Positions 1 to 64,000 of a stretch of 64,000 nucleotides of DNA are shown piece after piece. The stretch is from the NCBI GenBank assembly GCA_020080175.1, contig JAGHQL010000087.1:44273-108272 (forward strand), given 5' to 3'. The DNA is from Glutinoglossum americanum (Eukaryota > Ascomycota > Geoglossomycetes > Geoglossales > Geoglossaceae). The translations under genes and the position numbers were made by a program. Every line of letters begins with the position of its first letter. The first letter of the stretch is position 1. A model generated the notes under the pieces. That model had not been told where the DNA came from, ran no database searches, and saw nothing but the letters and a program-made list of their open reading frames with translations.

Positions 1-1521
1 ACAATCGAAATCGAAATCGGATAGTCCAAGCTCTTATGTAACACCATTTCCCGCCCTCCTCGCAGCCCAACCCCTCACAGGGAAAAAATAACCCACACGG
101 GGCCCGGAAACGTTCCCAATCCCCTCCCCCCAAAGGAAAAAAACAAACCATCCCATAAACGCCATTCGCCCATCCCGCTATCCCCCCTCAAGAAAAGATA
201 GAGGGCGGAGAGATAGGATGTATGGAAGGGAATACGATTCGGTTAGTTTGTTTGGTTAGGTTCGCTTCCCGTCCCATCGCAAAGGCGGCACTCGGCATAA
301 GAGAATCCTAAATCCTACCCACAACCCCCTGCCCACCGCATAACAAACACGCAATCGCAAACCCCGTTATCAAGCACGTAACTTTTCGTCGTGGTAAGAA
401 AACCCGCTCCAACCCCTGCCCGCGTCGATGGCCAAAGCTCCAATTCCATGCCGGCAAAGCCCGGGGGGTGGCCGCGACCCAGCCAGCGAACGGGGGGGTT
501 ACGTAAAGATGGGAAAATAGAAGGATACGCCCTTACTACCTGCTGCGATTATTATTATGTTTCGAAAGAGCCACCGTCACAAAAAAAAAAATAAAAAATA
601 AAATAAAATCAAAAGAGAAAAAGAGAATCCCCACCCGACTTTCATAAAAAAAAACCCCCCACTGGGAAAAATCTCGAAAAATTTTTTATTTCTTATTTTA
701 CCCCTCCATCCACGTAAATAAATGAGCCCGGACCACGCAAAGAGAGATCTTATCTAAACCAACCAGAAGCGATCTCGTAGACGACGCGATAAAAACACGA
801 AAACAAAAGGATAAAAAAAATAAAAAAATAAACCGGCTTTATCCCAACTTTATCCACACCGCCAGGTTTGTTACGTACCTAGTTATGCAGTGCATGGCGC
901 AGATAGATTACATGCTCGCGAAGGGGTCTTTTTTTTTTGGGGCTTCCTTCCGCCTTCTCTCCACCGTTCCAAAAGTTTGAATGGGGCGCTTTTTTTATTT
1001 TTTTTAGTAGATCTATGTGTCAGGAACGACCCGGGGATTTTGGGGTTTCCGTTAGGTACGTACATACGTGGATGCCCATGTGGGCTGTTTTATTGGCTCC
1101 CCGCGAAAGGTTGGGTTGGAAGTTTTTTTTTCTCCGTCGCCCTCACTATACGTAATAGCCCCCTCTCTCCAGGGAAAAAAAAAAAAAAGGAAGTCGTCCG
1201 CGGACTTATTTGAGTAAGGTTCGTGACTTTTCTATTTTCACTTCCTTGGTTTGGCTTGGTTTAACCTTATAGGGAGAGAGGTCGCTGCTAGAGGTAAAAT
1301 TTTGAAAAAAGAAACGGAAAAGAACATTCTGTTTGCTGATAGAAAATAAAAAGGCGTGCTAGAACGACGACAGGTCCACGACGGTCCATCGGCCAGGTTT
1401 CAAGTCCCGCCTTAGGAAAGAGGCTAGAGAAAAGTAAAAATAAAAAATAAATGCACTTTTCTCTTATCCTAACAGTTCGTAGTATGATTTACATAAAACC
1501 CTCACCTCCCCATTCATGCTA
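1..1521. other. No supported gene; A- and C-rich flank
   Basis: I see no coding exon with family resemblance here. The stretch is full of homopolymer runs (A/T runs around 583-615, 680-700, 805-830 and 1170-1190) and C-rich tracts. The open frames at 391-594 and 890-1213 are built from these low-complexity runs and have no splice signals that would extend them. The right part (roughly 1300-1521) is probably the 3' untranslated region and terminator zone of the leftward MATE gene that follows. The rest could be promoter of a gene outside the window. Confidence 0.5.
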
Positions 1522-3210
1522 TCATACGCTCACACTTCCATAATCGGGAGATGCGGGTCCCGTCTCGACCCTCTCGCCTTCGTCCATGCGCGCAAACGCC
1601 TTACTAACCTCCTTGTCCCAATTACTAATCGCTACGATGGCCCACTCAAGGATCCCCACTAGGTACAGCGCAATGCATTGCCCCACCCATAGGCCCTCGA
1701 GTCCCCATCCGTGGAACGCGAGGTAGATGCCCAGCGGTAGCGCGCCGAGGTAGTAGGATATGATGTTGACCGCGGCACCGATGTGTTGTCGACCCATGCC
1801 TCTGAGGGCTCCGCCGCAGCTGCCGTTGAGGCCATCTGCGATCTGGAAGAGCGCGACGAACGGCATGACCTGCGCGGTAAGCTTGATAACTTTGATGTCA
1901 TCATTGAATATCTTGGCGTAGAAGTCTTTGACTCCCATGAGGACTGCAAGAACGATTACGCCGAGGATCATGCTAAGCCATGCTGCAACGTGGGAGGATC
2001 TTGCTGCGCCCTTTGCGTTGCGCGCTCCGAGCAGGTTGCCAACCCTTGCGCTTGTGGCTACGCCAACACCAAAGGGGATGGTGTTCAGCACTTGGTCAGT
2101 CGTCATGATGACGCTCTGAGCAGCTAGAGGGATGGTCCCCAACCATCCTGCCGCCAAGGCGACGATTTCGAATGCCCACCACTCAGTTCCGACATGGATG
2201 ACGCCGAGCCCGGCGAGGCGAGAAAATATACCCATGTTTTTTAAGCATTTCCGCGACCATCCTCCCCAACAGCCCCAGCCGGCAACAAATCTGGCGTACG
2301 CCAGCAGGAGGAAGAATGAGAGCCAGTAAGATATCCCGGTGGCCAGAGGAGCGCCGAGAAGGCCCATTTTAAAGGTGTAGACAAAGAGGTAGTTCAATAC
2401 CGCATTGAGGGGAGAGGTGATGAGGAGCACATATGTTCCAGGGCGCATGATTTCTGCAAGTGTGTGAGCTACGGTTTAGACAGGGGTTTTAATCAATTGA
2501 CGATACATACCCTGAGCCTGGAGATACTTCTTCATACATTCGAAATATATGTACCCGAGCCCACCAGGTATCAGACAAGTGAGGAAATCCGCACTACTTC
2601 TACTCAATTCCGCCTCTTGTCCTAGTAGTCTAAATAAAGGCTCTGAAAAGAACCACATAACTGCCACGGGAATGTAAAACAGTCCCAGCACAATGAAGGC
2701 TCTCTGTAATAGAATGCCAAGGTCATGGGGGTTCTTGCTGCCAGTATAAGTTGAAGAGGCTATTGTGTCCAAGGCAGTACTACCACCAAGAGCTATCAGC
2801 CAAGCCGTCGACATGGCGAACATGTATGAAAAGGCCGCTGTTGCCAGATCCTCTGGTGAGAGTCTGCCGACGATGAGTACGGAAATTGTCTGCAGTGAGT
2901 TCTGCAGGGTATATGCCAATATCACAGGAATAGAGCCCTTCAGCAGGACCCCGAATTCGCTAATGATTAGCGTGTATTTTGACTTGCCCATGTCATCATC
3001 GATATCGTATATCTCGCCGGCATCTTGACTCGCGGTCTCACCGTTGCCATTGGAGAGAAGGGTTGTTCGCTCATTCGGCGGCGACCCAGAGGGGGAGGGT
3101 TTCTGAGAACTACTCCGTCTCGCGAGGTTGGCAACCCAAGAGTAGTAGCTAGTAGCTTCATCCATTACGCGGATGTCTGACGCACCCGAAGACGGACGGC
3201 GGCCCGTCAT
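1522..3210 (-). CDS. MATE-family multidrug/toxin efflux transporter
   Basis: Two exons, 3210-2511 and 2453-1522, joined across a 57-nt intron (2454-2510; donor GTATGT, acceptor GCAG), give 543 residues in continuous frame. The first ~85 residues are hydrophilic and probably cytosolic. About twelve hydrophobic segments follow. The block with Gln-Asn-Ser-Leu-Gln-Thr in the first half and GVGVATSARVGNLLGA in the second are the two MatE-domain signatures, closest in feel to yeast Erc1/YDR338C-type vacuolar or plasma-membrane carriers. The family exports organic cations or small toxic compounds in exchange for H+ or Na+. The substrate cannot be read from the sequence. The start was chosen as the first Met in the frame; the next one, MDEATS, is 15 residues in and would also work. 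Nothing looks broken. Confidence 0.93.
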
Positions 3211-5843
3211 CTCGACCTGTGGCTGTGGTTACGCAAGTCAAAGATTCTCTAGACGTCGGATCTTGTACTTCTCATGAAAGACAGATTGTTGATCAAAATG
3301 CGGGGAGAAAAAGCGCACGGGATGTCCAAAATAGAGCAGCTCCAGGAACCCATAAGGCCCTCTCCATCACTTCGGTATTCATTACTTGAGAAGAAGCGGG
3401 AAAGGCGATATGAGAAGCAAGAAGCAATGTTACACGTACAAGGCGTAACCCGGCCGAGTCAATTGAAGAAAAGCAACGAAAGCAAAACGGAATAGATCAT
3501 CCTATCAGATCAATCAAACGAGCCCGCAAGACAATGAGGCGCGCTGCCATGCCGCTCATGTCACTAATCGCCTGCATATCTCTTATCTCTCTTCGTTAGC
3601 CGGCAGCACAGTCTGTGCCTCCGTATTGCCGCAGTGGCAAAGAAAGATCGCTGCACAGAAACCATTACACCTCCATCTGGGCAAAATGCATAATGATTTA
3701 GCAAGTGCAATGCCTTTACGTAAGGCCTGGGAGGCAGAAAGGTTGGATCTTGCGAAGGATTGACATTATCCGGCTGTTCATAGAGTTTATGTAACAGTCC
3801 AAGGACAATCGTTCGTTGGAAATATGTTTGTGTAACTGCTTGTTGAGGAGGCGGCAGGGATTGGTTGATGATTTGCAAATTCCACATGCTTCAGCTGGTG
3901 CATGTCCGGCTTACGGAAACGAAAGAGTCCCCCACGCAAAAATGCAAGGACCCCACGCCAACCTGGTTACCCGCCGCTATTAGCACTATTAAGACATACA
4001 CAAGAGTTACACCAAACCGTTTGATCGTGGACAACCCATCCCGGTACTTACAGATCTCTCTCTCTCTCTCTCTTCCAGAGCCGGCCTTATATTTGTTTAT
4101 GATAGTTGTGCAATAGCCGACCCCGCCCCGATGTCCCCATCGCGTGGCAATGACGCTAGGCTACAGGGCTACCAAAGGCTCTACAGTCATTACAAGACGT
4201 AAAGCAACAAGTCTACCACGGAGCAGGCCTGACAATACTCAATTAGAAGTGGTGGCGACCAACAGGTATGGCTATGTAGTTAAGGCCCTGCTGCATAATA
4301 TACTGGGAGGAAACGTGGCTCATCAACCCCAACCCATAGGCGTGTCATGAGTTCGGTCCGTATTTCGGCGCACGCTCTTGTTGGTGGCTTGGTCCAAGAG
4401 CCGCAGGCACAAGAGATCAGCGCAAAACAAAAGCAATATCAAAGACAGAAGGCCTTGGGACCATATCCTTGTGGAATACTCTTGTGGACCCTAGCGAATG
4501 CTGCATTCCCTAGAGTCGAGAGCCGGTGAGCTGTGTGAACTACTCCTAGACATCGTGAATGGATCAAGTATTCCGTTGCAACACTTAACGTAGGCTCTTC
4601 TTCCTGGTTCTCTTCGCTCCATATTTCGGTGAAACTGCTGAAAAAACCCTACTCACTAGGTGATATAACAACAGCCAGACTATCGCCGTGCAGGAGAAAC
4701 AGCCGAGATTACCGCAAGATCCCATGGAGGCGTTAGCACGGGTGCCCACAGTCAGGTGGCCCACAGGGACCCTTGGTGGCCACGGTGGTGCTCGGCTGGG
4801 GCTCTAATAGCATTCTTTGCGTCTTTCTTGCCACCACGCCGACCAAGCCCCCCCGGTCTGCTAACAAAAGACATCGGAGAAAAAAAAGGGATAGCCACCC
4901 GGATACCACACAAGTCAACATGTAAAGCGTCGCAAGTTGCGCACGTTAGGGAGGGGGGCCTGCTGCCACAGGCATCCTTCCGAGAGACCACCGTTGTGTG
5001 TCGTCGCATATTGGGACTCCCAAAACCGCGGGCATGCCCAGTTCAGAGGATCCAGCGGATCACACGTGCACCTGGGAGTCTGCCCCGGAACCACCTAGAG
5101 CCAAGAGTCACTCCTGTTTCAACAATGTCTTGTCTCTTCCTGTTTGAGTTTATCGAGGGTTGGTTGTGGCATTTCTCGTTGATGATGGATTCGTCTGGAA
5201 GCCTTCTACAGGTGAAGCCTTGTAGATGTCGGAAACGAGCCGTCACTCTTAATCACAGCGGAGTAGAGGAGGGGCGGAGGCTGGCGGGCGACAGAGGCTC
5301 AAATTCGACTTGTTTACGCTAAGCATGAGATGTCCGAATCTAGAGGTGGAAATGATTAGTTTTTGGACGATTCCTAACGATTGAGGAGATCGCCGGTTCT
5401 GGAATCGTGCACGGCGAATTAACTCTACCCCCCTAGGGCGGCTAGTGTAGTGCTGATTTTACATGCTAGATTCTCCTTTATTTGCGTATACATACATCTC
5501 TAATTTAGCCCTGTATACTAGCCCGCTAACCAAAAATATGGGGTCTCTGAGGGTTCAACATTGACAATCGTGGTAATAACAGGAGAGAAAAGGAAAATGT
5601 TGGAATTTCCGGGATGCGTAGGTAAAGGAGCTAGTGTGGAAGTGGATGGTATATATGTGTGACCAACCAGTTATGTATGTGAAGCATAGAGGAAGCTTTT
5701 TAGTTCCTGATAACAAGGGAGAAAGAGAAACAGCAGAGCTATAATGTTCATGCCCTGCACCGTAAAATGCCAAGAAGCGGGGAAACTGAAGAGGAATAAG
5801 AGGAAAAGAGAAGAGGGAGATATAAGGGCGCACAATTGGCAAC
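3211..5843. other. Intergenic, no supported gene; (TC)n tract
   Basis: This 2.6-kb gap lies upstream of the MATE gene and downstream of the Mch1-type gene. Several open frames of 60-190 codons occur (the longest on the plus strand at 4756-5322), but their translations show no recognisable family, no splice-supported extension and odd composition. A (TC)n microsatellite lies at about 4055-4073. The region probably contains the MATE promoter at its left end and the 3' untranslated region of the MFS gene at its right end. Confidence 0.5.
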
Positions 5844-7825
5844 TCATACCGCGACCCCTCTCCTGCTCCACCCACCTGGCCCCTTCCAAGCCCAAACCCA
5901 CAAGCCACAAGCCACCCAAACACTAACAGCCATAATCCAGAACGTCATGGCGTAGCACTCTTTACCATAGCAAAGCGTATCTTCTACTACGCCCTCCACG
6001 GGCCCAGCACCAGTACCAGCAAGTCCCGACGCCCCAAACCCAAAGACTCCGGAATAAAAAGCCGGAGAGTTCCGCTGTCTCCCCCCCGCCCACTCGTAAA
6101 CCGCAGAGTAAATACTCGAAAACACCATGGCCCCCAACGCCGGCGCAATAGCAACGGCTCCCCAATTCGTCCCAAAATTCTCGACCCCCCACACAACGCT
6201 AATAATAATAGGCGCAAGGGAGAACGCAGCTCCATATCCGGAGCCAACGAGCGCGGAGACGATCCAGAAGCGTTCAGCGTGGTTCTGGGCCAGCCCGGAG
6301 GCTAGGAGGACGAGGCCGAGGGAGAGGATTAGCGTGAACGTTAGGAGGAAGGCGAGGCGGGAGACGGAGGTTCGGGATTTTCTGTTGGGATCGGTGGGGA
6401 GGGAGCGGAGGGAGGAGGAGATACTGGAGCGGCGAGAGGTGGTTGGGGCGAGGTAGTCGGAGAGTGTGCCTGTGAAAATGCGGGTTACTGTGGAGGTGAC
6501 GGCTATGATGGAGACGTGGGTGGCGGGGCTGACGGTGGGGCGGCTAGAAGGCGGGTATAATGTGCCGATGATAGTTCCCATCTACTCGACGAATTAGCAC
6601 CCCATAGGTAAAACTTTAAGCAAAGACATCCTGGATGACCCACGTTATTAATAAACGTCTCCCCCGGGCCCGTGACGAGGAAAAAACCAGCTGCAAGCCA
6701 CCACATCGTGTGATCTTTCAAAAAGATCCTCGTCTCCTCGTTCAACAGCCACGTCTTCTTCCTCTTTTCCTCCTCTTCCCTCTCCTCCTCCCTCTCCGAC
6801 CCATCTTCAACCGCACTCCCTCCACCCTCTAACGTTCCGTACCCTCTCCCACCCCTAGACGTCCTAAAAAACTCACTATCCGTCAACACCCCGCTCCGCT
6901 CAAGCTCCTCAACCGCTTCATCAATCAGATCCTCCTCATCTACAACCCTGAGCCCAAACGCCCCGATAATCCCCACGACAAACAACATGATGCCTAGGAA
7001 CAAAAAGTACCGAAAGACATCCACATCGCCCCTCGTCCCATCAGGCTTCACTTCATAGAGCAACCTACTCCCCACCTGACTCTGCCACATCCCGCTAAGC
7101 CCGAATGCCGCAATTGGCAACGCAAGCGCAACCCCCTTATGCTCTCCCCTCCCGAAATTCTTCGCGCAAGTCGTCACGGCAGAGAGATACATACTACTTG
7201 TGCCCATGCCAATTCCCACAAAACCCAACACCATAGCCATAAACGGCCAACCGTCCCCCCCAGCCTTGACAGACGGACCTTGTCGGTACGTAAACGCAGC
7301 GAGCAGGTAACCTGGTCCGAAGAACAGACCCGCGAGGAGGGAAAGCACACCCGGGGAATAGCGATCGCAGATGTAGCCGAATATCGGAACGGGGAGGTAC
7401 AGGCTCAGCTCGCCAGTAATGGAGACGATGTTGACTTGGATCTGCGTGTAGCGGAGATGTTCCAGGAAGAGATGACCGTAGAGTGAGTATGCTGTGACCG
7501 ATCCTCCACAAATACTATCTCATAAGAAAGAGAGAAAAAAGCCAAAGACATCAGCCTTCAATCCCTCATTACCCTCAAACTGGAAAACTTCAATGGCTCA
7601 CCAACTCAACATCGCACACCCGAAACTCAAGTACCGATAAAAACCATCGGCGCTCTTTTTCCTCCTTCTCCTCCTTTCCCCATCATCACCCACCCACCCA
7701 TCCATCAAATCCCTATCACCGCCAGGCTCATCCGAGTCCCCAAAGTCCCGCAGAAGCGGTCCCCGAGCGTCGTGGTCGAAATCGTCCCTATCAGCTGACC
7801 CGTTGCCGTGGATGAAGGATGACAT
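5844..7825 (-). CDS. MCH1: Mch1-type major facilitator (probable monocarboxylate-like) transporter
   Basis: Three exons, 7825-7602, 7514-6644 and 6581-5844, give 610 residues. Introns are 7515-7601 (87 nt, GTGAGC donor) and 6582-6643 (62 nt, donor GTGGGT, branch-like GCTAAT). Across the first junction the protein reads CAMLSC-ICGGSVTAYSLYG, and across the second GPGETFINN-MGTIIGTLYPP. Both are hallmarks of the fungal Mch1 family of MFS carriers. A hydrophilic N-terminus (~65 residues) is followed by six membrane segments, a long acidic cytosolic loop rich in Glu and Arg, and six more segments. Yeast Mch1 is a vacuolar-membrane protein named for monocarboxylate-transporter similarity, but lactate/pyruvate transport has not been shown for it, so the substrate is open. 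It is longer than the yeast protein because of the N-terminus and loop, as is usual in filamentous fungi. Confidence 0.9.
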
Positions 7826-8443
7826 TCAAGCGGTCATATAATGAGGCTAAGCCGCGCGCACGGATGGTGAGGGAAAGGCCGAAATGGGGCTCGGGGCTCA
7901 GTTGAAGCGTAGTGCGTGGCAAGAGAGTCTGGAAGCCCGGTGCACTTGACCTATTAAGGTGTAACTACGTCTGATAGCGAAAGGCGATGATGATAGCTAC
8001 GTCACGTGAATGAAGATAATTACACACAACAAATGCGGACTCCCGAAGCTCATTTCCCCTGCGCCCTGCACACGAATATCACAGAACGAAGGGCCCAAGG
8101 TACGCATTTACAACTAGATAATGCTCATTTATTGTCTAATGCAATGTATACAGGCTGCGCCCAATGCCCCATTGTCTATCCGGTTGGTTCAGCAGTTCCT
8201 TGGCCCCTGTGAGAAAAAGCAAGAAACGGAAAGACCGCTAGCATGAAATAGGATATACACTCCGCCAACACCCAATATGCTGGTAAGAGGTAGAGGGTTG
8301 AACCAAATACGCTGGCGAAAGGTGGAGTGTTGTGGAAGCCGGGGAGGCGCCACATCCGCAACGCTCTTGTAATCCGCCATAAAGATATGTACGAGGCCTC
8401 ATGCCTGCTGAAACAACCCGTAAGTCGGTACACAGCTAATCAT
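7826..8443. other. Intergenic between MCH1 and KCS1
   Basis: This stretch of about 620 bp holds the promoter of the leftward MFS gene and the 3' end of the leftward kinase gene. The open frames in it (8006-8212 and others) are short and show nothing recognisable. I see no other element. Confidence 0.55.
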
Positions 8444-11400
8444 CTAGTAGCTGACGTATCCGAGATCTTCGTCCATGACTTCTTCAGGTCCAGGAAGACT
8501 GACACGTCCTGTGCCCTTCCGCCCGAGTGCCATGCCCTCGCCCTCCCCTATTTCGACCCACTCTTCATCGTTAATATCCTTCCAAATGTGCTGGAAATAC
8601 ATCCTAAGACTCCTCAGGCCGCGGAGGTAGCCTCTGTCGATGTCCCACCTATTCTTTGGTGGGCAGGGGGTCGTTTCTGGAATTTCGTCCTCCGCAGTGA
8701 CACAATTTGCAAAATCCACAATCTTAAGATCGATCGGCGTCCCTGGCCGCCTGTCTTTGCCTTTGTTGGTCTGCTGTATGTCAGAACAAACCCCCTCCCC
8801 TTCGTCGCCGGGACTTCCGTCATATAGCAAGAGTAAGCTGCTGGCATAGAAACGGTATCCTGGCAGATGGCGGATCATATCCTCCAACAATGTGAGCTTC
8901 TCCAGTATTACAGGTATATGTTTGGATACGCTGGAGTCACTGTCGCCATCATACAAAAACCTAGTGAGGGCGTTTTGGAAATCTGGGCCAGCCTTGAGAT
9001 CACGGCCGAAGTACTTGTCCTGGAATAAATAAGTCTGACTCTTCACATCCCAGACCTGCATTCCGCATACTCTAACCCCTAGCTCCTGGGACGTCGTCAA
9101 TTGGCACTTACGCCTCTGAGATCTCTTCTTATTTTCGTTTGCCTCAAGCCCATACTGCCGCGTTCCCATTTTTAGGTCAAGAACACATGGCCGCTTCATC
9201 CCTGCGGTGAGATCTTCAAGAAGCAAAAAGTGCTCAACGCGAGAATCTGGTTGTGTCTGAGCTTGCTCAGGATTGATAGGAACACTGCTGCTGTCTGGGG
9301 ACTTTCCGGCGTTCGCTTCAGTCGCTAATGGGAGTGGTACCACCCTCTCGTAGTTGATAGCGGCCTCTTTCGGAGATGCTAGAGCTGCGCCGGAGTCTAG
9401 TTGAGTTTCCTCACGCGCTGGGTTTGGACCTGTTGCTGGAAGCGGTCCCAGGCTTGGAGCTTGTCCTTCATCCATATTGAATATGTCGTCTTCTTTGTCG
9501 CCCCTATACCCGTCGTCCTCAAGGAATTCAAGGTCACTATGATCACTTGAATTGAAGGTATTCCGTCTCAACAAATTATTTGCGGATCGATGCTGGTGGA
9601 CCTGATTTGTATTCGCCAATGAATCTAGAGAACCAGAGTCGGCGATGGGGGGACGTCCGCCTTCCTTATCCTCGTCACATACTTTCAAGCTCAGTGTATG
9701 GTGTTGCATCGTTGGAGGTCCAAAAACTTCCCTAAGGACCTGTTCCTGGAGTTTCCTATTGACAGTTGTTGCGCCCCAGCTCGAGTTGTGGTTGGGCAAG
9801 GAAGGTCTCCTCGTTGGCATTCCACCAATTGAGTTAGAATCACTGAGGTCTCTGCTGTTCAGCTTCAACGACGTATTGCCACTGAACGAGGAAGAGAGTT
9901 GTGGGTGGCTCAAGGACATTGGAAGCCGAAAGAGATTCTCCGGTATGATATGACGGTTATTCGCGAAGACGACTTGTGGAATTGGTAACGGTTGTTGAGA
10001 TTGGCTTACAATTCGAGGCTTCTCGCCACTGGCCGTTGTGTCTCCGGCTCGGGATGGACTTCCACTCTGTTCTTGACTTCCAGTGCTCTTTGAAGGCTTG
10101 CTCTGCGCAACCAATTGGGACTGCTGAGTTCCCCATCCCTCATCACCATCCTTCTTCGTCTTCTTCCTCTTCGGCGCTTTCCGAAACGTGACGTTAAGGA
10201 CTCCAATGTACCTATACAGGAAATTTGAAAGCACTTCGTTAGCAAATGTGTATGATTGAACTCCGAAACCCGGAGATATGCCGTTTACTCCTTCTGGAAT
10301 CTCAGCTTCAAAAGCCTCGATGGGAAAGGGGTCAGGACGGCTCGTACACACCTTGGCAGGAATTTCAGTAGTTCAGAGTGCCTTCGCTCCACGTTCTCAT
10401 AGAACTCGTTTTCGCGATTGCTAAGTGACTTGCAAACTGCCTGCCGCGAGAAGCGAAAAACAGTTGTGTGGCCACCAACCTGATGATTGTATGGCTTCAG
10501 TTCCACTGCGCCCAAGGGAGCAAGGGAGTAACGGCGTTTCGATTTATGTATCTTTGGCGAGGCGCTCAATGTGCGTCCGACTGGTGTGCCAGTTGGAGTT
10601 GCTTCGGCGTCATCAGTCAAGCTAGATTCTTCCCCTTTCCGAGATTCATATGCTTCGTCTAAGGATTCGTATTCAGAATCAGTCGCTGACGACATGCCAC
10701 GATCCGAAGGTGTGTAAGCTTGGTCATCTGGGGCTTTGGTTAACGCATTAGCATCCAGCAAATCACTGTGGAAGCACCGGTTGCCGTCATCGATCTCCAA
10801 ACCAGCGTTGGAGATAGTGTCAGCCTCTGCCCACAAACGAGCTGGCCGTGTACCAACTGCGGAAGCAGATTGATCCCTAGTTTTTTTGCCAATACTATCG
10901 TCTAAACGGAGGTCATCCTCACTTGATTCTGGCGAAGGCGTCTTATGAGGCCAGTACAATGCCGAAGAAATCTCGTCTTTGTCGGATTCATCCTCATCAT
11001 CTCCCTCTTCTGCTTCTTCCCCAGGATTGTACCGGTCAATGCGGACAGAGATATCTTGGTCTGTTCTGCCCATAGGATCCGATCGAAGCGATGGTGATGA
11101 AGATGCAGAATGCCCAGAGGTTATGGTAGTCATACTTTTGGAGAATGACGCCCTCTTGCTGGCTCCAGGTGCGATATTGTGGTGGTTACGTATCTCTTCA
11201 AGCAATCTTAGAGGCAAGTGTTTCTCCAAGGCTTTTGATGACAAATTGGTGGCATCTCGATTTTCCATCGGTAGAAGTTGAGTCGGGGTAGCCTGAAGCG
11301 GGGGAGGCCTGCTAGAGGGACCAGGCTCTGCCGAGGACTCCACCATAGCACTTGAGACCTTGCGGTTGGAATAAGGTGAAGTATTCTCGGGTAACAACAC

Positions 11401-12531
11401 GCTATATTGATCGTTCGTAAGCTGCTCTTGGACAAATGCGCCAGTATGAGAGGCTCCCTTCGTCTGCTGCTCAAGATCCAGCTCCTCAACCGGGGGAAAA
11501 ACTCGTTTGCCAGTGTTATCCCCACCGAATAGCTCATAATCTCGCCTTCCATCCTGACGGTCCTTCCCCTTGGTTTCCGATCCACCCTCTTTGTTTGTCC
11601 AGTCTTTACCTCTTTCTTCTCGCCTCCGGTCGCCAGTATTCTCTTTAAAAAGTCCAAGGCTATGGCTAGATTTGCGGCTCCTACCGCTCATCTCAGAGTT
11701 CGGCATTGTTGCTGAGATTGACTTGTCGACTTGGGTATTGTTCCTACCGCGGCTGCCGCTCCGATCGTTGGACGCGGTCCAATGAAGGTCACTGTAGACG
11801 CCGGGTTGTGAGGAGTGACCACTCTGATCCCTTGGGTCGTCATCTTGAGTTTGGCAGTGCGCTCTTGGTGAATCGGGCATGTTAGGTGTTGAAGGTCGGT
11901 CGACCGGACTGTCAACAGGGCTGATGAAGGGGGGAAGAACATGCAGCCGCCTCTCTCGGTGGATCCGTTCTAGCGATCCTCCTCCGTCTCTAGTATGCAG
12001 GCTAATGAATCCACGGTGGTCATACAAAGAGGAATAACCCCCGCCGTGAAAGCTTTGGCGAAATGAGTTAGCGATGGCATGAGTTCCTCCAGATGCGGTT
12101 GGCGAAGGAACATATGTAGTTTGATGTGGTCGTAGAATAGAGTTGGGATCTGATGGTAGTTCAAACCCTAACGTCAGCTCTGTTTTGGATGGCTCCTGCC
12201 CTCCGTCGTTATAAATGGCGTCATTCCTAGTAGGTGTAGAGGGTGGCGTGTGCAATGGAGAGACTCTGCTTTCCGTGACGAGATAGCGTGTCGCGAATAT
12301 GGAATCGCGTTCTGGTAGTTGAGTTGTCACATCCAGGATCGATCGCAGATCCAATGAAGAAGATGGCGAGGACGGAAATCTGTTTGACCTGGCTGCCGGG
12401 TCAAACCCACGTATTACCGCCTTGCTCGCAGATGGCGGCTGTAAAGGCGCATTCTGAGGATCTTGTGGGGCCTCAGCTGGTCTTACCGGCACAATAGAGT
12501 GATTTTGAAAGTCAGGGAGGGAGCTGGACAT
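8444..12531 (-). CDS. kcs1: Inositol hexakisphosphate/polyphosphate kinase (Kcs1)
   Basis: Two exons, 12531-10352 and 10211-8444, with a 140-nt intron (donor GTGTGT, acceptor TATAG, branch-like GCTAAC), give 1,315 residues. The junction restores KFLP-R-YIGVLNVTF, the conserved start of the kinase domain. The IPK-family signature PxxxDxKxG is present as PCVLDLKMG near residue 1070, followed by SLLLLYDG (about 1185) and IDLKIVDFANC (about 1225), the C-terminal Asp that binds metal/ATP. Residues 1-690 are Ser/Pro/Asp-rich and probably disordered, with a HSELLKFLP block just before the domain. The enzyme makes inositol pyrophosphates (5-PP-InsP5 from InsP6), which feed into phosphate signalling through SPX domains, vacuole function and DNA repair. 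Length and layout match other filamentous-fungal Kcs1 proteins. Confidence 0.95.
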
Positions 12532-14498
12532 GAGGTGGACATCGAACTGCTAATGTATGTGGGGGAATCGGATGTGTAAAGTCGGCTTGCGGAAAATCTG
12601 TGTGGGATTTTCTTAAAGTGGCAAATTTCCTGGAGGTCCCTATAATCAAGGATTTTCCGCTCCGCAACAGCTATACAACATACAGCCTTAATGTCAACTC
12701 CTACCTCGAGTCGGAAATATAATTGTTGACAAGAATATTAGCTCTTTCTGGCTACCTCCCCAGCGAAGGTAGAAATAAGGATACACCACTTTGTACAAAA
12801 TGCCCAGTCAGACCTCGGCCAATTGCTGCCGCCCCCTCTGCTCGGCGACACCCATTAATATCAACCAGCAGAGCCAGATCAACGACCAGGATGTTAACAG
12901 TTCGTAGGAATCTGCAGCGGTCTCTACCTTTATGCACGTCCAATGTCCAGGGCCAAAGAAGCAAATTAGAGCCGTCTAAAGTCCCGGACAGGAGGGATAA
13001 CACGCTCACCCCCAATCAATTCGCAACGTGCTCCATCGACAAGCTGTCGTTTTTCCCGCAGTCTGCTTTGATCTGGACATTATGCATATCCACATGGGTT
13101 ATGGCTTCAGACGGAAGACAGCTGTTACGCAAACATAACCTCAATAGGGAGAAGGAAAACCACATCATGGCATATACTTGGAAACGTGATGGGAGATACC
13201 GCCTGAAGCGAATTATTCTTGTCAGGATATAGGCCTCTCTCTCCTTTACCGCCAGATAGATATCCTGTTGGGCGGTCAGTCCAGAATTCAGAAGCAATTG
13301 TCGACGCGGGTTTTATCCAAAATAAAGTTGTTTTGTTCACCTCATGTTTAGAAGCATCGTTAGATGCAACTTAATCTTAGGCAGAGCTTTACCTGTTAGC
13401 AATTGCGCAGAGAATTTCAAACGATCCTCCAAGAAACGACAACGGAATGGTTCTCCACAAAAACAGCCCCTGTCAGGATTAATCCATCGGCAATTGCGCT
13501 ACTTCAAAACCATGTTATTAACTCAGTTCCCAAGGCTAAGGTTTGCATTTAATTCTTTCTAAAAGCAACAATGTTTCAAATCACGGCTTCCTTCCACCCA
13601 TTCTCTATTGCTTTTCCGTGCCTTTTAACTTGACAAAACACGGGTTACATTAAACTGCCAATGATGGAAAGCAAACAGGATGCTCGAACAACGCTGCTAA
13701 CACAAGATGAATTCAAGAATTCTTCACCGTATTTCATGCTCATTCCTCGATCACGTGGAATATGGTCTCTTGGGTGTTATGCTGAAGCAAGTGTTAAGGA
13801 ACCTCCAACAACATACATCGAGGGCCAGCACAGGGGAATAGCACAGGCAAATCACGCCCCAATGGCATTTCTTAGAGTCGCAAATCAGCATGCTCCACAA
13901 TTTCGAACTGATAGAAGTCAACAAATTGTGAAGCCGGGGTTACCAGTAGTGACACTTACCGCCATAACCGGGTTGTCAGTGAGTCAAGCGTAGATTCACT
14001 ATTTACTAGTACTTAAACTCATCCAGAAACATCACCGCATTGATCCTATCGCGGCTCACAGGTTCAGATCCCCTGTCTTCTCAACCTTGTGGGGAATGCT
14101 AACCTCTGAATGATCGCTCGGATGAGCAGGACTGGAAGAAGCTGGGTAGATTTGCGAATCTGCATCACTAGAAGTCGGCATTGAAGCGGCTCTGAAGGTA
14201 TTCATAACTCCATAGTAATGAGGCAATAGGCCAACAGCGTGTGTTGAGGATACGGCACCCGAGGATGAAGATTTACTAGCAGACGAGTCGTTCCCAGAGC
14301 TCTTCGTAGAGTAGCGCGAATTCTGCAGCAACCCCTTAAGAAAGGTATGCCCCTCAGTGGCGGGGCTATTGTTTCAATTTGGTTAGCTTGCTCAGATAAA
14401 TTCAAAAACGTCGATGTGGGGAAATAGAACACTCGCCCCAGCTTCAGTGTTTCAGCTAGATTGTCTTCAAACGTCCTGTTAGCTTTCCTAGCTTCGGC
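12532..14498. other. Intergenic, possible unannotated 3' exon
   Basis: About 2 kb lies between the kcs1 start and the end of the next leftward gene. Open frames at 12723-13232 and 13661-13993 look like chance. At 14056-14331 on the minus strand there is an open, Ser-rich frame preceded by good intron-end signals (GCTAAC then CAATAG near 14370, or TGCTGCAG near 14322). It could be a further 3' exon of the 14499-16472 gene, spliced from a GTAAGT donor at 14592-14597, but I could not decide this from the sequence. Confidence 0.4.
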
Positions 14499-16472
14499 TC
14501 AGTAAAAGAAAGCATCATAGTTACCCGTCCTTTTGTTATCATTTGAACTAGTGGCCCCCCCAGATACACCCTTTTCCTTCTGTATCTTCCTACTTACTCC
14601 AGCACCTCTTCCTTTCAATTGCTCTTGGAGGAAGATAGCAATCGCTTCACGTGCCGCCTTTCCTTTCTCCGAAACCGGAACTGTCCTCTTGGCTTCACTG
14701 ACTCCGAGACTCCCCCGGGCCAATTTGTTCGAGACGGCGGAGGCGAACTCGCTAGCCGCGGCCACACGAACAGGTAGACTCTGGTCTTCCTTGAGTTCGG
14801 CTCTGTTCTTTTCTACCTTTCTACCGGCTCCGTCACAACCCTTAACGACATCAGCCGGGATGGGAGTGGTATCGGTGATATCAGTCACTACAATTTGACC
14901 CGAATGGCTAGTGATTTTCTCAGGGTTTGCTGCATCCTCGCCCGTGATATGTGTCAGGACAGCAGGTCTCGCGGTGGACCCGGAGAAGTCAGTTGTGTCA
15001 ATTTTGCCTCCCCCGGCGAGTTGATCTAACTTGGCCACGCTGACAGTGGGACTCAATCTTGGTGCCTCAATTCTGTCACGAGTGGTTCTAGTTGACGGGG
15101 AACCATAATTCATCACCTTCCGCGATGTCGAGAGAAAATCCTTCCCATTCGACGCCAATATACCATTCCACTTCCTGATATTCTCTCGGGTAGCCTCTGG
15201 TTCAACTACTTTGGGGGTTGGACCATTTACACGCCTAAGCCGAGCTTGCCTAGACTGCTCTTCAAAGTAGTTCGCACGAAGGTAATCGTTCCAAACACCC
15301 AGTTCAGCTTGGAGCTGGCTAGCCGTGGATGGTTGTTGTTGCCCTGCTAGCTGAGGCTGATGGTAGACGACCTGCTGCATGGCTGCTTGTTGCGGTTGCG
15401 GTACAACAGCATTCGTCACGTTCATGAGTGGTCGCTGGGAACCGTAGTTGATGTTGCTGAGCTTCGGTTGTGATAGAGATGATACCGGATAGGGGTGTGG
15501 CGGCGCAGGGATTCCAACCTGCTGTGGGGCAAGATATACCTGATCTTCAATCCATACGACCTCCCAACCAGCAGGTACGGGCACATACGGCCTTGGTGGA
15601 ACTGCTGTCTGCCCAGCGCCCCCGCCCTGAAGAGAAGGGCCGAATGCCATGGAACCGGGGGTTACCAGATTGGCAAAAGCAGGGCGTGGTGGGGGTGGGA
15701 TAACCGGTACCACTCGCCCTCCTGCAGTAACCCTATTGTGTGACGGAGAAGTGACTCTGCCAACCCAACACACGAAGTCGTTCTTCTCTTCATAGCCTTT
15801 TGTATCTCTTGGATCGCGCAAGCGAAGCTCATTTTGGGAGACTCCCTTCACTCCATACCCTAGCTTTTCTAGTCCAACGACATGGCGCCGAGGAAGTTCA
15901 TATGATGGTATATCGGAAAATGGCCGATAGCCAACTGCTGGAAATGAGGAAGGTAAGGCAACTTTTCCTTTATACCTAAGGATTTCACCTGTGACGGCAA
16001 TCGAACTGTTAGCTAGAGAGCATATCAGCATTTAGCCCTTTGGGCCTTTGTGCTCTTTTATTCGTTGAGGAGATTCAAGTTGAAACCTGCTCTTCTCGAG
16101 AGATGCCTCCTCCAGACATTTATCCTGCAGTTTAACTCTCCAGCAGCAGATGGGTCAAACCAATAGATTGAGTGTTGACGTATAGTCGAAGCGGGAGGGA
16201 AGCGATAGTAAAAGGAGCAGGATAATGGAAAAATTTAGTATCAACGTACCCTCAAACGCATTCTCGTTGAATTTGGCTATACTACAGAGCAATCTAGGGA
16301 GGGTTTTCCCAAGTTGGAGCAGATTGTTGATGGTATAAATGCAGGCTACCTGCTGCTCCGCCATGTATTTGTTCCAAAACTTGGACTCGAATTGCTTAAC
16401 TGGAACTGGTGCGTGGATGGGGAGATCACTGAAGCAAGGAGGCTCCCTTTTTTGGGCGTCAGTGTCAGACAT
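14499..16472 (-). CDS. Unrecognised Pro/Ser-rich protein
   Basis: Exons 16472-16250 and 15988-14499, joined across a 261-nt intron (donor GTACGT, acceptor CACAG with a GCTAAC branch), give 570 residues. The N-terminal ~75 residues look folded (aromatic, with QFESKFWNKYMAEQQ), and the segment after the junction (residues ~75-150) includes PRRHVVGLEKLGYG and NDFVCWVGRV. A Pro/Gln-rich linker and a basic, Ser/Thr-rich, probably disordered half follow. I recognise no domain. The start at MSDTDAQ is preferred; a Met 36 codons upstream (16580) is in frame. The C-terminus is uncertain: a GTAAGT donor at 14592-14597 could splice to an open frame at 14331-14056, and a GTAACT just before the stop could also be a donor. 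Confidence 0.6.
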
Positions 16473-17532
16473 CTCTATCACAGATGGTTTCTTAAGACTG
16501 GTAATGTTGGGGGTTGGAGAAAGGGTTGGTAAATATGACTTAAGTGGAATTTTCAATATCAAGCGGACATGGAGATGCAAGGGTGTTCACCTGCAAGTTG
16601 TGAAGAATTGTTTTAGTCTGCGTCGTCGTAGCAATGGTAACACCTTGCAGTTCGTTGATAAAGTAAAGACATCGTCAACAGCAATCTTTATACGCATTGC
16701 TTGCAAAGTCCTTATGAGGAAGCTACACGCTGCTCAAGCACAAATATAGTTCGATAGTGGTGCTTCCGTAACCAATCCTGAGTTCTGCAACTCATCCTTC
16801 CCGATACAATGTGTACAGTTTAGTAAGGATCCTTTTCGTCGTGAGTGCTCTCTTCATAGTTCAGCAATACAAATGCTAGCGGATAGTTAGAGATAAATCT
16901 CCCGAAAGATACCACGGCCCAACAAGAATATTCTTAACTGGTCACTACCCAAATATTTTCAGACAGGTAGTTAAACGTCTAGTCAAGTTTCTAGGATGTG
17001 GACTAGGTAGTCCACTTCCCTAAAAGCACCCTGAGCTGCTGCACGTAAGATAAATTGCCAGCGATCAAGACATATTAACGCTATGAAGAATAAGTTCCTT
17101 AAGGATATCCCTGCCAGCCCGGCCACACTCTTTCGACCAGGCCCACCCAAAGAGTAACCCTTTGTGCACTAGAATGTCTCAAAATGATTCTCTTGTTTCG
17201 GAGTTACGGCCCCACTTCCCAACCTCGTCAATTTATTCACAGGTGGCGTCCCTATCGTCGCTATCGGAATAGAACGTCATCATTGGTGAATGCAGGACAA
17301 ATCACGAATAAGCAATGGGCCAAGATCGCAAAATCCGGATAGAGAGGTGGGGTACCAGATAGTAAGTAGCACAGCAGAGTGCTATGGACAAAGCTACAGC
17401 CAGCCTCGAAGAGGAAGAAGAGCTCATACGATAAGCTTCAAGGTTTAAACCACAGGCTGTTCCCATCTTGTTGCGATTCATCGCGATTGCTCGTTCTGCG
17501 CTCTGCAATTCCATCGAACAATAAAAACAAAC
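16473..17532. other. Divergent promoter region
   Basis: About 1.06 kb separates the leftward unknown gene from the rightward phosphatase-like gene. It must hold both promoters. I see no coding exon, RNA gene or repeat in it; the open frames here have no family resemblance. Confidence 0.5.
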
Positions 17533-19242
17533 ATGTTCACTCTTCTCGGGGCTACGATCGCGGGGTTGACGTTGTCGCATGCCGCAAGAGCCACCGCATA
17601 TACCCTTCATAGCTCTGTTATTTTCAGTCTCTATGGCGATCGAACACCAATCCTTTCTCCTGGAGACTTTGTCCTCACCTCGTTGGGGGCACAGCAGCTC
17701 TATGATTCTGGGGCCGCCTTCCGAGCTCGATACATCGCTTCTCCGGCTGAGAACAAGGCGCACAACTTCACAGAAAGTTCGCCAATTCTCGGGATATCGA
17801 CTAACAACATCGACAACTCGCAGATTTATGTCGCTGCAGTAGATTTATACCATGTGGTCAACTCAGCTCAAGCATTCTTGCAAGGTCTTTATCCAGCTAT
17901 TGGATTCTTAACGTCGTCGCCCTTCTTGCCGTCCGAATCTGTTCTCGCCAACGGTACTGCTATTGACTACCCACTCAACGGATACCAATACTGTCCGGTT
18001 CATACCTATAGACCCACCGATCCGAATCTCATCTGGCTAGCTGGCGACATAAATTGTGAGGAGTATCTGGTGTCGGCCTATAAATACTACAGCTCGGATG
18101 AATTTATGAGTATCGAGAACTCAACGCAACCGTTCTACCAGGATATTGCAGCAAAGGGGTTACGTGGAATTCCGCCCAACACCATCGTAGGATACTACAA
18201 CGCTTACGACATCTACGATTATGTGAATTATGGCTACACGCATAATGCGTCTGTCAGGGAAAACATTTCTAGCGACGAGCTCGTCCAGCTGCGGGCTCTT
18301 GCCAGCCGACAGATGTTTGATCTTAATGGCAACAAGTCAGCCAGCGGCATTATTGAGGGCGACATGATCCGAACAATCGCAGGTCAGACGCTTGCCGCGA
18401 AGGTGCTTGGTCTTCTCGAGAAGCACGTCGATTCGAAAGGTGTCCTCGGCCAACTCAGCGTGATGTTTGGCGATTTAGAACCGTTCCTAGCCTTCTTTGC
18501 CTTATCCGGCTTATCCAATGTTAACAGCAATTTCAAGGGGCTACCCAATCTCGGCTCAGCAATGGTTTTCGAGCTCTTTAGTCTGGATTCGGATAACCAA
18601 ACCTATCCATCCGAGAGCGATCTCTGGGTGCGCTTTCTGTTCCGCAACGGAACATCTGATGACCAAAATTTAATAGCATATTCCCTCTTCGGGGAAGGGA
18701 GAAGTAATACGGACATGAAATGGACAGACTTCCAGAACCAAATGGCAAATTTCATGAGGCCTAAGGTTCGAGACTGGTGTAATACTTGTGCCTCGATCAG
18801 CACGTTCTGCGCCTTTTACACAGGCAATTTCACTTTTTCGGATGGCCTTGACTCCCCCTCACACGAAGGCCTAACACCCCAGGTTGCTGGTGTTATCGGC
18901 GCTGCGGTTACCCTAGCTGTCGTTGGGCTAGCGGTAGCGGCCATGTTTTTAGGTGGCATTCGGTTCTCACGTACATCCAGCAGACGGCGATCCGAGCTGG
19001 GTGGGTTCAAAGGTTCCCAGAAACTTGCATCAGATGCAGATTTAACAAGCGGGAAAGCTCCAACTAGTGTCATGGCGGCCAGGGGGCACGAGAGGGTTGG
19101 AAGCTGGGAGCTAGGAGAGAATAAAGCAGAAGAGCATGGGTTCGGAAGCCTGCACAGGCCTAGGGACTTGCCGCCTCACGATGGTGATGATATAAGTGTG
19201 AATCCTATGGGTGAACCTGTGAAGGTGGACGACAGAGTTTGA
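17533..19242 (+). CDS. Histidine-acid-phosphatase-like membrane protein, catalytic motif degenerate
   Basis: A single exon encodes 569 residues. Residues 1-22 look like a signal peptide. Then comes a histidine-phosphatase (clan HP, branch 2) fold: HSSVIFSLYGDRTPIL stands where active enzymes have RHGxRxP, so the catalytic Arg-His is replaced by Leu-Tyr while Asp-Arg-Thr-Pro is kept. LTSLGAQQLYDSG follows as in the family. Near residues 318-335, FGDLEPFLAFFALSGL stands where active enzymes carry the catalytic His-Asp. Multiple Asn-X-Ser/Thr sites and paired cysteines indicate a secreted ectodomain. A transmembrane helix (about residues 455-478) is followed by a basic cytosolic tail of ~90 residues. 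I infer an enzymatically dead, plasma-membrane-anchored ectodomain, possibly ligand-binding. Similar non-catalytic homologues occur in other fungi. Confidence 0.85.
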   Translation: MFTLLGATIAGLTLSHAARATAYTLHSSVIFSLYGDRTPILSPGDFVLTSLGAQQLYDSGAAFRARYIASPAENKAHNFTESSPILGISTNNIDNSQIYVAAVDLYHVVNSAQAFLQGLYPAIGFLTSSPFLPSESVLANGTAIDYPLNGYQYCPVHTYRPTDPNLIWLAGDINCEEYLVSAYKYYSSDEFMSIENSTQPFYQDIAAKGLRGIPPNTIVGYYNAYDIYDYVNYGYTHNASVRENISSDELVQLRALASRQMFDLNGNKSASGIIEGDMIRTIAGQTLAAKVLGLLEKHVDSKGVLGQLSVMFGDLEPFLAFFALSGLSNVNSNFKGLPNLGSAMVFELFSLDSDNQTYPSESDLWVRFLFRNGTSDDQNLIAYSLFGEGRSNTDMKWTDFQNQMANFMRPKVRDWCNTCASISTFCAFYTGNFTFSDGLDSPSHEGLTPQVAGVIGAAVTLAVVGLAVAAMFLGGIRFSRTSSRRRSELGGFKGSQKLASDADLTSGKAPTSVMAARGHERVGSWELGENKAEEHGFGSLHRPRDLPPHDGDDISVNPMGEPVKVDDRV

Positions 19243-20108
19243 TAGGTTACTAGCTCGGCTTGGACTTCATGTCCTTCTTACTCTCATTTACTAGAAGAGT
19301 TGGCGTCCAAACACTACAAATGATTTCCGGTTGGCTTAACTTGAATTGGAAGGGGATTCTTTATTTACCGAGCATTTGTTTGCCTCATGATGTCACGCTC
19401 TCTCATGAGGACATGCAAAAATATTCGGTCGTTGGCACAGCTTAATGAATTACTATTTTAGGGTGATGCCCTAGCTCTCGGGTCATTGACCCTATGGATA
19501 GGATGCGAAATAGCAATCAAAACACAACTTGATATAATAGAAAATTTGTTCGGTAAACAAGAACAGTTACTGATGGATGGCAAGGCCTCGCAAGGCTTTT
19601 AGTCTTAGAAACTGCCAGAGTCTCGGGCTGATGGTACACCGTCCGGACACGCCTGCTGACCCTCGTTGTGGAGATCCTCCTGACCCTCCCGCGGGGTGGT
19701 TTAGGAATTCATAGTTTATTCATTCAAGTAAGTCTGGTTCCCGGTGTTGGAAGATCCGGAGGTCAGCGGGCGTGTTTATTCTATTTGTGGTCGGATACAT
19801 TTTGTCCAATTTGAAGGGGTGGATGGATAACGCCTTAATTCACGTGATCCGCTTAAAACATCCCCGATTGGTCGACCGAACTTTTAAATTGGGCATAGGG
19901 CGAGACTTTAGGGCAATTCTATCCATGGTGAATCCTACTTCAACTTCTCCCCCCATTTGCCCTTCGAGTCTGGAACGTTTGAACGAGGAGTATAAACTAT
20001 GGGGGAAGTGTCAAACGCTGGTCAGTGCATCCCCACGTGTCTGGCACTGTAGCTGGCGCGTGATTCACGGCTCCTGTTATTTCGCTCATTGTCTGTTATT
20101 CTGGCGCG
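19243..20108. other. Intergenic, tbf1 upstream region
   Basis: This gap of ~0.87 kb separates the phosphatase-like gene from the Tbf1 gene. An open frame at 19772-20221 overlaps the start of the Tbf1 gene in another frame; it shows no domain and I do not call it. The real tbf1 transcript may start inside this region. Confidence 0.45.
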
Positions 20109-22364
20109 ATGCGTCCGTGTCGTGGAGATCTGATGGGCAATGCTGGATGGACAATGCTAACTTCTACATGTGGCTTTACAGAAGTCGGTCAGGGTCTAAA
20201 AGCTGTGGAGGCATTCAATAAGTCCTTTGACGAGCAACGTAATAGAGCTGCTTGTGGATCTCAGGCACAGTCAGGTCTCTTGCAACACCGTAAACGTCGT
20301 CGCACGGGTTCTGCAGAAGGCTTTGAGACAAAGCGGCCGAACACCGATCTGAGTACTAATAGTCTAGACGGTGCCGCCTCCACCACTAACGAAGATACAA
20401 ATGAAGATACTGAACACGCGGTAGAAGGGGATAACGCCCAAGCCCAGAGGACTGATGATCCCACCCAGGGCGACCCTGTATATCGCCAGAGTGCTTGGCC
20501 TAACAGCAACTTGGGGTATGGGCATTCTAACACGAATGGTTTTGACAATTTAGAGAGCACGGAAAGCTACATGACCCCGTTGACAGACGCAAGCATGCAT
20601 CTAAGGATCCAGAGTTTACCAATACTTTCCAACCTAGTAAGTTCCTAACACTAAACTTGCCATTGCATAGATATATCGATTTCTCTCCGTTCTGATTAAA
20701 CACTTACTGGATATTAAATAGTCATCTCAAATTCTCGCAAACTTGGCGAAAGGAAGTTATGACGATGCGCTCACCATGGTCACTCAGCCGGAATCCGACC
20801 CTGGTCAAGCATATGCGACTCTGAAATCTCTGTTTGATCAAACGAAGAAGCTTTACTCTAATCAAGATGCATTTCTTGACGCTTACCAGCTCGGTCTTCA
20901 TGACCCTTCCTACCGCGCCACCATCCGAAAGGCCAATCTCGCTACGTTCGTCTCGAGTGTATTCGGCAGTCAAGATGTTGGGTTTTATCATCTAAACGAG
21001 CACTTCCTTGAAACATTTGTACCAGAGGGTGGCAAACTGTTAAAGTCCCAGGGTGGTTTGTTTCTTGACCTCAAGACACAAGCTTATATTTCGGCCATGG
21101 CCCACCAAGCATCAAGTGAGCGAACAAAAACAGAAATTCTGGACGACCTTTTCCCTGAAGATATGGACCAACGGTTGCTTGCCCGGCGACCGGGTGCAAA
21201 GCAATTACAACCTGGTGAATTAGATTTTCTTACTAGGGCTCGAAGTAGACGGGATATGCTCATGAATGAAGACGACGAGGGCGAAAACGGAAAGGACCTA
21301 ACTGAGAAGTATATTTGGAATGAGTTCCTTAGGGAAGTTAGCGCCTATGTTAGCAAGAATCTTGACGCGATCGTTTCTCCGGTTGATGCGACCATGTCGG
21401 TATGTATTTTATGCCTACCCATTAGTTACGGATGCTAATTGTCCCGCAATAGAAGGGGAAGGGCCGCAGAGGTCGCGAATCAAGTGATAACCATCAGGTG
21501 GCTGGAACACATCATTTCCAAGTCCAACTAGGAGAAAGCCATGAGGCACGCCCCGAGGGAAATCAAAACGATATGTCTCAACAGGAGGCAGTCGACAAGG
21601 CAGCTCGTGCAGCACAAATGGTCTTAGGCGCTGAGCTTTATGGCAGTAGCCGAGATGGATCTATTCAGAGAGAGGTGCCTGAAGAGCACGCACAGGAGCC
21701 TGCAGAGCACCTCGAGAATGGAGACGGAGATTACAATCAGATTCCCCATTCCGACCAGTCGGCACCGACTCAGGTCTTATATGAACGAGCTCGACTTGCT
21801 GCTACCGCAAAGGCAACACCTAGCAATCGCCGTGCGGGACTTCCAAGCCAGCGCAGGCCCTGGACCACCGAGGAAGAGAACGCGCTTATGGCAGGCCTCG
21901 ACCGTGTTAAGGGCCCACACTGGAGCCAGATCCTAGCGATGTTTGGTCCCGGTGGATCGATCAATGAATCGTTGAAGGACCGAAACCAAGTTCAACTCAA
22001 GGATAAGGCCAGGAACTTGAAACTTTTCTTCTTGAAATCTGGAATTGAAGTCCCACACTACCTTCAATTTGTGACAGGTGACTTGAAGACACGCGCACCT
22101 GGGCAAGCGGCGAAGAACGAAGCAAAAGCCCGTGCAAAGCTGAGAGGTGAAGAAGACAGAGCGCACATCGAAGGCGTCCTTGCTCTCGCTAGTGGTGGCC
22201 GTCATGATAGCCGCTCTCCAGTCTTTGAAGACGAAGACGACAGCGGAATGGGAGAGACGGCCGGAGGAACTCGAGGGCTAAGCTATGAAGAACAGCTCGC
22301 AGAGCAATTGCGTGCCGATCAGGCCGGGCAGGAGAATATCTCTTTCGAGAGATCGACCGCTTGA
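20109..22364 (+). CDS. tbf1: Telomere-repeat-binding factor Tbf1/Taz1 family
   Basis: Three exons, 20109-20636, 20722-21399 and 21453-22364 (introns of 85 and 53 nt, GTAAGT and GTATGT donors), give 705 residues. The N-terminal ~180 residues are polar and include a basic RKRRR cluster. The second exon encodes the TRF-homology dimerisation domain (roughly residues 190-395), with the typical [16 protein letters not shown] and [14 protein letters not shown] blocks. The third exon carries a single Myb/SANT DNA-binding domain near residues 515-585 ([16 protein letters not shown] ... GPHWSQIL) ending in the telobox [17 protein letters not shown]. Proteins of this family bind TTAGGG repeats at telomeres and in promoters as dimers. 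The start is uncertain: Mets at codons 1, 9 and 16 are all possible, and an upstream exon cannot be excluded. Everything after the first 50 residues is well supported. Confidence 0.93.
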
Positions 22365-23638
22365 CAAGAAGCTACGCCAGCTTTGCTTATTATAGGAACC
22401 CAAGATTAGAGGTTTAGGCCCACGGCCTCCATGCCGTCATGCTAATTTATTTTCCTATAAATACCCTGGGGAGTCCAGCAGTGCCCACCCACATGTGCAT
22501 TTATAAGTATCCAGTTAACCTGGGAGAGCCCAGGAATTGGTTCCCGGAATTAAGGTCAATCTCCTAGCTAGTGATTGGCATTGCCGTCAGAAAAAGAAAA
22601 AAAGCTTCCCATCGTGTACCAGTCGGTGGAGAGTTGTAATAAGTTTTGTTAAGGAAGTTCATATTTGTTCTGCGCTATGGGATTATCGAAGCGGATTTCG
22701 GAGCGGCAGCATGTCGGCGTTTCTTCAACGTCACTGCATGGGTTTCATAAAGTCGATCCAGCGTCTGACACCTAGGTGGCTAGGGGGATGACGAAGAGTT
22801 AATAGGGACATAGCCCTCTTAAGTAGTTCATGGATGAATGCGGTGGAACGGTAGTCGATGTCGGTTAATGTTGTCCATGGCGGATGTTTCATTTTCCGTT
22901 TAGTGTCACGTATGAAGTTCATGTAAAGTCTTCTAAAAGACTATGGAGATGACCTGCATCTGCGTGCCCTCCTTCATTCGTCTCGCCGAGTGTCGCCGCA
23001 GACAATATCCCAAGATGGAGCTGTGTTTTCTTTATGATTATACACCACGAGCCCGCAGCCGTTATCTGAGTGGATCCTGTTTGCCTTAATTGCACACTAT
23101 TACACGAACGAATACCATAAATAATGATGGGTCAATACTTGTAGAAGCAAATGATCAACACTCTGAGTTAGCACTTACCTCGCCTTTCGCTTCTAACCAC
23201 AGAAACACACAACCCTTGCAAGTTTGCGAAGTCTGCCATCACTCTCTATGCGATTATCAACCCGAAGCTTAAGCCACTCAACATCTGCAGGAATCATTTA
23301 TATCGAGTAAAGGTGCCGTTACATCCTCTTCCTGAGGCTCACTTTTCTCATCGCCTCGGTTCGTGTCAAGCCCCTTCCCCGACCTCCACACAACTTCCCC
23401 CATCAGAAGCTTGGTATATTATCCCAAATCTAAATGTAAGCAAACTTCGAGAGAGGAGCGGCTCCGCGCCTGCTAAGCATATTTTCTTCCGATCTGAACA
23501 ATATGAACGGCGCGCTCATCCAGCGAGTCTTCAACTCCCTCCCATCTATTGCTACTAAGCTAACCATCTTTACGGCCGCCTAGACGCCTTGCAATCGAAA
23601 CACTCCCTCCAGTTTCGCTATCCGACTCTTTGTTCATC
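22365..23638. other. Intergenic, no supported gene
   Basis: About 1.3 kb lies between tbf1 and taf10, both rightward. It should contain the tbf1 3' untranslated region and the taf10 promoter. Short open frames (22537-22791, 23313-23558) show no recognisable family or splicing. Confidence 0.5.
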
Positions 23639-24457
23639 ATGGCAGATCAAACACAGGGTGTACTATCCTCGGAAATGGTGACTGGGATCGAGCCTGACGA
23701 GGAGCTCGATTCCTCCATACAAGTAGACATCGACATGGGCGGTACGGGGAACTTGAACACCATGAACTTTGACGGGGCTGGAGATGCAGGGCTTCCGGGT
23801 CCTGATATTGACCCTGTAGCTGTTGCTACAGATCCACGGCTACCGACAAAGAAGGATGCAAGCCTGAGAGAGTTTTTGGAGAAGATGGACGACTATGCAC
23901 CCATTGTAGGTTCCCATTCAGCTTCATCAATCCTCTACGGATACGTCCAGCCATTCAAGGCCGGGGTAGAACCTCGCTCCAGCGTCGCACACGATCACTA
24001 ACCAATAACTTCGCCGACACAGATTCCTGACGCTGTGACAAATTATTACCTTACGCTCGCTGGCCTTCCCCCCCCCCCACAAACCTCTACGCAGCTCGCC
24101 CGTCTCCTCGCTCTAGCGACCCAGAAGTTCATTGCAGACATCGCTGCAGACGCTTACCAGTACTCTCGTATTCGATCCTCCAATACGAGTTCCAATAATC
24201 CCATGGGAGCGCTGGGGGCAGCGACCGGCTTCCCTGCACAGGGACAGTCTGCGCCTGGTGGTGCTGCTAGTGGAGCGGGTGGGAAAGAAGGCGGAACCCA
24301 GCAGGGGAAAGGTGGTCCCTTGGGAGTACAGAGACCTGGGTTTGGTGGCGGTGGGCAAGGCGGTGGGCAAGGGCGGACGGTGCTAACCATGGAGGATCTC
24401 GGGATGGCAGTGGGAGAGTATGGGGTCAACATCAAGAGGGGGGAATTTTATCGATAA
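23639..24457 (+). CDS. taf10: TFIID/SAGA subunit TAF10
   Basis: Exons 23639-23905 and 24023-24457 flank a 117-nt intron (GTAGGT donor, CACAG acceptor) and give 233 residues. The junction restores [25 protein letters not shown], the first helix region of the TAF10 histone fold. [26 protein letters not shown] follows, the most conserved TAF10 stretch. After it comes a Gly/Gln-rich insertion of about 65 residues, then a C-terminal helix with [27 protein letters not shown]10 pairs with TAF3 or TAF8 in TFIID and with SPT7 in SAGA. The N-terminal 75 residues are acidic. The start is MADQTQ; three codons upstream the frame is open but lacks an ATG. Confidence 0.95.
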
Positions 24458-24714
24458 TATAGGGAGCTTCCCGTAGCTTCTTTAAATGTTTCCTTTATGC
24501 CCTAGTGAGGCTCCGAGGCTAGTTTGTTGGAGTCGAAGGTTACGGCGTATATGGTGCACGGGGTGCTGCCAAGAAGGGTCTCAAATTTTTTTTAATAGCC
24601 CTTACATCAGGGGCAATGAGAAAGAGGCTCGTATAGTATATGAAAACGGGAATACAAGTATGACAAGCGCCTTCGTTGCCCCCGATACAGTCCGTATAGT
24701 TCAATCGACCATTT

Positions 24715-25213
24715 CTACCTATTTTTCGTCTGCTTATATTGGAATCTCTTCCGTGTCCTAAATTATCAGGAAATCAGTACACAATACTCCAAAAACTAAT
24801 CCCATTCGGCCTCCTAAATGACAGCTCTTCCCAAATCCGCGAGTAAACTTACGGCGAGAACTCTCCTAACTTATGGCCCACCATATCCTCTGTGATAGTA
24901 ATATCATGATAGACCATCCCGTTGTGTACTTGGAACTTCAATCCCACGAAGTTTGGGAGAATAGTCGCCGCACGCGCAGTCGTTTTAATCGGCGGCTGTC
25001 TTGGGCCTAGACCGGTGCGCATTATGGGGAGACTATCCGAAGTTAAAGGGCAAAGTTAGCTAGCTAGTGTGGAGATGGAATGAAAGAGGACCAACGGAAC
25101 AATGTGTGGACCTGTAAATGAAGAAGTTAGCAGAAGCCAAGAACTCATCAATAGCAATATTGGAGATTACCTTTCCACACAGAGCGCGCGAGAAGCGCTC
25201 GCGTAGGGTGCAT
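24715..25213 (-). CDS. rsm19: Mitochondrial small-subunit ribosomal protein uS19m (Rsm19)
   Basis: This gene is split into four pieces, all short: 25213-25171 (43 nt), 25111-25096 (16 nt), 25032-24853 (180 nt) and 24757-24715 (43 nt), with introns of 59, 63 and 95 nt. The assembled 93-residue protein runs [24 protein letters not shown], then [37 protein letters not shown] and [15 protein letters not shown]. The length matches yeast Rsm19 (91 residues) and all signature uS19 motifs are present. It sits in the head of the mitochondrial 37S subunit. The second intron starts GTTGGT, a weak but phase-correct donor; the others are GTAATC and GTAAGT. It is divergent from mre11, with 220 bp between start codons, and its 3' end converges on taf10. 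Confidence 0.93.
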
Positions 25214-25433
25214 GTTGTACAATTTGGCCTGCTCAGACTAGAGCTTTGAAGATTTCGGAAGTTGATGACGTTGATTACTAAGCCATATACTGCGATGCGC
25301 GCTACTCGTAAACAGGCAAACATCGACAATGAGAGAAAGAGCGAGGAAATCAGCGGTACACAAAATTAATGTCTTGATATCGTCGATCCTATAGCTAAAG
25401 TTTCTATAACCTGCTGAAAAGGAACCATCCGAT
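25214..25433. promoter_or_regulatory. Shared divergent promoter rsm19/mre11
   Basis: Only 220 bp separate the start codons of the leftward mitochondrial ribosomal protein gene and the rightward mre11 gene, so both core promoters and 5' leaders must fit here. I see no clear TATA box. The arrangement suggests a nucleosome-free bidirectional promoter; which factors bind is not visible. Confidence 0.6.
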
Positions 25434-28104
25434 ATGCCGGCTCCGTCAGGTAGCTCCGACTGTACATACTGTTGTTGAAATCACAAAAAGAGCTGACCAA
25501 CCTGCTTTATCTTAGCTGCGGATACGATCCGTATTCTCATTGCGACTGACAGCCATGTGGGCTACAATGAACGAGACCCAATTCGAGGAGATGACAGCTG
25601 GAAAAGCTTCCATGAGGCCATGTGTTTAGCCAAAGAACAAGATGTTCGTCTATCCCTACCTTCATATTTACCCCAAACTGCTATTTACAGGCTCCTCATA
25701 GGTGGATATGGTGCTACTTGCTGGGGATCTATTCCACGACAACAAGCCGTCCAGAAAGTCTATGTACCAGGTTATGCGGTCATTGCGGATGAATTGTTAT
25801 GGGGAGAAGCCCTGTGAGTTGGAAATGCTGAGTGACGCAAGCGAGAACTTTCAAGGGTAAAGAGCTCGTACAAGACGCAGCAACCTTTGTGGTATATTGA
25901 CAGCGGATAGAGCTTTTAACCACGTGAACTACGAAGACCCCGATATCAATGTTGCCATCCCGGTTTTCTCAATACACGGAAATCATGACGATCCATCAGG
26001 GGTAGGAATGCTCATCCAGAGGCCTTAGGCGTACATTAAGCTCATGTGTTGCTAGGAAGGCCATCTATGCGCCCTCGATCTGCTACAAATCTCCGGGTTA
26101 TTGAATTACTACGGCCGTACTCCTGAATCAGACAACATCTCCGTCAAGCCCGTGCTGCTACAAAAGGGACACACAAAACTAGCACTATATGGGATGAGCA
26201 ACGTGAGAGACGAGAGGCTTTTCAGAACCTTTAGGGATGGCAAGGTCAAGTTCTTCAGACCAAACGTACAGCCGAAGGATTGGTTTAATCTGATGGCTGT
26301 GCATCAGAACCAGTGCGTTACGTCCTGCTGCCCGGTTTTTTCGCATACCCTAACTAACTATAACTACAAGCCATGCTTACACAGATACCGGTTATCTACC
26401 GGAAAATTTCCTCCCCGAGTTCCTCGATCTAGTGGTATGGGGTCATGAGCATGAGTGTCTCATCGACCCCCGGCTTAATCCTGAGATGTCCTTTCATGTC
26501 ATGCAACCTGGGTCTTCCGTAGCGACTTCCTTGTGCCCTGGCGAGGCGGTCTCCAAACATGTTGCTATTGCCAGTATCACAGCACGAGACTTTAAAGTCG
26601 AAAAGTTCAGACTGAAAACTGTAAGGCCGTTTGTAATGAAGGAGGTCGTCCTGAGCGAAGAGAAGCAACTCAAGGGCTTAGCTAAAAAGGAGAATAATCG
26701 CACTCAGTTAACGCAATACTTAGTGGAGGTTGTGGAGAATTTGATTGAAGAAGCAAAGACTGAATGGTTGGAAGTCCAGGAGGATGAAGATGATGAAGAG
26801 CGGGAAGTGCCACTCCCACTAGTGCGCCTAAGGATTGAATACTCAGCTCCTGACGGCGGAAAGTTCGATTGCGAAAACCCTCAGAGATTTTCGAATCGGT
26901 TTGTTGGAAAAGTCGCCAACGTCAATGATGTGGTGCAGTTCTATAGGAAAAAGTCCGGAATGACCCGTAAGTCAACAAGTTCCGCGGTCTATAGTATGCG
27001 CCTGGACTAACTAAGCCTCAGGCAAGGGCAAGGATGACGCAGAAATGCCGGAAGAATCGGTAATTGCACAATTATCCATTGACAACGTGAAAGTGGAGAA
27101 GCTGGTGCGAGAGTTCCTCACGGCCCAGAGCTTGACTATCCTACCTCAGAACTCCTTCGGGGACGCGGTTAGCCAGTATGTAGACAAGGATGACAAGCAT
27201 GCTATGGAGACATTTGTGAACCAGAGTCTCGAGAACCAATTCAAGCATCTCATGGTCCTCGACCGTGATGACGAAGAGCTCCAGGATGCTATGGATGAGT
27301 ACAGGGCCAAACTTGAAGAGATGTTTGCGGCTGGGCACTTGAAAATGGCAAGCGTTCGCTCCCGCCTGCTACTGAGCTTTTTATACTAATACTGTACGTA
27401 GAAGAAGAGGAAACTGAGGCCTAAGCCAGATAATTGGGACTCAGATCTTGACGGAGAATGGGATGCCCAGCCCGCAGCTCGCATCCATTCAGAGGAGGCT
27501 GAAGACGATGCCGATGAAGTTGCATCTCTTCGATCTACAACGCCCGCACCGCGCGGCCGCGGAAAACCTGCAGCCGGAAGAGGAAAGAAACCTGCAGCGC
27601 CCAAGAAGGCAGCAGCTCCCACCCGAGGCGGACGTGGCAAGAAGGTAGTCCAAGAGGAAAGCGAGGACGAAGATGTCGTGATGATCGACGACGACGAGGA
27701 GGAAGAAGAACCTCCACCCAAGCCCACTCGTTCGACAAGGGCCGCTGCAGCGACAAGAGGAGCCGCAGCCACGGCATCCAGACCACCACCAGCAGCGACT
27801 AAACGCGCACCTCCTCGAGCAGCAGCACTCAAACAATCCAAAATCACCTCTCAGCTCGCAAGTCAGGCCAGCACGAGGGGGAGAAAGGCAGCACAGGAAC
27901 TGGTGCGCCCCCATATACGCTATCCCTTGCACACGCACACATACACCTCCCAAAGAGCAAAAGTATAATTAGTAATACAGTAAACTGACTTATTAATTTA
28001 CAAAACAGAGCGAAGACGAGATCTCGGATGACGATGACGATGCATTTGAACCCCCTCCCCTTGTAGCAAGACCACCAAGGAGGAGGGGTTTGCCAATGGG
28101 TTAG
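25434..28104 (+). CDS. mre11: Double-strand-break repair nuclease Mre11
   Basis: Nine exons: 25434-25449, 25516-25643, 25702-25856, 25911-26001, 26056-26312, 26371-26966, 27022-27353, 27402-27902 and 28009-28104. All junctions are in phase and give 723 residues. The five phosphodiesterase motifs of the Mn-dependent nuclease are visible after splicing: [52 protein letters not shown] and [12 protein letters not shown]. The Mre11 DNA-binding (cap) domain follows, with [13 protein letters not shown] and [15 protein letters not shown]. The C-terminus is a long Gly-Arg-rich and Lys/Ala-rich disordered tail ending in a conserved acidic block, [16 protein letters not shown]. Mre11 works with Rad50 and Nbs1/Xrs2 in end resection and telomere upkeep. 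The first exon is only 16 nt. Introns 2 and 7 begin GTTCGT and GTTCGC, unusual donors that are nevertheless required by phase and homology. Confidence 0.95.
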
Positions 28105-29300
28105 TTAAAATTAAACTAAGGGGTGGAATATTCATGGCGTCGGGAGGTCAACTGATTACTCATCCATCTCTTACCTTTTTGCTTGCTCCTCTGCGCGATC
28201 CAGGCGATCTCACTCCACCCTAGCTACCTACCTACCTGCCGCCGGCGGCGGCGGCGCTCAGAGCCCCCCTCTTCCCCCATGGCTAATAGACCGATAAATG
28301 GTATGGCTTTATTTACTTGCCACGCATACATAATTAACACGAAAAACAAGGCCGGTGTGTACGTATTTACGTGCGTACACACTTGGCATATGCATTGAGC
28401 GCTGGGTGCAGCTATCGCTAGTACTATCGAGAACTGCCGAGAAGTTTAGGTGTAAACCGCATATATTTCTATTCATATCAGGAAAAACAGCATTACCAGC
28501 AAATTGTATTGTACTATAATGTTAGCATCGGGAACCTCCTTCAGTGCTGTTTTAATATATATATATATTGAATTTTAGTATATTTACCCTCTGTCTTGAT
28601 AATTACTTTATATTATTTCTGCATCTTACCAACTAGTCTACTTGATTTTTAATTTAAAATTTGTTTTTATACTTCTATAATAGCTTTTTGTAACTAATTA
28701 AATATTATATAACTCAATTCTTTTTAACTATATATTATATTAAATAATCAAAAAATCTTATTTTATATTAATTATTAATAAAAAAATAATATTAAAATAA
28801 ATTTTAATTATAAAATTTTTTTTATAATTTAAGTATAAATATTTTTTATTTATTTATATTAAATTGACAAAGTTAATTAAACTAATTTTTAACAAATATT
28901 AACTAAATAAATAAAGTGTTTATATAGATATAATTAATTTTATAATTATACCAATTAATGTATATATATAGTAAGTAATACAGCATAATGAGTGACATAC
29001 TCTATTACTTATATTAATCTTTTTAACAAAATTACAATTATCTCTATAATAAAATATGCCCACTATACAAAATGAAGTTTAAATATAAACTGCTCTTTAT
29101 ACTATGTAAAATGACTTTCAGATAAGCTTTCGATCTGCTGCAGTACTCTTCTCTATATTATTGAAAATACTCTAGCAATGATATAAGAAAATTTACTTTC
29201 ATATAGAAACAATTATTAACTCTTAAAAACTTAATTTCTTTAAATAGCAAGTTATTGTCCAAAAAGTTCTTGACCTATACGATCAAGAATTTTCACTAGG
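28105..29300. other. Transition into AT-rich RIP-like block
   Basis: After the mre11 stop the composition stays normal until about 28,500, including a (GCC)n-like tract at about 28,239-28,258. It then becomes extremely AT-rich, with an (AT)n tract at 28,553-28,568. I see no readable gene. The TpA-rich, C- and G-poor character is what repeat-induced point mutation leaves behind. Confidence 0.6.
28553..28568. repeat. (AT)n microsatellite
   Basis: A run of alternating A and T lies at the start of the AT-rich block, close to the visible composition boundary. Confidence 0.9.
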
Positions 29301-30157
29301 ACTATATGAGGTAAAAGATATAATCAACTTACTTTGCAAAATATATGATATATTATATGTTAGACCACACTGAGCTTCGAACTTCATACGATGACAACTA
29401 GAGCTTTAGATACATTTGTTGTATCTATACAACTACTAAAGGGCCAAATATAAAGATCCAGAAATAATTTACATATAGTTTGATTGTTTTTGCAATACTA
29501 TCACAAAGCATGGGACTTTCGAGTTAGATATCTGAAACTTCAACAAGATAGGGTTTTTGATAGGCTAGATCTTATCCATCCTTATTGTTACCTTATTCGA
29601 AGGCTATAGAAAAGTAAAGAAAATTCAGCCTGGCAATCAGGAATAGGTTATGGTAATCCAAGCTATATGATGAGATGATGAAGCTATCTCTCTATACTTG
29701 ATAGTTGTAAGCAAAACTTACCTTAAAAGCTAATACTGCAATAGCCCTTTCCTACCTAAATAAATAGTTAATCTCTTAGAAACTAGTTGGATGAATAACT
29801 ACATTAGTATTGATTAGATTAAGTACTTTAACAAGTATTTGTGCCCTTGTATGATAGGTAGGAAGCATCTCCTGATACTCGATGACTATAAGAATTACCA
29901 CTCAGCTAAATTCGAGAACTACTGTAGAGAGAACAACATTATCACACTTTGCATGCCTCCGCACTCATTCCACCTACTCCAGTCACTAGATGTTAGGTGT
30001 TTCAGTATGTTAAAGTGGTCATACGGCAGGGAAATTAAGAAGCTCATATATAACTACATTCATCACATTACTAAACCTGACTTTTTCTTTGCCTTTTACA
30101 TAGTGTTCTGAGTTACATTCTGTCCTAAAAATGTATAAGAAGGTTTTCGGAGGGCAG
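29301..30157 (+). pseudogene. Decayed Fot1/pogo-type transposase (DDE superfamily)
   Basis: A degenerate coding frame with many stops is still readable on the plus strand. Near 29,610 there is QPGNQE followed by VMVIQA. From 29,839 on there is an open stretch with HLLILDDYKNYHSAKFENYC, then IITLCMPPHSFHLLQSLDV. These are the second Asp block and the third Asp (LDV) block of the pogo/Fot DDD catalytic core. The first Asp region upstream is too decayed to place. Stops are mainly TAA/TAG where CAA/CAG or TGG would be expected, which fits C-to-T and G-to-A mutation. The 3' end is cut by an LTR fragment at 30,158. Confidence 0.8.
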
Positions 30158-30268
30158 TGTTATGGTGGCTACCAAGTAAAAGCCTGGCTAGCTACCAAAC
30201 AAGCTGAGGGAGAGAGCTAACCCTAAGGAAGACTGGTAGAGTATAAGAGAAACTACTCTACACGTAAT
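30158..30268 (-). repeat. LTR-B fragment, reverse orientation
   Basis: The sequence starts TGTTATGGTGGCTACC and runs with clear similarity to the reverse complement of the right end of the LTR-B family (compare 48,770-48,881). After 111 bp it is interrupted by the LTR-A copy that starts at 30,269. The rest of this LTR-B copy was not found to the right of the interruption. Confidence 0.75.
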
Positions 30269-30678
30269 TGTCATGACTTGTAGTCGGTTACCTGGTGAGG
30301 CCCCTGAGCCTCCGCGGCTGAGTAATCAGCTCACGTAATATCGACGACGTCTTATCCATATGTAATGTAATCTCCCAGCCATTATGTATTTGCCGTCATG
30401 TATATATATGATTCACTAGCTTCCTGCTTGGAGGTCAGTGATTAGTCTTTTATATTTCCTACCTGTTAAAATCAAGTTTATCTTACCTGCCATACATTCT
30501 AAGTTAGACCAACATGTAGTAGTCCTTAAACTATTGAGTCAACCCATTAGCTCTTATATATCTAAGTCTTATTTACACGTAGGTCAGGCGGCTAGCTATT
30601 ATTGTTGCTACTAGGTACGATACCATACTGTTACCGAACCTTCCGAGGACCCTTGGCATCAGAGTACCTTCGTGTCGC
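30269..30678 (-). repeat. LTR-A copy, reverse orientation (left palindrome arm)
   Basis: This starts TGTCATGACTTGTAGTCGG and reads as the reverse complement of the next feature over nearly its full length. It lacks the last ~25-30 bp of the family (it stops at CTTCGTGTCGC), where the forward copy begins. With the forward copy it forms an imperfect palindrome whose arms are about 410 bp. No gag or pol reading frame is present, so I interpret it as a solo LTR. Confidence 0.8.
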
Positions 30679-31139
30679 TGTAAGAACTCTCGATGTCAAG
30701 ACGACACAAAGGCACTCTAACGTCGAGGGATCTAGAGGGTTCGATAATAGTATGACGTCGCACCCCGCAGTGATGACGATGGCTGGCCGACTAGTCTATG
30801 TCTAGATGTACAAGGACTAATAGATAGACTTGATGGTCGATAGTTCAGGATGACTTGATATCGGCCCAGTTTAGAATGTAAAATAAACGGAATAAACTTG
30901 ATTCTAGTAAGCAGGAGATGTAAAAGAACTGATCGTTAACCTCCAGCAGGAGGCCAGCGAACCGCTTATATACACGATGAGCATTCAACAATAAAATAGA
31001 CGTCATAAAGCAATAAGGATATACACTTGCAGAATCTATATAGCCATATAGACGAGTCGCTGTTTGCATAACCCGAACTAGTTACTTGGCCACAGAGGCC
31101 TAAATAGCCTTGCCGGGTAACCGACTGCAGGTCATGATA
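30679..31139 (+). repeat. LTR-A copy, forward, full length (461 bp)
   Basis: This begins TGTAAGAACTCTCGATG and ends GTCATGATA (family consensus ...CATGACA), the TG...CA ends of LTR retrotransposons. It matches the interrupted copy at 47,876-49,078 along its length. It joins the reverse copy at 30,678/30,679. I found no matching 5-bp target duplication (GTCGC on the left, CCTTT on the right), so the right flank has probably been rearranged. Confidence 0.8.
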
Positions 31140-33074
31140 CCTTTGTTACATCATTATGCTACTATGTAGCTGGTATAAAGAGATCACCTAAGGTGTACAC
31201 TTCTAAGAGTCAGGTCTAGACTAATGCTTAGATTCTAGATCTATCATTTTCATCAACTAGAGGTTAGATTTCAACCAATGCTTATAGAGAGTTAGTTAGA
31301 AAGTAGATCCTGATGTTTTAGATAGCTATGCCATATATAGAACTATCTTGCCAATAGTTATCAGTAGTCTTAAGATTAGTAAAAAGTAATAAAATACTGT
31401 ATAGCCTGTTAGCTGATGGAGTTTGTATTTAGTGCTTCACCTTGATGACATTTCGACCCTCTGCCATGCTATAATATATGCCTAAGTACGTATGACTAAA
31501 AGCTCAGTAAGCTATAGTGAGAAGTATGACCAGACTATGAGTATAGCTTAACCAATCTTCTTAGTAGCTAAACCTTAGTATAGTCAAGTTTTCATAAGTG
31601 GCCTTGATTTAAATAAAGGTTACTTAAAGCCCAATTGACGATCAAATAAACTAAATATTCTCTTGTGTACAGTTTTTATAGAAGAGCTTAAGGTATGGAA
31701 GCAGTCAGAGAAAGTAGGTGAAGCTGAACTATTATCTGCACTAACTGTTCAAGGATAATTAGCAAAGCTAAGACAAGCTGAAGAGGATCTATTAGTATGA
31801 GCTAGCATTACATTTATAAAAGAAGACCAACGAGCAATTGAATATATCAGAATCAATTTTGAGACTACAGAACAAAAAAGTACCTTACTAATAGAAAATA
31901 TGTAAAGAAGACGGTATTGAGAAGTGGTACATTAATATAGGGGCCGAGACAAGATGGATGGCTAAAAGTAGAGCAAGAATTGATAGGTAAAAGGAAGAAA
32001 GAGAAAAGAAAGTTGAGTTAGAAATGGCAATAAATTTATATATCTTGAGGTTCATTTAAACTAACTTGTAGTAGTGAGGATGATAGAGTGGTCACATGAC
32101 TTAGTGGTACCTTATGTGATATGGAACCCCCAGTTTCCTAATACAGAATTGTCTACACATAAATTACTTATATAATTTCTTTAGTAGCTTATATATATAA
32201 ATAGATTAATTTCTAATATTTTTAACTTAGTAAGTTATTGATTTTATAATTTTATATAATAATACTACTCAGGCTAAATGAAGTTTATCTTTAATCACTT
32301 TTTAATAAAATTCAATATACTTAAGGATATTTTAGAAACAAATATTGAACAGCTTTTAAAGTAGCTCTTTAATAATTATAGAAGTATATTTGAGTTTAAA
32401 CAAGTAGTAAAATAATCATTTACTAGTACTTCTATAAGTTATTATACTTACTATTATTTTGTTTTAAGAATACTTAAATAACTATCTGGAAAAAGTTAAA
32501 CTGATTAGTATAGAATAGTACAAGTGATTTATTAAGTTGTGAAGAAGAGATGTATAGAATAACAAGGGTATGTTAGTTATTAAATTGTAGAAGTTAAACT
32601 ATTTCCTCAAACTGTAAAAGAATAATAGTAATTTTCTTCATAATCTATGATAGTTTGTTAAAGAAGTATAAGGAATACAGTTAGCGTTACCTATACCACT
32701 TCTACTTGCTTCGCTAGATTGGTGCCAGCACAGCGCCTGCATTTTGAGGGCTTTCAGGTATAATATCATATATCGCAGACCCCACATCCCTTTTGTAGGG
32801 GGTCGCTGACCTCATTAGAAAGACAGTGATTAATTCTATTATATATTAAATAACAACAGATTCTAGTTCTTTATATAGCTATACCACAAAAGTGTAATGC
32901 TATATAACCTGATCGTTTAGCCATAGCAGTCATACTGACTGTGTAGATACTGGCACACTACCATTGCAACTTATCAGACCTACGTTAAGATCTAACAAGA
33001 AGGTTATAAAATTATATATAAGTTTTGTTAAAAATTATTAGTACATTATGTTTAATATATTGACTGAGATGAAC
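31140..33074. other. AT-rich, RIP-like block with unidentified coding debris
   Basis: Most of this stretch is AT-rich with no open frame. Around 31,680-32,040 a plus-strand frame with several stops reads like a charged, helical protein segment (for instance KVWKQSEKVGEAELL), perhaps the tail of a transposase or another mobile protein. A patch of normal composition lies at about 32,690-32,830 and contains a small inverted repeat (GACCCC ... GGGGGTC). I cannot identify either. Confidence 0.45.
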
Positions 33075-33076
33075 TA

Positions 33077-33137
33077 ACGTAATCCACCACCAAGCCGGCC
33101 GCACCACCGAACCAGCTAATTTCCCACCACCACTACT
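33077..33137 (+). repeat. Left terminal inverted repeat of the pogo element
   Basis: About 60 bp, rich in CCACC motifs, matches the reverse complement of the right end with about six mismatches. Several of these are C/T or A/G differences. Confidence 0.9.
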
Positions 33138-33171
33138 CTATAGAATTCAACACATAATATCTCTACCAAAA

Positions 33172-34821
33172 ATGACTTTTTCGGCTCGAAAAGAAGCAGA
33201 TTTGCAGCTGGCACTAGCTGCTCTACGAACAGGCCAAATAAAATGTGTCAGACTGGCCGCTAGGACATTCAAAGTCCCCTATGAAACACTGCGCCAACGC
33301 TGTAATGGAACTGCGTCCCGGCTCGACACTCCCGCCAATGGCTTGATTTTGGCTCCCGAGCAGCAAGAGGTGGTTAAAGAGCGCGTTCTCGACTTGGATT
33401 TGAGAGGTCTAGCAGTGCGACTATACGATATTCGAGCCATGGCCAATCTTCTGCTGGCCAAGCAGCATTGCGGGCCAGTAGGTAAACATTGGCCTGAACG
33501 ATTCGTAAAGCGTCATCCTGAGCTGACGACGCACATTCTACGCAAGTACGACTACCAAAGAGCCAAATGCGAAGATTCCCGAGTAATACAGCCATGGTTT
33601 GACCTAGTGGCTAACACCAAAGCTAAATACGGTATTTTAGAAGAGGATATCTACAATTTTGATGAAAGTGGCTTTCAGATGGGCAAAATTGGCCATGGAA
33701 CGGTAGTGACAGGTTCTGAACGGCGCGTTCGGCCAAAGCACGTTCAGCCAGGCAATACCGAGTAAACATCGGTCATCATTGCCATTAACACAACCGGCTG
33801 GACGATGCCGCCAACAGTGATTTTCAAGGCCAAGACTGCAGATCCTTCTTGGTGGCAGCATTCGGGCCTCCCGGGCGATTGGCAGCTCGAGATGTCAGAG
33901 AAAGAATGGACTACGGATGATATCGGACAGCGTTGGATCCAGCGATTTGATGCTATCACGACGCAGCGAACAAAGGGCTCTTGACAACTCTTAATTCTTG
34001 ACAGACATGGGAGTCACAACACTGTGGCATTTGATGCTTTTTGTCATGAGCGGCATATCATGCCACTCTATATGCCCGCACACTCATCACATCTACTACA
34101 ACCGCTAGATGTTGGCTGCTTTGGCCCACTCAAAACAGCATATGGAAATGCCGTATGCAATCAAATCAGACTCGGCTATCACCATATCGACAAGCTAAGC
34201 TTCTTGGATAGCTTTAAGAGCGCTTTTCGAGTGTCTTTTACTGCCGAAAATGTCAAGGGAGCATTTAGAGGCTCAGGGCTAGTACCATTTGACCCTGAAC
34301 ATGTCATCTCTAAGCTAGATGTTGTCGTCGACCCTCCGACACCCCCGATTGCTCCACCGCCAGAGCAGCTCACCTGGGAGTCGCAGACACCTCACAACAG
34401 TATTGAAATCGCCTGTCAGGCCGAGTACATTATAGAGCGCGTCAAAAGACACCAAGGGAGCTCCCTGACGCCTATTGTTGAGGCGCTGACGCAGGCCACC
34501 AAGGGTGCTACCATGATTGTTTCGGCAATGGCGCTGGTAGCTGACGAGAACAAGCGACTCCGGGAGGTTGTTGACACTCTGACAGCGCAAAAAACACGTA
34601 AAAGACGACGATTGATACGCGATGGAGGGCTTTCGGTTCAAGAACATACTGATTTGGATACTGAAAGTGCTATATTAGTACAGCTAGGCGCCGACGAGCG
34701 TCGAGCGGCTACATGGGCAAGCGGGCGCTCAAAAGCACCATGGCGATGTGGGCGATGTGGCAATACCGGTCACTACAAAAATTCATGTCGATCGGGTGCT
34801 TCAGGGCCGGCTTCAGCTTAA
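33172..34821 (+). pseudogene. Pogo/Fot transposase with two in-frame stops
   Basis: A 549-codon frame is interrupted by TAA at 33,763 and TGA at about 33,982; no frameshift separates the three open parts. The N-terminus has a psq-like helix-turn-helix (LALAALRTGQIKCVRLAART...YETLRQRC) and a CENP-B/Tc5-type second helix-turn-helix (GKHWPERFVKRHPEL). The catalytic core keeps all three Asp: YNFDESGF, LLILDRHGSHNT and LLQPLDVGCFGPLK. The C-terminus carries a CCHC zinc knuckle (CGRCGNTGHYKNSC, spacing C-x2-C-x4-H-x4-C) after a coiled-coil-like stretch. Each stop could have come from one C-to-T change (CAA to TAA, CGA to TGA), as RIP produces. As written, no full transposase is made. Confidence 0.92.
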
Positions 34822-34886
34822 ACTGCTAGAACATTGACTATATCCTTGATTTTGGTGGTTAAAATCGCATCATTCCCGCAGGAGGG

Positions 34887-34947
34887 AGTGGTGGTGGTGG
34901 GAAATTGGCCGGTTCGGTGGTGCGGCCGGCTCGATGGTGGATTACGT
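34887..34947 (-). repeat. Right terminal inverted repeat of the pogo element
   Basis: This is the inverted partner of 33,077-33,137. The TA target duplication follows it immediately at 34,948-34,949. Confidence 0.9.
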
Positions 34948-34949
34948 TA

Positions 34950-35253
34950 GTATATGAAAAACTAGTAACAGAGCCCCCCATTCAATATTTGCCCATTCCA
35001 GATGTAATGCACAGAGTATTTCAATCACTTTGAAGTATGGACTGAGGCCGTCACTGAATGCTTTGATTCTTTGAATAATTAACCTCCCACGCCATTTCAC
35101 TTTGGAGATGGCCTCGCAGTTCTGAACCTCTGCTATTAAATTCTTGGGAGATACACATTCTGAGAATTGGCTTTTCTCACTTTGAGACAATGACGCGAGG
35201 AAGCTTTTCTTCGCTATACGGAAGAGCTCGCTATTGTCGGCTACTGTCGACAT
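34950..35253 (-). pseudogene. Fragment of a STAND/NLR N-terminal helical domain
   Basis: About 100 codons from a Met at 35,253 read like the helical N-terminal domain seen in front of NACHT domains in many fungal STAND proteins (DUF7708-like). It has FLASLSQSEKSQF, then IIQRIKAFSDGLSPYFKVIEILC and WGALLLVFHI. The frame is open up to the TA where the pogo element is inserted. The DNA on the far side of the element (below 33,075) is AT-rich and does not continue the domain, so the gene is truncated. No NACHT part of it is in the window. Confidence 0.6.
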
Positions 35254-35453
35254 GGTATCTATACAATAGGCTGTCGAGTTTTGAGGATAGTTATCTAGCG
35301 GGCTTGCACACTTTATATCCGCTGGTGGAGGACGATGTGGCCCGCGATTTCGGTGTTGGTTCGCCTTGTGCGTTGGCGGCTGGGCTTGGCAGCACTGCCC
35401 CGGGCTGATTTGTCGAAATCGCCTTCTATGACCGCGGAGCCTTTCTCTACTAC

Positions 35454-35828
35454 CTAGAACTCAGAAATATCAGCCTCGCCATGTACAGATATAGTTCCAG
35501 ATGATAGGGCACTGCGGAGCTGGGACTTGGCGTTCTGAATCGCAGATGTGAACTGCATCTTGGGGCTAGCCTCATTTGCGTTCTTGTCGTCGGGAAAGTA
35601 AAAGTACCACATCTGTCTGACTTCGATGAGAATACTAATGTCACATACTCTGAACTGCTTCTCCGCTTGAGTGCGCATGAGCGGTAGAGGTTTGTCTGAT
35701 GCCTTCGAAGTTCTTCCTCCCCGCTGTTGCATCTTCGTCTGAAGCCGTTTATTAATTCTTTGGCTCACGACTTCAGAATGCGATCGGTTCTGTGGATGAT
35801 AGCCGGCCCTCACTTCTCGCACTGCCAT
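35454..35828 (-). CDS. Unrecognised small ORF upstream of the NLR gene
   Basis: An open frame from MAVREV (35,828) to a stop at 35,454 gives 124 residues. It is divergent from the NLR gene, with only 38 bp between starts. Its middle part (CDISILIEVRQMWYFYFPDD) has a faint resemblance to the MADS/SRF-like small proteins common in fungi, but I would not name it on that. It could also be exon debris linked to the STAND fragment at 34,950-35,253. An in-frame Met nine codons further upstream exists. Confidence 0.3.
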   Translation of the reverse strand: MAVREVRAGYHPQNRSHSEVVSQRINKRLQTKMQQRGGRTSKASDKPLPLMRTQAEKQFRVCDISILIEVRQMWYFYFPDDKNANEASPKMQFTSAIQNAKSQLRSALSSGTISVHGEADISEF

Positions 35829-35866
35829 CGTTATAACTATCCTATCTATCAGCATTCATTGTCGCG

Positions 35867-38800
35867 ATGCTAGGCCCTCCTCCACCGAGCTCCCGCAAGG
35901 ATTTCGAGATCGCCGTCATATGCGCTCTACAATCAGAGGCTGATGCAGTAGAGGCTTTGTTCGACAAAATTTGGGAAGACGAGGGCTACATTTTCGGAAA
36001 GGCGCCAGGAGATACGAACACTTATACCACGGGTCTAATAGGTCGTCACAACGTCGTTCTAGCATGGATGCCAACCATGGGGAAGGGCAGTGCGGCGAGC
36101 GTGGCATCTAGTTTCCGATCCAGCTTCGAAGGAATCAAGCTTGCTTTGCTCGTCGGTATCTGTGGCGGAGTGCCTGATGGAACGGGTGATGAGGAGGTTC
36201 TGCTGGGCGATGTCATAATTGGTACGGGAGTTGTGGAGTATGACTTTGGGATGCAGTTGCCAGGTACTTTCATTAGAAAGGATACTGGTGAGGACAACTT
36301 ACGCCGGCCGAACTCTGAAATCAGAGGTTTTTTGAGAAAGATAGGAGGACTTAGAGGCCGTATGCGCCTAATGGACAATACTTCCAGTTATCTTGCAGAC
36401 CTGTGTAAGAAGCCTGGTTTCCGGAGAGTGCAATATCCAGGAGTAGATGAGGACAAACTTTACAAACCGACCGACCGTCACAAGCATTACGGCTTGCCAC
36501 GTTGCGTTATATGCGACAAGGGAAAAGATGATGTCTGCGACAAGGCTCTTAGTTCATCTTGCATAGATCTCCAGTGCGGCAAGAATGGGCTAGTACCTCG
36601 CAACCGGCTGATAAATATCAAAAATATCATTGCGAGGGTCAACAGCGGGGATACAGCGGCACTGATAGAGGCTGCAGAGGCACAACAACCAATCATATAC
36701 TTTGGCTTAATCGCATCTGGGGACACGGTTATGAAGTCGGGTAAGCACCGAGACGAAATTGCTGCTAAAGAGAAGGTCATCGCGTTCGAGATGGAGGGTG
36801 CCGGAGTGTGGGACAACTTTCCTTGTGTTGTGATTAAAGGCGTTTGCGATTACGCAGACAGTCACAAGAACAAGAACTGCCAGGGCTATGCCGCAGCAAC
36901 TGCTGCAGCCTGCATGAAGGCGTTTTTGAAAGAGTGGATACCCACGGATAAACCTCCGCAACTTAGTGGGTGACGCCTTCTTTTGATTATACCGCTGAGG
37001 CAAAGCATCAGACTCTTTAGATTGTTACTAACATACCTGAATAAAGACGTGAGAAACTCTATCGAACAGGACGAGCTTCTAAGCAAGCTACCTCGTGCTG
37101 ATGGCGCTGCAATAAACTCATACGCTCGTCAACATGAACCTTCATGCCTTCGCGATACACGAGTTGATCTCCTTAGGCAGCTAAGGGAGTGGAGCAGCGA
37201 CCTCCAGGGAAAATGCGTCTTCTGGCTGAATGGTATGGCGGGCACCGGGAAATCTACCATCGCCCGTACTGTCGCACGCGAAGCCTCCAAGCAGAATCTT
37301 CTTGGGGCAAGCTTTTTCTTCTCTAGAGGCGGTGGTGATAGAGCTCACGCCCGTATGTTCTTTAGTACCCTCGCTCTCCAGCTTGCAAAGATGTCGCCTA
37401 TCCTCAAGCACTATATCTGCGAAGCAATAGCTGAGAATGGGGATATTGTTCAGCACGGCCTTCCTGACCAATGGCAAAAGCTTGTTTTCCAGCCGCTATC
37501 AAGATTGGACGGCGGTCAGATCCAGTCACCAACCATACTTCTCGTCATCGATGCCTTGGATGAGTGCGAGAATCAAGAAGACATCCGGTTAATTCTCCAA
37601 CTTTTCACCGAGGCAAGAAATCTGCAAAAAATGCAGTTGCGAGTTTTTATCACCAGCAGACCTGAATTCCCTATTCTCAATGAGTTCAAAGCCATTTCTA
37701 ACGATGCACACCAGGATTTCATCCTCCATAATATAGCCCTATCTGTTGTCGAGCATGACATCTCGATCTTCATCAAGGACAAGCTAGCCCAAATTCGGAG
37801 CGAATATGGACTTGCCATGGACTGGCCGAGTGAGCAGGATATTGAGCTCCTTGTTAATAGAGCTAATGGGCTATTTATCTACATTGCAACAGTATGCCGC
37901 TTCATTCGCGAAGTCAGGTTTCCTAAAAAGCGTCTTGACGAAATTATCCAGGGCAGCGACACTAGCCAGGAGCCTCAGCAGAACTTAGACAAGATCTATT
38001 TGCAGATATTGAGAGGTTCTATCAGCAGGTATTATTATGACAAGGAAGAGTGGATCGAACAATTTCGACGTACTGTGGGATCGATCGTGACTATCTTTGA
38101 CCTCCTGTCAGTTGTCGCACTCAGCATGCTGCTCTCCATCGAGCCAGAAGACGCGAAGGCCGTTCTATTTCAACTACGTTCTGTTCTCGATGTTCCAGAC
38201 GAAGACGAATCGCTTATCAAGTTGCTCCACCCATCGTTTCGCGATTTTCTTCTCAATAAACAGAGATGTCAAGATGAGCAGTTCTGGATTGTTGAACATG
38301 AGGCCCATGGCAATCTATATACTAGTTGCTTACAACTCATGTCAAACACTTTAGGCAGAGATATCTGCGGTTTGGGGAAGCCAGGGGCGCTTGTAAAGGA
38401 TGTCGAAATTAGCATTCTAGCTCGACATCTACCGAGTCACGTTCAGTATGCATGTCGATACTGGGTTAGGCACCTCCAAGGTCTTGGACACGATCAGCGG
38501 GAAAAAGCCGGCTTTTATAACAGAATCCAGTCATTCTTAGAGAAACACTTCCTACACTGGCTAGAATCTCTGAGCCTGATGGGGAAGATGTCCGAAGGAA
38601 TCGTTATAATGACAGACTTAGAGTCTATGCTCATAGTAAGTTCCTATTTGTTATTAGGATATAATATAGAACATTCGACTGACTCATCTAGTCAAGTAAA
38701 GCCTCTCAACTACTTGCTATAGTCCAAGATGCAAAGCGTTTTATTCTCTACAATGGATCCGTTATCGAGAAAGCACCTTTGCAGGTTTATGCAAGTGCTC

Positions 38801-40773
38801 TTATATTTAGCCCTAAAATGAGCCTAATCAGACAAATATTCTCAGATCAAAGTCCATTATGGATTAATGCCGAGCCAGCCGTTGACGAATATTGGAGTCC
38901 TTCTTTGAAGACGCTTGAGGGCCACTCAGACTGGGTCAGGTCCGTAGCGTTCTCACGCGATGGACGGCAGCTAGCATCTGCATCTTATGACCATACCCTC
39001 CGGCTCTGGGACGCCACGAACGGAGCCCTCCTGAAGACGCTAGAAGAACATTCAGACTCGGTCGTATCTGTGGTGTTCTCATGCGATGGACGGCAGCTAG
39101 CGTCAGCATCTGATGACCGCACTGTCCGGCTATGGAACGCCGCGACAGGTGCCTTGCAGAAGACACTTGTGGGCCACTCAGCCGCGGTCACATCCGTGGC
39201 GTTCTCGTGCGATGGACAGCAGTTGGCGTCAGCATCTTATGACCATACCGTCCGGCTCTGGGATGTTGCAACCGGAGTTCTACAAAGGACACTCAAGGGT
39301 CACTCAGACTCGATTATGTCTGTGGCATTCTCGCACGATGAGCGGCAGCTGGCATCAGCATCTTATGACGGAACTGTCCGGCTCTGGGATGCCGCGACAG
39401 GTGCCCCGCAGAAGACTTTTGGGGGCCACTCAAATTGGTTCACGTCTGTGGCGTTCTCGCACGATGGACGGCAGCTGGCGTCGGCATCTTATGACAGTGC
39501 AATTTGGATCTGGGATGCCGCAACAGGAGTCCTCCGGAGGATGCTTGAGGGCCACTTATCTGCAGTCACGTCCGTGGTGTTCTCACGAGATGGACGGCAA
39601 TTGGCGTCAGCATCTGATGACCGCACCATTCAGCTCTGGGATGCTGTGACAGGCGCCTTGCAGAAGACGCTTAAGGGCCACTCAGACTGGGTTAGGTCTG
39701 TGGCATTCTCGCGCGATGGGCAGCAGCTAGCATCAGCGTCTTATGATGGTACCGTCCGGCTCTGGGACCCTGCGACGGAAGCCCTCCAGAAGACGCTCGA
39801 GGGCCACCCAGACGCGGTTATGTCCATGGCGTTTTCGCACGATGGGCGGCAGCTAGCCTCAGCATCTAATAGCGGCACCATACGGCTCTGGGACGCTGCG
39901 ACAGGAGCTTTACAGATGGCGATCGAGGGCCACTCATCCGTGATCAGGAGCGTGACATTCTCGCGCGATGGATGGCAGCTCGCGTCAGCATGTGATGATA
40001 GCACTGTCCGGCTCTGGGATACTACAACAGGAGCCCTACAGAAGACACTCAAGGGCCACTCAGCTGGGGTAAGATCTGTGGTATTCTCGAATGATGGACA
40101 GCAACTGGCGTCAGCATCTGACGACGGTACCATCCGACTCTGGGATGCTGTGACAGGAGTCCTGCAGAAGACACTTGGGGGCCACTCATACTGGCCCATG
40201 TCTGTAACGTTCTCACGCGACGGACTGCAGCTGGCATCGGCATATGGTGGCGGCACCATCCGGCTCTGGGATGTCAAGACAGGAGGCCTGCAGAAGACGC
40301 TCGAGGGCCATTCATCCGCGGTCAGGTCTGTGGCGTTCTCGCGCAATGGACGGCAGCTGGCGTCAGCATCTGATGATGGAACCATCCGGCTCTGGGATGT
40401 TGTGACAGGAGCCCTGCAGAAGACGTTCAAGGGCAACCCAGACATATCAGCACTATCCTTTCCCAATGATAAATCACGTCTCGTAACGAATATAGGGTCA
40501 ATCGAGCTAGAAATTCCTACTTCTGGTCAAGTCCAAACGGCGCCATGGTCGTTATATTCCTTAAATGCCGAAAGATCTTGGATAACTTACAGAGGCGAAA
40601 ACCTCCTTTGGTTTCCTCCCGAATACCGACCTGCCTGCCAAGAATTCCGAGATGACCTCATTGCATTAGGATGTTCATCAGGCCGAGTTATTATAATCAG
40701 AGTATACCCAGATCTGCACCTGGCAAAAATCGGTAAACGACGACAGCAATCCTTGCGAAACAAACCAATTTGA
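35867..40773 (+). CDS. NLR-like receptor: PNP_UDP domain, NACHT ATPase, WD40 repeats
   Basis: Three exons, 35867-36965, 37047-38635 and 38692-40773 (introns of 81 and 56 nt), give 1,589 residues with no interruption. Residues ~13-355 form a nucleoside-phosphorylase/MTA-SAH-nucleosidase-like domain (FEIAVICALQSEADAV, LLVGICGGVPDGTGDEEVLLGDV, IAFEMEGAGVWDNFPCVVIKGVCDYAD). A NACHT ATPase follows, with Walker A GMAGTGKST at ~430 and Walker B LLVIDALDECE at ~530, then a helical module containing LLHPSFRDFLL. Twelve 42-residue WD40 repeats occupy ~967-1470. This is a classic fungal STAND/NLR layout, in which the N-terminal domain is the effector and the repeats sense ligand. Such genes control vegetative incompatibility or immune-like responses. 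The first intron has a GTGGGT donor and a TTACTAAC branch; the second has GTAAGT. Confidence 0.93.
38902..40413 (+). repeat. Twelve in-frame WD40-coding repeats of 126 bp
   Basis: Twelve consecutive units of exactly 126 bp encode 42-residue WD40 blades of the form LQKTLxGHSxxVxSVxFSxDGxQLASASxDxTxRLWDxxTGA; a thirteenth, degenerate unit follows. Units are nearly identical except at a few positions: the residues after Gly-His-Ser, and the two residues around SASxDx. That pattern is typical of HET/NWD-type repeats kept similar by unequal exchange while the ligand-facing positions diversify. Confidence 0.95.
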
Positions 40774-41294
40774 CAGAACTGACAAGCCATGCCGCGAGAA
40801 TCAGTAGGTTAAGCAGTTAATTTTACATACAGGACAAAATGCGCCCCGAAGAATCAATGTGATCGCCATGATATATCTGGAAGGAGGCGCTGTGTACTTA
40901 CTGGGTCAAAGAGGTTTCGAGACCATACCTCGAAGAATACCACTCAGTGCGAGCCCAAGGCAATCAATGCCTATTCATTATGGGGCAATACAAGATAGGG
41001 TTTTTTTTTTTTTTTTTTCAAGGATTTAATAGCTAGTACCAAGAAAAAGCAGTTGTTGCGGCGGATGGGGGGTGGTGGGCGTGGGTCGCTTCGAAAGTGT
41101 TCCGAAACTTTTTAGGACCCCAATAGTATTAGTCTAGATTGTTGCCTTCGATTTCACTGACCTCAAGTGGATCCGTTGGGTAATCTGGTCTAAAGTGATG
41201 ACTTTCTCTGAAAATTCCAAGCTGGGGTTTTCAGTAATGACTTGAGTTTTGTATTTAATTAATTTGCTAGACTACATCGGAACCTTTTTTTTTT
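40774..41294. other. Convergent intergenic region with poly-T
   Basis: About 520 bp separates the convergent 3' ends of the NLR and HD-kinase genes. A run of about 18 T lies at 41,001-41,018. Nothing else is recognised. Confidence 0.6.
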
Positions 41295-42658
41295 TCATTC
41301 AATCAAGTCCCTTAGTGCTTGGGCCGCTACAGAGTAGACTTCGTCTTCAGTACCATCCGATAAAACCTGGTGGTATATCAAGTCAGCACATCTCCAGGCT
41401 ATATACGATACATCTTACCGTCTTAACAGCCCACTTTTCCCGTATATTATTTTCTATCGAAAGGCTTTCCCTTTTGTATGTTTTGATTCTCGCGTTGATG
41501 GAATCTATGTTATATTCCACCTCGCTCGACAACTTCGCTCGGTTCAGTAGGCGACTTATTAATACATCTTCTGGGCATTTCAGAATGATGGCGGAAATGT
41601 GACCACGAATCTGGAATTTGTCATCTCAAATGTGATGCCATAGGAAGAGGTAAACAAAATGGCTAACCTTTAACTCAAATTCCTTCAATTGATCCATGCT
41701 CGTCGGAAAACCATCTATCAGAAATCTCTTTTTTCCTTTCGCTGCGGCAGCACCCATTTTTCTTACCATCAAGCTCACGGTCAATGGCGCTGGAATGATC
41801 ACAGATTCCTTGAAGCTTTCATCAAGGAACTCTGCGAAAACGGATGCTGGGCGATCGCGCTCTTCCCGTAAAATGTTTCCAACCGATATATGCTCGAAGG
41901 CAAATTCGTGGGCAAGTCGAGTGCATTGGGTTCCTTTGCCTACACCAGGGCCTCCTGCAGTACGATTAACAGAGATATTTTGTACTTTTTGGGAGGCTAT
42001 ACCTAGAACAAGGACAATCAGAAGGTCTTTTTCTTTTTGCGACCAAAAGGCTTCTCTTTCTTTGGACAAAACCTTTGCCCACTCTTTGATAACTGGATCG
42101 ACAATATTGGCTTCCATTTCGACAAAATCTCGAAGATCATGTTTTCCGCCGGATCGTTTCTCATATTCGAGAGCCTGCATCAGACACTCAAACGAATCCA
42201 CTGACCGGACTAGTTGGGCCTCTTTGGTTGTACACTCCTCGTATTCGGCCCAGTAGGCCTCGAGGTTGTCGGCTAACGACGTGCTTATGCGTCGTGCTTC
42301 ACATCCAATATACTTTATGGCTAGGCGCTCAAATTTATACTTCTCGTCTACAGGATGGTTAATATTTTGATCGCGAAGAGGGGGCGGTAGGTAGACCTTT
42401 AGATATACCATCGGATGGTGCGATATCTCCGATAATCGTTTGTCCTATGGTGTGGATCAATGCCATTTGGACGGCTTTGTCTATATCTATATCCCCATGC
42501 GGGTATGCCATACAAATCATCGCCATCCGCCATGTGTGATCGCCCACGCTTTCGGGTTCAGTGACGCCTCGTCTCGCCCAACCAGTGCGGGGTAGGTTTT
42601 TCAGGCGTTCCAAAAGATGAAACAAAGGGAGAGGCGATTGGCTGCTATGTATATCCAT
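41295..42658 (-). CDS. HD domain fused to adenylate/UMP-CMP-type kinase; HD motif altered
   Basis: Five exons, 42658-42409, 42347-42003, 41954-41668, 41610-41419 and 41366-41295 (introns of 61, 48, 57 and 52 nt), give 381 residues. Residues 1-190 match the HDDC2/YfbR-like HD phosphohydrolase family (LLERLKNLPRTGW, ESVGDHTWRMAMI, IIGDIAPSD). The HD dyad, however, reads HTIGQ where the family has HDxxE. From ~198 the protein becomes a nucleotide kinase: LGGPGVGKGTQC P-loop, FEHISVGNILREE, LIDGFPTSMDQL, ILKCPEDVLISRLLNRAK and TYKRESL. The kinase half looks complete and active; the HD half has probably lost metal-dependent dNMP hydrolysis. It is divergent from cytidine deaminase, which suggests a pyrimidine-nucleotide role. 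Whether it prefers UMP, CMP or AMP is not visible. Confidence 0.88.
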
Positions 42659-43006
42659 GGCTGAAGGGATTGTCGTACGGTTTGGTTGGAGGTTCGCGTT
42701 CGTGGTGCCAGCTCAATGCAACGAACGAGGACGCGACCGGAATGCTGAGCAAGGAAGGAATACGCGCAATGCCATGTCTCGGGCTGCGAGCCGCCCAGTG
42801 ACCCCAGTGACACCACTTTCAGCAGGTTTATTGATAGTTGCAGATTCGAAATGAGTGGCTTCGCCTGCTGGGCAACTGGGCGATGGGCGGGCCCGCCGAT
42901 TTGATCTGGCGTGCGGCCGAATATATGCGGGCGTCGTGGCACCGGAACATCCCGGCCAACATCGACTTTCCTTGGACGGGGACATTCTGCACACACTCAC
43001 AGCGCC
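42659..43006. promoter_or_regulatory. Shared divergent promoter, HD-kinase/cytidine deaminase
   Basis: The two start codons, on opposite strands, are 348 bp apart. Open frames through the interval are chance readings in GC-rich DNA. The spacing implies a common control region for the two nucleotide-salvage genes; no binding site is recognised. Confidence 0.5.
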
Positions 43007-43693
43007 ATGGCGTCCTTCTCCCCCCCCATATATTCCCATCACGACATCCCCGCCGTCGCGCCCTCATACGCCCTCACAGCCACGGAGCTCTATGCCCTCT
43101 GTGATCGCTCCTCTGCCGCCAAGGCCACTGCCTACTGTCCCTACAGTCGCTTCCGAGTGGGGGCCACGATCCTGACCACCGACGGGCAGTACATCAGTGG
43201 CGCCAATGTCGAGAACGCAAGCTACTCCGTAAGCACCTGTGCCGAGCGTGTTGCGTTTGGGAAGGCGGTCACAGATCTCGCCGGGCAGGCCGAGGCTGGA
43301 GGTGGGCTTAAGGAGTGGAAGGAACCGGAAAATGGCGTGCGGAGAGGCTTTAAAGCCCTTGCGGTTGCAGCTAACACCAGTACTCCTATTAGCCCGTGTG
43401 GAATGTGTAGGCAATTGTGGGTGATCCTCTCCAGCGTTAATAATCGCGTTTGAAAGGGGGTTCTCAAGGTCATGCAAAACTAGGGCTGACCTACGCTATA
43501 CCCAGCATACGTGAGTTCTGCGAGTTGGATATGCCAATTTGGCTGTTCGATAAGGATGGGAATTTTCAGGTCACGAAACTGGAGCAGGTATGTATTGGAT
43601 CTGGTGGATCGTCAAGGTGGCGCTGACCGTGGGGACGCCCGGCAGCTTCTCCCGTTATCATTCGGCCCCGACAATCTCACTGCGCCCGTATAA
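43007..43693 (+). CDS. cdd1: Cytidine deaminase
   Basis: Three exons, 43007-43416, 43506-43587 and 43646-43693 (introns of 89 and 58 nt), give 179 residues. The zinc-site motifs are intact: NVENASYSVSTCAERVAFGKA with the Cys-Ala-Glu catalytic triad, and ISPCGMCRQ with PCxxC. After splicing the end reads FIREFCELDMPIW, LFDKDGNFQV and LLPLSFGPDNL, as expected. The enzyme deaminates cytidine and deoxycytidine to uridine/deoxyuridine in pyrimidine salvage, normally as a cytosolic tetramer. The start is MASFSPP; the frame is open further upstream without homology. Reading straight through the first donor gives a false stop shortly after CRQ. The 29-residue stretch between the two motifs (rich in Gly, Lys and Glu) is somewhat long. 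Confidence 0.95.
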
Positions 43694-43990
43694 GACGGGC
43701 CTTACGCAGTCGCATGCCTTCATACCTTCTGAATCTTCCGCTGATTTGCCGCTTGGGGGTCGATGAGTCTGAGAGCAAATACGTGAATTCGGCATCTTTT
43801 TAAAGTGGCTTTTAGATGACAAGAATTGCGTGTTGTCCGGAATAGAATAGAAACATTTGCGTACCATTACATCCGTATTCTCGGTGTCGCCCCTCGATGG
43901 TCGGGTGCTCGGTTTATTGATTGGAATAAGTCTTAGGATGTGCTACCTTTTGCCTCCACCTATCGTAACGTTTCCTGACCATACTTAGCC

Positions 43991-44263
43991 GTGCCCTTTA
44001 CTATCTTGACGGCCTCGGGCAGCCTGTATCGGAGTGAACCGCCGCTCCCGATCATCGCAGAGATATTTCGAAGTATTTCAAAGAGCGATCTTAAATCTGT
44101 TCGGCTAGTCTCAACCAGTCCTCATACACTTACAGAGGTTTGGAGACCCTACATTTTTCGAAACCTGTACGGTAGGGTGAGCCTTTGTACCAAGCTTATT
44201 ATATTCTTTCCCACGACGCTGGCTACATGGGTTGCTGGAGTAGACATACGGACACTCTTATAG
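43991..44263 (+). pseudogene. F-box domain fragment
   Basis: The frame reads LPIIAEIFRSISKSDLKSVRLVS, the typical opening of fungal F-box proteins, followed by RPYIFRNLYGRVSL. It then runs out within ~25 residues. There is no ATG at the head of the frame (it opens with GTG) and no continuation to the right, where an AT-rich block begins. It is probably the remnant of an F-box gene cut off by repeats. Confidence 0.5.
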
Positions 44264-45439
44264 TAATGCCAACTACATAGTGTGGACGCACCGAAAGGGG
44301 GTGTGGCAATACCAGGGCCCTTAAATTTTTGTCAGTTCTTCCAGTTCTTCCAGTTCTCCCAGCTCTTCTGCCGCAGCAAGCATTTTTCGCCAAATTTCCT
44401 CGCATAATGATTTCTCGTTCGCCTTCTGTGTCCCCCATCTAAAGGCTGAATGCATTCTTGCGAGGATAATAAAAAGCATTGCAAGAATGTACTAAGTCTT
44501 GAGGTGGTATGTGAACTGCTCGCCACTTTGTTAGCCACTGCGGGGCCCCAACATAAACTTTCTATTTCCCTCCTTCTCTCAACCTCTCGACCTTCATCAC
44601 CATATCTGAACCATGAGACTTGTAGCAGTCTCGGCAAGAGAAAAATAGGAGCTCCTGCTTATCAGCAATGCTCTGATCTACAAATTTCAATCATTGTACA
44701 TTTTTAAATAATTTAATAGCAAAATTTTCTAATATATTAATTACAATTTAAAACAAATAGCTTTTATTTCAATCTTTTTAAATCTAAAACCTGTAGGTAT
44801 TTTCTTTTGTTAACTAACCTAAGTATTTATATAATTATTTCTTTAACGTACTCCACAAACGAATAGTCTACACAATCGAATGATTCACTTTTTACCGAAC
44901 AACGACAAAGATTCTCAATTGCAATACTATTACATTAAAAGTTAATTAATTTATATTAGAAATAGATAAAATAGATAATTTCTAAACTTCTTGATTAGTT
45001 TTTTGAGCTTCTTGACAAGTTTGTATATTATAACCTGACTTTTCACATATTCGGCAACACCATGTTTTCTCTAACCTTTGCTATACTTCCTGCATTATCT
45101 ACTCTGTTACAGTCTGTTAATCAAGTAGATTTTATGCATCCTGTACAGAAAGAAATTGTTTATATTATACTAACGTTTTTTTAGCCCTTCGTTGTTTGCT
45201 TAAAGCTTTGTTTGTTTTACAGAGATTAGAAACCTCTATTTCCAATAAAGCTACACGATACATCATAGTCTTTGTACTCTTTACAAACTGATTTATAGTA
45301 TTATATATCGGTGTTAGTGAACTATTCTAATGGTTAGAAATCTGTTACTTAATAAAGTTTAATTGTGAATTAACTCTTAATAGATTGTGTAGTGTTTTCA
45401 GTGTTTACAGAACTGATAAAACTTCAGTCAGTATCAGTA
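44264..45439. other. Edge and body of second AT-rich block
   Basis: Composition is normal up to about 44,700 and abruptly AT-rich beyond. A short array of CCAGTTCTT-like units lies at about 44,333-44,362. No open frame of note is present. The right part probably belongs to the 3' end of the decayed transposon that follows. Confidence 0.5.
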
Positions 45440-46608
45440 TCGGTATTTGTAACTATACATCTAGCTTTGAAAGAACCTATTATAAATCATGTAATATAAG
45501 TTCAGCTCCAGCAAAACCACTTTGAATATTTTTTTCTATTATAGAAACTACGAAAGCTTCACGGAATGCATGAAGAAACTCAAGCTTGCTGATATGAGTA
45601 ATATGTGCTTATATTAACTCTTCAATTTGATGACTGTATGCCTATTTTAATAGCCTAAAACAGCTAACATCTAGTAGTTGAAGATAGTAAGAAGAATGAA
45701 TGTAAAGGCATGTAAAATATGATAATATCGTGTTATTGACAATAAATTTCAAATTTCGTTAAATAATGACTATTGTGGCTATCTAGAATTAAAAATCGAT
45801 ATTTGTCTTTTCTATGTAATGTTATATAATGATCAAAGTATTGAATCTATTGTAGGCTTACTTCGTTTGTTGTCCAGCTATTATCCATTGTTGTAATAAC
45901 CTAATTATATAAAAGGTTACATTCTATATACCAGTTGCTAAGGTGATATTGAGCTACAAAAATGATAAGTAATAGAATCATCTAGCCTTTGCAATTCATA
46001 TTCTGTATAACTATTACCTATTCATGATTACTAGTTTAAGTTAACTTCACTTTACTATGACTGTCTGAAGTAGTAACTACCATGCCAGTAGAAATAATAC
46101 TCATCATAAACCCTGTTTCATCAAAGTTGTAGATATCATCATCTAGTATACTGTACTTGGTTTTTACATATTACATATGTATAAACTATTTTCTAATGAC
46201 TTTTGAATCCTCACACTTAATCCTCTAATAATTGTATTTGCGTGAAAAGCATGTATAGAGTTATGGTTGACGTTTGACAAAGTTTGAAGCCCAGTTTTTA
46301 CCAACATTTGATACGTCTTATATATGTAAAATTCGATTGGTCATATTTTCTACATTATGTAGTCTTGGAGGAAATAATCGTGTTACTAGTTCAGTTATAT
46401 ACTGAACTATCATATCCTCTTCCAGTTTTGTCAACTTGCATAAATTGGGTAAGATATTGCATCAGGCAATTTGGCCATTGTATTGTTGACGAAATGTTGT
46501 ATGACTAACTTTGTAAGTCATTGCTGTAGATCATAACTTTAAATTTTCATTATTTTTAAGAGCTTGGAGGGCAAGGTTAAGTCTTGCTTCATATGAAATT
46601 GAAACCAT
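45440..46608 (-). pseudogene. Decayed pogo/Tan1-type transposase
   Basis: Read leftward from a Met at 46,608, a single frame with many stops but few or no frameshifts follows the pogo-type layout. It runs ARLNLALQALKNNENLKL (psq helix-turn-helix), NVGKNWASNFVKRQP (CENP-B-type), DDDIYNFDETGFMMS (first Asp), AQYHLSNWY, RFLILDSHNSHYLTKFE (second Asp), LLDVSCFRLLK (third Asp) and VLSKLDV near 45,455. Stops sit where CAA, CAG, CGA or TGG codons are expected. It is a different family from the 33,077 element and resembles the relic at 29,301. Confidence 0.85.
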
Positions 46609-46908
46609 GTCTTGTTGTAGAAAGAATTGATATTAAAGTTAGGAGGTTTGTGTCTTTTATGAAAGTGAACTATTTGGTTGTGTGGACTATTCATTTGTGA
46701 AGTACATTATTAGAAATACTAATTAATATATTCAACTAGCTTTCTATTTTACAGTATCTTAATTTTTTTCAGAAACTAGTTATATATTAAGAGTAGTACT
46801 AATATATTTACAAATATATTAATTATAACAATTATAATTCTTATTATTACAAACTAATAATTATCTTAAATAGTATAGATATTAATAAAAATAGTAAAAA
46901 ACTAGATA

Positions 46909-47034
46909 GCAAGCCCGCATCAGAAAACAGAGGGTTTTGTATTAGGCAAGGTATATGCATAGACTCATCACTACTTTGGTGAGGTATAAAGATTGTGCAA
47001 CTACCTACAGCTTGCTATTTTCCTTCCTTCTTTC
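46909..47034 (+). repeat. Left member of a ~125-bp inverted repeat pair
   Basis: This matches the reverse complement of 51,719-51,842 along about 125 bp; shared landmarks are CAAGCCxGCATC, GGCAAGGTAT, CTACTTTGGT and TTTCxTTCxTTC. It encloses the LTR stack and a tandem-repeat region, so it could be one end of a DNA transposon about 4.9 kb across with insertions. Confidence 0.7.
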
Positions 47035-47875
47035 ACCAACAACCTAATGTATATCAGAACCTCGCTGTGACAGCTGCTTATATAAGCTAGACTATAAAGG
47101 TTGAATATCACAGGCATCAAGACTAAGTTAGTTCTAGGGAGTTAGTCACAATGGAGTAAGGAAGGCTGGCCGTGTAGCACGACAGGAAGGTAAGTCAAAT
47201 AGTCTTTAATAGTTTAACTAAGGTGATTATGGTATTGACTGATGAGGTTCCCTTCAGGACCCTCCTCGGCCTTCTATATATACTAATGGTTCTGAGGGAT
47301 TCATAGGTAAGGACCTGCCTGGTCCTCTCTATAGACGCGTACGGATCTCTCACCTTTGGCTGTACTTTCATTGGGAAGTCTTTATGATACCTATATAGTT
47401 CCCTCACTACCAGCCATGCCTTCTGCCACTGCCCGTACTCTTATATGAAGTTCCCATAATGTCTGTGCGATTTTTTCGCCGCCGGCCATACTCCTATATG
47501 AAGTTTTTATAATGTCTATATAGATCCTTCACCGCCAGCTGTACTTCTATGTAGAGTTCCTATAATGCCCATACAGTTCCTTCACCACTGGTCATACTGT
47601 TATGACTCATAGTCAGTTACTCAGCAAGGCCACTGAGCCTCTACAGCTGAGTAATCAGCTTATATAACATCGATGATGTCAGGTTCTAGGGAGGTGCCGT
47701 GGGTACTCAAGGCTCAAGAGGGTCATTCGGGAGGTTGTTTATGGTCTTATAAATGAGTTCTCAAGCTTGAATATGTGTCACAGCTTGACAGGAGGTTCGG
47801 CAGGATGTCAGAAACAAATAGACTAAGTAAGAGGATAGATATGGGCTACTGGATAGCTTCTATTAGATGAACTAT

Positions 47876-49078
47876 TGTAAGAACTCTCGATGCCAAGGCG
47901 ACACGAAGGCACTCCGACGTCGAGGGATCTAGGGGGTTCGATAATAGTGTGACGTCGCACTCCGCAGCAATGACGATAGCTGGCTGACTGGTCTGCATCT
48001 AGGTAAGGTCTAGATGTACAAGGACTAATAGATGGACTTGATAGTCGATAATTCAGAGCAACTTGACATTAGCCCGGTTTAGAATATAAAGTAGATGGAA
48101 TAGACTTGATTCTAGTAAGCAGGAGATATAAAAGAACTGATCGCTGACCTTCATGTAACAGCTGCTTATATAAGCTGGGCCGCGAAGGTTGGGTGCCACG
48201 GGCGTCAAGGCCGAGCTAGCCTTAAGAGGCCGGTCACGATGGAGCAAGTGGGATCAGCCGTGTGGCATGATGGGAGGGTAGGCTTAATAGTCTTTAATAG
48301 TTTATCTAATATGATTATGGTATTGACCGATGAGGTTCCCTTCAGGACCCTCTTCGGCCTTCTATATATACTAATGGCTCTAAAGAGCTCACGGGTAGGA
48401 ACCTGCCCAGTTCCCTCCATGAACACATATGGACCTCTTGCCTCTAACCGTGCTTCTATTAGGAAGTTCCTATAATACCCTTATGATGCCTATGTGGTTC
48501 CCTCGCCACCGGCCATGCCTTCTGCCGCTGCCCATGCTCTTATGTGAAGTTTCTATGATGCCTATGCAGTTCCTTCGCCACTGGCCGTGCTCTCATGTGA
48601 AGTTCCTATAATGCTCATATGGTTCCTTCACTGCCGGCCGTGCTCCCATGTGGAGTTTTTATAATGCCCATGTGATTCCTTCACCACCAGCCATACTCCC
48701 ATGTAGAGTTCCTTCATGACATCATTAGTAGAGCCTTGTGGGCCCCATTCGTATGTTACCGGCTTCGTATATTATGTATAGAGTGGTCCCCCCTATGCTC
48801 TGCCGACCTTCCTCAGGGCTAGCCCTCCTTCTTAGCTTGTTTGGTGACCCACCAGGCTCTCACCCAGTAGCCACCATAACACTCCAGCAGGAGGCCAGCA
48901 AGCCGCTTATACACGACAGGTATTCAACAATGGAACAGACGTCATAAAGCAATAAGGATGTACGATTGTGGAACCTATATAGCTATATAGGCGAGTCGAT
49001 GTTTGCATAACCTGAGCTAGTTACCTGGTCATGAAGGCCTACATGGCCTTGCTGAGTAACTGACTGCAGGTCATGACA
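47876..49078 (+). repeat. LTR-A copy, forward, inserted in LTR-C
   Basis: Pieces 47,876-48,153 and 48,882-49,078 rebuild a forward LTR-A of about 470 bp (TGTAAGAACTCTCG ... GGTCATGACA) that matches 30,679-31,139. The target duplication is perfect: ACTAT at 47,871-47,875 and 49,079-49,083. Confidence 0.88.
48154..48881 (+). repeat. LTR-B copy 3, intact solo LTR (728 bp), innermost
   Basis: This begins TGTAACAGCTGCTTATATAAGC and ends GCCACCATAACA. It interrupts LTR-A with the duplication CTTCA (48,149-48,153) / CTCCA (48,882-48,886); the uninterrupted LTR-A at about 30,950 has CTCCA at this spot. It is the least mutated LTR-B copy and therefore the youngest insertion. No primer-binding site or polyprotein frame is present, so it is a solo LTR. 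Confidence 0.88.
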
Positions 49079-49748
49079 ACTATATACAAGAGGTGTATTG
49101 ACCAATAAAGGTTAAAGAGTCAACTCCGTTGGTCAGAAAAAAGGCTTGCAGGCTTGACTTGAGTACAGACCATATATTAGTTCAAGTTCGTGAACTCTGC
49201 CCCTTATGGCTCTGTATGCCGTAACAGATGACATCTCATCCATATGTAATATAATCTTCTAGTTATTATGCGTTTGCCATCGTATATATATATGACTCGC
49301 TAGCCTCCTGCTTAGAGGTTAACGATCAGTCTTTTATATTTCTTACTTGTTAGAATCAAGTCTATTCTACCTGCCATACATTCTAAGTCGAACTGATATA
49401 TAATTATCCTTAAACTATTGAATCAACCTATTAGTCTTTATATACCTAAGTCTTATCTACATGTAGGCCAGGCGGCTAGCCATTATTGTCACTACGAGGT
49501 GCAATATCACACTATTACTGAACTTCCTAAGAACCCTCAGTGTCAGAGTGCCTTCGTGTCGCCTTGGTATTAAGAGTTCTTACATATACTCTCATGTGAA
49601 GTTCCTTTATGACGTTATTAGTAAGGCCTTGCAGGCTCTATTCGTATGTCACCAGCTTAGTATATTACGTATAGGGTAGTCCTCTCTATACTCTATCAGC
49701 CTTTCTTAGGGCTAGCCCTCCTTCTCAGCTTGTTTGGTGACCCACTGG

Positions 49749-50412
49749 TATGGCAGCTGCTTATATAAGCTAGACTGTGAAGGTTGGGTGCCATGGGCGT
49801 CAAGGCCGAGCTAGCCCTAAAGGGCTGGTCACGATGAAGCAAGTGGGGCCGGCCGTGTGGCATAATGAGAGAGTAAGTCTAATGGTCTCTAATAATCTAT
49901 CTAATATGATTATGATATTAACCAATGAGGTTCCCTTCAGGATCCTCCTCGACCTTCTATATATACTAATGGCCTTGAGAGGTCCACAGGTAAGGACTTG
50001 CCCAGTTCCCTCTATGAACGTATATAGGCCTTTCACCTCTAGTCATACTTTTATTAGAAAGTCCTTATGATGCCTATATAGTTCTCTTACTACCAGTCAT
50101 ACCTTCTACTGCTGCCCGTACTCTTATGTGAAGTTCCTATAATACCTGTGTAGTTCTTTCACTGTCAGCTGTGCTCCTATGTAAAGTTTCTATGATGCTC
50201 ATGTAGTTCCTTTACCACTGGCCATGCTCCTATGTGGAGTTCCTTTATGACATCATTGGTAGGGCCTTGCAGGCCCCATTCGTATATCATTAGCTTAGTG
50301 TATTATATATAGAGTAGTTCCCCCTATGCTCTGCCAGCCTTTCTCAAAGCTGACCCTCCTTCTCAGCTTATTTAGTGACCCACCGTGCCCTTACCTGATA
50401 GCCACCATAACA
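49749..50412 (+). repeat. LTR-B copy 2, inserted near the end of LTR-B copy 1
   Basis: This starts with a mutated TATGGCAGCTGC (family TGTAACAGCTGC) and ends GCCACCATAACA, 664 bp in all. The duplication is ACTGG (49,744-49,748) / ACTGA (50,413-50,417). The remaining ~31 bp of copy 1 follows directly. Its mutation load is between those of copies 1 and 3. Confidence 0.82.
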
Positions 50413-50810
50413 ACTGAGCTCTTACCTGATAGCTACTATAATAAAAATACTTCCTGTTATATGTAGAGAGATTCACCATAGCTGCGAGGTCCTGAAACTA
50501 TTAATCCTGCACTTTCATATAAAAGATGCTCATTTGCAGCCATAATTCCATATTGCTATCAATACGATTGATTAATCATAGTATTATTTTTTAATCATCG
50601 GCAAGGCTGTAAAAAGCAGATCAAGGAGAGAGTACCGATCGCAACAAGAGAGGTAGTCATATGACCTTGAATCCTACCCTATCCACCTAATAGTTTAGAT
50701 AGACTTGCATATTCCAAGTCTTACTATCATTGGTATCTCGGCTTTCAAGTGAGCAGCTAGTGCAGTCCAATTAGTAGATCATCCACAGATTCAAGAAATG
50801 CTCGAGGGGG

Positions 50811-51400
50811 GCTTTATATAATCTTACTATTTCAAATCAGCTCAGATCAAGGCCAATTAATATATATAATATATATTATTGTATAAGAGAAGTTCACCAG
50901 AAAGCTGTTAACACATCATCTACTTGCAGTATAGCTAGGCAGAAGCCAGGCTACATTATTGTGAGGCACTTTTGTAACTGGATTATGTACTGTAATGCAT
51001 ACAAGCTAAGAAATACTCTAACGGAGCTTTGTATAATCCTGCTGTCTCAAATCAGTTCAGATCAATGCCCAATTGACAAATATGAGATATGTATAGCACA
51101 AGAGGAGCAGATACACTATCTACCTATGGTACAACATAGTAGGGTGCAGCTAGGCAGAAAGATTGTATGCTGCAATATATACAAGTCAAGTAATACTTTA
51201 ATAAAACTTCACATGATCTTACTGTCTCAAATCAACTTAGATCAATATCTAATTGACAAATACAAGATATGCACGGCATGAGAGGAGCTCATCAGGAAGC
51301 TGCAAGCATAGTATGACGTAGCTAGGCAGAAGCTAAACTGCATCATCAGAAGGTACTTTTGCGACTGGGTTGTGTGCTACAATGTGTACAGGTCAAATCT
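50811..51400. repeat. Three tandem units of ~170-215 bp
   Basis: Landmarks recur in the same order: TCTCAAATCA...CAGATCAA (near 50,830, 51,046 and 51,225), an AGAGxAGxTCA-like block and GCTAGGCAGAA (near 50,933, 51,149 and 51,321). Units have diverged by C/T and A/G changes. A 106-codon open frame at 50,961-51,281 arises from two units and reads as a repeated peptide. Possibly this was once a protein-coding repeat in a mobile element. I recognise no family. Confidence 0.6.
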
Positions 51401-51712
51401 GCAGTATCTCAAGACTCTGGAATGCTGTGCCCTTTAGAGGGTTGGTCGAGATATATCAACAAGTAGGTTACGCAAGAGTTGGGACTCTGCTGTAAGGTAA
51501 AGAGATGATCCAATATCGAAGCCCCTCAAAAGTATCGACGTGAAAGGAAAGGTATGTGAATTCTAGTTGCTGAATACTTTACCATCTTCTTAGCTGCGGT
51601 GTAGCTAGAGAAGGAGAGAGTAGATCCAGTAGGCAAACGGGCGGATATGCATGTACACTAGATAAGGGAACCAAGCATTACAAAGTGTAGGCATTGAGTT
51701 GTTAGTAAAATA

Positions 51713-51733
51713 AGAAAGAAAGAAAGAAAGAAA
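51713..51733. repeat. (GAAA)n microsatellite
   Basis: About five GAAA units lie at the inner edge of the right inverted repeat. The left repeat has the mirror tract TTCCTTCCTTCTTTC at about 47,020-47,034. Confidence 0.9.
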
Positions 51734-51842
51734 ATGGCAAGGTATGGGCAGGCACGTGGTCTTTATACCCTACCAAAGTAGCGACAGACCTGTGCACATA
51801 CCTTGCTTAATGAAGAGCCCTTCGTTTCTGGATGCAGGCTTG
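51719..51842 (-). repeat. Right member of the ~125-bp inverted repeat pair
   Basis: This is the inverted partner of 46,909-47,034. AT-rich DNA follows to about 51,970, then normal composition returns shortly before the RING gene. I could not identify a target-site duplication outside the pair. Confidence 0.7.
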
Positions 51843-52207
51843 TCATCTGATATTTTACTCAATAAAATTTATCAAAATCAAATATTTTTGAAACTAAATA
51901 CTTTTAAAAGATTGTCTAAATAGCTCTATAAATTATATAATTTAGAAAAAAAAATAATAACTAGAAAATTCCACACGACAGAACAAGTCAATACCATACT
52001 AAACATCTGTATTCAGCGCTCAGGCCCTATGACAGAGTATTACCATTTAGGGTTAGCCCTTCCCTCCGAAACTGGACCAAACTACGACACCGTTCTTTTC
52101 CACAGCAGACCCACTTGCTTGGCATGACGACAACCATCGAAGTTGAAACTGACTCTACTATATAATAGATTCGAACCTCACTCGCCTTCATAAAATTCGA
52201 GCACGAG
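51843..52207. other. End of AT-rich block and RING-gene promoter
   Basis: AT-rich sequence runs to about 51,970 and normal composition begins there. Only about 230 bp separates the repeat block from the RING-finger gene start. No other feature is seen. Confidence 0.5.
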
Positions 52208-53072
52208 ATGCCGCCTAACCACCACCCACCAACGATCACAACGCCCGAGGGAATCAGAGCCTGGTATGACCGCCTCTCCCGAGCTCAACACAGCCCAATC
52301 GCCAGAACCTATCGTATCTACCAATGCACTCCCACAACTCCAGTCGACTCACGTCATCACTGCCCCATCTGCCTCTGTCTGCTCTTCAACCCCGTGGAGA
52401 CGCCCTGCGGGCATGTCTTTTGCGCCAAATGCCTTATCCCAGCGCTGAAGATCTCACCCACTTGTCCTCTCGATCGAAACCCCCTCCCCCAGCCACCTGG
52501 TTTGCCGATCGCAATTTCTTTCCTCCTTAACTACCCCAATGACTGTCCTTCGACGCGGTTGGTACGCGAGATACAGGCATTCGATACTTGTGGAGCTCTT
52601 TTAAATGTCAAGGACCCGGTGAAGCAAGCTTTGGCGGAGATGAGGATTCAGTGTCCCTTTCGCGAATTAGAGGGGTGCATGGCTGAGCTGCCGTGGTGTA
52701 CGTGGGATTTATTTACTCACATCACAGAGATGCGACATGGCGAAGGGCCCAGCAGCGACAGCGACGTCACGCGAACACGCACACAACCCCCCCATCGGCT
52801 AGCTCACCTACCTGACCCTGCCTCATCTACGACGGTCCATCACCAGAAGGTTTTCTTCAATGGAGATGACTCAGAAACCCTCAATACAGCTTCGAGAAAT
52901 GACCTCAGGGGCAAGCCTACACACTGGTTCAGTACGTTCAGTCTCTAATGAGCCCTCTAAGTGAAAAGGAGAAAGAGCTAAAGATGCTTTAGAATGCCGG
53001 GTTCGTGATCTGCGAGAGGCATTGCGAGAATTGAGTAGAGGGTCACGCAACTGTATGACTAATGACAAATAG
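52208..53072 (+). CDS. RING-finger protein, probable E3 ubiquitin ligase
   Basis: Exons 52208-52931 and 52993-53072 with a 61-nt intron (donor GTACGT, acceptor TTTAG) give 267 residues. The RING is at ~54-95: CPICLCLLFNPVETPCGHVFCAKCL...CPLDR, with the usual C3HC3 ligands and Asp in the last position (CPLD), as in LON-RING-type proteins. Around residue 155, CPFRELEGCMAELPW resembles the start of a TRAF-like zinc-binding segment. The second exon adds a short helical basic tail (CRVRDLREALRELSRG). RING proteins recruit E2 enzymes and ubiquitylate a substrate, unknown here. Reading through the donor would end the protein five residues later with FSL, so the splice is a choice, favoured by phase and the helical tail. 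Confidence 0.75.
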
Positions 53073-54789
53073 CAGCGGTGGTGGTGAACCATAACGCAAA
53101 AAGGAAAATCCCAGAGGACTCCCTTCAGAGCTATCGGATTTTTAAAAAGAAGAGAGGATCTGGCTAATTAGTGGCCGATTAATAGGAGCGATATGTGAAA
53201 CTCAGGATGACAAATACATACACTATTACCATGACTAGGAGTCGAGTACCTTCAAACCTCAACAAACTCTAAAACTTCCAAGAAACCTTGACAACTACAA
53301 CATCCCAAGAGTAAAGACCAAAGGCAAAAGAGAACCCAGTGCAGAAGTGTAGATAGGTAGATGTCAGTGATGCAGGAGGTCGTTGTCGATAGCCGGAAGA
53401 GCCTAGAGTCATCGTAGATAAAGGGTTCAGCATGGAACCGTATGACCGCAGAGGATGACTTGCCAGCATTGTTATGACGATTGAGTGAATGGTCTCGCCA
53501 TAGTAACACTAGGGTAGGATTTATTGCTCTCTATTTGATCTGATTGTGGATCTCTACTCTATTTGAGCCTTAAGTCCAATCATGTATATCCGCTTTTATG
53601 CCGAAGCACTCGGACAGATGTAAATCGAATTATTTCTTGTCTTAAGTGATACAAGAGATTGACCATTGTGGTATCTTAGGAATTGTGAATGGTAGGCTTT
53701 GACTAATTACGAACAGGGGGTGGGATGGCTCCTAGAAACAAGGGGAGCCTCCGCTCGAGATAACCTTCGATGTTCGGCACTTCCTCTCCAGATAGTTCTA
53801 CTCGGCGGCACGATGCCTCCTCCCCAGGCGGTTCAACAAAGGGCTACCACAAGGGTTGGGCAGATATTCGTACAATATATGAACATACATACGCACATAC
53901 ATGCACAAATATATATACATCACAACAAAACAACGCGCACAACGACTACGACCACCGAGCCGACTCGCATGAACGACGACACAACCACCACCACCGGCGT
54001 AGCTGTTCGTTCAGTCCATCCACCTCATTCATATCCAATCATTAAACCCCCAGATCCAACCCTGCTCGACCCCTTGTCCGCAGCCTCGTCCACACCAGTC
54101 ACGAATGCCCAAACAACCTCAAAACGACACCACGGAGAAGTATGGAGATGGAGCGGGGGGCACCCCCAGGCACAGCGCATGCAAAAGAAACCCATTAAAA
54201 CAGTCTCACCGAAACCCACCACGGAGGCAGGAACAGCGAAGAAAAGAGTAGAAGCGGAAGAGAAGAAATGGTATGCCCTCTCACATTAAAAAAAAAACAA
54301 AGCCCCATCCCCCGCGGCCGAAAAATGCTCGCGTCCGTCTGTCTAAGGAGGCGCGGGGGGGGTGGGCATTGGTTGGCTTTTTGTTTGCTATGTGGAGGGA
54401 GATGGATATCATTGGGACAAAAAATGGGCAAATATGCATGCTGATGAACTGGATATGATTTCGCTTACAAGCACAAGGAAAACTATGAAAACTAGATAAA
54501 CCGGCAATGAAAAACAATGAAAAAAAAGGTGTTTTTTCCTAACAGTCCGTCTTAGAAGCGAAGAGATTCATGATGCAATTTGAGATACCAAAAATGCTCA
54601 GGGAAAAAAAAACAAAAGGACAATCACAAAATGCTAATCTAGAATGAAAGGAAAGGATGCGAAGGGACTTAGATACCCAAATGATAAATCGCTAATATCA
54701 AAACTTTCTCAAATCTGCAAGCCGCCACCGCTATCACCTCCTTCGATTAATGATCGAAAAAGTAAATTGTTGTGTTGTTAATGGTCAGA
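53073..54789. other. Intergenic region with one doubtful ORF
   Basis: This holds the 3' end of the RING gene, the doubtful ORF 53,813-54,289 listed separately, and at its right end the 3' untranslated region of the leftward WD40/solenoid gene. ACAT/TACA-rich low-complexity sequence occurs at about 53,880-53,925. Nothing else is recognised. Confidence 0.5.
53813..54289 (+). CDS. Doubtful small Thr/Pro-rich ORF
   Basis: An open frame from MPPPQAVQQR to a stop at 54,289 gives 158 residues. The N-terminal half is low-complexity (His/Ile/Thr repeats from an ACAT-rich tract). The C-terminal half (PPDPTLLDPLSAASS, KRHHGEVWRWSGGHPQAQRM, basic end) looks more like real protein. A GTACAATATATG donor-like site after VGQIFVQ might splice out the low-complexity part. 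No domain is recognised. It may be a small conserved fungal protein or chance. Confidence 0.3.
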   Translation: MPPPQAVQQRATTRVGQIFVQYMNIHTHIHAQIYIHHNKTTRTTTTTTEPTRMNDDTTTTTGVAVRSVHPPHSYPIIKPPDPTLLDPLSAASSTPVTNAQTTSKRHHGEVWRWSGGHPQAQRMQKKPIKTVSPKPTTEAGTAKKRVEAEEKKWYALSH

Positions 54790-57700
54790 CTAAATCATCC
54801 CACCCTCAAGGTACCCAGCACGAACCTCCATCGGATGCCTCTCCTTCTGAACCTGTGCTACGGGAGACTTCTCCACGCGTTCCACAAACGGCAAGTTCGG
54901 TACGCTTTCATACGGCGAACTCTCATATTGTGGAGACACTGCGTAGGGGGACTTGCCGCGAGGACGGCTTACGCTACGCAAGCGTTCTGCTGCAGCCAAC
55001 ATCCGGCTTGAGACACTTTCATTGATGCTCCTAACCCTAGAGTGTCCGCCCACCTGGCTCCCAGATTGACCTCCCGGTTGGCCTCCCGGTTGGCTCCCCG
55101 GTTGGCCATATCCATAGCTAGACGGAGGAGTTTCTGTCACAGGTGTGTGATCCCTTGAGCCCCCTTCGATACCAATATTGATCACGCCTACCCCGCTACC
55201 GCCCGAACCAGTGTGAGAGTGTTGAGGTTTGTACTTGCTTGGTGGTGGCGGCGGCGCCGGGCCACTTGGGGACGCTGAAGGGGTCGCTAGATGCTGCAGT
55301 TCTGGGAGGATCGGAGGCGGGGGTGGGGGTGGAGGCACCAAGTTGATTTTGTTGTTAATGGGGCTAGTAGCACCTTTGCCAGCTGCCATGGTCTCATCGA
55401 TACCTACGCGAAGAGATGGAGCGTTTCCTGAATAGATCGGGCCGTTGTTGCGACTCTCATAGCCGAGAGTTCCCGGCTGAGCTTCCCCAGGTCCTACTTT
55501 ACGAACCGGTCTCTCTTCGCCACCGGGGGATAAGCCTCGACGCCTGTTGCTGGGAGGGAGGGTATGCAGGAAAGCCGGGTGCGTTGGCAGTGCGGCCGGA
55601 AGAGCAGCCGGGGAGCCAGGGTCTTCAGGAATAGGCGCAGACATTGAACGTCGTTGAGGGGAGTACACGCTCGGAGGGGGTAACTCGGTGAGGTTTCCGG
55701 GTATCTCAGGCACAGCCGGTATCCCCTCCAGCTCATTGGGATCCGTAGTCGCGTACCGAGGATGACGCATGGCTCTCGGAGTTGCAGGGAGGCCAACACC
55801 CGCCGGCGGGTTGCCGCCATTCCCTGAGCTCCAGGTCTGGTTGCTGCCGGCGCTGGTCGGAGAGGTTGTGTGGCCTCGGGGAATCTGATCACGATCGTCG
55901 GGAAGGACAGGCGACCTGTAGAAGTCTGCAGCATCTGCAAATTCGCCCACGCGGCCGGATGAAGAGTACTTCCCAGACGATAGCTCAATAGGGTGCGGTA
56001 TAGCTGGGGCCGAAGGACGGCGAGCCAACGATTGCCTCCGCTCTTCGAGCTCTCTAGCGGCCAATTCCCTCTTGAGCGACCGCTCCGACTTTGACCGACG
56101 AAGGACCGATCTATCGGTCACTGCAAGGAGGCGGCCTCTACTCTCCGAACGTTCTCGGCGACGTCTGTAGGCCGGGGACGGCTCCCGAACAGCGCTCGTG
56201 CCCCTCTCTCGTGGCCGGCGGCTCGTGGAACGATCCCGAACACGCCGGTTGTCAAGGGACTGTTCACGAACAGCACTTGTGCCTCTCTCGCTTGGCCTCC
56301 TGCTAGTGCTCCGTGATCTATGTCTCTCTTCCGGGACGGTATTCAGCTCCTCGCCCTTCTCATCTGAGTGTTGGTGCAACTTTGCTTGGGGAGACATTGG
56401 CAGCGGGGAAGATGGAGACCGCATCACAGAACTTTCAGCCCTAACTTTGCTGCGGCCACGGCCAACTCTCTCGCCCTTCGTGTCAGGACTGTGCCGTCGA
56501 CTCGTCGCGCGGCTCCCGCCGCGGCTCCCGCCGCGACTCCGCGACTGCTTGTCAGGAGCAGGGGATTCTCTGCGATGCTCCCGTCGAGAAGCTTCAGAGA
56601 CCTTGGCCTCCGATCTGGTCGCCGATCCGCCAGTTCGCGCACCGCTCCGTTCTCGAGCTTTGCGCGGGTCAACAATTGGCGATACCACCCCGTAATATCG
56701 CTCATCATCATAGCTGTCACCTGTGGAGGAGTATTTGAGATCCTCCGGGGACATGGGCACTGGGGATGAGGGCGACCTCTTGGCCGGCTTGATGTATCTC
56801 CCTCCACTTCGACCCCGGTTCTCAGATGCATCTCGCTCTTTAAGCCTTTGGCGGCTGTGGCTGCGGCCTCTTCCCTTTGATTCCTCTCCAGCACCCCGAG
56901 CTCGGTCATCTCGACTTCCATGGCGGCGACGGCTATCGTCGCGTTGCCTTTTAGCATAGTAGCTAGCTTCCCCGAGGCTGCTGATAAACTGATCGGTGCT
57001 CCTCCCTGTCGACAAAGGGCTCGGATTAGCTCCCGCGCTGTAGCAAGCCACAGCAGGGCTCTTGGTAGTCCCATGCCCTGGGAGACTAGACGCGGCCGAG
57101 CTGATCGACGACATCGTATTTGACCTGCGGTGACGCGGACGCCCCGTGGGAAGATCAGGCGAACTAACGTACTGCCCTGTGATAATAGACTCCATGGGAG
57201 GCCACTGTATCTGAAGGCCATCAGGCTTACGGTCCCGCGATCCATTGCGACTTCGAGACTCTTCTTTCAGCGCGGTAAAAGCTCCCTGCGCAGGTGATGG
57301 AAGGTTTTTATTCCGAACCTCGGTCATGGGGCTCTTGGCGGGTGCCATCTTCACAGGATCCTTCCTAATAGACGCTTTGCTAGAAGACTCTTCCGGCGTA
57401 GGTTCATACCTGGCGGAGCTCAAAGTTATTGGCACGATCTCCTCCTTGCCAGAGTCTTTCCGGTCATGGCTTCGCAAGCCCGATGGCCAGCCAGCCCTCT
57501 CTTTCTCGGAGCCAGAGTCGACGGGCGTTGGAAGTGGTTGACCGCCCGCAGGGATTCTGGGAGCGCTTCTGGGAGCAGCTCTGGGGGTTGCCTCCACCGG
57601 GGTTTCCCCAATAACAGGGAGTGTGTGAGGATACCCTCCAGGCGTGATTGTTCGGGCAGATGTGGGAAGGCCGCGACGGTGTGACCTCAGGTGCGTAAGT

Positions 57701-60563
57701 GGGGTGAGACTGCCAGAGGACGTAGCAGAATCCGCAATGGGTGTAGTCCCAGCGCCGTTCATCGGTGTGCGCTCGTCATCTTCCATACCATGGAACCTTG
57801 GGTTGAGTCCAGAGTGGCCTTGCCAAGGGCGCCCCTCCCCGAAAGATGTGATCAACTTCAACGATGTATTCTTGATCCTCGAGATGTTACCGGCTGCGGG
57901 GGGAGGAGATAGAGGCGGGCTTAGGATTCCTGCTGGTGACCATTGCCCCCCGATCAATTCGGGTTCCAGGCACGAAAAGCTAAAGGAACGATATCCGTCA
58001 GCACTCTCTGGGTGGCCAATTACCCAGAAAACTGGATACTATAAGCAACAAAATGCAGCTGGTTATACGCACCATCTAATTGCCAGTGTCGTGTGAGAGC
58101 GCTGCACGGCGTGTTCTCCCCATTTTTTCACCAGTGTAGCTTGGCGCCCCCAGTCATCCCGAAATACGAGACAGGCGAGAAGGACGGCTTCCCTATTCAA
58201 GGGGGGGAAAAAAAATGGTAAGCTAACGGGTTTTAAAATTCACGCATCGGGGTAAGCACGTACATATAAAATTTATGCGAGACATAGACTTCAACAGCAT
58301 CATGGTGATCCCCAAGACCGAGTAGAATGGCTGCCGCAGTATGGATATCGCCTTGAGCGAGAGTGCGTTTCACATAAGCTTGGGCAAGTGTCTTTTGATG
58401 GACTCCCATCGAGTTCAACGCCAAAAGCATCCAGTCAGTGGAGGTCATAGTATTCGACACCATAGAAGTCATCAGTTCCGGGTCCATATCGTCGCCAAGC
58501 CAGTTCGACAGAAGCACCATGCTGGGTGATCCCGGTGGGTGGCGTTTCACTGTGCGATAGAAGTCAGTGGAGGACACCAATTGTGAACATCAAACGACGT
58601 ACGCTCGTCTCGAATCAAATTCTCAATGTCATCGTCCCAGCCAAACAACACGCTAAGCATCTGCCTCCGGAGATCGTCGTCCGACATCCCATGTTGGCTG
58701 AACCCTTGAGGATAGCTGTGGGGGACGTCACTGAGCCTCGCTCTAGTGTATGGGAAAAGGTCCACCTTTTTGGGAGGTGGCTCCTCGGGGCTACGCATCA
58801 CTTCTTGCCGAAGACGGGAACCCCGGGGCCGGGAACGAGTGGATGCTGGTGAGGAGTTTCCTGTTGAGAGACTGTCACGGCTGGAGTGGAACGATGACCC
58901 CATGGACATTACGGTTCCATCATTGCTCGATAGAGTCGTGCTTTTTGAGGAGATCGACGAAGGGATGTGACGACGTCCTCCAGAAGACTGTGAGCTGATG
59001 GAAGCAGCTCTACTTTTGCTTCTGTAGGTAGAAGACACCGGGCTGGCCCCTGAGTGATCTTGTCGCTTCTCCTCAAGCCGATCCATCTCCTGTGATATCT
59101 GCTGGAGAGATGTCATAGGCTCCACCTCACTTACCGTGCTCTGCTGAAGTGAGGAGAAGGTTCCAGTCTCGCTGATAGCATCATGCGGTGTATGTTCCAG
59201 GGGCTGAGGCGGTGCGACGGCGGGAGCAGCAGATGCCGGTGCCTGAGCTAGCACTTTCTGCTCCTCGACGGATACAGGAGGTGACGGTGGCGCAACGACC
59301 GGGGGGTGCTGGACGTTGGCGACGAGCGTTGGCGGGTTCAAGTTGTACTGGAGTATGTTACTGTTCGAGCTAACGACGAACAATGTGGCGCTAGGACCAT
59401 GGATGGCAAGGCCTGTGACAACTTCAGGGGTCGAGACAGGTTCGTAAGACACATGTTTCGTGCGAACATCCCACATGGATGTCTTCCTGTAGGCAGAGAA
59501 CGTGAAATCAATATGAGTTAAGCGCGCGCTTTGGGGTTGATGCGTCATGCGACGTGAACTTACCCCTCGGAAAATTGCAAAATTCTTCCATTCTTCGACC
59601 AAGCCAACCAATTGGGACCGGGTTCAAATATTCCATCTGACTTGCTGAGAACCCGTACAACCCTCGCGGCGTCTTCGTTGGTCGTGGATTTAGCGACGCT
59701 CCAAACTCGGAGGTCGCCATCCAGTGTTTGGGTTGCCAGCATGTCTGACTTCTGCCGCGATGATGATGCATGCCAGGCTAGTGTGACGATTGGCGATGGT
59801 GCACGAGGAGTCATCAATGTGTGAAGAATCGTAAAGGATGGTTGTAGCGCAGCGATCAATATCGAGCCATTCATATACCTAACCGGGAGATGTCAGTCGA
59901 CGAAAATCAGACCAAAAAAATACACATTTCTCAAAATAAATTCAAAATGACCAAGGGAAATTATTCTCTTCTTACCCAATGGCGTATGTCCGGCAATCAG
60001 CAGCTGGCGCAAGAGCCGTAATGGGGTCGAAAATCGTCCGCGCAGAGATATGCTCCGAAGTGGATGGCTCGAACAGGATCACATTACCCTGCGAGTTACC
60101 TTTCCAAAGAGTTAGCCCAAGAAGCCCTCTTCAAAAGTAAAGAAGTCAGAACTGTACCGAATGCAACATTCCCATTCCTCATCCACGCTGCCACACGAAT
60201 ATGTTCGTAAGAGACGAATCGGGCGATCTCGTCGCCGGTCAAAACATCCCACACAATCGCAGCCTGGCCGGCGTCGTAGCTCACCACCAACCGGCCAGCT
60301 CCCCGCTCACTGAGATTGTCAACCGAGATCAATAGGACCTCCTCGGTGTGTCGCTGAAATCGCCTCTCAACGGTGAGTGTGTCGCGTTGAAGACAGATAA
60401 TTGCGGAACCGTGCGCGTATAGGAACATCGACGCTGTAGCAGCGCATGGCTCGAAGAACTTGGAGATGTCCGTGGAGAACATGACTGAGGTAGCATGCGC
60501 ACTCCCAGAACGCCCCGAGCCCAGGGACAACGAACGATTGCTTTCAAGCTTGCCAGTCGACAT
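54790..60563 (-). CDS. WD40/solenoid protein with long disordered Arg-Ser-rich tail
   Basis: Seven exons, 60563-60158, 60099-59976, 59878-59564, 59486-58603, 58549-58264, 58192-58073 and 57979-54790 (introns of 53-93 nt), are all in phase and give 1,774 residues. Residues ~1-350 form WD40-like blades (AIVWDVLTGDEIARF, DLRVWSVAK, TSMWDVRTKHVSY). A Ser/Pro linker follows, then at ~575-710 a helical segment (LSNWLGDDMDPELM, DWMLLALNSMGVHQ, AQGDIHTAAAILLGLGDHHDAVEVYVSHKFYM, EAVLLACLVF) recalling the alpha-solenoids that follow WD40 domains in Gemin5- and IFT-type proteins. The last ~1,060 residues are disordered, with SR/RS-rich stretches, poly-Pro and QPGGQPGG repeats, ending in a conserved-looking VRSINESVSSRMLAAAERLRSVSR. 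The same layout occurs in other Pezizomycotina; the function is unknown to me. An in-frame Met at 60,731 would add 56 residues. Confidence 0.82.
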
Positions 60564-63362
60564 GGCGGCGAGAGGTTGGAGTACACCTCGTGGCTCTAAA
60601 GCTATCAGTTGATCGCACTCCAAGAAGATGAGGGACCAGGAGTGCGGAGAGGGTTGAGACAGAAGCGCTAAGGCGGGAAAGACAGCGATCCCAATGCTAT
60701 GTATATCGGAAAATATAGACCGCACACACACCTACCAGTTTTCCCGTCTCGCTTCGAACGCAGGCTGCTGCAGTCGAAGGTCAAGGGTGGTAATCTATTA
60801 AACCAGCACCTCCCCGATCAAACCCGCCCCTCGAGTTGACAGTACTCTGCACTGGCCAGACCAAAAAGAGCCCTTTTCTGCAGCCCCACCTCGGCTCCAA
60901 GGGATCGAGCGAAGAGCTAATAATTGCCTCTCGAGACGCACGGGCTCTCTCAGAAGAAAATTGAACGGGTATAAAATAGGCGTGTGGCTGGATTTTGGTG
61001 TGATTAGAATGTAGCGTGCGTGAGACTAGGTACACCACACGCAGACACTTACACGCTAGAGCCGTGGGGTGGGTGAGGGGGGGTTGTGGTGGAGGTGGTG
61101 TGGTAGCAAGCAGTCGGGTGCAGAAACATGCAGAGAAACCGTAAAAGACATGCACCGATTTCGTGCCTATTCCTTCGACGTTGGGGGACGGGATCTGGCT
61201 AAGTAACGACTCAAAGGAAAAAAAGAGCCAAGGGCAGGGCGCTTATAACAGGGCCATCCGAAAATCTCTGAATGGCACGGTATCTTGATCCATGTGGTCC
61301 AACTGGGGGGGAGGGTGTGGAACAAGCCAGGACCAACAGAGAAATCCCGGGTAAAGAGCAGAACTACTAATTTTGACCCGTCTACTTTGATCGAAACGGT
61401 TTGGATGGTATATTATCTCGGAGCCGTGTGATCGCTGGGGAGGGAGTGCTTAGTGGGTCAAGCGGATTTAGTGGGTTGGGTTAGTTTGGGAGGGAAGAGG
61501 CCGGTTGTAGTCCCATAGCCGCTGGGAGCCAAAGCCACGGCGCCGAAGCGGAAAGCCATTGGGCAGCTGGGAAGTCGCTCGTCTCATGTGCTCGCATGGA
61601 GGAGCTGCATCGGCGGTTGAGTGGTGCCCGGGGGGGTTGGTAATGGCAAGAGGAAGAAGACGACACAACAGCAACAGACCAGGCACCATCCGTGCAGACG
61701 TTCGGCCAGCTTAAGCGAGAAGTACGGGTGTGGTCGCGGATTGGCCCGCATCAACACGCACACGAGGGTCCTGCACCTTCAATCACACTCTAGCGCATCC
61801 AATCGAGCGCTATTTCGGGGTCAAGACCCTGCATCTCAGACCCCGCCATCTCCCATTCGGCATGTACAAAGTATATACTTTATGGCAGCGCGTAGAGGGG
61901 AGAAGGCGCTGCATCATTGGAGCGAGAGGTGACAACCATCAACCCTCAACAAAAAGGTACGCCGTCTCAGAGTGATTTCCCCCCTGGTCCGTAAGAAAAA
62001 CCTCAAACCATAAAGCCAGACCGGCGTCTCAGCAAAATCCTCAATCCCAGGTAGATGGGACGAAATACAATCACGTCGAGTCCCATCCCGCAGCTCCATG
62101 TCAAAAAAAACCCAAGCGTGGGAAAAGGTAGAATGACCCTCTCTCTTCCCCCGGCCAACCGAACGGGTGATGACGGATACCGACGTGCCAGAGCAAGCAA
62201 GTAAGAAGCGGAAGAAGAAGAAGAAAAAAAAAAATACATCATCACGATCACCACCAAGGACGCGACATCCCGTCCGCTATCTACCTTACGTATCTTAGCG
62301 GGGGTCCGAATTCGCTATCAAATATATATACGCAGAGAGAGGCTAGTAGTACCCGCATCTGCTGTGCGACATTCAGCAACCTAAAAAATAATGCCCCTTC
62401 CATGCGAGATGCGAGGGCTTGTCTCTCGGGCGGAACATATCACCGACCTCGCCGCCTTCCCACATCAAGATCCGAGAAAGTAACGCGAAATCTGTCCAGG
62501 GATTAAGGGAGGAGAGACTCGTGCCCCAAGATTAACACTTGCGCCTTCTTGCCCCATTCCTTCCCGTCCCAACGCACATACATAACCCGCAATCTTGCCG
62601 TTACATACATAACCGCACGTACATACATGATGAACTTTAGACGAACACGACGATTGGGGGCGCGTCCGAGCGTCACTCACGTCAAGCCAGGAAAGCTCAT
62701 TGCGTTTGCGTTGCGTCGCGTCATCGCCGCGTTCAAAGCTGATTTCCTGAGCCAGCTCTCCCTATTGGGGCAACGGATAGAGCGGCCCCCGAAACAAATA
62801 TACATACCATCCATCATGCATGTATGCGCCGCTCTCCATATAGTAAGAAGCAAGAAGTAAGAAAGCCTTTCAAAATATATAAAACCACCACAGCCTACTC
62901 CAAAAAAGACTAGCATTTTTCAGCTCCACGTATCGAACAAACAATATTTATCCTATTACTCACTTGACACTGCCCCGCCGCCCCAATAACATAACCCGTC
63001 TAAAACCGAATCCCGAAAGTAAAAAATCCCCATCTCCAATCTCCCCCCGAGACCACTTCGCATCATCTCACCTCGTGTTGACTCCGCTCCACACACGACG
63101 ACACAAAAACGCCCAACAAATCTCCCGGGGGTTTTAGCACGCCCGGACCGAGCAGCCACACATTCTCTTTTCGGACGACCCGTGACCTATAGCATACGGT
63201 AGTATATATACACATACACACGCCCAAAAAGGGCAGAGGAAGAGAGAGACAGAGAGACAGGCACAGCAGCACGCCACCCATCCATCCATCCTAACCAGTC
63301 GAGTCAAGCACCCATCCATCCACCCATCCATACAACACCAGCACCAGTACCTCTCCCGTACA

Positions 63363-63384
63363 CAACAACAACAACAACAACAAC
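63363..63384. repeat. (CAA)n microsatellite
   Basis: About seven CAA units form part of a longer C/A-rich tract. Confidence 0.9.
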
Positions 63385-63899
63385 ACAGCCCGCCCAAGCC
63401 CAACCACCCCAATCCACCAAACGAAAACAACTCCCCTCCTCTCCCATCATCCCCAAAACCCCTCCAAGACTCTCAACCCTCCAAAAAAGAAAAAAAAAAA
63501 AAAAAGGCACAAAACAAAAAAGAAAACACCCACATCCCATCTCACGCGGGGTATACACAACCCTTTTCCCCTCAATATACACCCCGTTTCACATTGCACA
63601 CCCCCCCCCTAGCTAGCCTCCTCCTCCTCCCACACACACACGGGAAAAAAAATAAAATACAAAAAGAAGGTGGCTCGCTTTTTTTTCTTTTCTTTTCTTT
63701 TTTCTACTTTTACGCGCCCGCGCTAAATATGAGGGAGAGAAGAGGAAGGAAGGAAGGAAGAAAAGTAACATGGACGTGGTCGTCGTCGTGGTCGTCGTCG
63801 CCGGTTTCGACGATGCTGCCCTGGGCCCCCTGGGGAAAATCCCCACGCTTCGATCTGGAAGCCCACGCGGATCAGAGATCAGGGGAGGGGAGGAGGGGA

Positions 63900-63920
63900 G
63901 GGGGGGGGGGGGGGGGGGGG
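63900..63920. repeat. Poly-G run of about 21
   Basis: An uninterrupted G run is preceded by GGGGA-type repeats. Runs of this length are prone to assembly or sequencing length errors. Confidence 0.9.
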
Positions 63921-64000
63921 CGAGGGCGGTATTCCTTTTTTTTCTTTTCGATTTATGAAAAAAAAAAATTTTTTTCAAGTATTATCAGTGTGAAATGCGA

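Follow-up and report, generated by a model that had tools for sequence, protein, structure and literature searches.

At positions 47066 to 50443 of the window (the whole stretch of 64,000 nucleotides that was analyzed, C304:44273-108272), six long terminal repeats (LTRs) lie one inside another, and these boundaries of the nest are exact. The window comes from the 25.77-Mb assembly, in 317 contigs, of the earth-tongue fungus Glutinoglossum americanum, class Geoglossomycetes; below, C with a number denotes a contig and C alone an LTR family. The nest is housed in an AT-rich island at 44 to 52 kb with a GC content of 0.34 to 0.45, and the window has 0.46 to 0.59 outside this island and another at 28 to 34 kb. 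No open reading frame (ORF) of at least 220 codons was found between 42445 and 52168, and searches of the window with Rfam (gathering threshold) and ARAGORN returned zero matches.

Order and structure of the layers

The outermost LTR, B1, is on the forward strand and is broken into three pieces. The first (47066 to 47597) ends in CATAC, the target duplicated by the A2 LTR; the middle piece (49590 to 49748) directly follows the other copy of that duplication, TATAC at 49585 to 49589, and ends in ACTGG, the target duplicated by B2; the end piece (50418 to 50443) directly follows ACTGA at 50413 to 50417. A2, called A reverse in the initial annotation, lies on the reverse strand in two parts, 47598 to 47676, whose final five bases GATGA were duplicated by the C LTR, and 49232 to 49584, just after the second GATGA at 49227 to 49231. 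C is on the forward strand, from 47677 to 47875, ending in the ACTAT duplicated by the A LTR, and from 49084 to 49226, just after ACTAT at 49079 to 49083. The A LTR (A forward), also on the forward strand, runs from 47876 to 48153, where its final CTTCA was duplicated by B3, and resumes at 48887 to 49078 after CTCCA at 48882 to 48886. The innermost LTR, B3, is unbroken (48154 to 48881, forward strand, 728 bp). B2 (49749 to 50412, forward strand, 664 bp) sits inside B1 near the end of B1; against a B copy on C102 it has one 51-bp gap, about the size of one 53-bp internal repeat. The arrangement confirmed that B1 came first, that A2, C, A, and B3 entered successively inside it, and that B2 is a side branch in B1.

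We aligned the pieces to unbroken copies on other contigs. The B copy on C102 was split but collinear in the window, with its bases 1 to 531 at 47066 to 47598 and 530 to 687 at 49589 to 49745. The same was true of the A copy on C4 (bases 1 to 278 at 47876 to 48153, 274 to 472 at 48882 to 49078) and the C copy on C45 (1 to 199 at 47677 to 47875, 194 to 342 at 49078 to 49226), and A2 copies aligned in reverse (1 to 365 at 49582 to 49220, 350 to 432 at 47680 to 47598). In each case, adjoining alignment pieces overlap at the target duplication. After removal of the inserts, B1 measures 717 bp, A2 432 bp, C 342 bp, and A 470 bp, and independent copies of B, C, and A measure 716, 342, and 472 bp, respectively. 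B1 then differs from an independent copy by three gaps of 1 bp, A by one gap of 2 bp, and C by none. Thus, as had been proposed from the sequence of the stretch, excision restores host LTRs of matching length, with B1, C, and A collinear and without a gap of more than two bases. The alignment of A2 with A, in contrast, required twelve gaps of 1 to 10 bp.

An automatic nest finder that used queries from outside the window recovered A2, C, A, and B3 as four successive levels; it missed B1, the pieces of which matched B queries of unequal length. Since the split alignment to the C102 copy joins B1 around these four levels, the nest has five levels. (An earlier run of the finder, with the joined LTRs of the window as queries, gave a depth of 3 for the window.) The collinear split alignments and five 5-bp duplications therefore confirm six LTRs nested up to five levels deep.

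All five duplications in the initial annotation are present. Two are exact, GATGA/GATGA for C in A2 and ACTAT/ACTAT for A in C, and three differ by one transition each, CATAC/TATAC for A2, ACTGG/ACTGA for B2, and CTTCA/CTCCA for B3. The probability that a random pair of 5-mers from the same region matches is 0.0016 for an exact match and 0.019 if one mismatch is allowed, which gives a joint chance of about 2e-11 for the five duplications. We also surveyed full copies of the A, B, and C families, a nonrandom sample of the best-scored search matches and their neighbors whose LTR ends were fixed by alignment alone: an exact 5-bp duplication was present in 35 of 79 copies and one with at most one mismatch in 56 of 79 (A, 24/39; B, 24/31; C, 8/9), the window's own B2, B3, and an A copy at 30679 being among the 79. 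Shuffled flank pairs gave a mean of 2.6 and a maximum of 10 in 1,000 shuffles. The single mismatches in the surveyed duplications were 21 transitions and no transversions.

According to the initial annotation, every element had been reduced to a solo LTR. This holds for A2, C, A, B2, and B3, each of which is a single LTR with a short direct target duplication, but B1 has no duplication, which would be expected of a simple solo LTR and which the annotation had not claimed for B1. Its flanks read CTCGC and AAAAT, and the best pairing within a shift of up to 4 bases leaves 2 mismatches. On either side of B1 lie inverted copies of one repeat, D, which also occurs at C16:80213-81546 and on C281 from 70694. 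The left flank (46826 to 47065, forward strand) is the end of a D copy that is broken off at B1, and the right flank (50445 to 51942, reverse strand) is a second copy, whose similarity to C16 starts two bases past the end of B1. Because of the missing duplication and these inverted flanks, B1 may sit at a rearrangement breakpoint. The simplest readings are that B copies at separate sites recombined or that B1 inserted and a deletion followed; recombination of distinct copies probably gave rise to B1 or moved it to this place.

LTR families and full-length parents of A and C

The annotation had grouped the six LTRs into three families, which has to be revised. A2 groups with four copies of 430 to 432 bp on C160, C103, C221, and C109, at 78 to 81% identity; its identity to A is 67 to 68% in the family alignment and 71% pairwise. 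It differs from A by about 24 transversions, compared with 1 to 4 among copies of A length, the exception being C221:2999 with 13. Judged by these alignments, A2 is a subfamily separate from A, and the nest thus holds four LTR lineages, B, A2, C, and A.

Full-length parents with gag-pol, which the annotation had envisaged elsewhere in the genome, were found for A (by pol domains) and for C (gag included) but not for B among the scored candidates. The A parent, C4:50228-58173, has AATTC on both sides and a pair of LTRs that are 98% identical. Its reverse transcriptase (RT), RNase H, integrase zinc domain, and chromodomain scored over the cut-offs (Chromo PF00385, E value 1.2e-15); the integrase core (rve), at 31.3 bits, fell just below the cut-off of 32.6, and one stop codon lies between the RT and integrase frames. 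A second A element, at C70:40980-48677, is degraded. For C, a full-length parent at C103:27537-35489 has the outer duplication CAATG/CAGTG and matches to RT and the integrase zinc domain that contain stops. In a further C element, at C285:176519-182936, gag, RT, RNase H, and the integrase zinc domain were matched, and a genome search located a chromodomain with two stops at 177804 to 177965; a B copy has inserted into an LTR of this element with the duplication CTCCA. The parents elsewhere in the genome show that A and C are LTRs of Ty3/gypsy chromoviruses with an integrase chromodomain, the class to which the fungal element MAGGY belongs. In the full-length elements of A and of C, the genes are on the strand opposite to that of the A and C LTRs in the nest.

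No full-length B was present among the best 40 of 117 and the best 40 of 115 candidates, and the assembly breaks inside B copies; the identity of B as an LTR therefore rests on its ends and its 5-bp duplications. The same searches leave some room for the view that B is another mobile unit that duplicates 5 bp and never had a gag-pol interior, in which case the term solo would be wrong for B1, B2, and B3. The flanks beside B copies hold no common internal sequence that would fit a parent, the repeat ends of a chromovirus at C16:72867 are unlike B, and four of five blocks with a copia RT are free of any A, B, or C piece, the fifth (C70) having, besides an A, only 45 bp that resemble B. However, B has ends of the TGT..ACA type, and its duplications are 5 bp long as in A and C and, with one mismatch allowed, were present in 24 of the 31 B copies surveyed. 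Moreover, B copies stand at contig ends on C293, C15, C221, C164, and C82, where a draft assembly would lose young full-length copies. We thus regard a B unit without gag-pol as rather improbable and treat B as an LTR.

Several candidates for a larger B element were rejected. The chromovirus at C16:72867 has different repeat ends, and a search of that stretch with a single copy from each of the A, B, and C families produced no match. On C45, two B copies of the same orientation are separated by about 4 kb, but their duplications are separate, one exact and one mismatched, and they are not one element. About 200 bp common to the flanks of the B copies on C15 and C1 proved to be a repeat with palindromes and not a gene-bearing interior. 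On C164, where a B copy stands at the contig end, inspection by eye of the next 1.5 kb downstream showed no gag-pol-like ORF.

Recurrence of the junctions and clustering of LTRs

All pieces of the nest are repetitive and recur close together at several loci, as they would if the nest were a composite repeat whose internal junctions are fixed and which spreads as a whole. Yet, among the matches listed (best 40 of 194 candidates scored), the whole 3,378 bp was matched by the window only. We searched for the 12 junctions, including the two outer ones, in blocks from loci L001 to L068 and L077. For 11 of the 12, the weaker half matched at 14 to 16 of 30 bases, inside the range of 13 to 16 given by 40 random pairs. 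The junction between the ends of B2 and B1 reached 18/30 in its weaker half on C53, slightly over random but below the at least 23/30 obtained in each half of ten interior positive controls. On C297, a match of 30 bp across a junction was a B elsewhere in A, after base 161 of A and not base 278. No junction thus clearly recurred in the blocks searched, and we give the composite repeat a negligible probability. The interpretation as successive nested insertions, which the initial annotation had favored, is supported by the split alignments, the 5-bp duplications, the dispersed copies, and the full-length parents.

Insertion of one LTR into another is not confined to the window. It was found in 10 of 47 blocks with LTR pieces, namely, the window and nine others, at automatic depths of 2 to 4; among the others, the automatic depth was 4 on C53 and 3 on C251 and C101. 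In a sample of loci that is not random, 28 of 82 full copies have another LTR of the A, B, or C families no more than 12 bp away on one side or both, and 14 have one on both sides; the window itself contributes 3 of the 28 and 1 (B3) of the 14. First-look candidates numbered at least 115 for B, at least 105 for C, and at least 132 for A (352 in all), an estimated 1% or so of the genome.

Since 14 of 82 copies are LTR-flanked on both sides and the families cover only this ~1% of the genome (an estimate, set against a nonrandom sample), we tentatively suggest that LTR islands may act as self-reinforcing traps, in which RIP-mutated LTRs would be packed into silent chromatin that the chromodomain integrases of later chromoviruses would seek out. 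Guidance to silent chromatin by chromodomains was described by Gao et al. (2008), as cited in the portions of PMC3248453 and PMC2864245 consulted, and the chromodomains predicted in the A and C parents fit such guidance. If true, elements would be steered into one another's remains and genes would be spared. The idea is somewhat less probable than not, and selection against insertion into genes would yield the same clustering.

C-to-T load of the layers and proposed history

Compared with five single high-GC B copies, B1, B2, and B3 carry 128, 111, and 80 C-to-T or G-to-A changes, respectively, and only 9, 7, and 7 transversions. Expressed as the mutated fraction of C/G sites against one reference copy for each LTR, the load is 0.30 in B1, 0.28 in B2, 0.39 in A2 (inflated, as A2 was compared with a different subfamily, A), 0.30 in C (0.32 with a second reference), 0.17 in A, and 0.18 in B3. 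The layers thus form two tiers, B1, B2, A2, and C at 0.28 to 0.39 and A and B3 at 0.17 to 0.18, with the step between C and A. In paired tests, the load of B1 or B2 was above that of B3 with each of three reference copies (P = 3e-5 to 4.5e-4), and that of A2 was above that of A (P = 2e-8 to 1e-7). B1 and B2 did not differ (P about 0.6), and the load of B3 (0.18) was not below that of its host A (0.17), so the load supports the insertion order only coarsely. The claim that the innermost copy has the fewest C-to-T changes accordingly stands within family B, where B3 has fewer than B1 and B2, but not in comparison with A. Outside the nest, 18 of 28 other B copies compared had fewer C-to-T changes than B3, a further 5 copies serving as references.

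Pooled over B copies, the mutated fraction was 0.335 at CpG, 0.255 at CpA, 0.120 at CpC, and 0.102 at CpT, and CpG and CpA were the most mutated contexts in A, B, and C. The repeats therefore show the C-to-T/G-to-A excess with dinucleotide preference by which RIP is recognized; the threshold indices were mixed. TpA/ApT was 0.98 to 1.40 in the LTRs of the nest and 0.69 to 0.78 in three control stretches. For (CA+TG)/(AC+GT), the usual RIP threshold is <1.03; only B1 and A2 were below it, with C at 1.07, A at 1.11, B2 at 1.21, B3 at 1.41, and the controls at 1.18 to 1.35. The genome holds seven PF00145 cytosine methyltransferase matches on four contigs. The transition excess at CpG and CpA together with these genes supports the attribution to RIP made in the initial annotation.

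The C-to-T excess might instead reflect ordinary deamination of methyl-cytosine, given that each of the three families has its highest mutated fraction at CpG and that the consulted text of PMC4352252 ties CpG signatures to a Masc2-like, methylation-based route. In B and A, however, the mutated fraction at CpA was 1.8 to 2.5 times that at CpC or CpT, and in C the corresponding ratios were 1.5 and 3.1. In addition, Tuber melanosporum has a CpG-first, CpA-second signature with a RID/Masc1-type gene, according to the same excerpts of PMC4352252, and the signature found here is like it. We consequently judge simple deamination unlikely, though worth some weight, and favor a RIP-like process; compared with RIP in T. 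melanosporum as portrayed there, the load here is resolved per layer of one nest.

Six independent, successively nested insertions, reduced to solo LTRs and mutated in a RIP-like manner, are the best explanation of the locus and very probably the correct one. In the proposed history, LTR retrotransposons of four lineages (B, A2, C, and A) would have inserted six times in succession into a single AT-rich island that lacks long ORFs. Each new element of the main series would have struck the copy before it, up to a depth of five levels, and B2 would have entered B1 separately as a side branch. The interior and one LTR of every element would then have been removed, the simplest route being recombination between the two LTRs of that element, and the 5-bp duplications left behind remain in five of the six. 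A RIP-like process, with a presumed enzyme, would have changed C to T, chiefly in the CpG and CpA contexts and more heavily in B1, B2, A2, and C than in the two innermost LTRs, A and B3. The junction that B1 makes between two inverted D copies, lacking a duplication, probably stems from recombination of distinct copies.

A nest records the order of events without recourse to a clock, and this order can be compared with the mutation load of each of its layers; the nest is thus a small natural test of the timing of RIP relative to transposition in Geoglossomycetes, a class for which the literature searched yielded no transposable-element study. As a fungal graveyard of LTRs, it is ordinary though unusually easy to read, a new example of a well-known process; it reveals no novel element type and leaves the understanding of LTR elements as it was. 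As in the nested LTR retrotransposons of cereals analyzed with REANNOTATE (PMC2672092, in the sections consulted), insertion order follows from nesting, and solo LTRs formed by recombination keep their duplications. Unlike in the cereal nests treated in those sections, all six members here are solo LTRs, with five levels packed into 3.4 kb in a fungal genome of 25.8 Mb, and a second, coarse time axis is provided by C-to-T mutation.

The C family has a further feature. In 4 of 10 LTR copies, the bases that follow the coding-strand end of the 5' LTR are complementary to the inside of the LTR over 10 bases, flush with the LTR end (null, 0.004); the C103 LTR has 6 such bases and the C of the window 4. 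This complementarity resembles self-priming, as practiced by the element Tf1. A 9-base match in A, at an offset of 3 (null, 0.026), may hint at it. Self-priming is named in the consulted part of PMC2864245. The A and C parents share RT, RNase H, the integrase zinc domain, and the chromodomain with fungal Ty3/gypsy chromoviruses as presented in the available passages of PMC3248453; they differ from those in that the host is one of the Geoglossomycetes and that four of ten C copies have the 10-base self-priming-like complementarity.

Repeats around the nest

The nest of solo LTRs is bracketed by two copies of repeat D in inverted orientation (46826-47065 and 50445-51942 of the window). Repeat D, which contains internal repeats of ~200 bp each, was also found on two other contigs of the assembly (C16:80213-81546 and C281 from 70694), and no long ORF was present in the C281 stretch examined. 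Upstream of the nest, an AT-rich repeat of ~1.9 kb occupies window positions 44821-46710 and has further copies on contigs C49 (83%), C68, C266, and C44. In the C68 and C266 copies, each end matches the strand of the opposite end; the repeat may therefore be a DNA transposon that has inverted ends and has been mutated by RIP.

LTR variation and other LTR sites

The B LTRs hold a 53-bp tandem repeat (for example, at window positions 48535-48704), and the lengths of full B copies cluster near 663, 716, and 768 bp, a spacing of about one 53-bp unit. At each of two sites, a B copy is immediately adjoined by a palindrome-containing repeat of ~200 bp (C15:80264-80463 and C1:390980-391180, 97% identity). 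The second AT-rich island of the window contains a further LTR pile (30160-31139), in which a B fragment, an A2 copy, and an A copy adjoin. This A copy (461 bp) lacks a target duplication, its flanks being GTCGC versus CCTTT. Another A LTR (C103:28391-28862) is inserted within the full-length C element of contig C103.

Other coding sequences

Two copies of what looks like another chromovirus (C9:88805-91939 and C14:1728-4862) each show the order RT, integrase zinc domain, and chromodomain, with zero stops in the integrase and chromodomain stretches. Among the matches listed, none of the A, B, or C copies lies on these two contigs. Within the window, an ORF of 693 codons contains 12 tandem units of 126 bp (38907-40443) that, by eye, resemble WD40.
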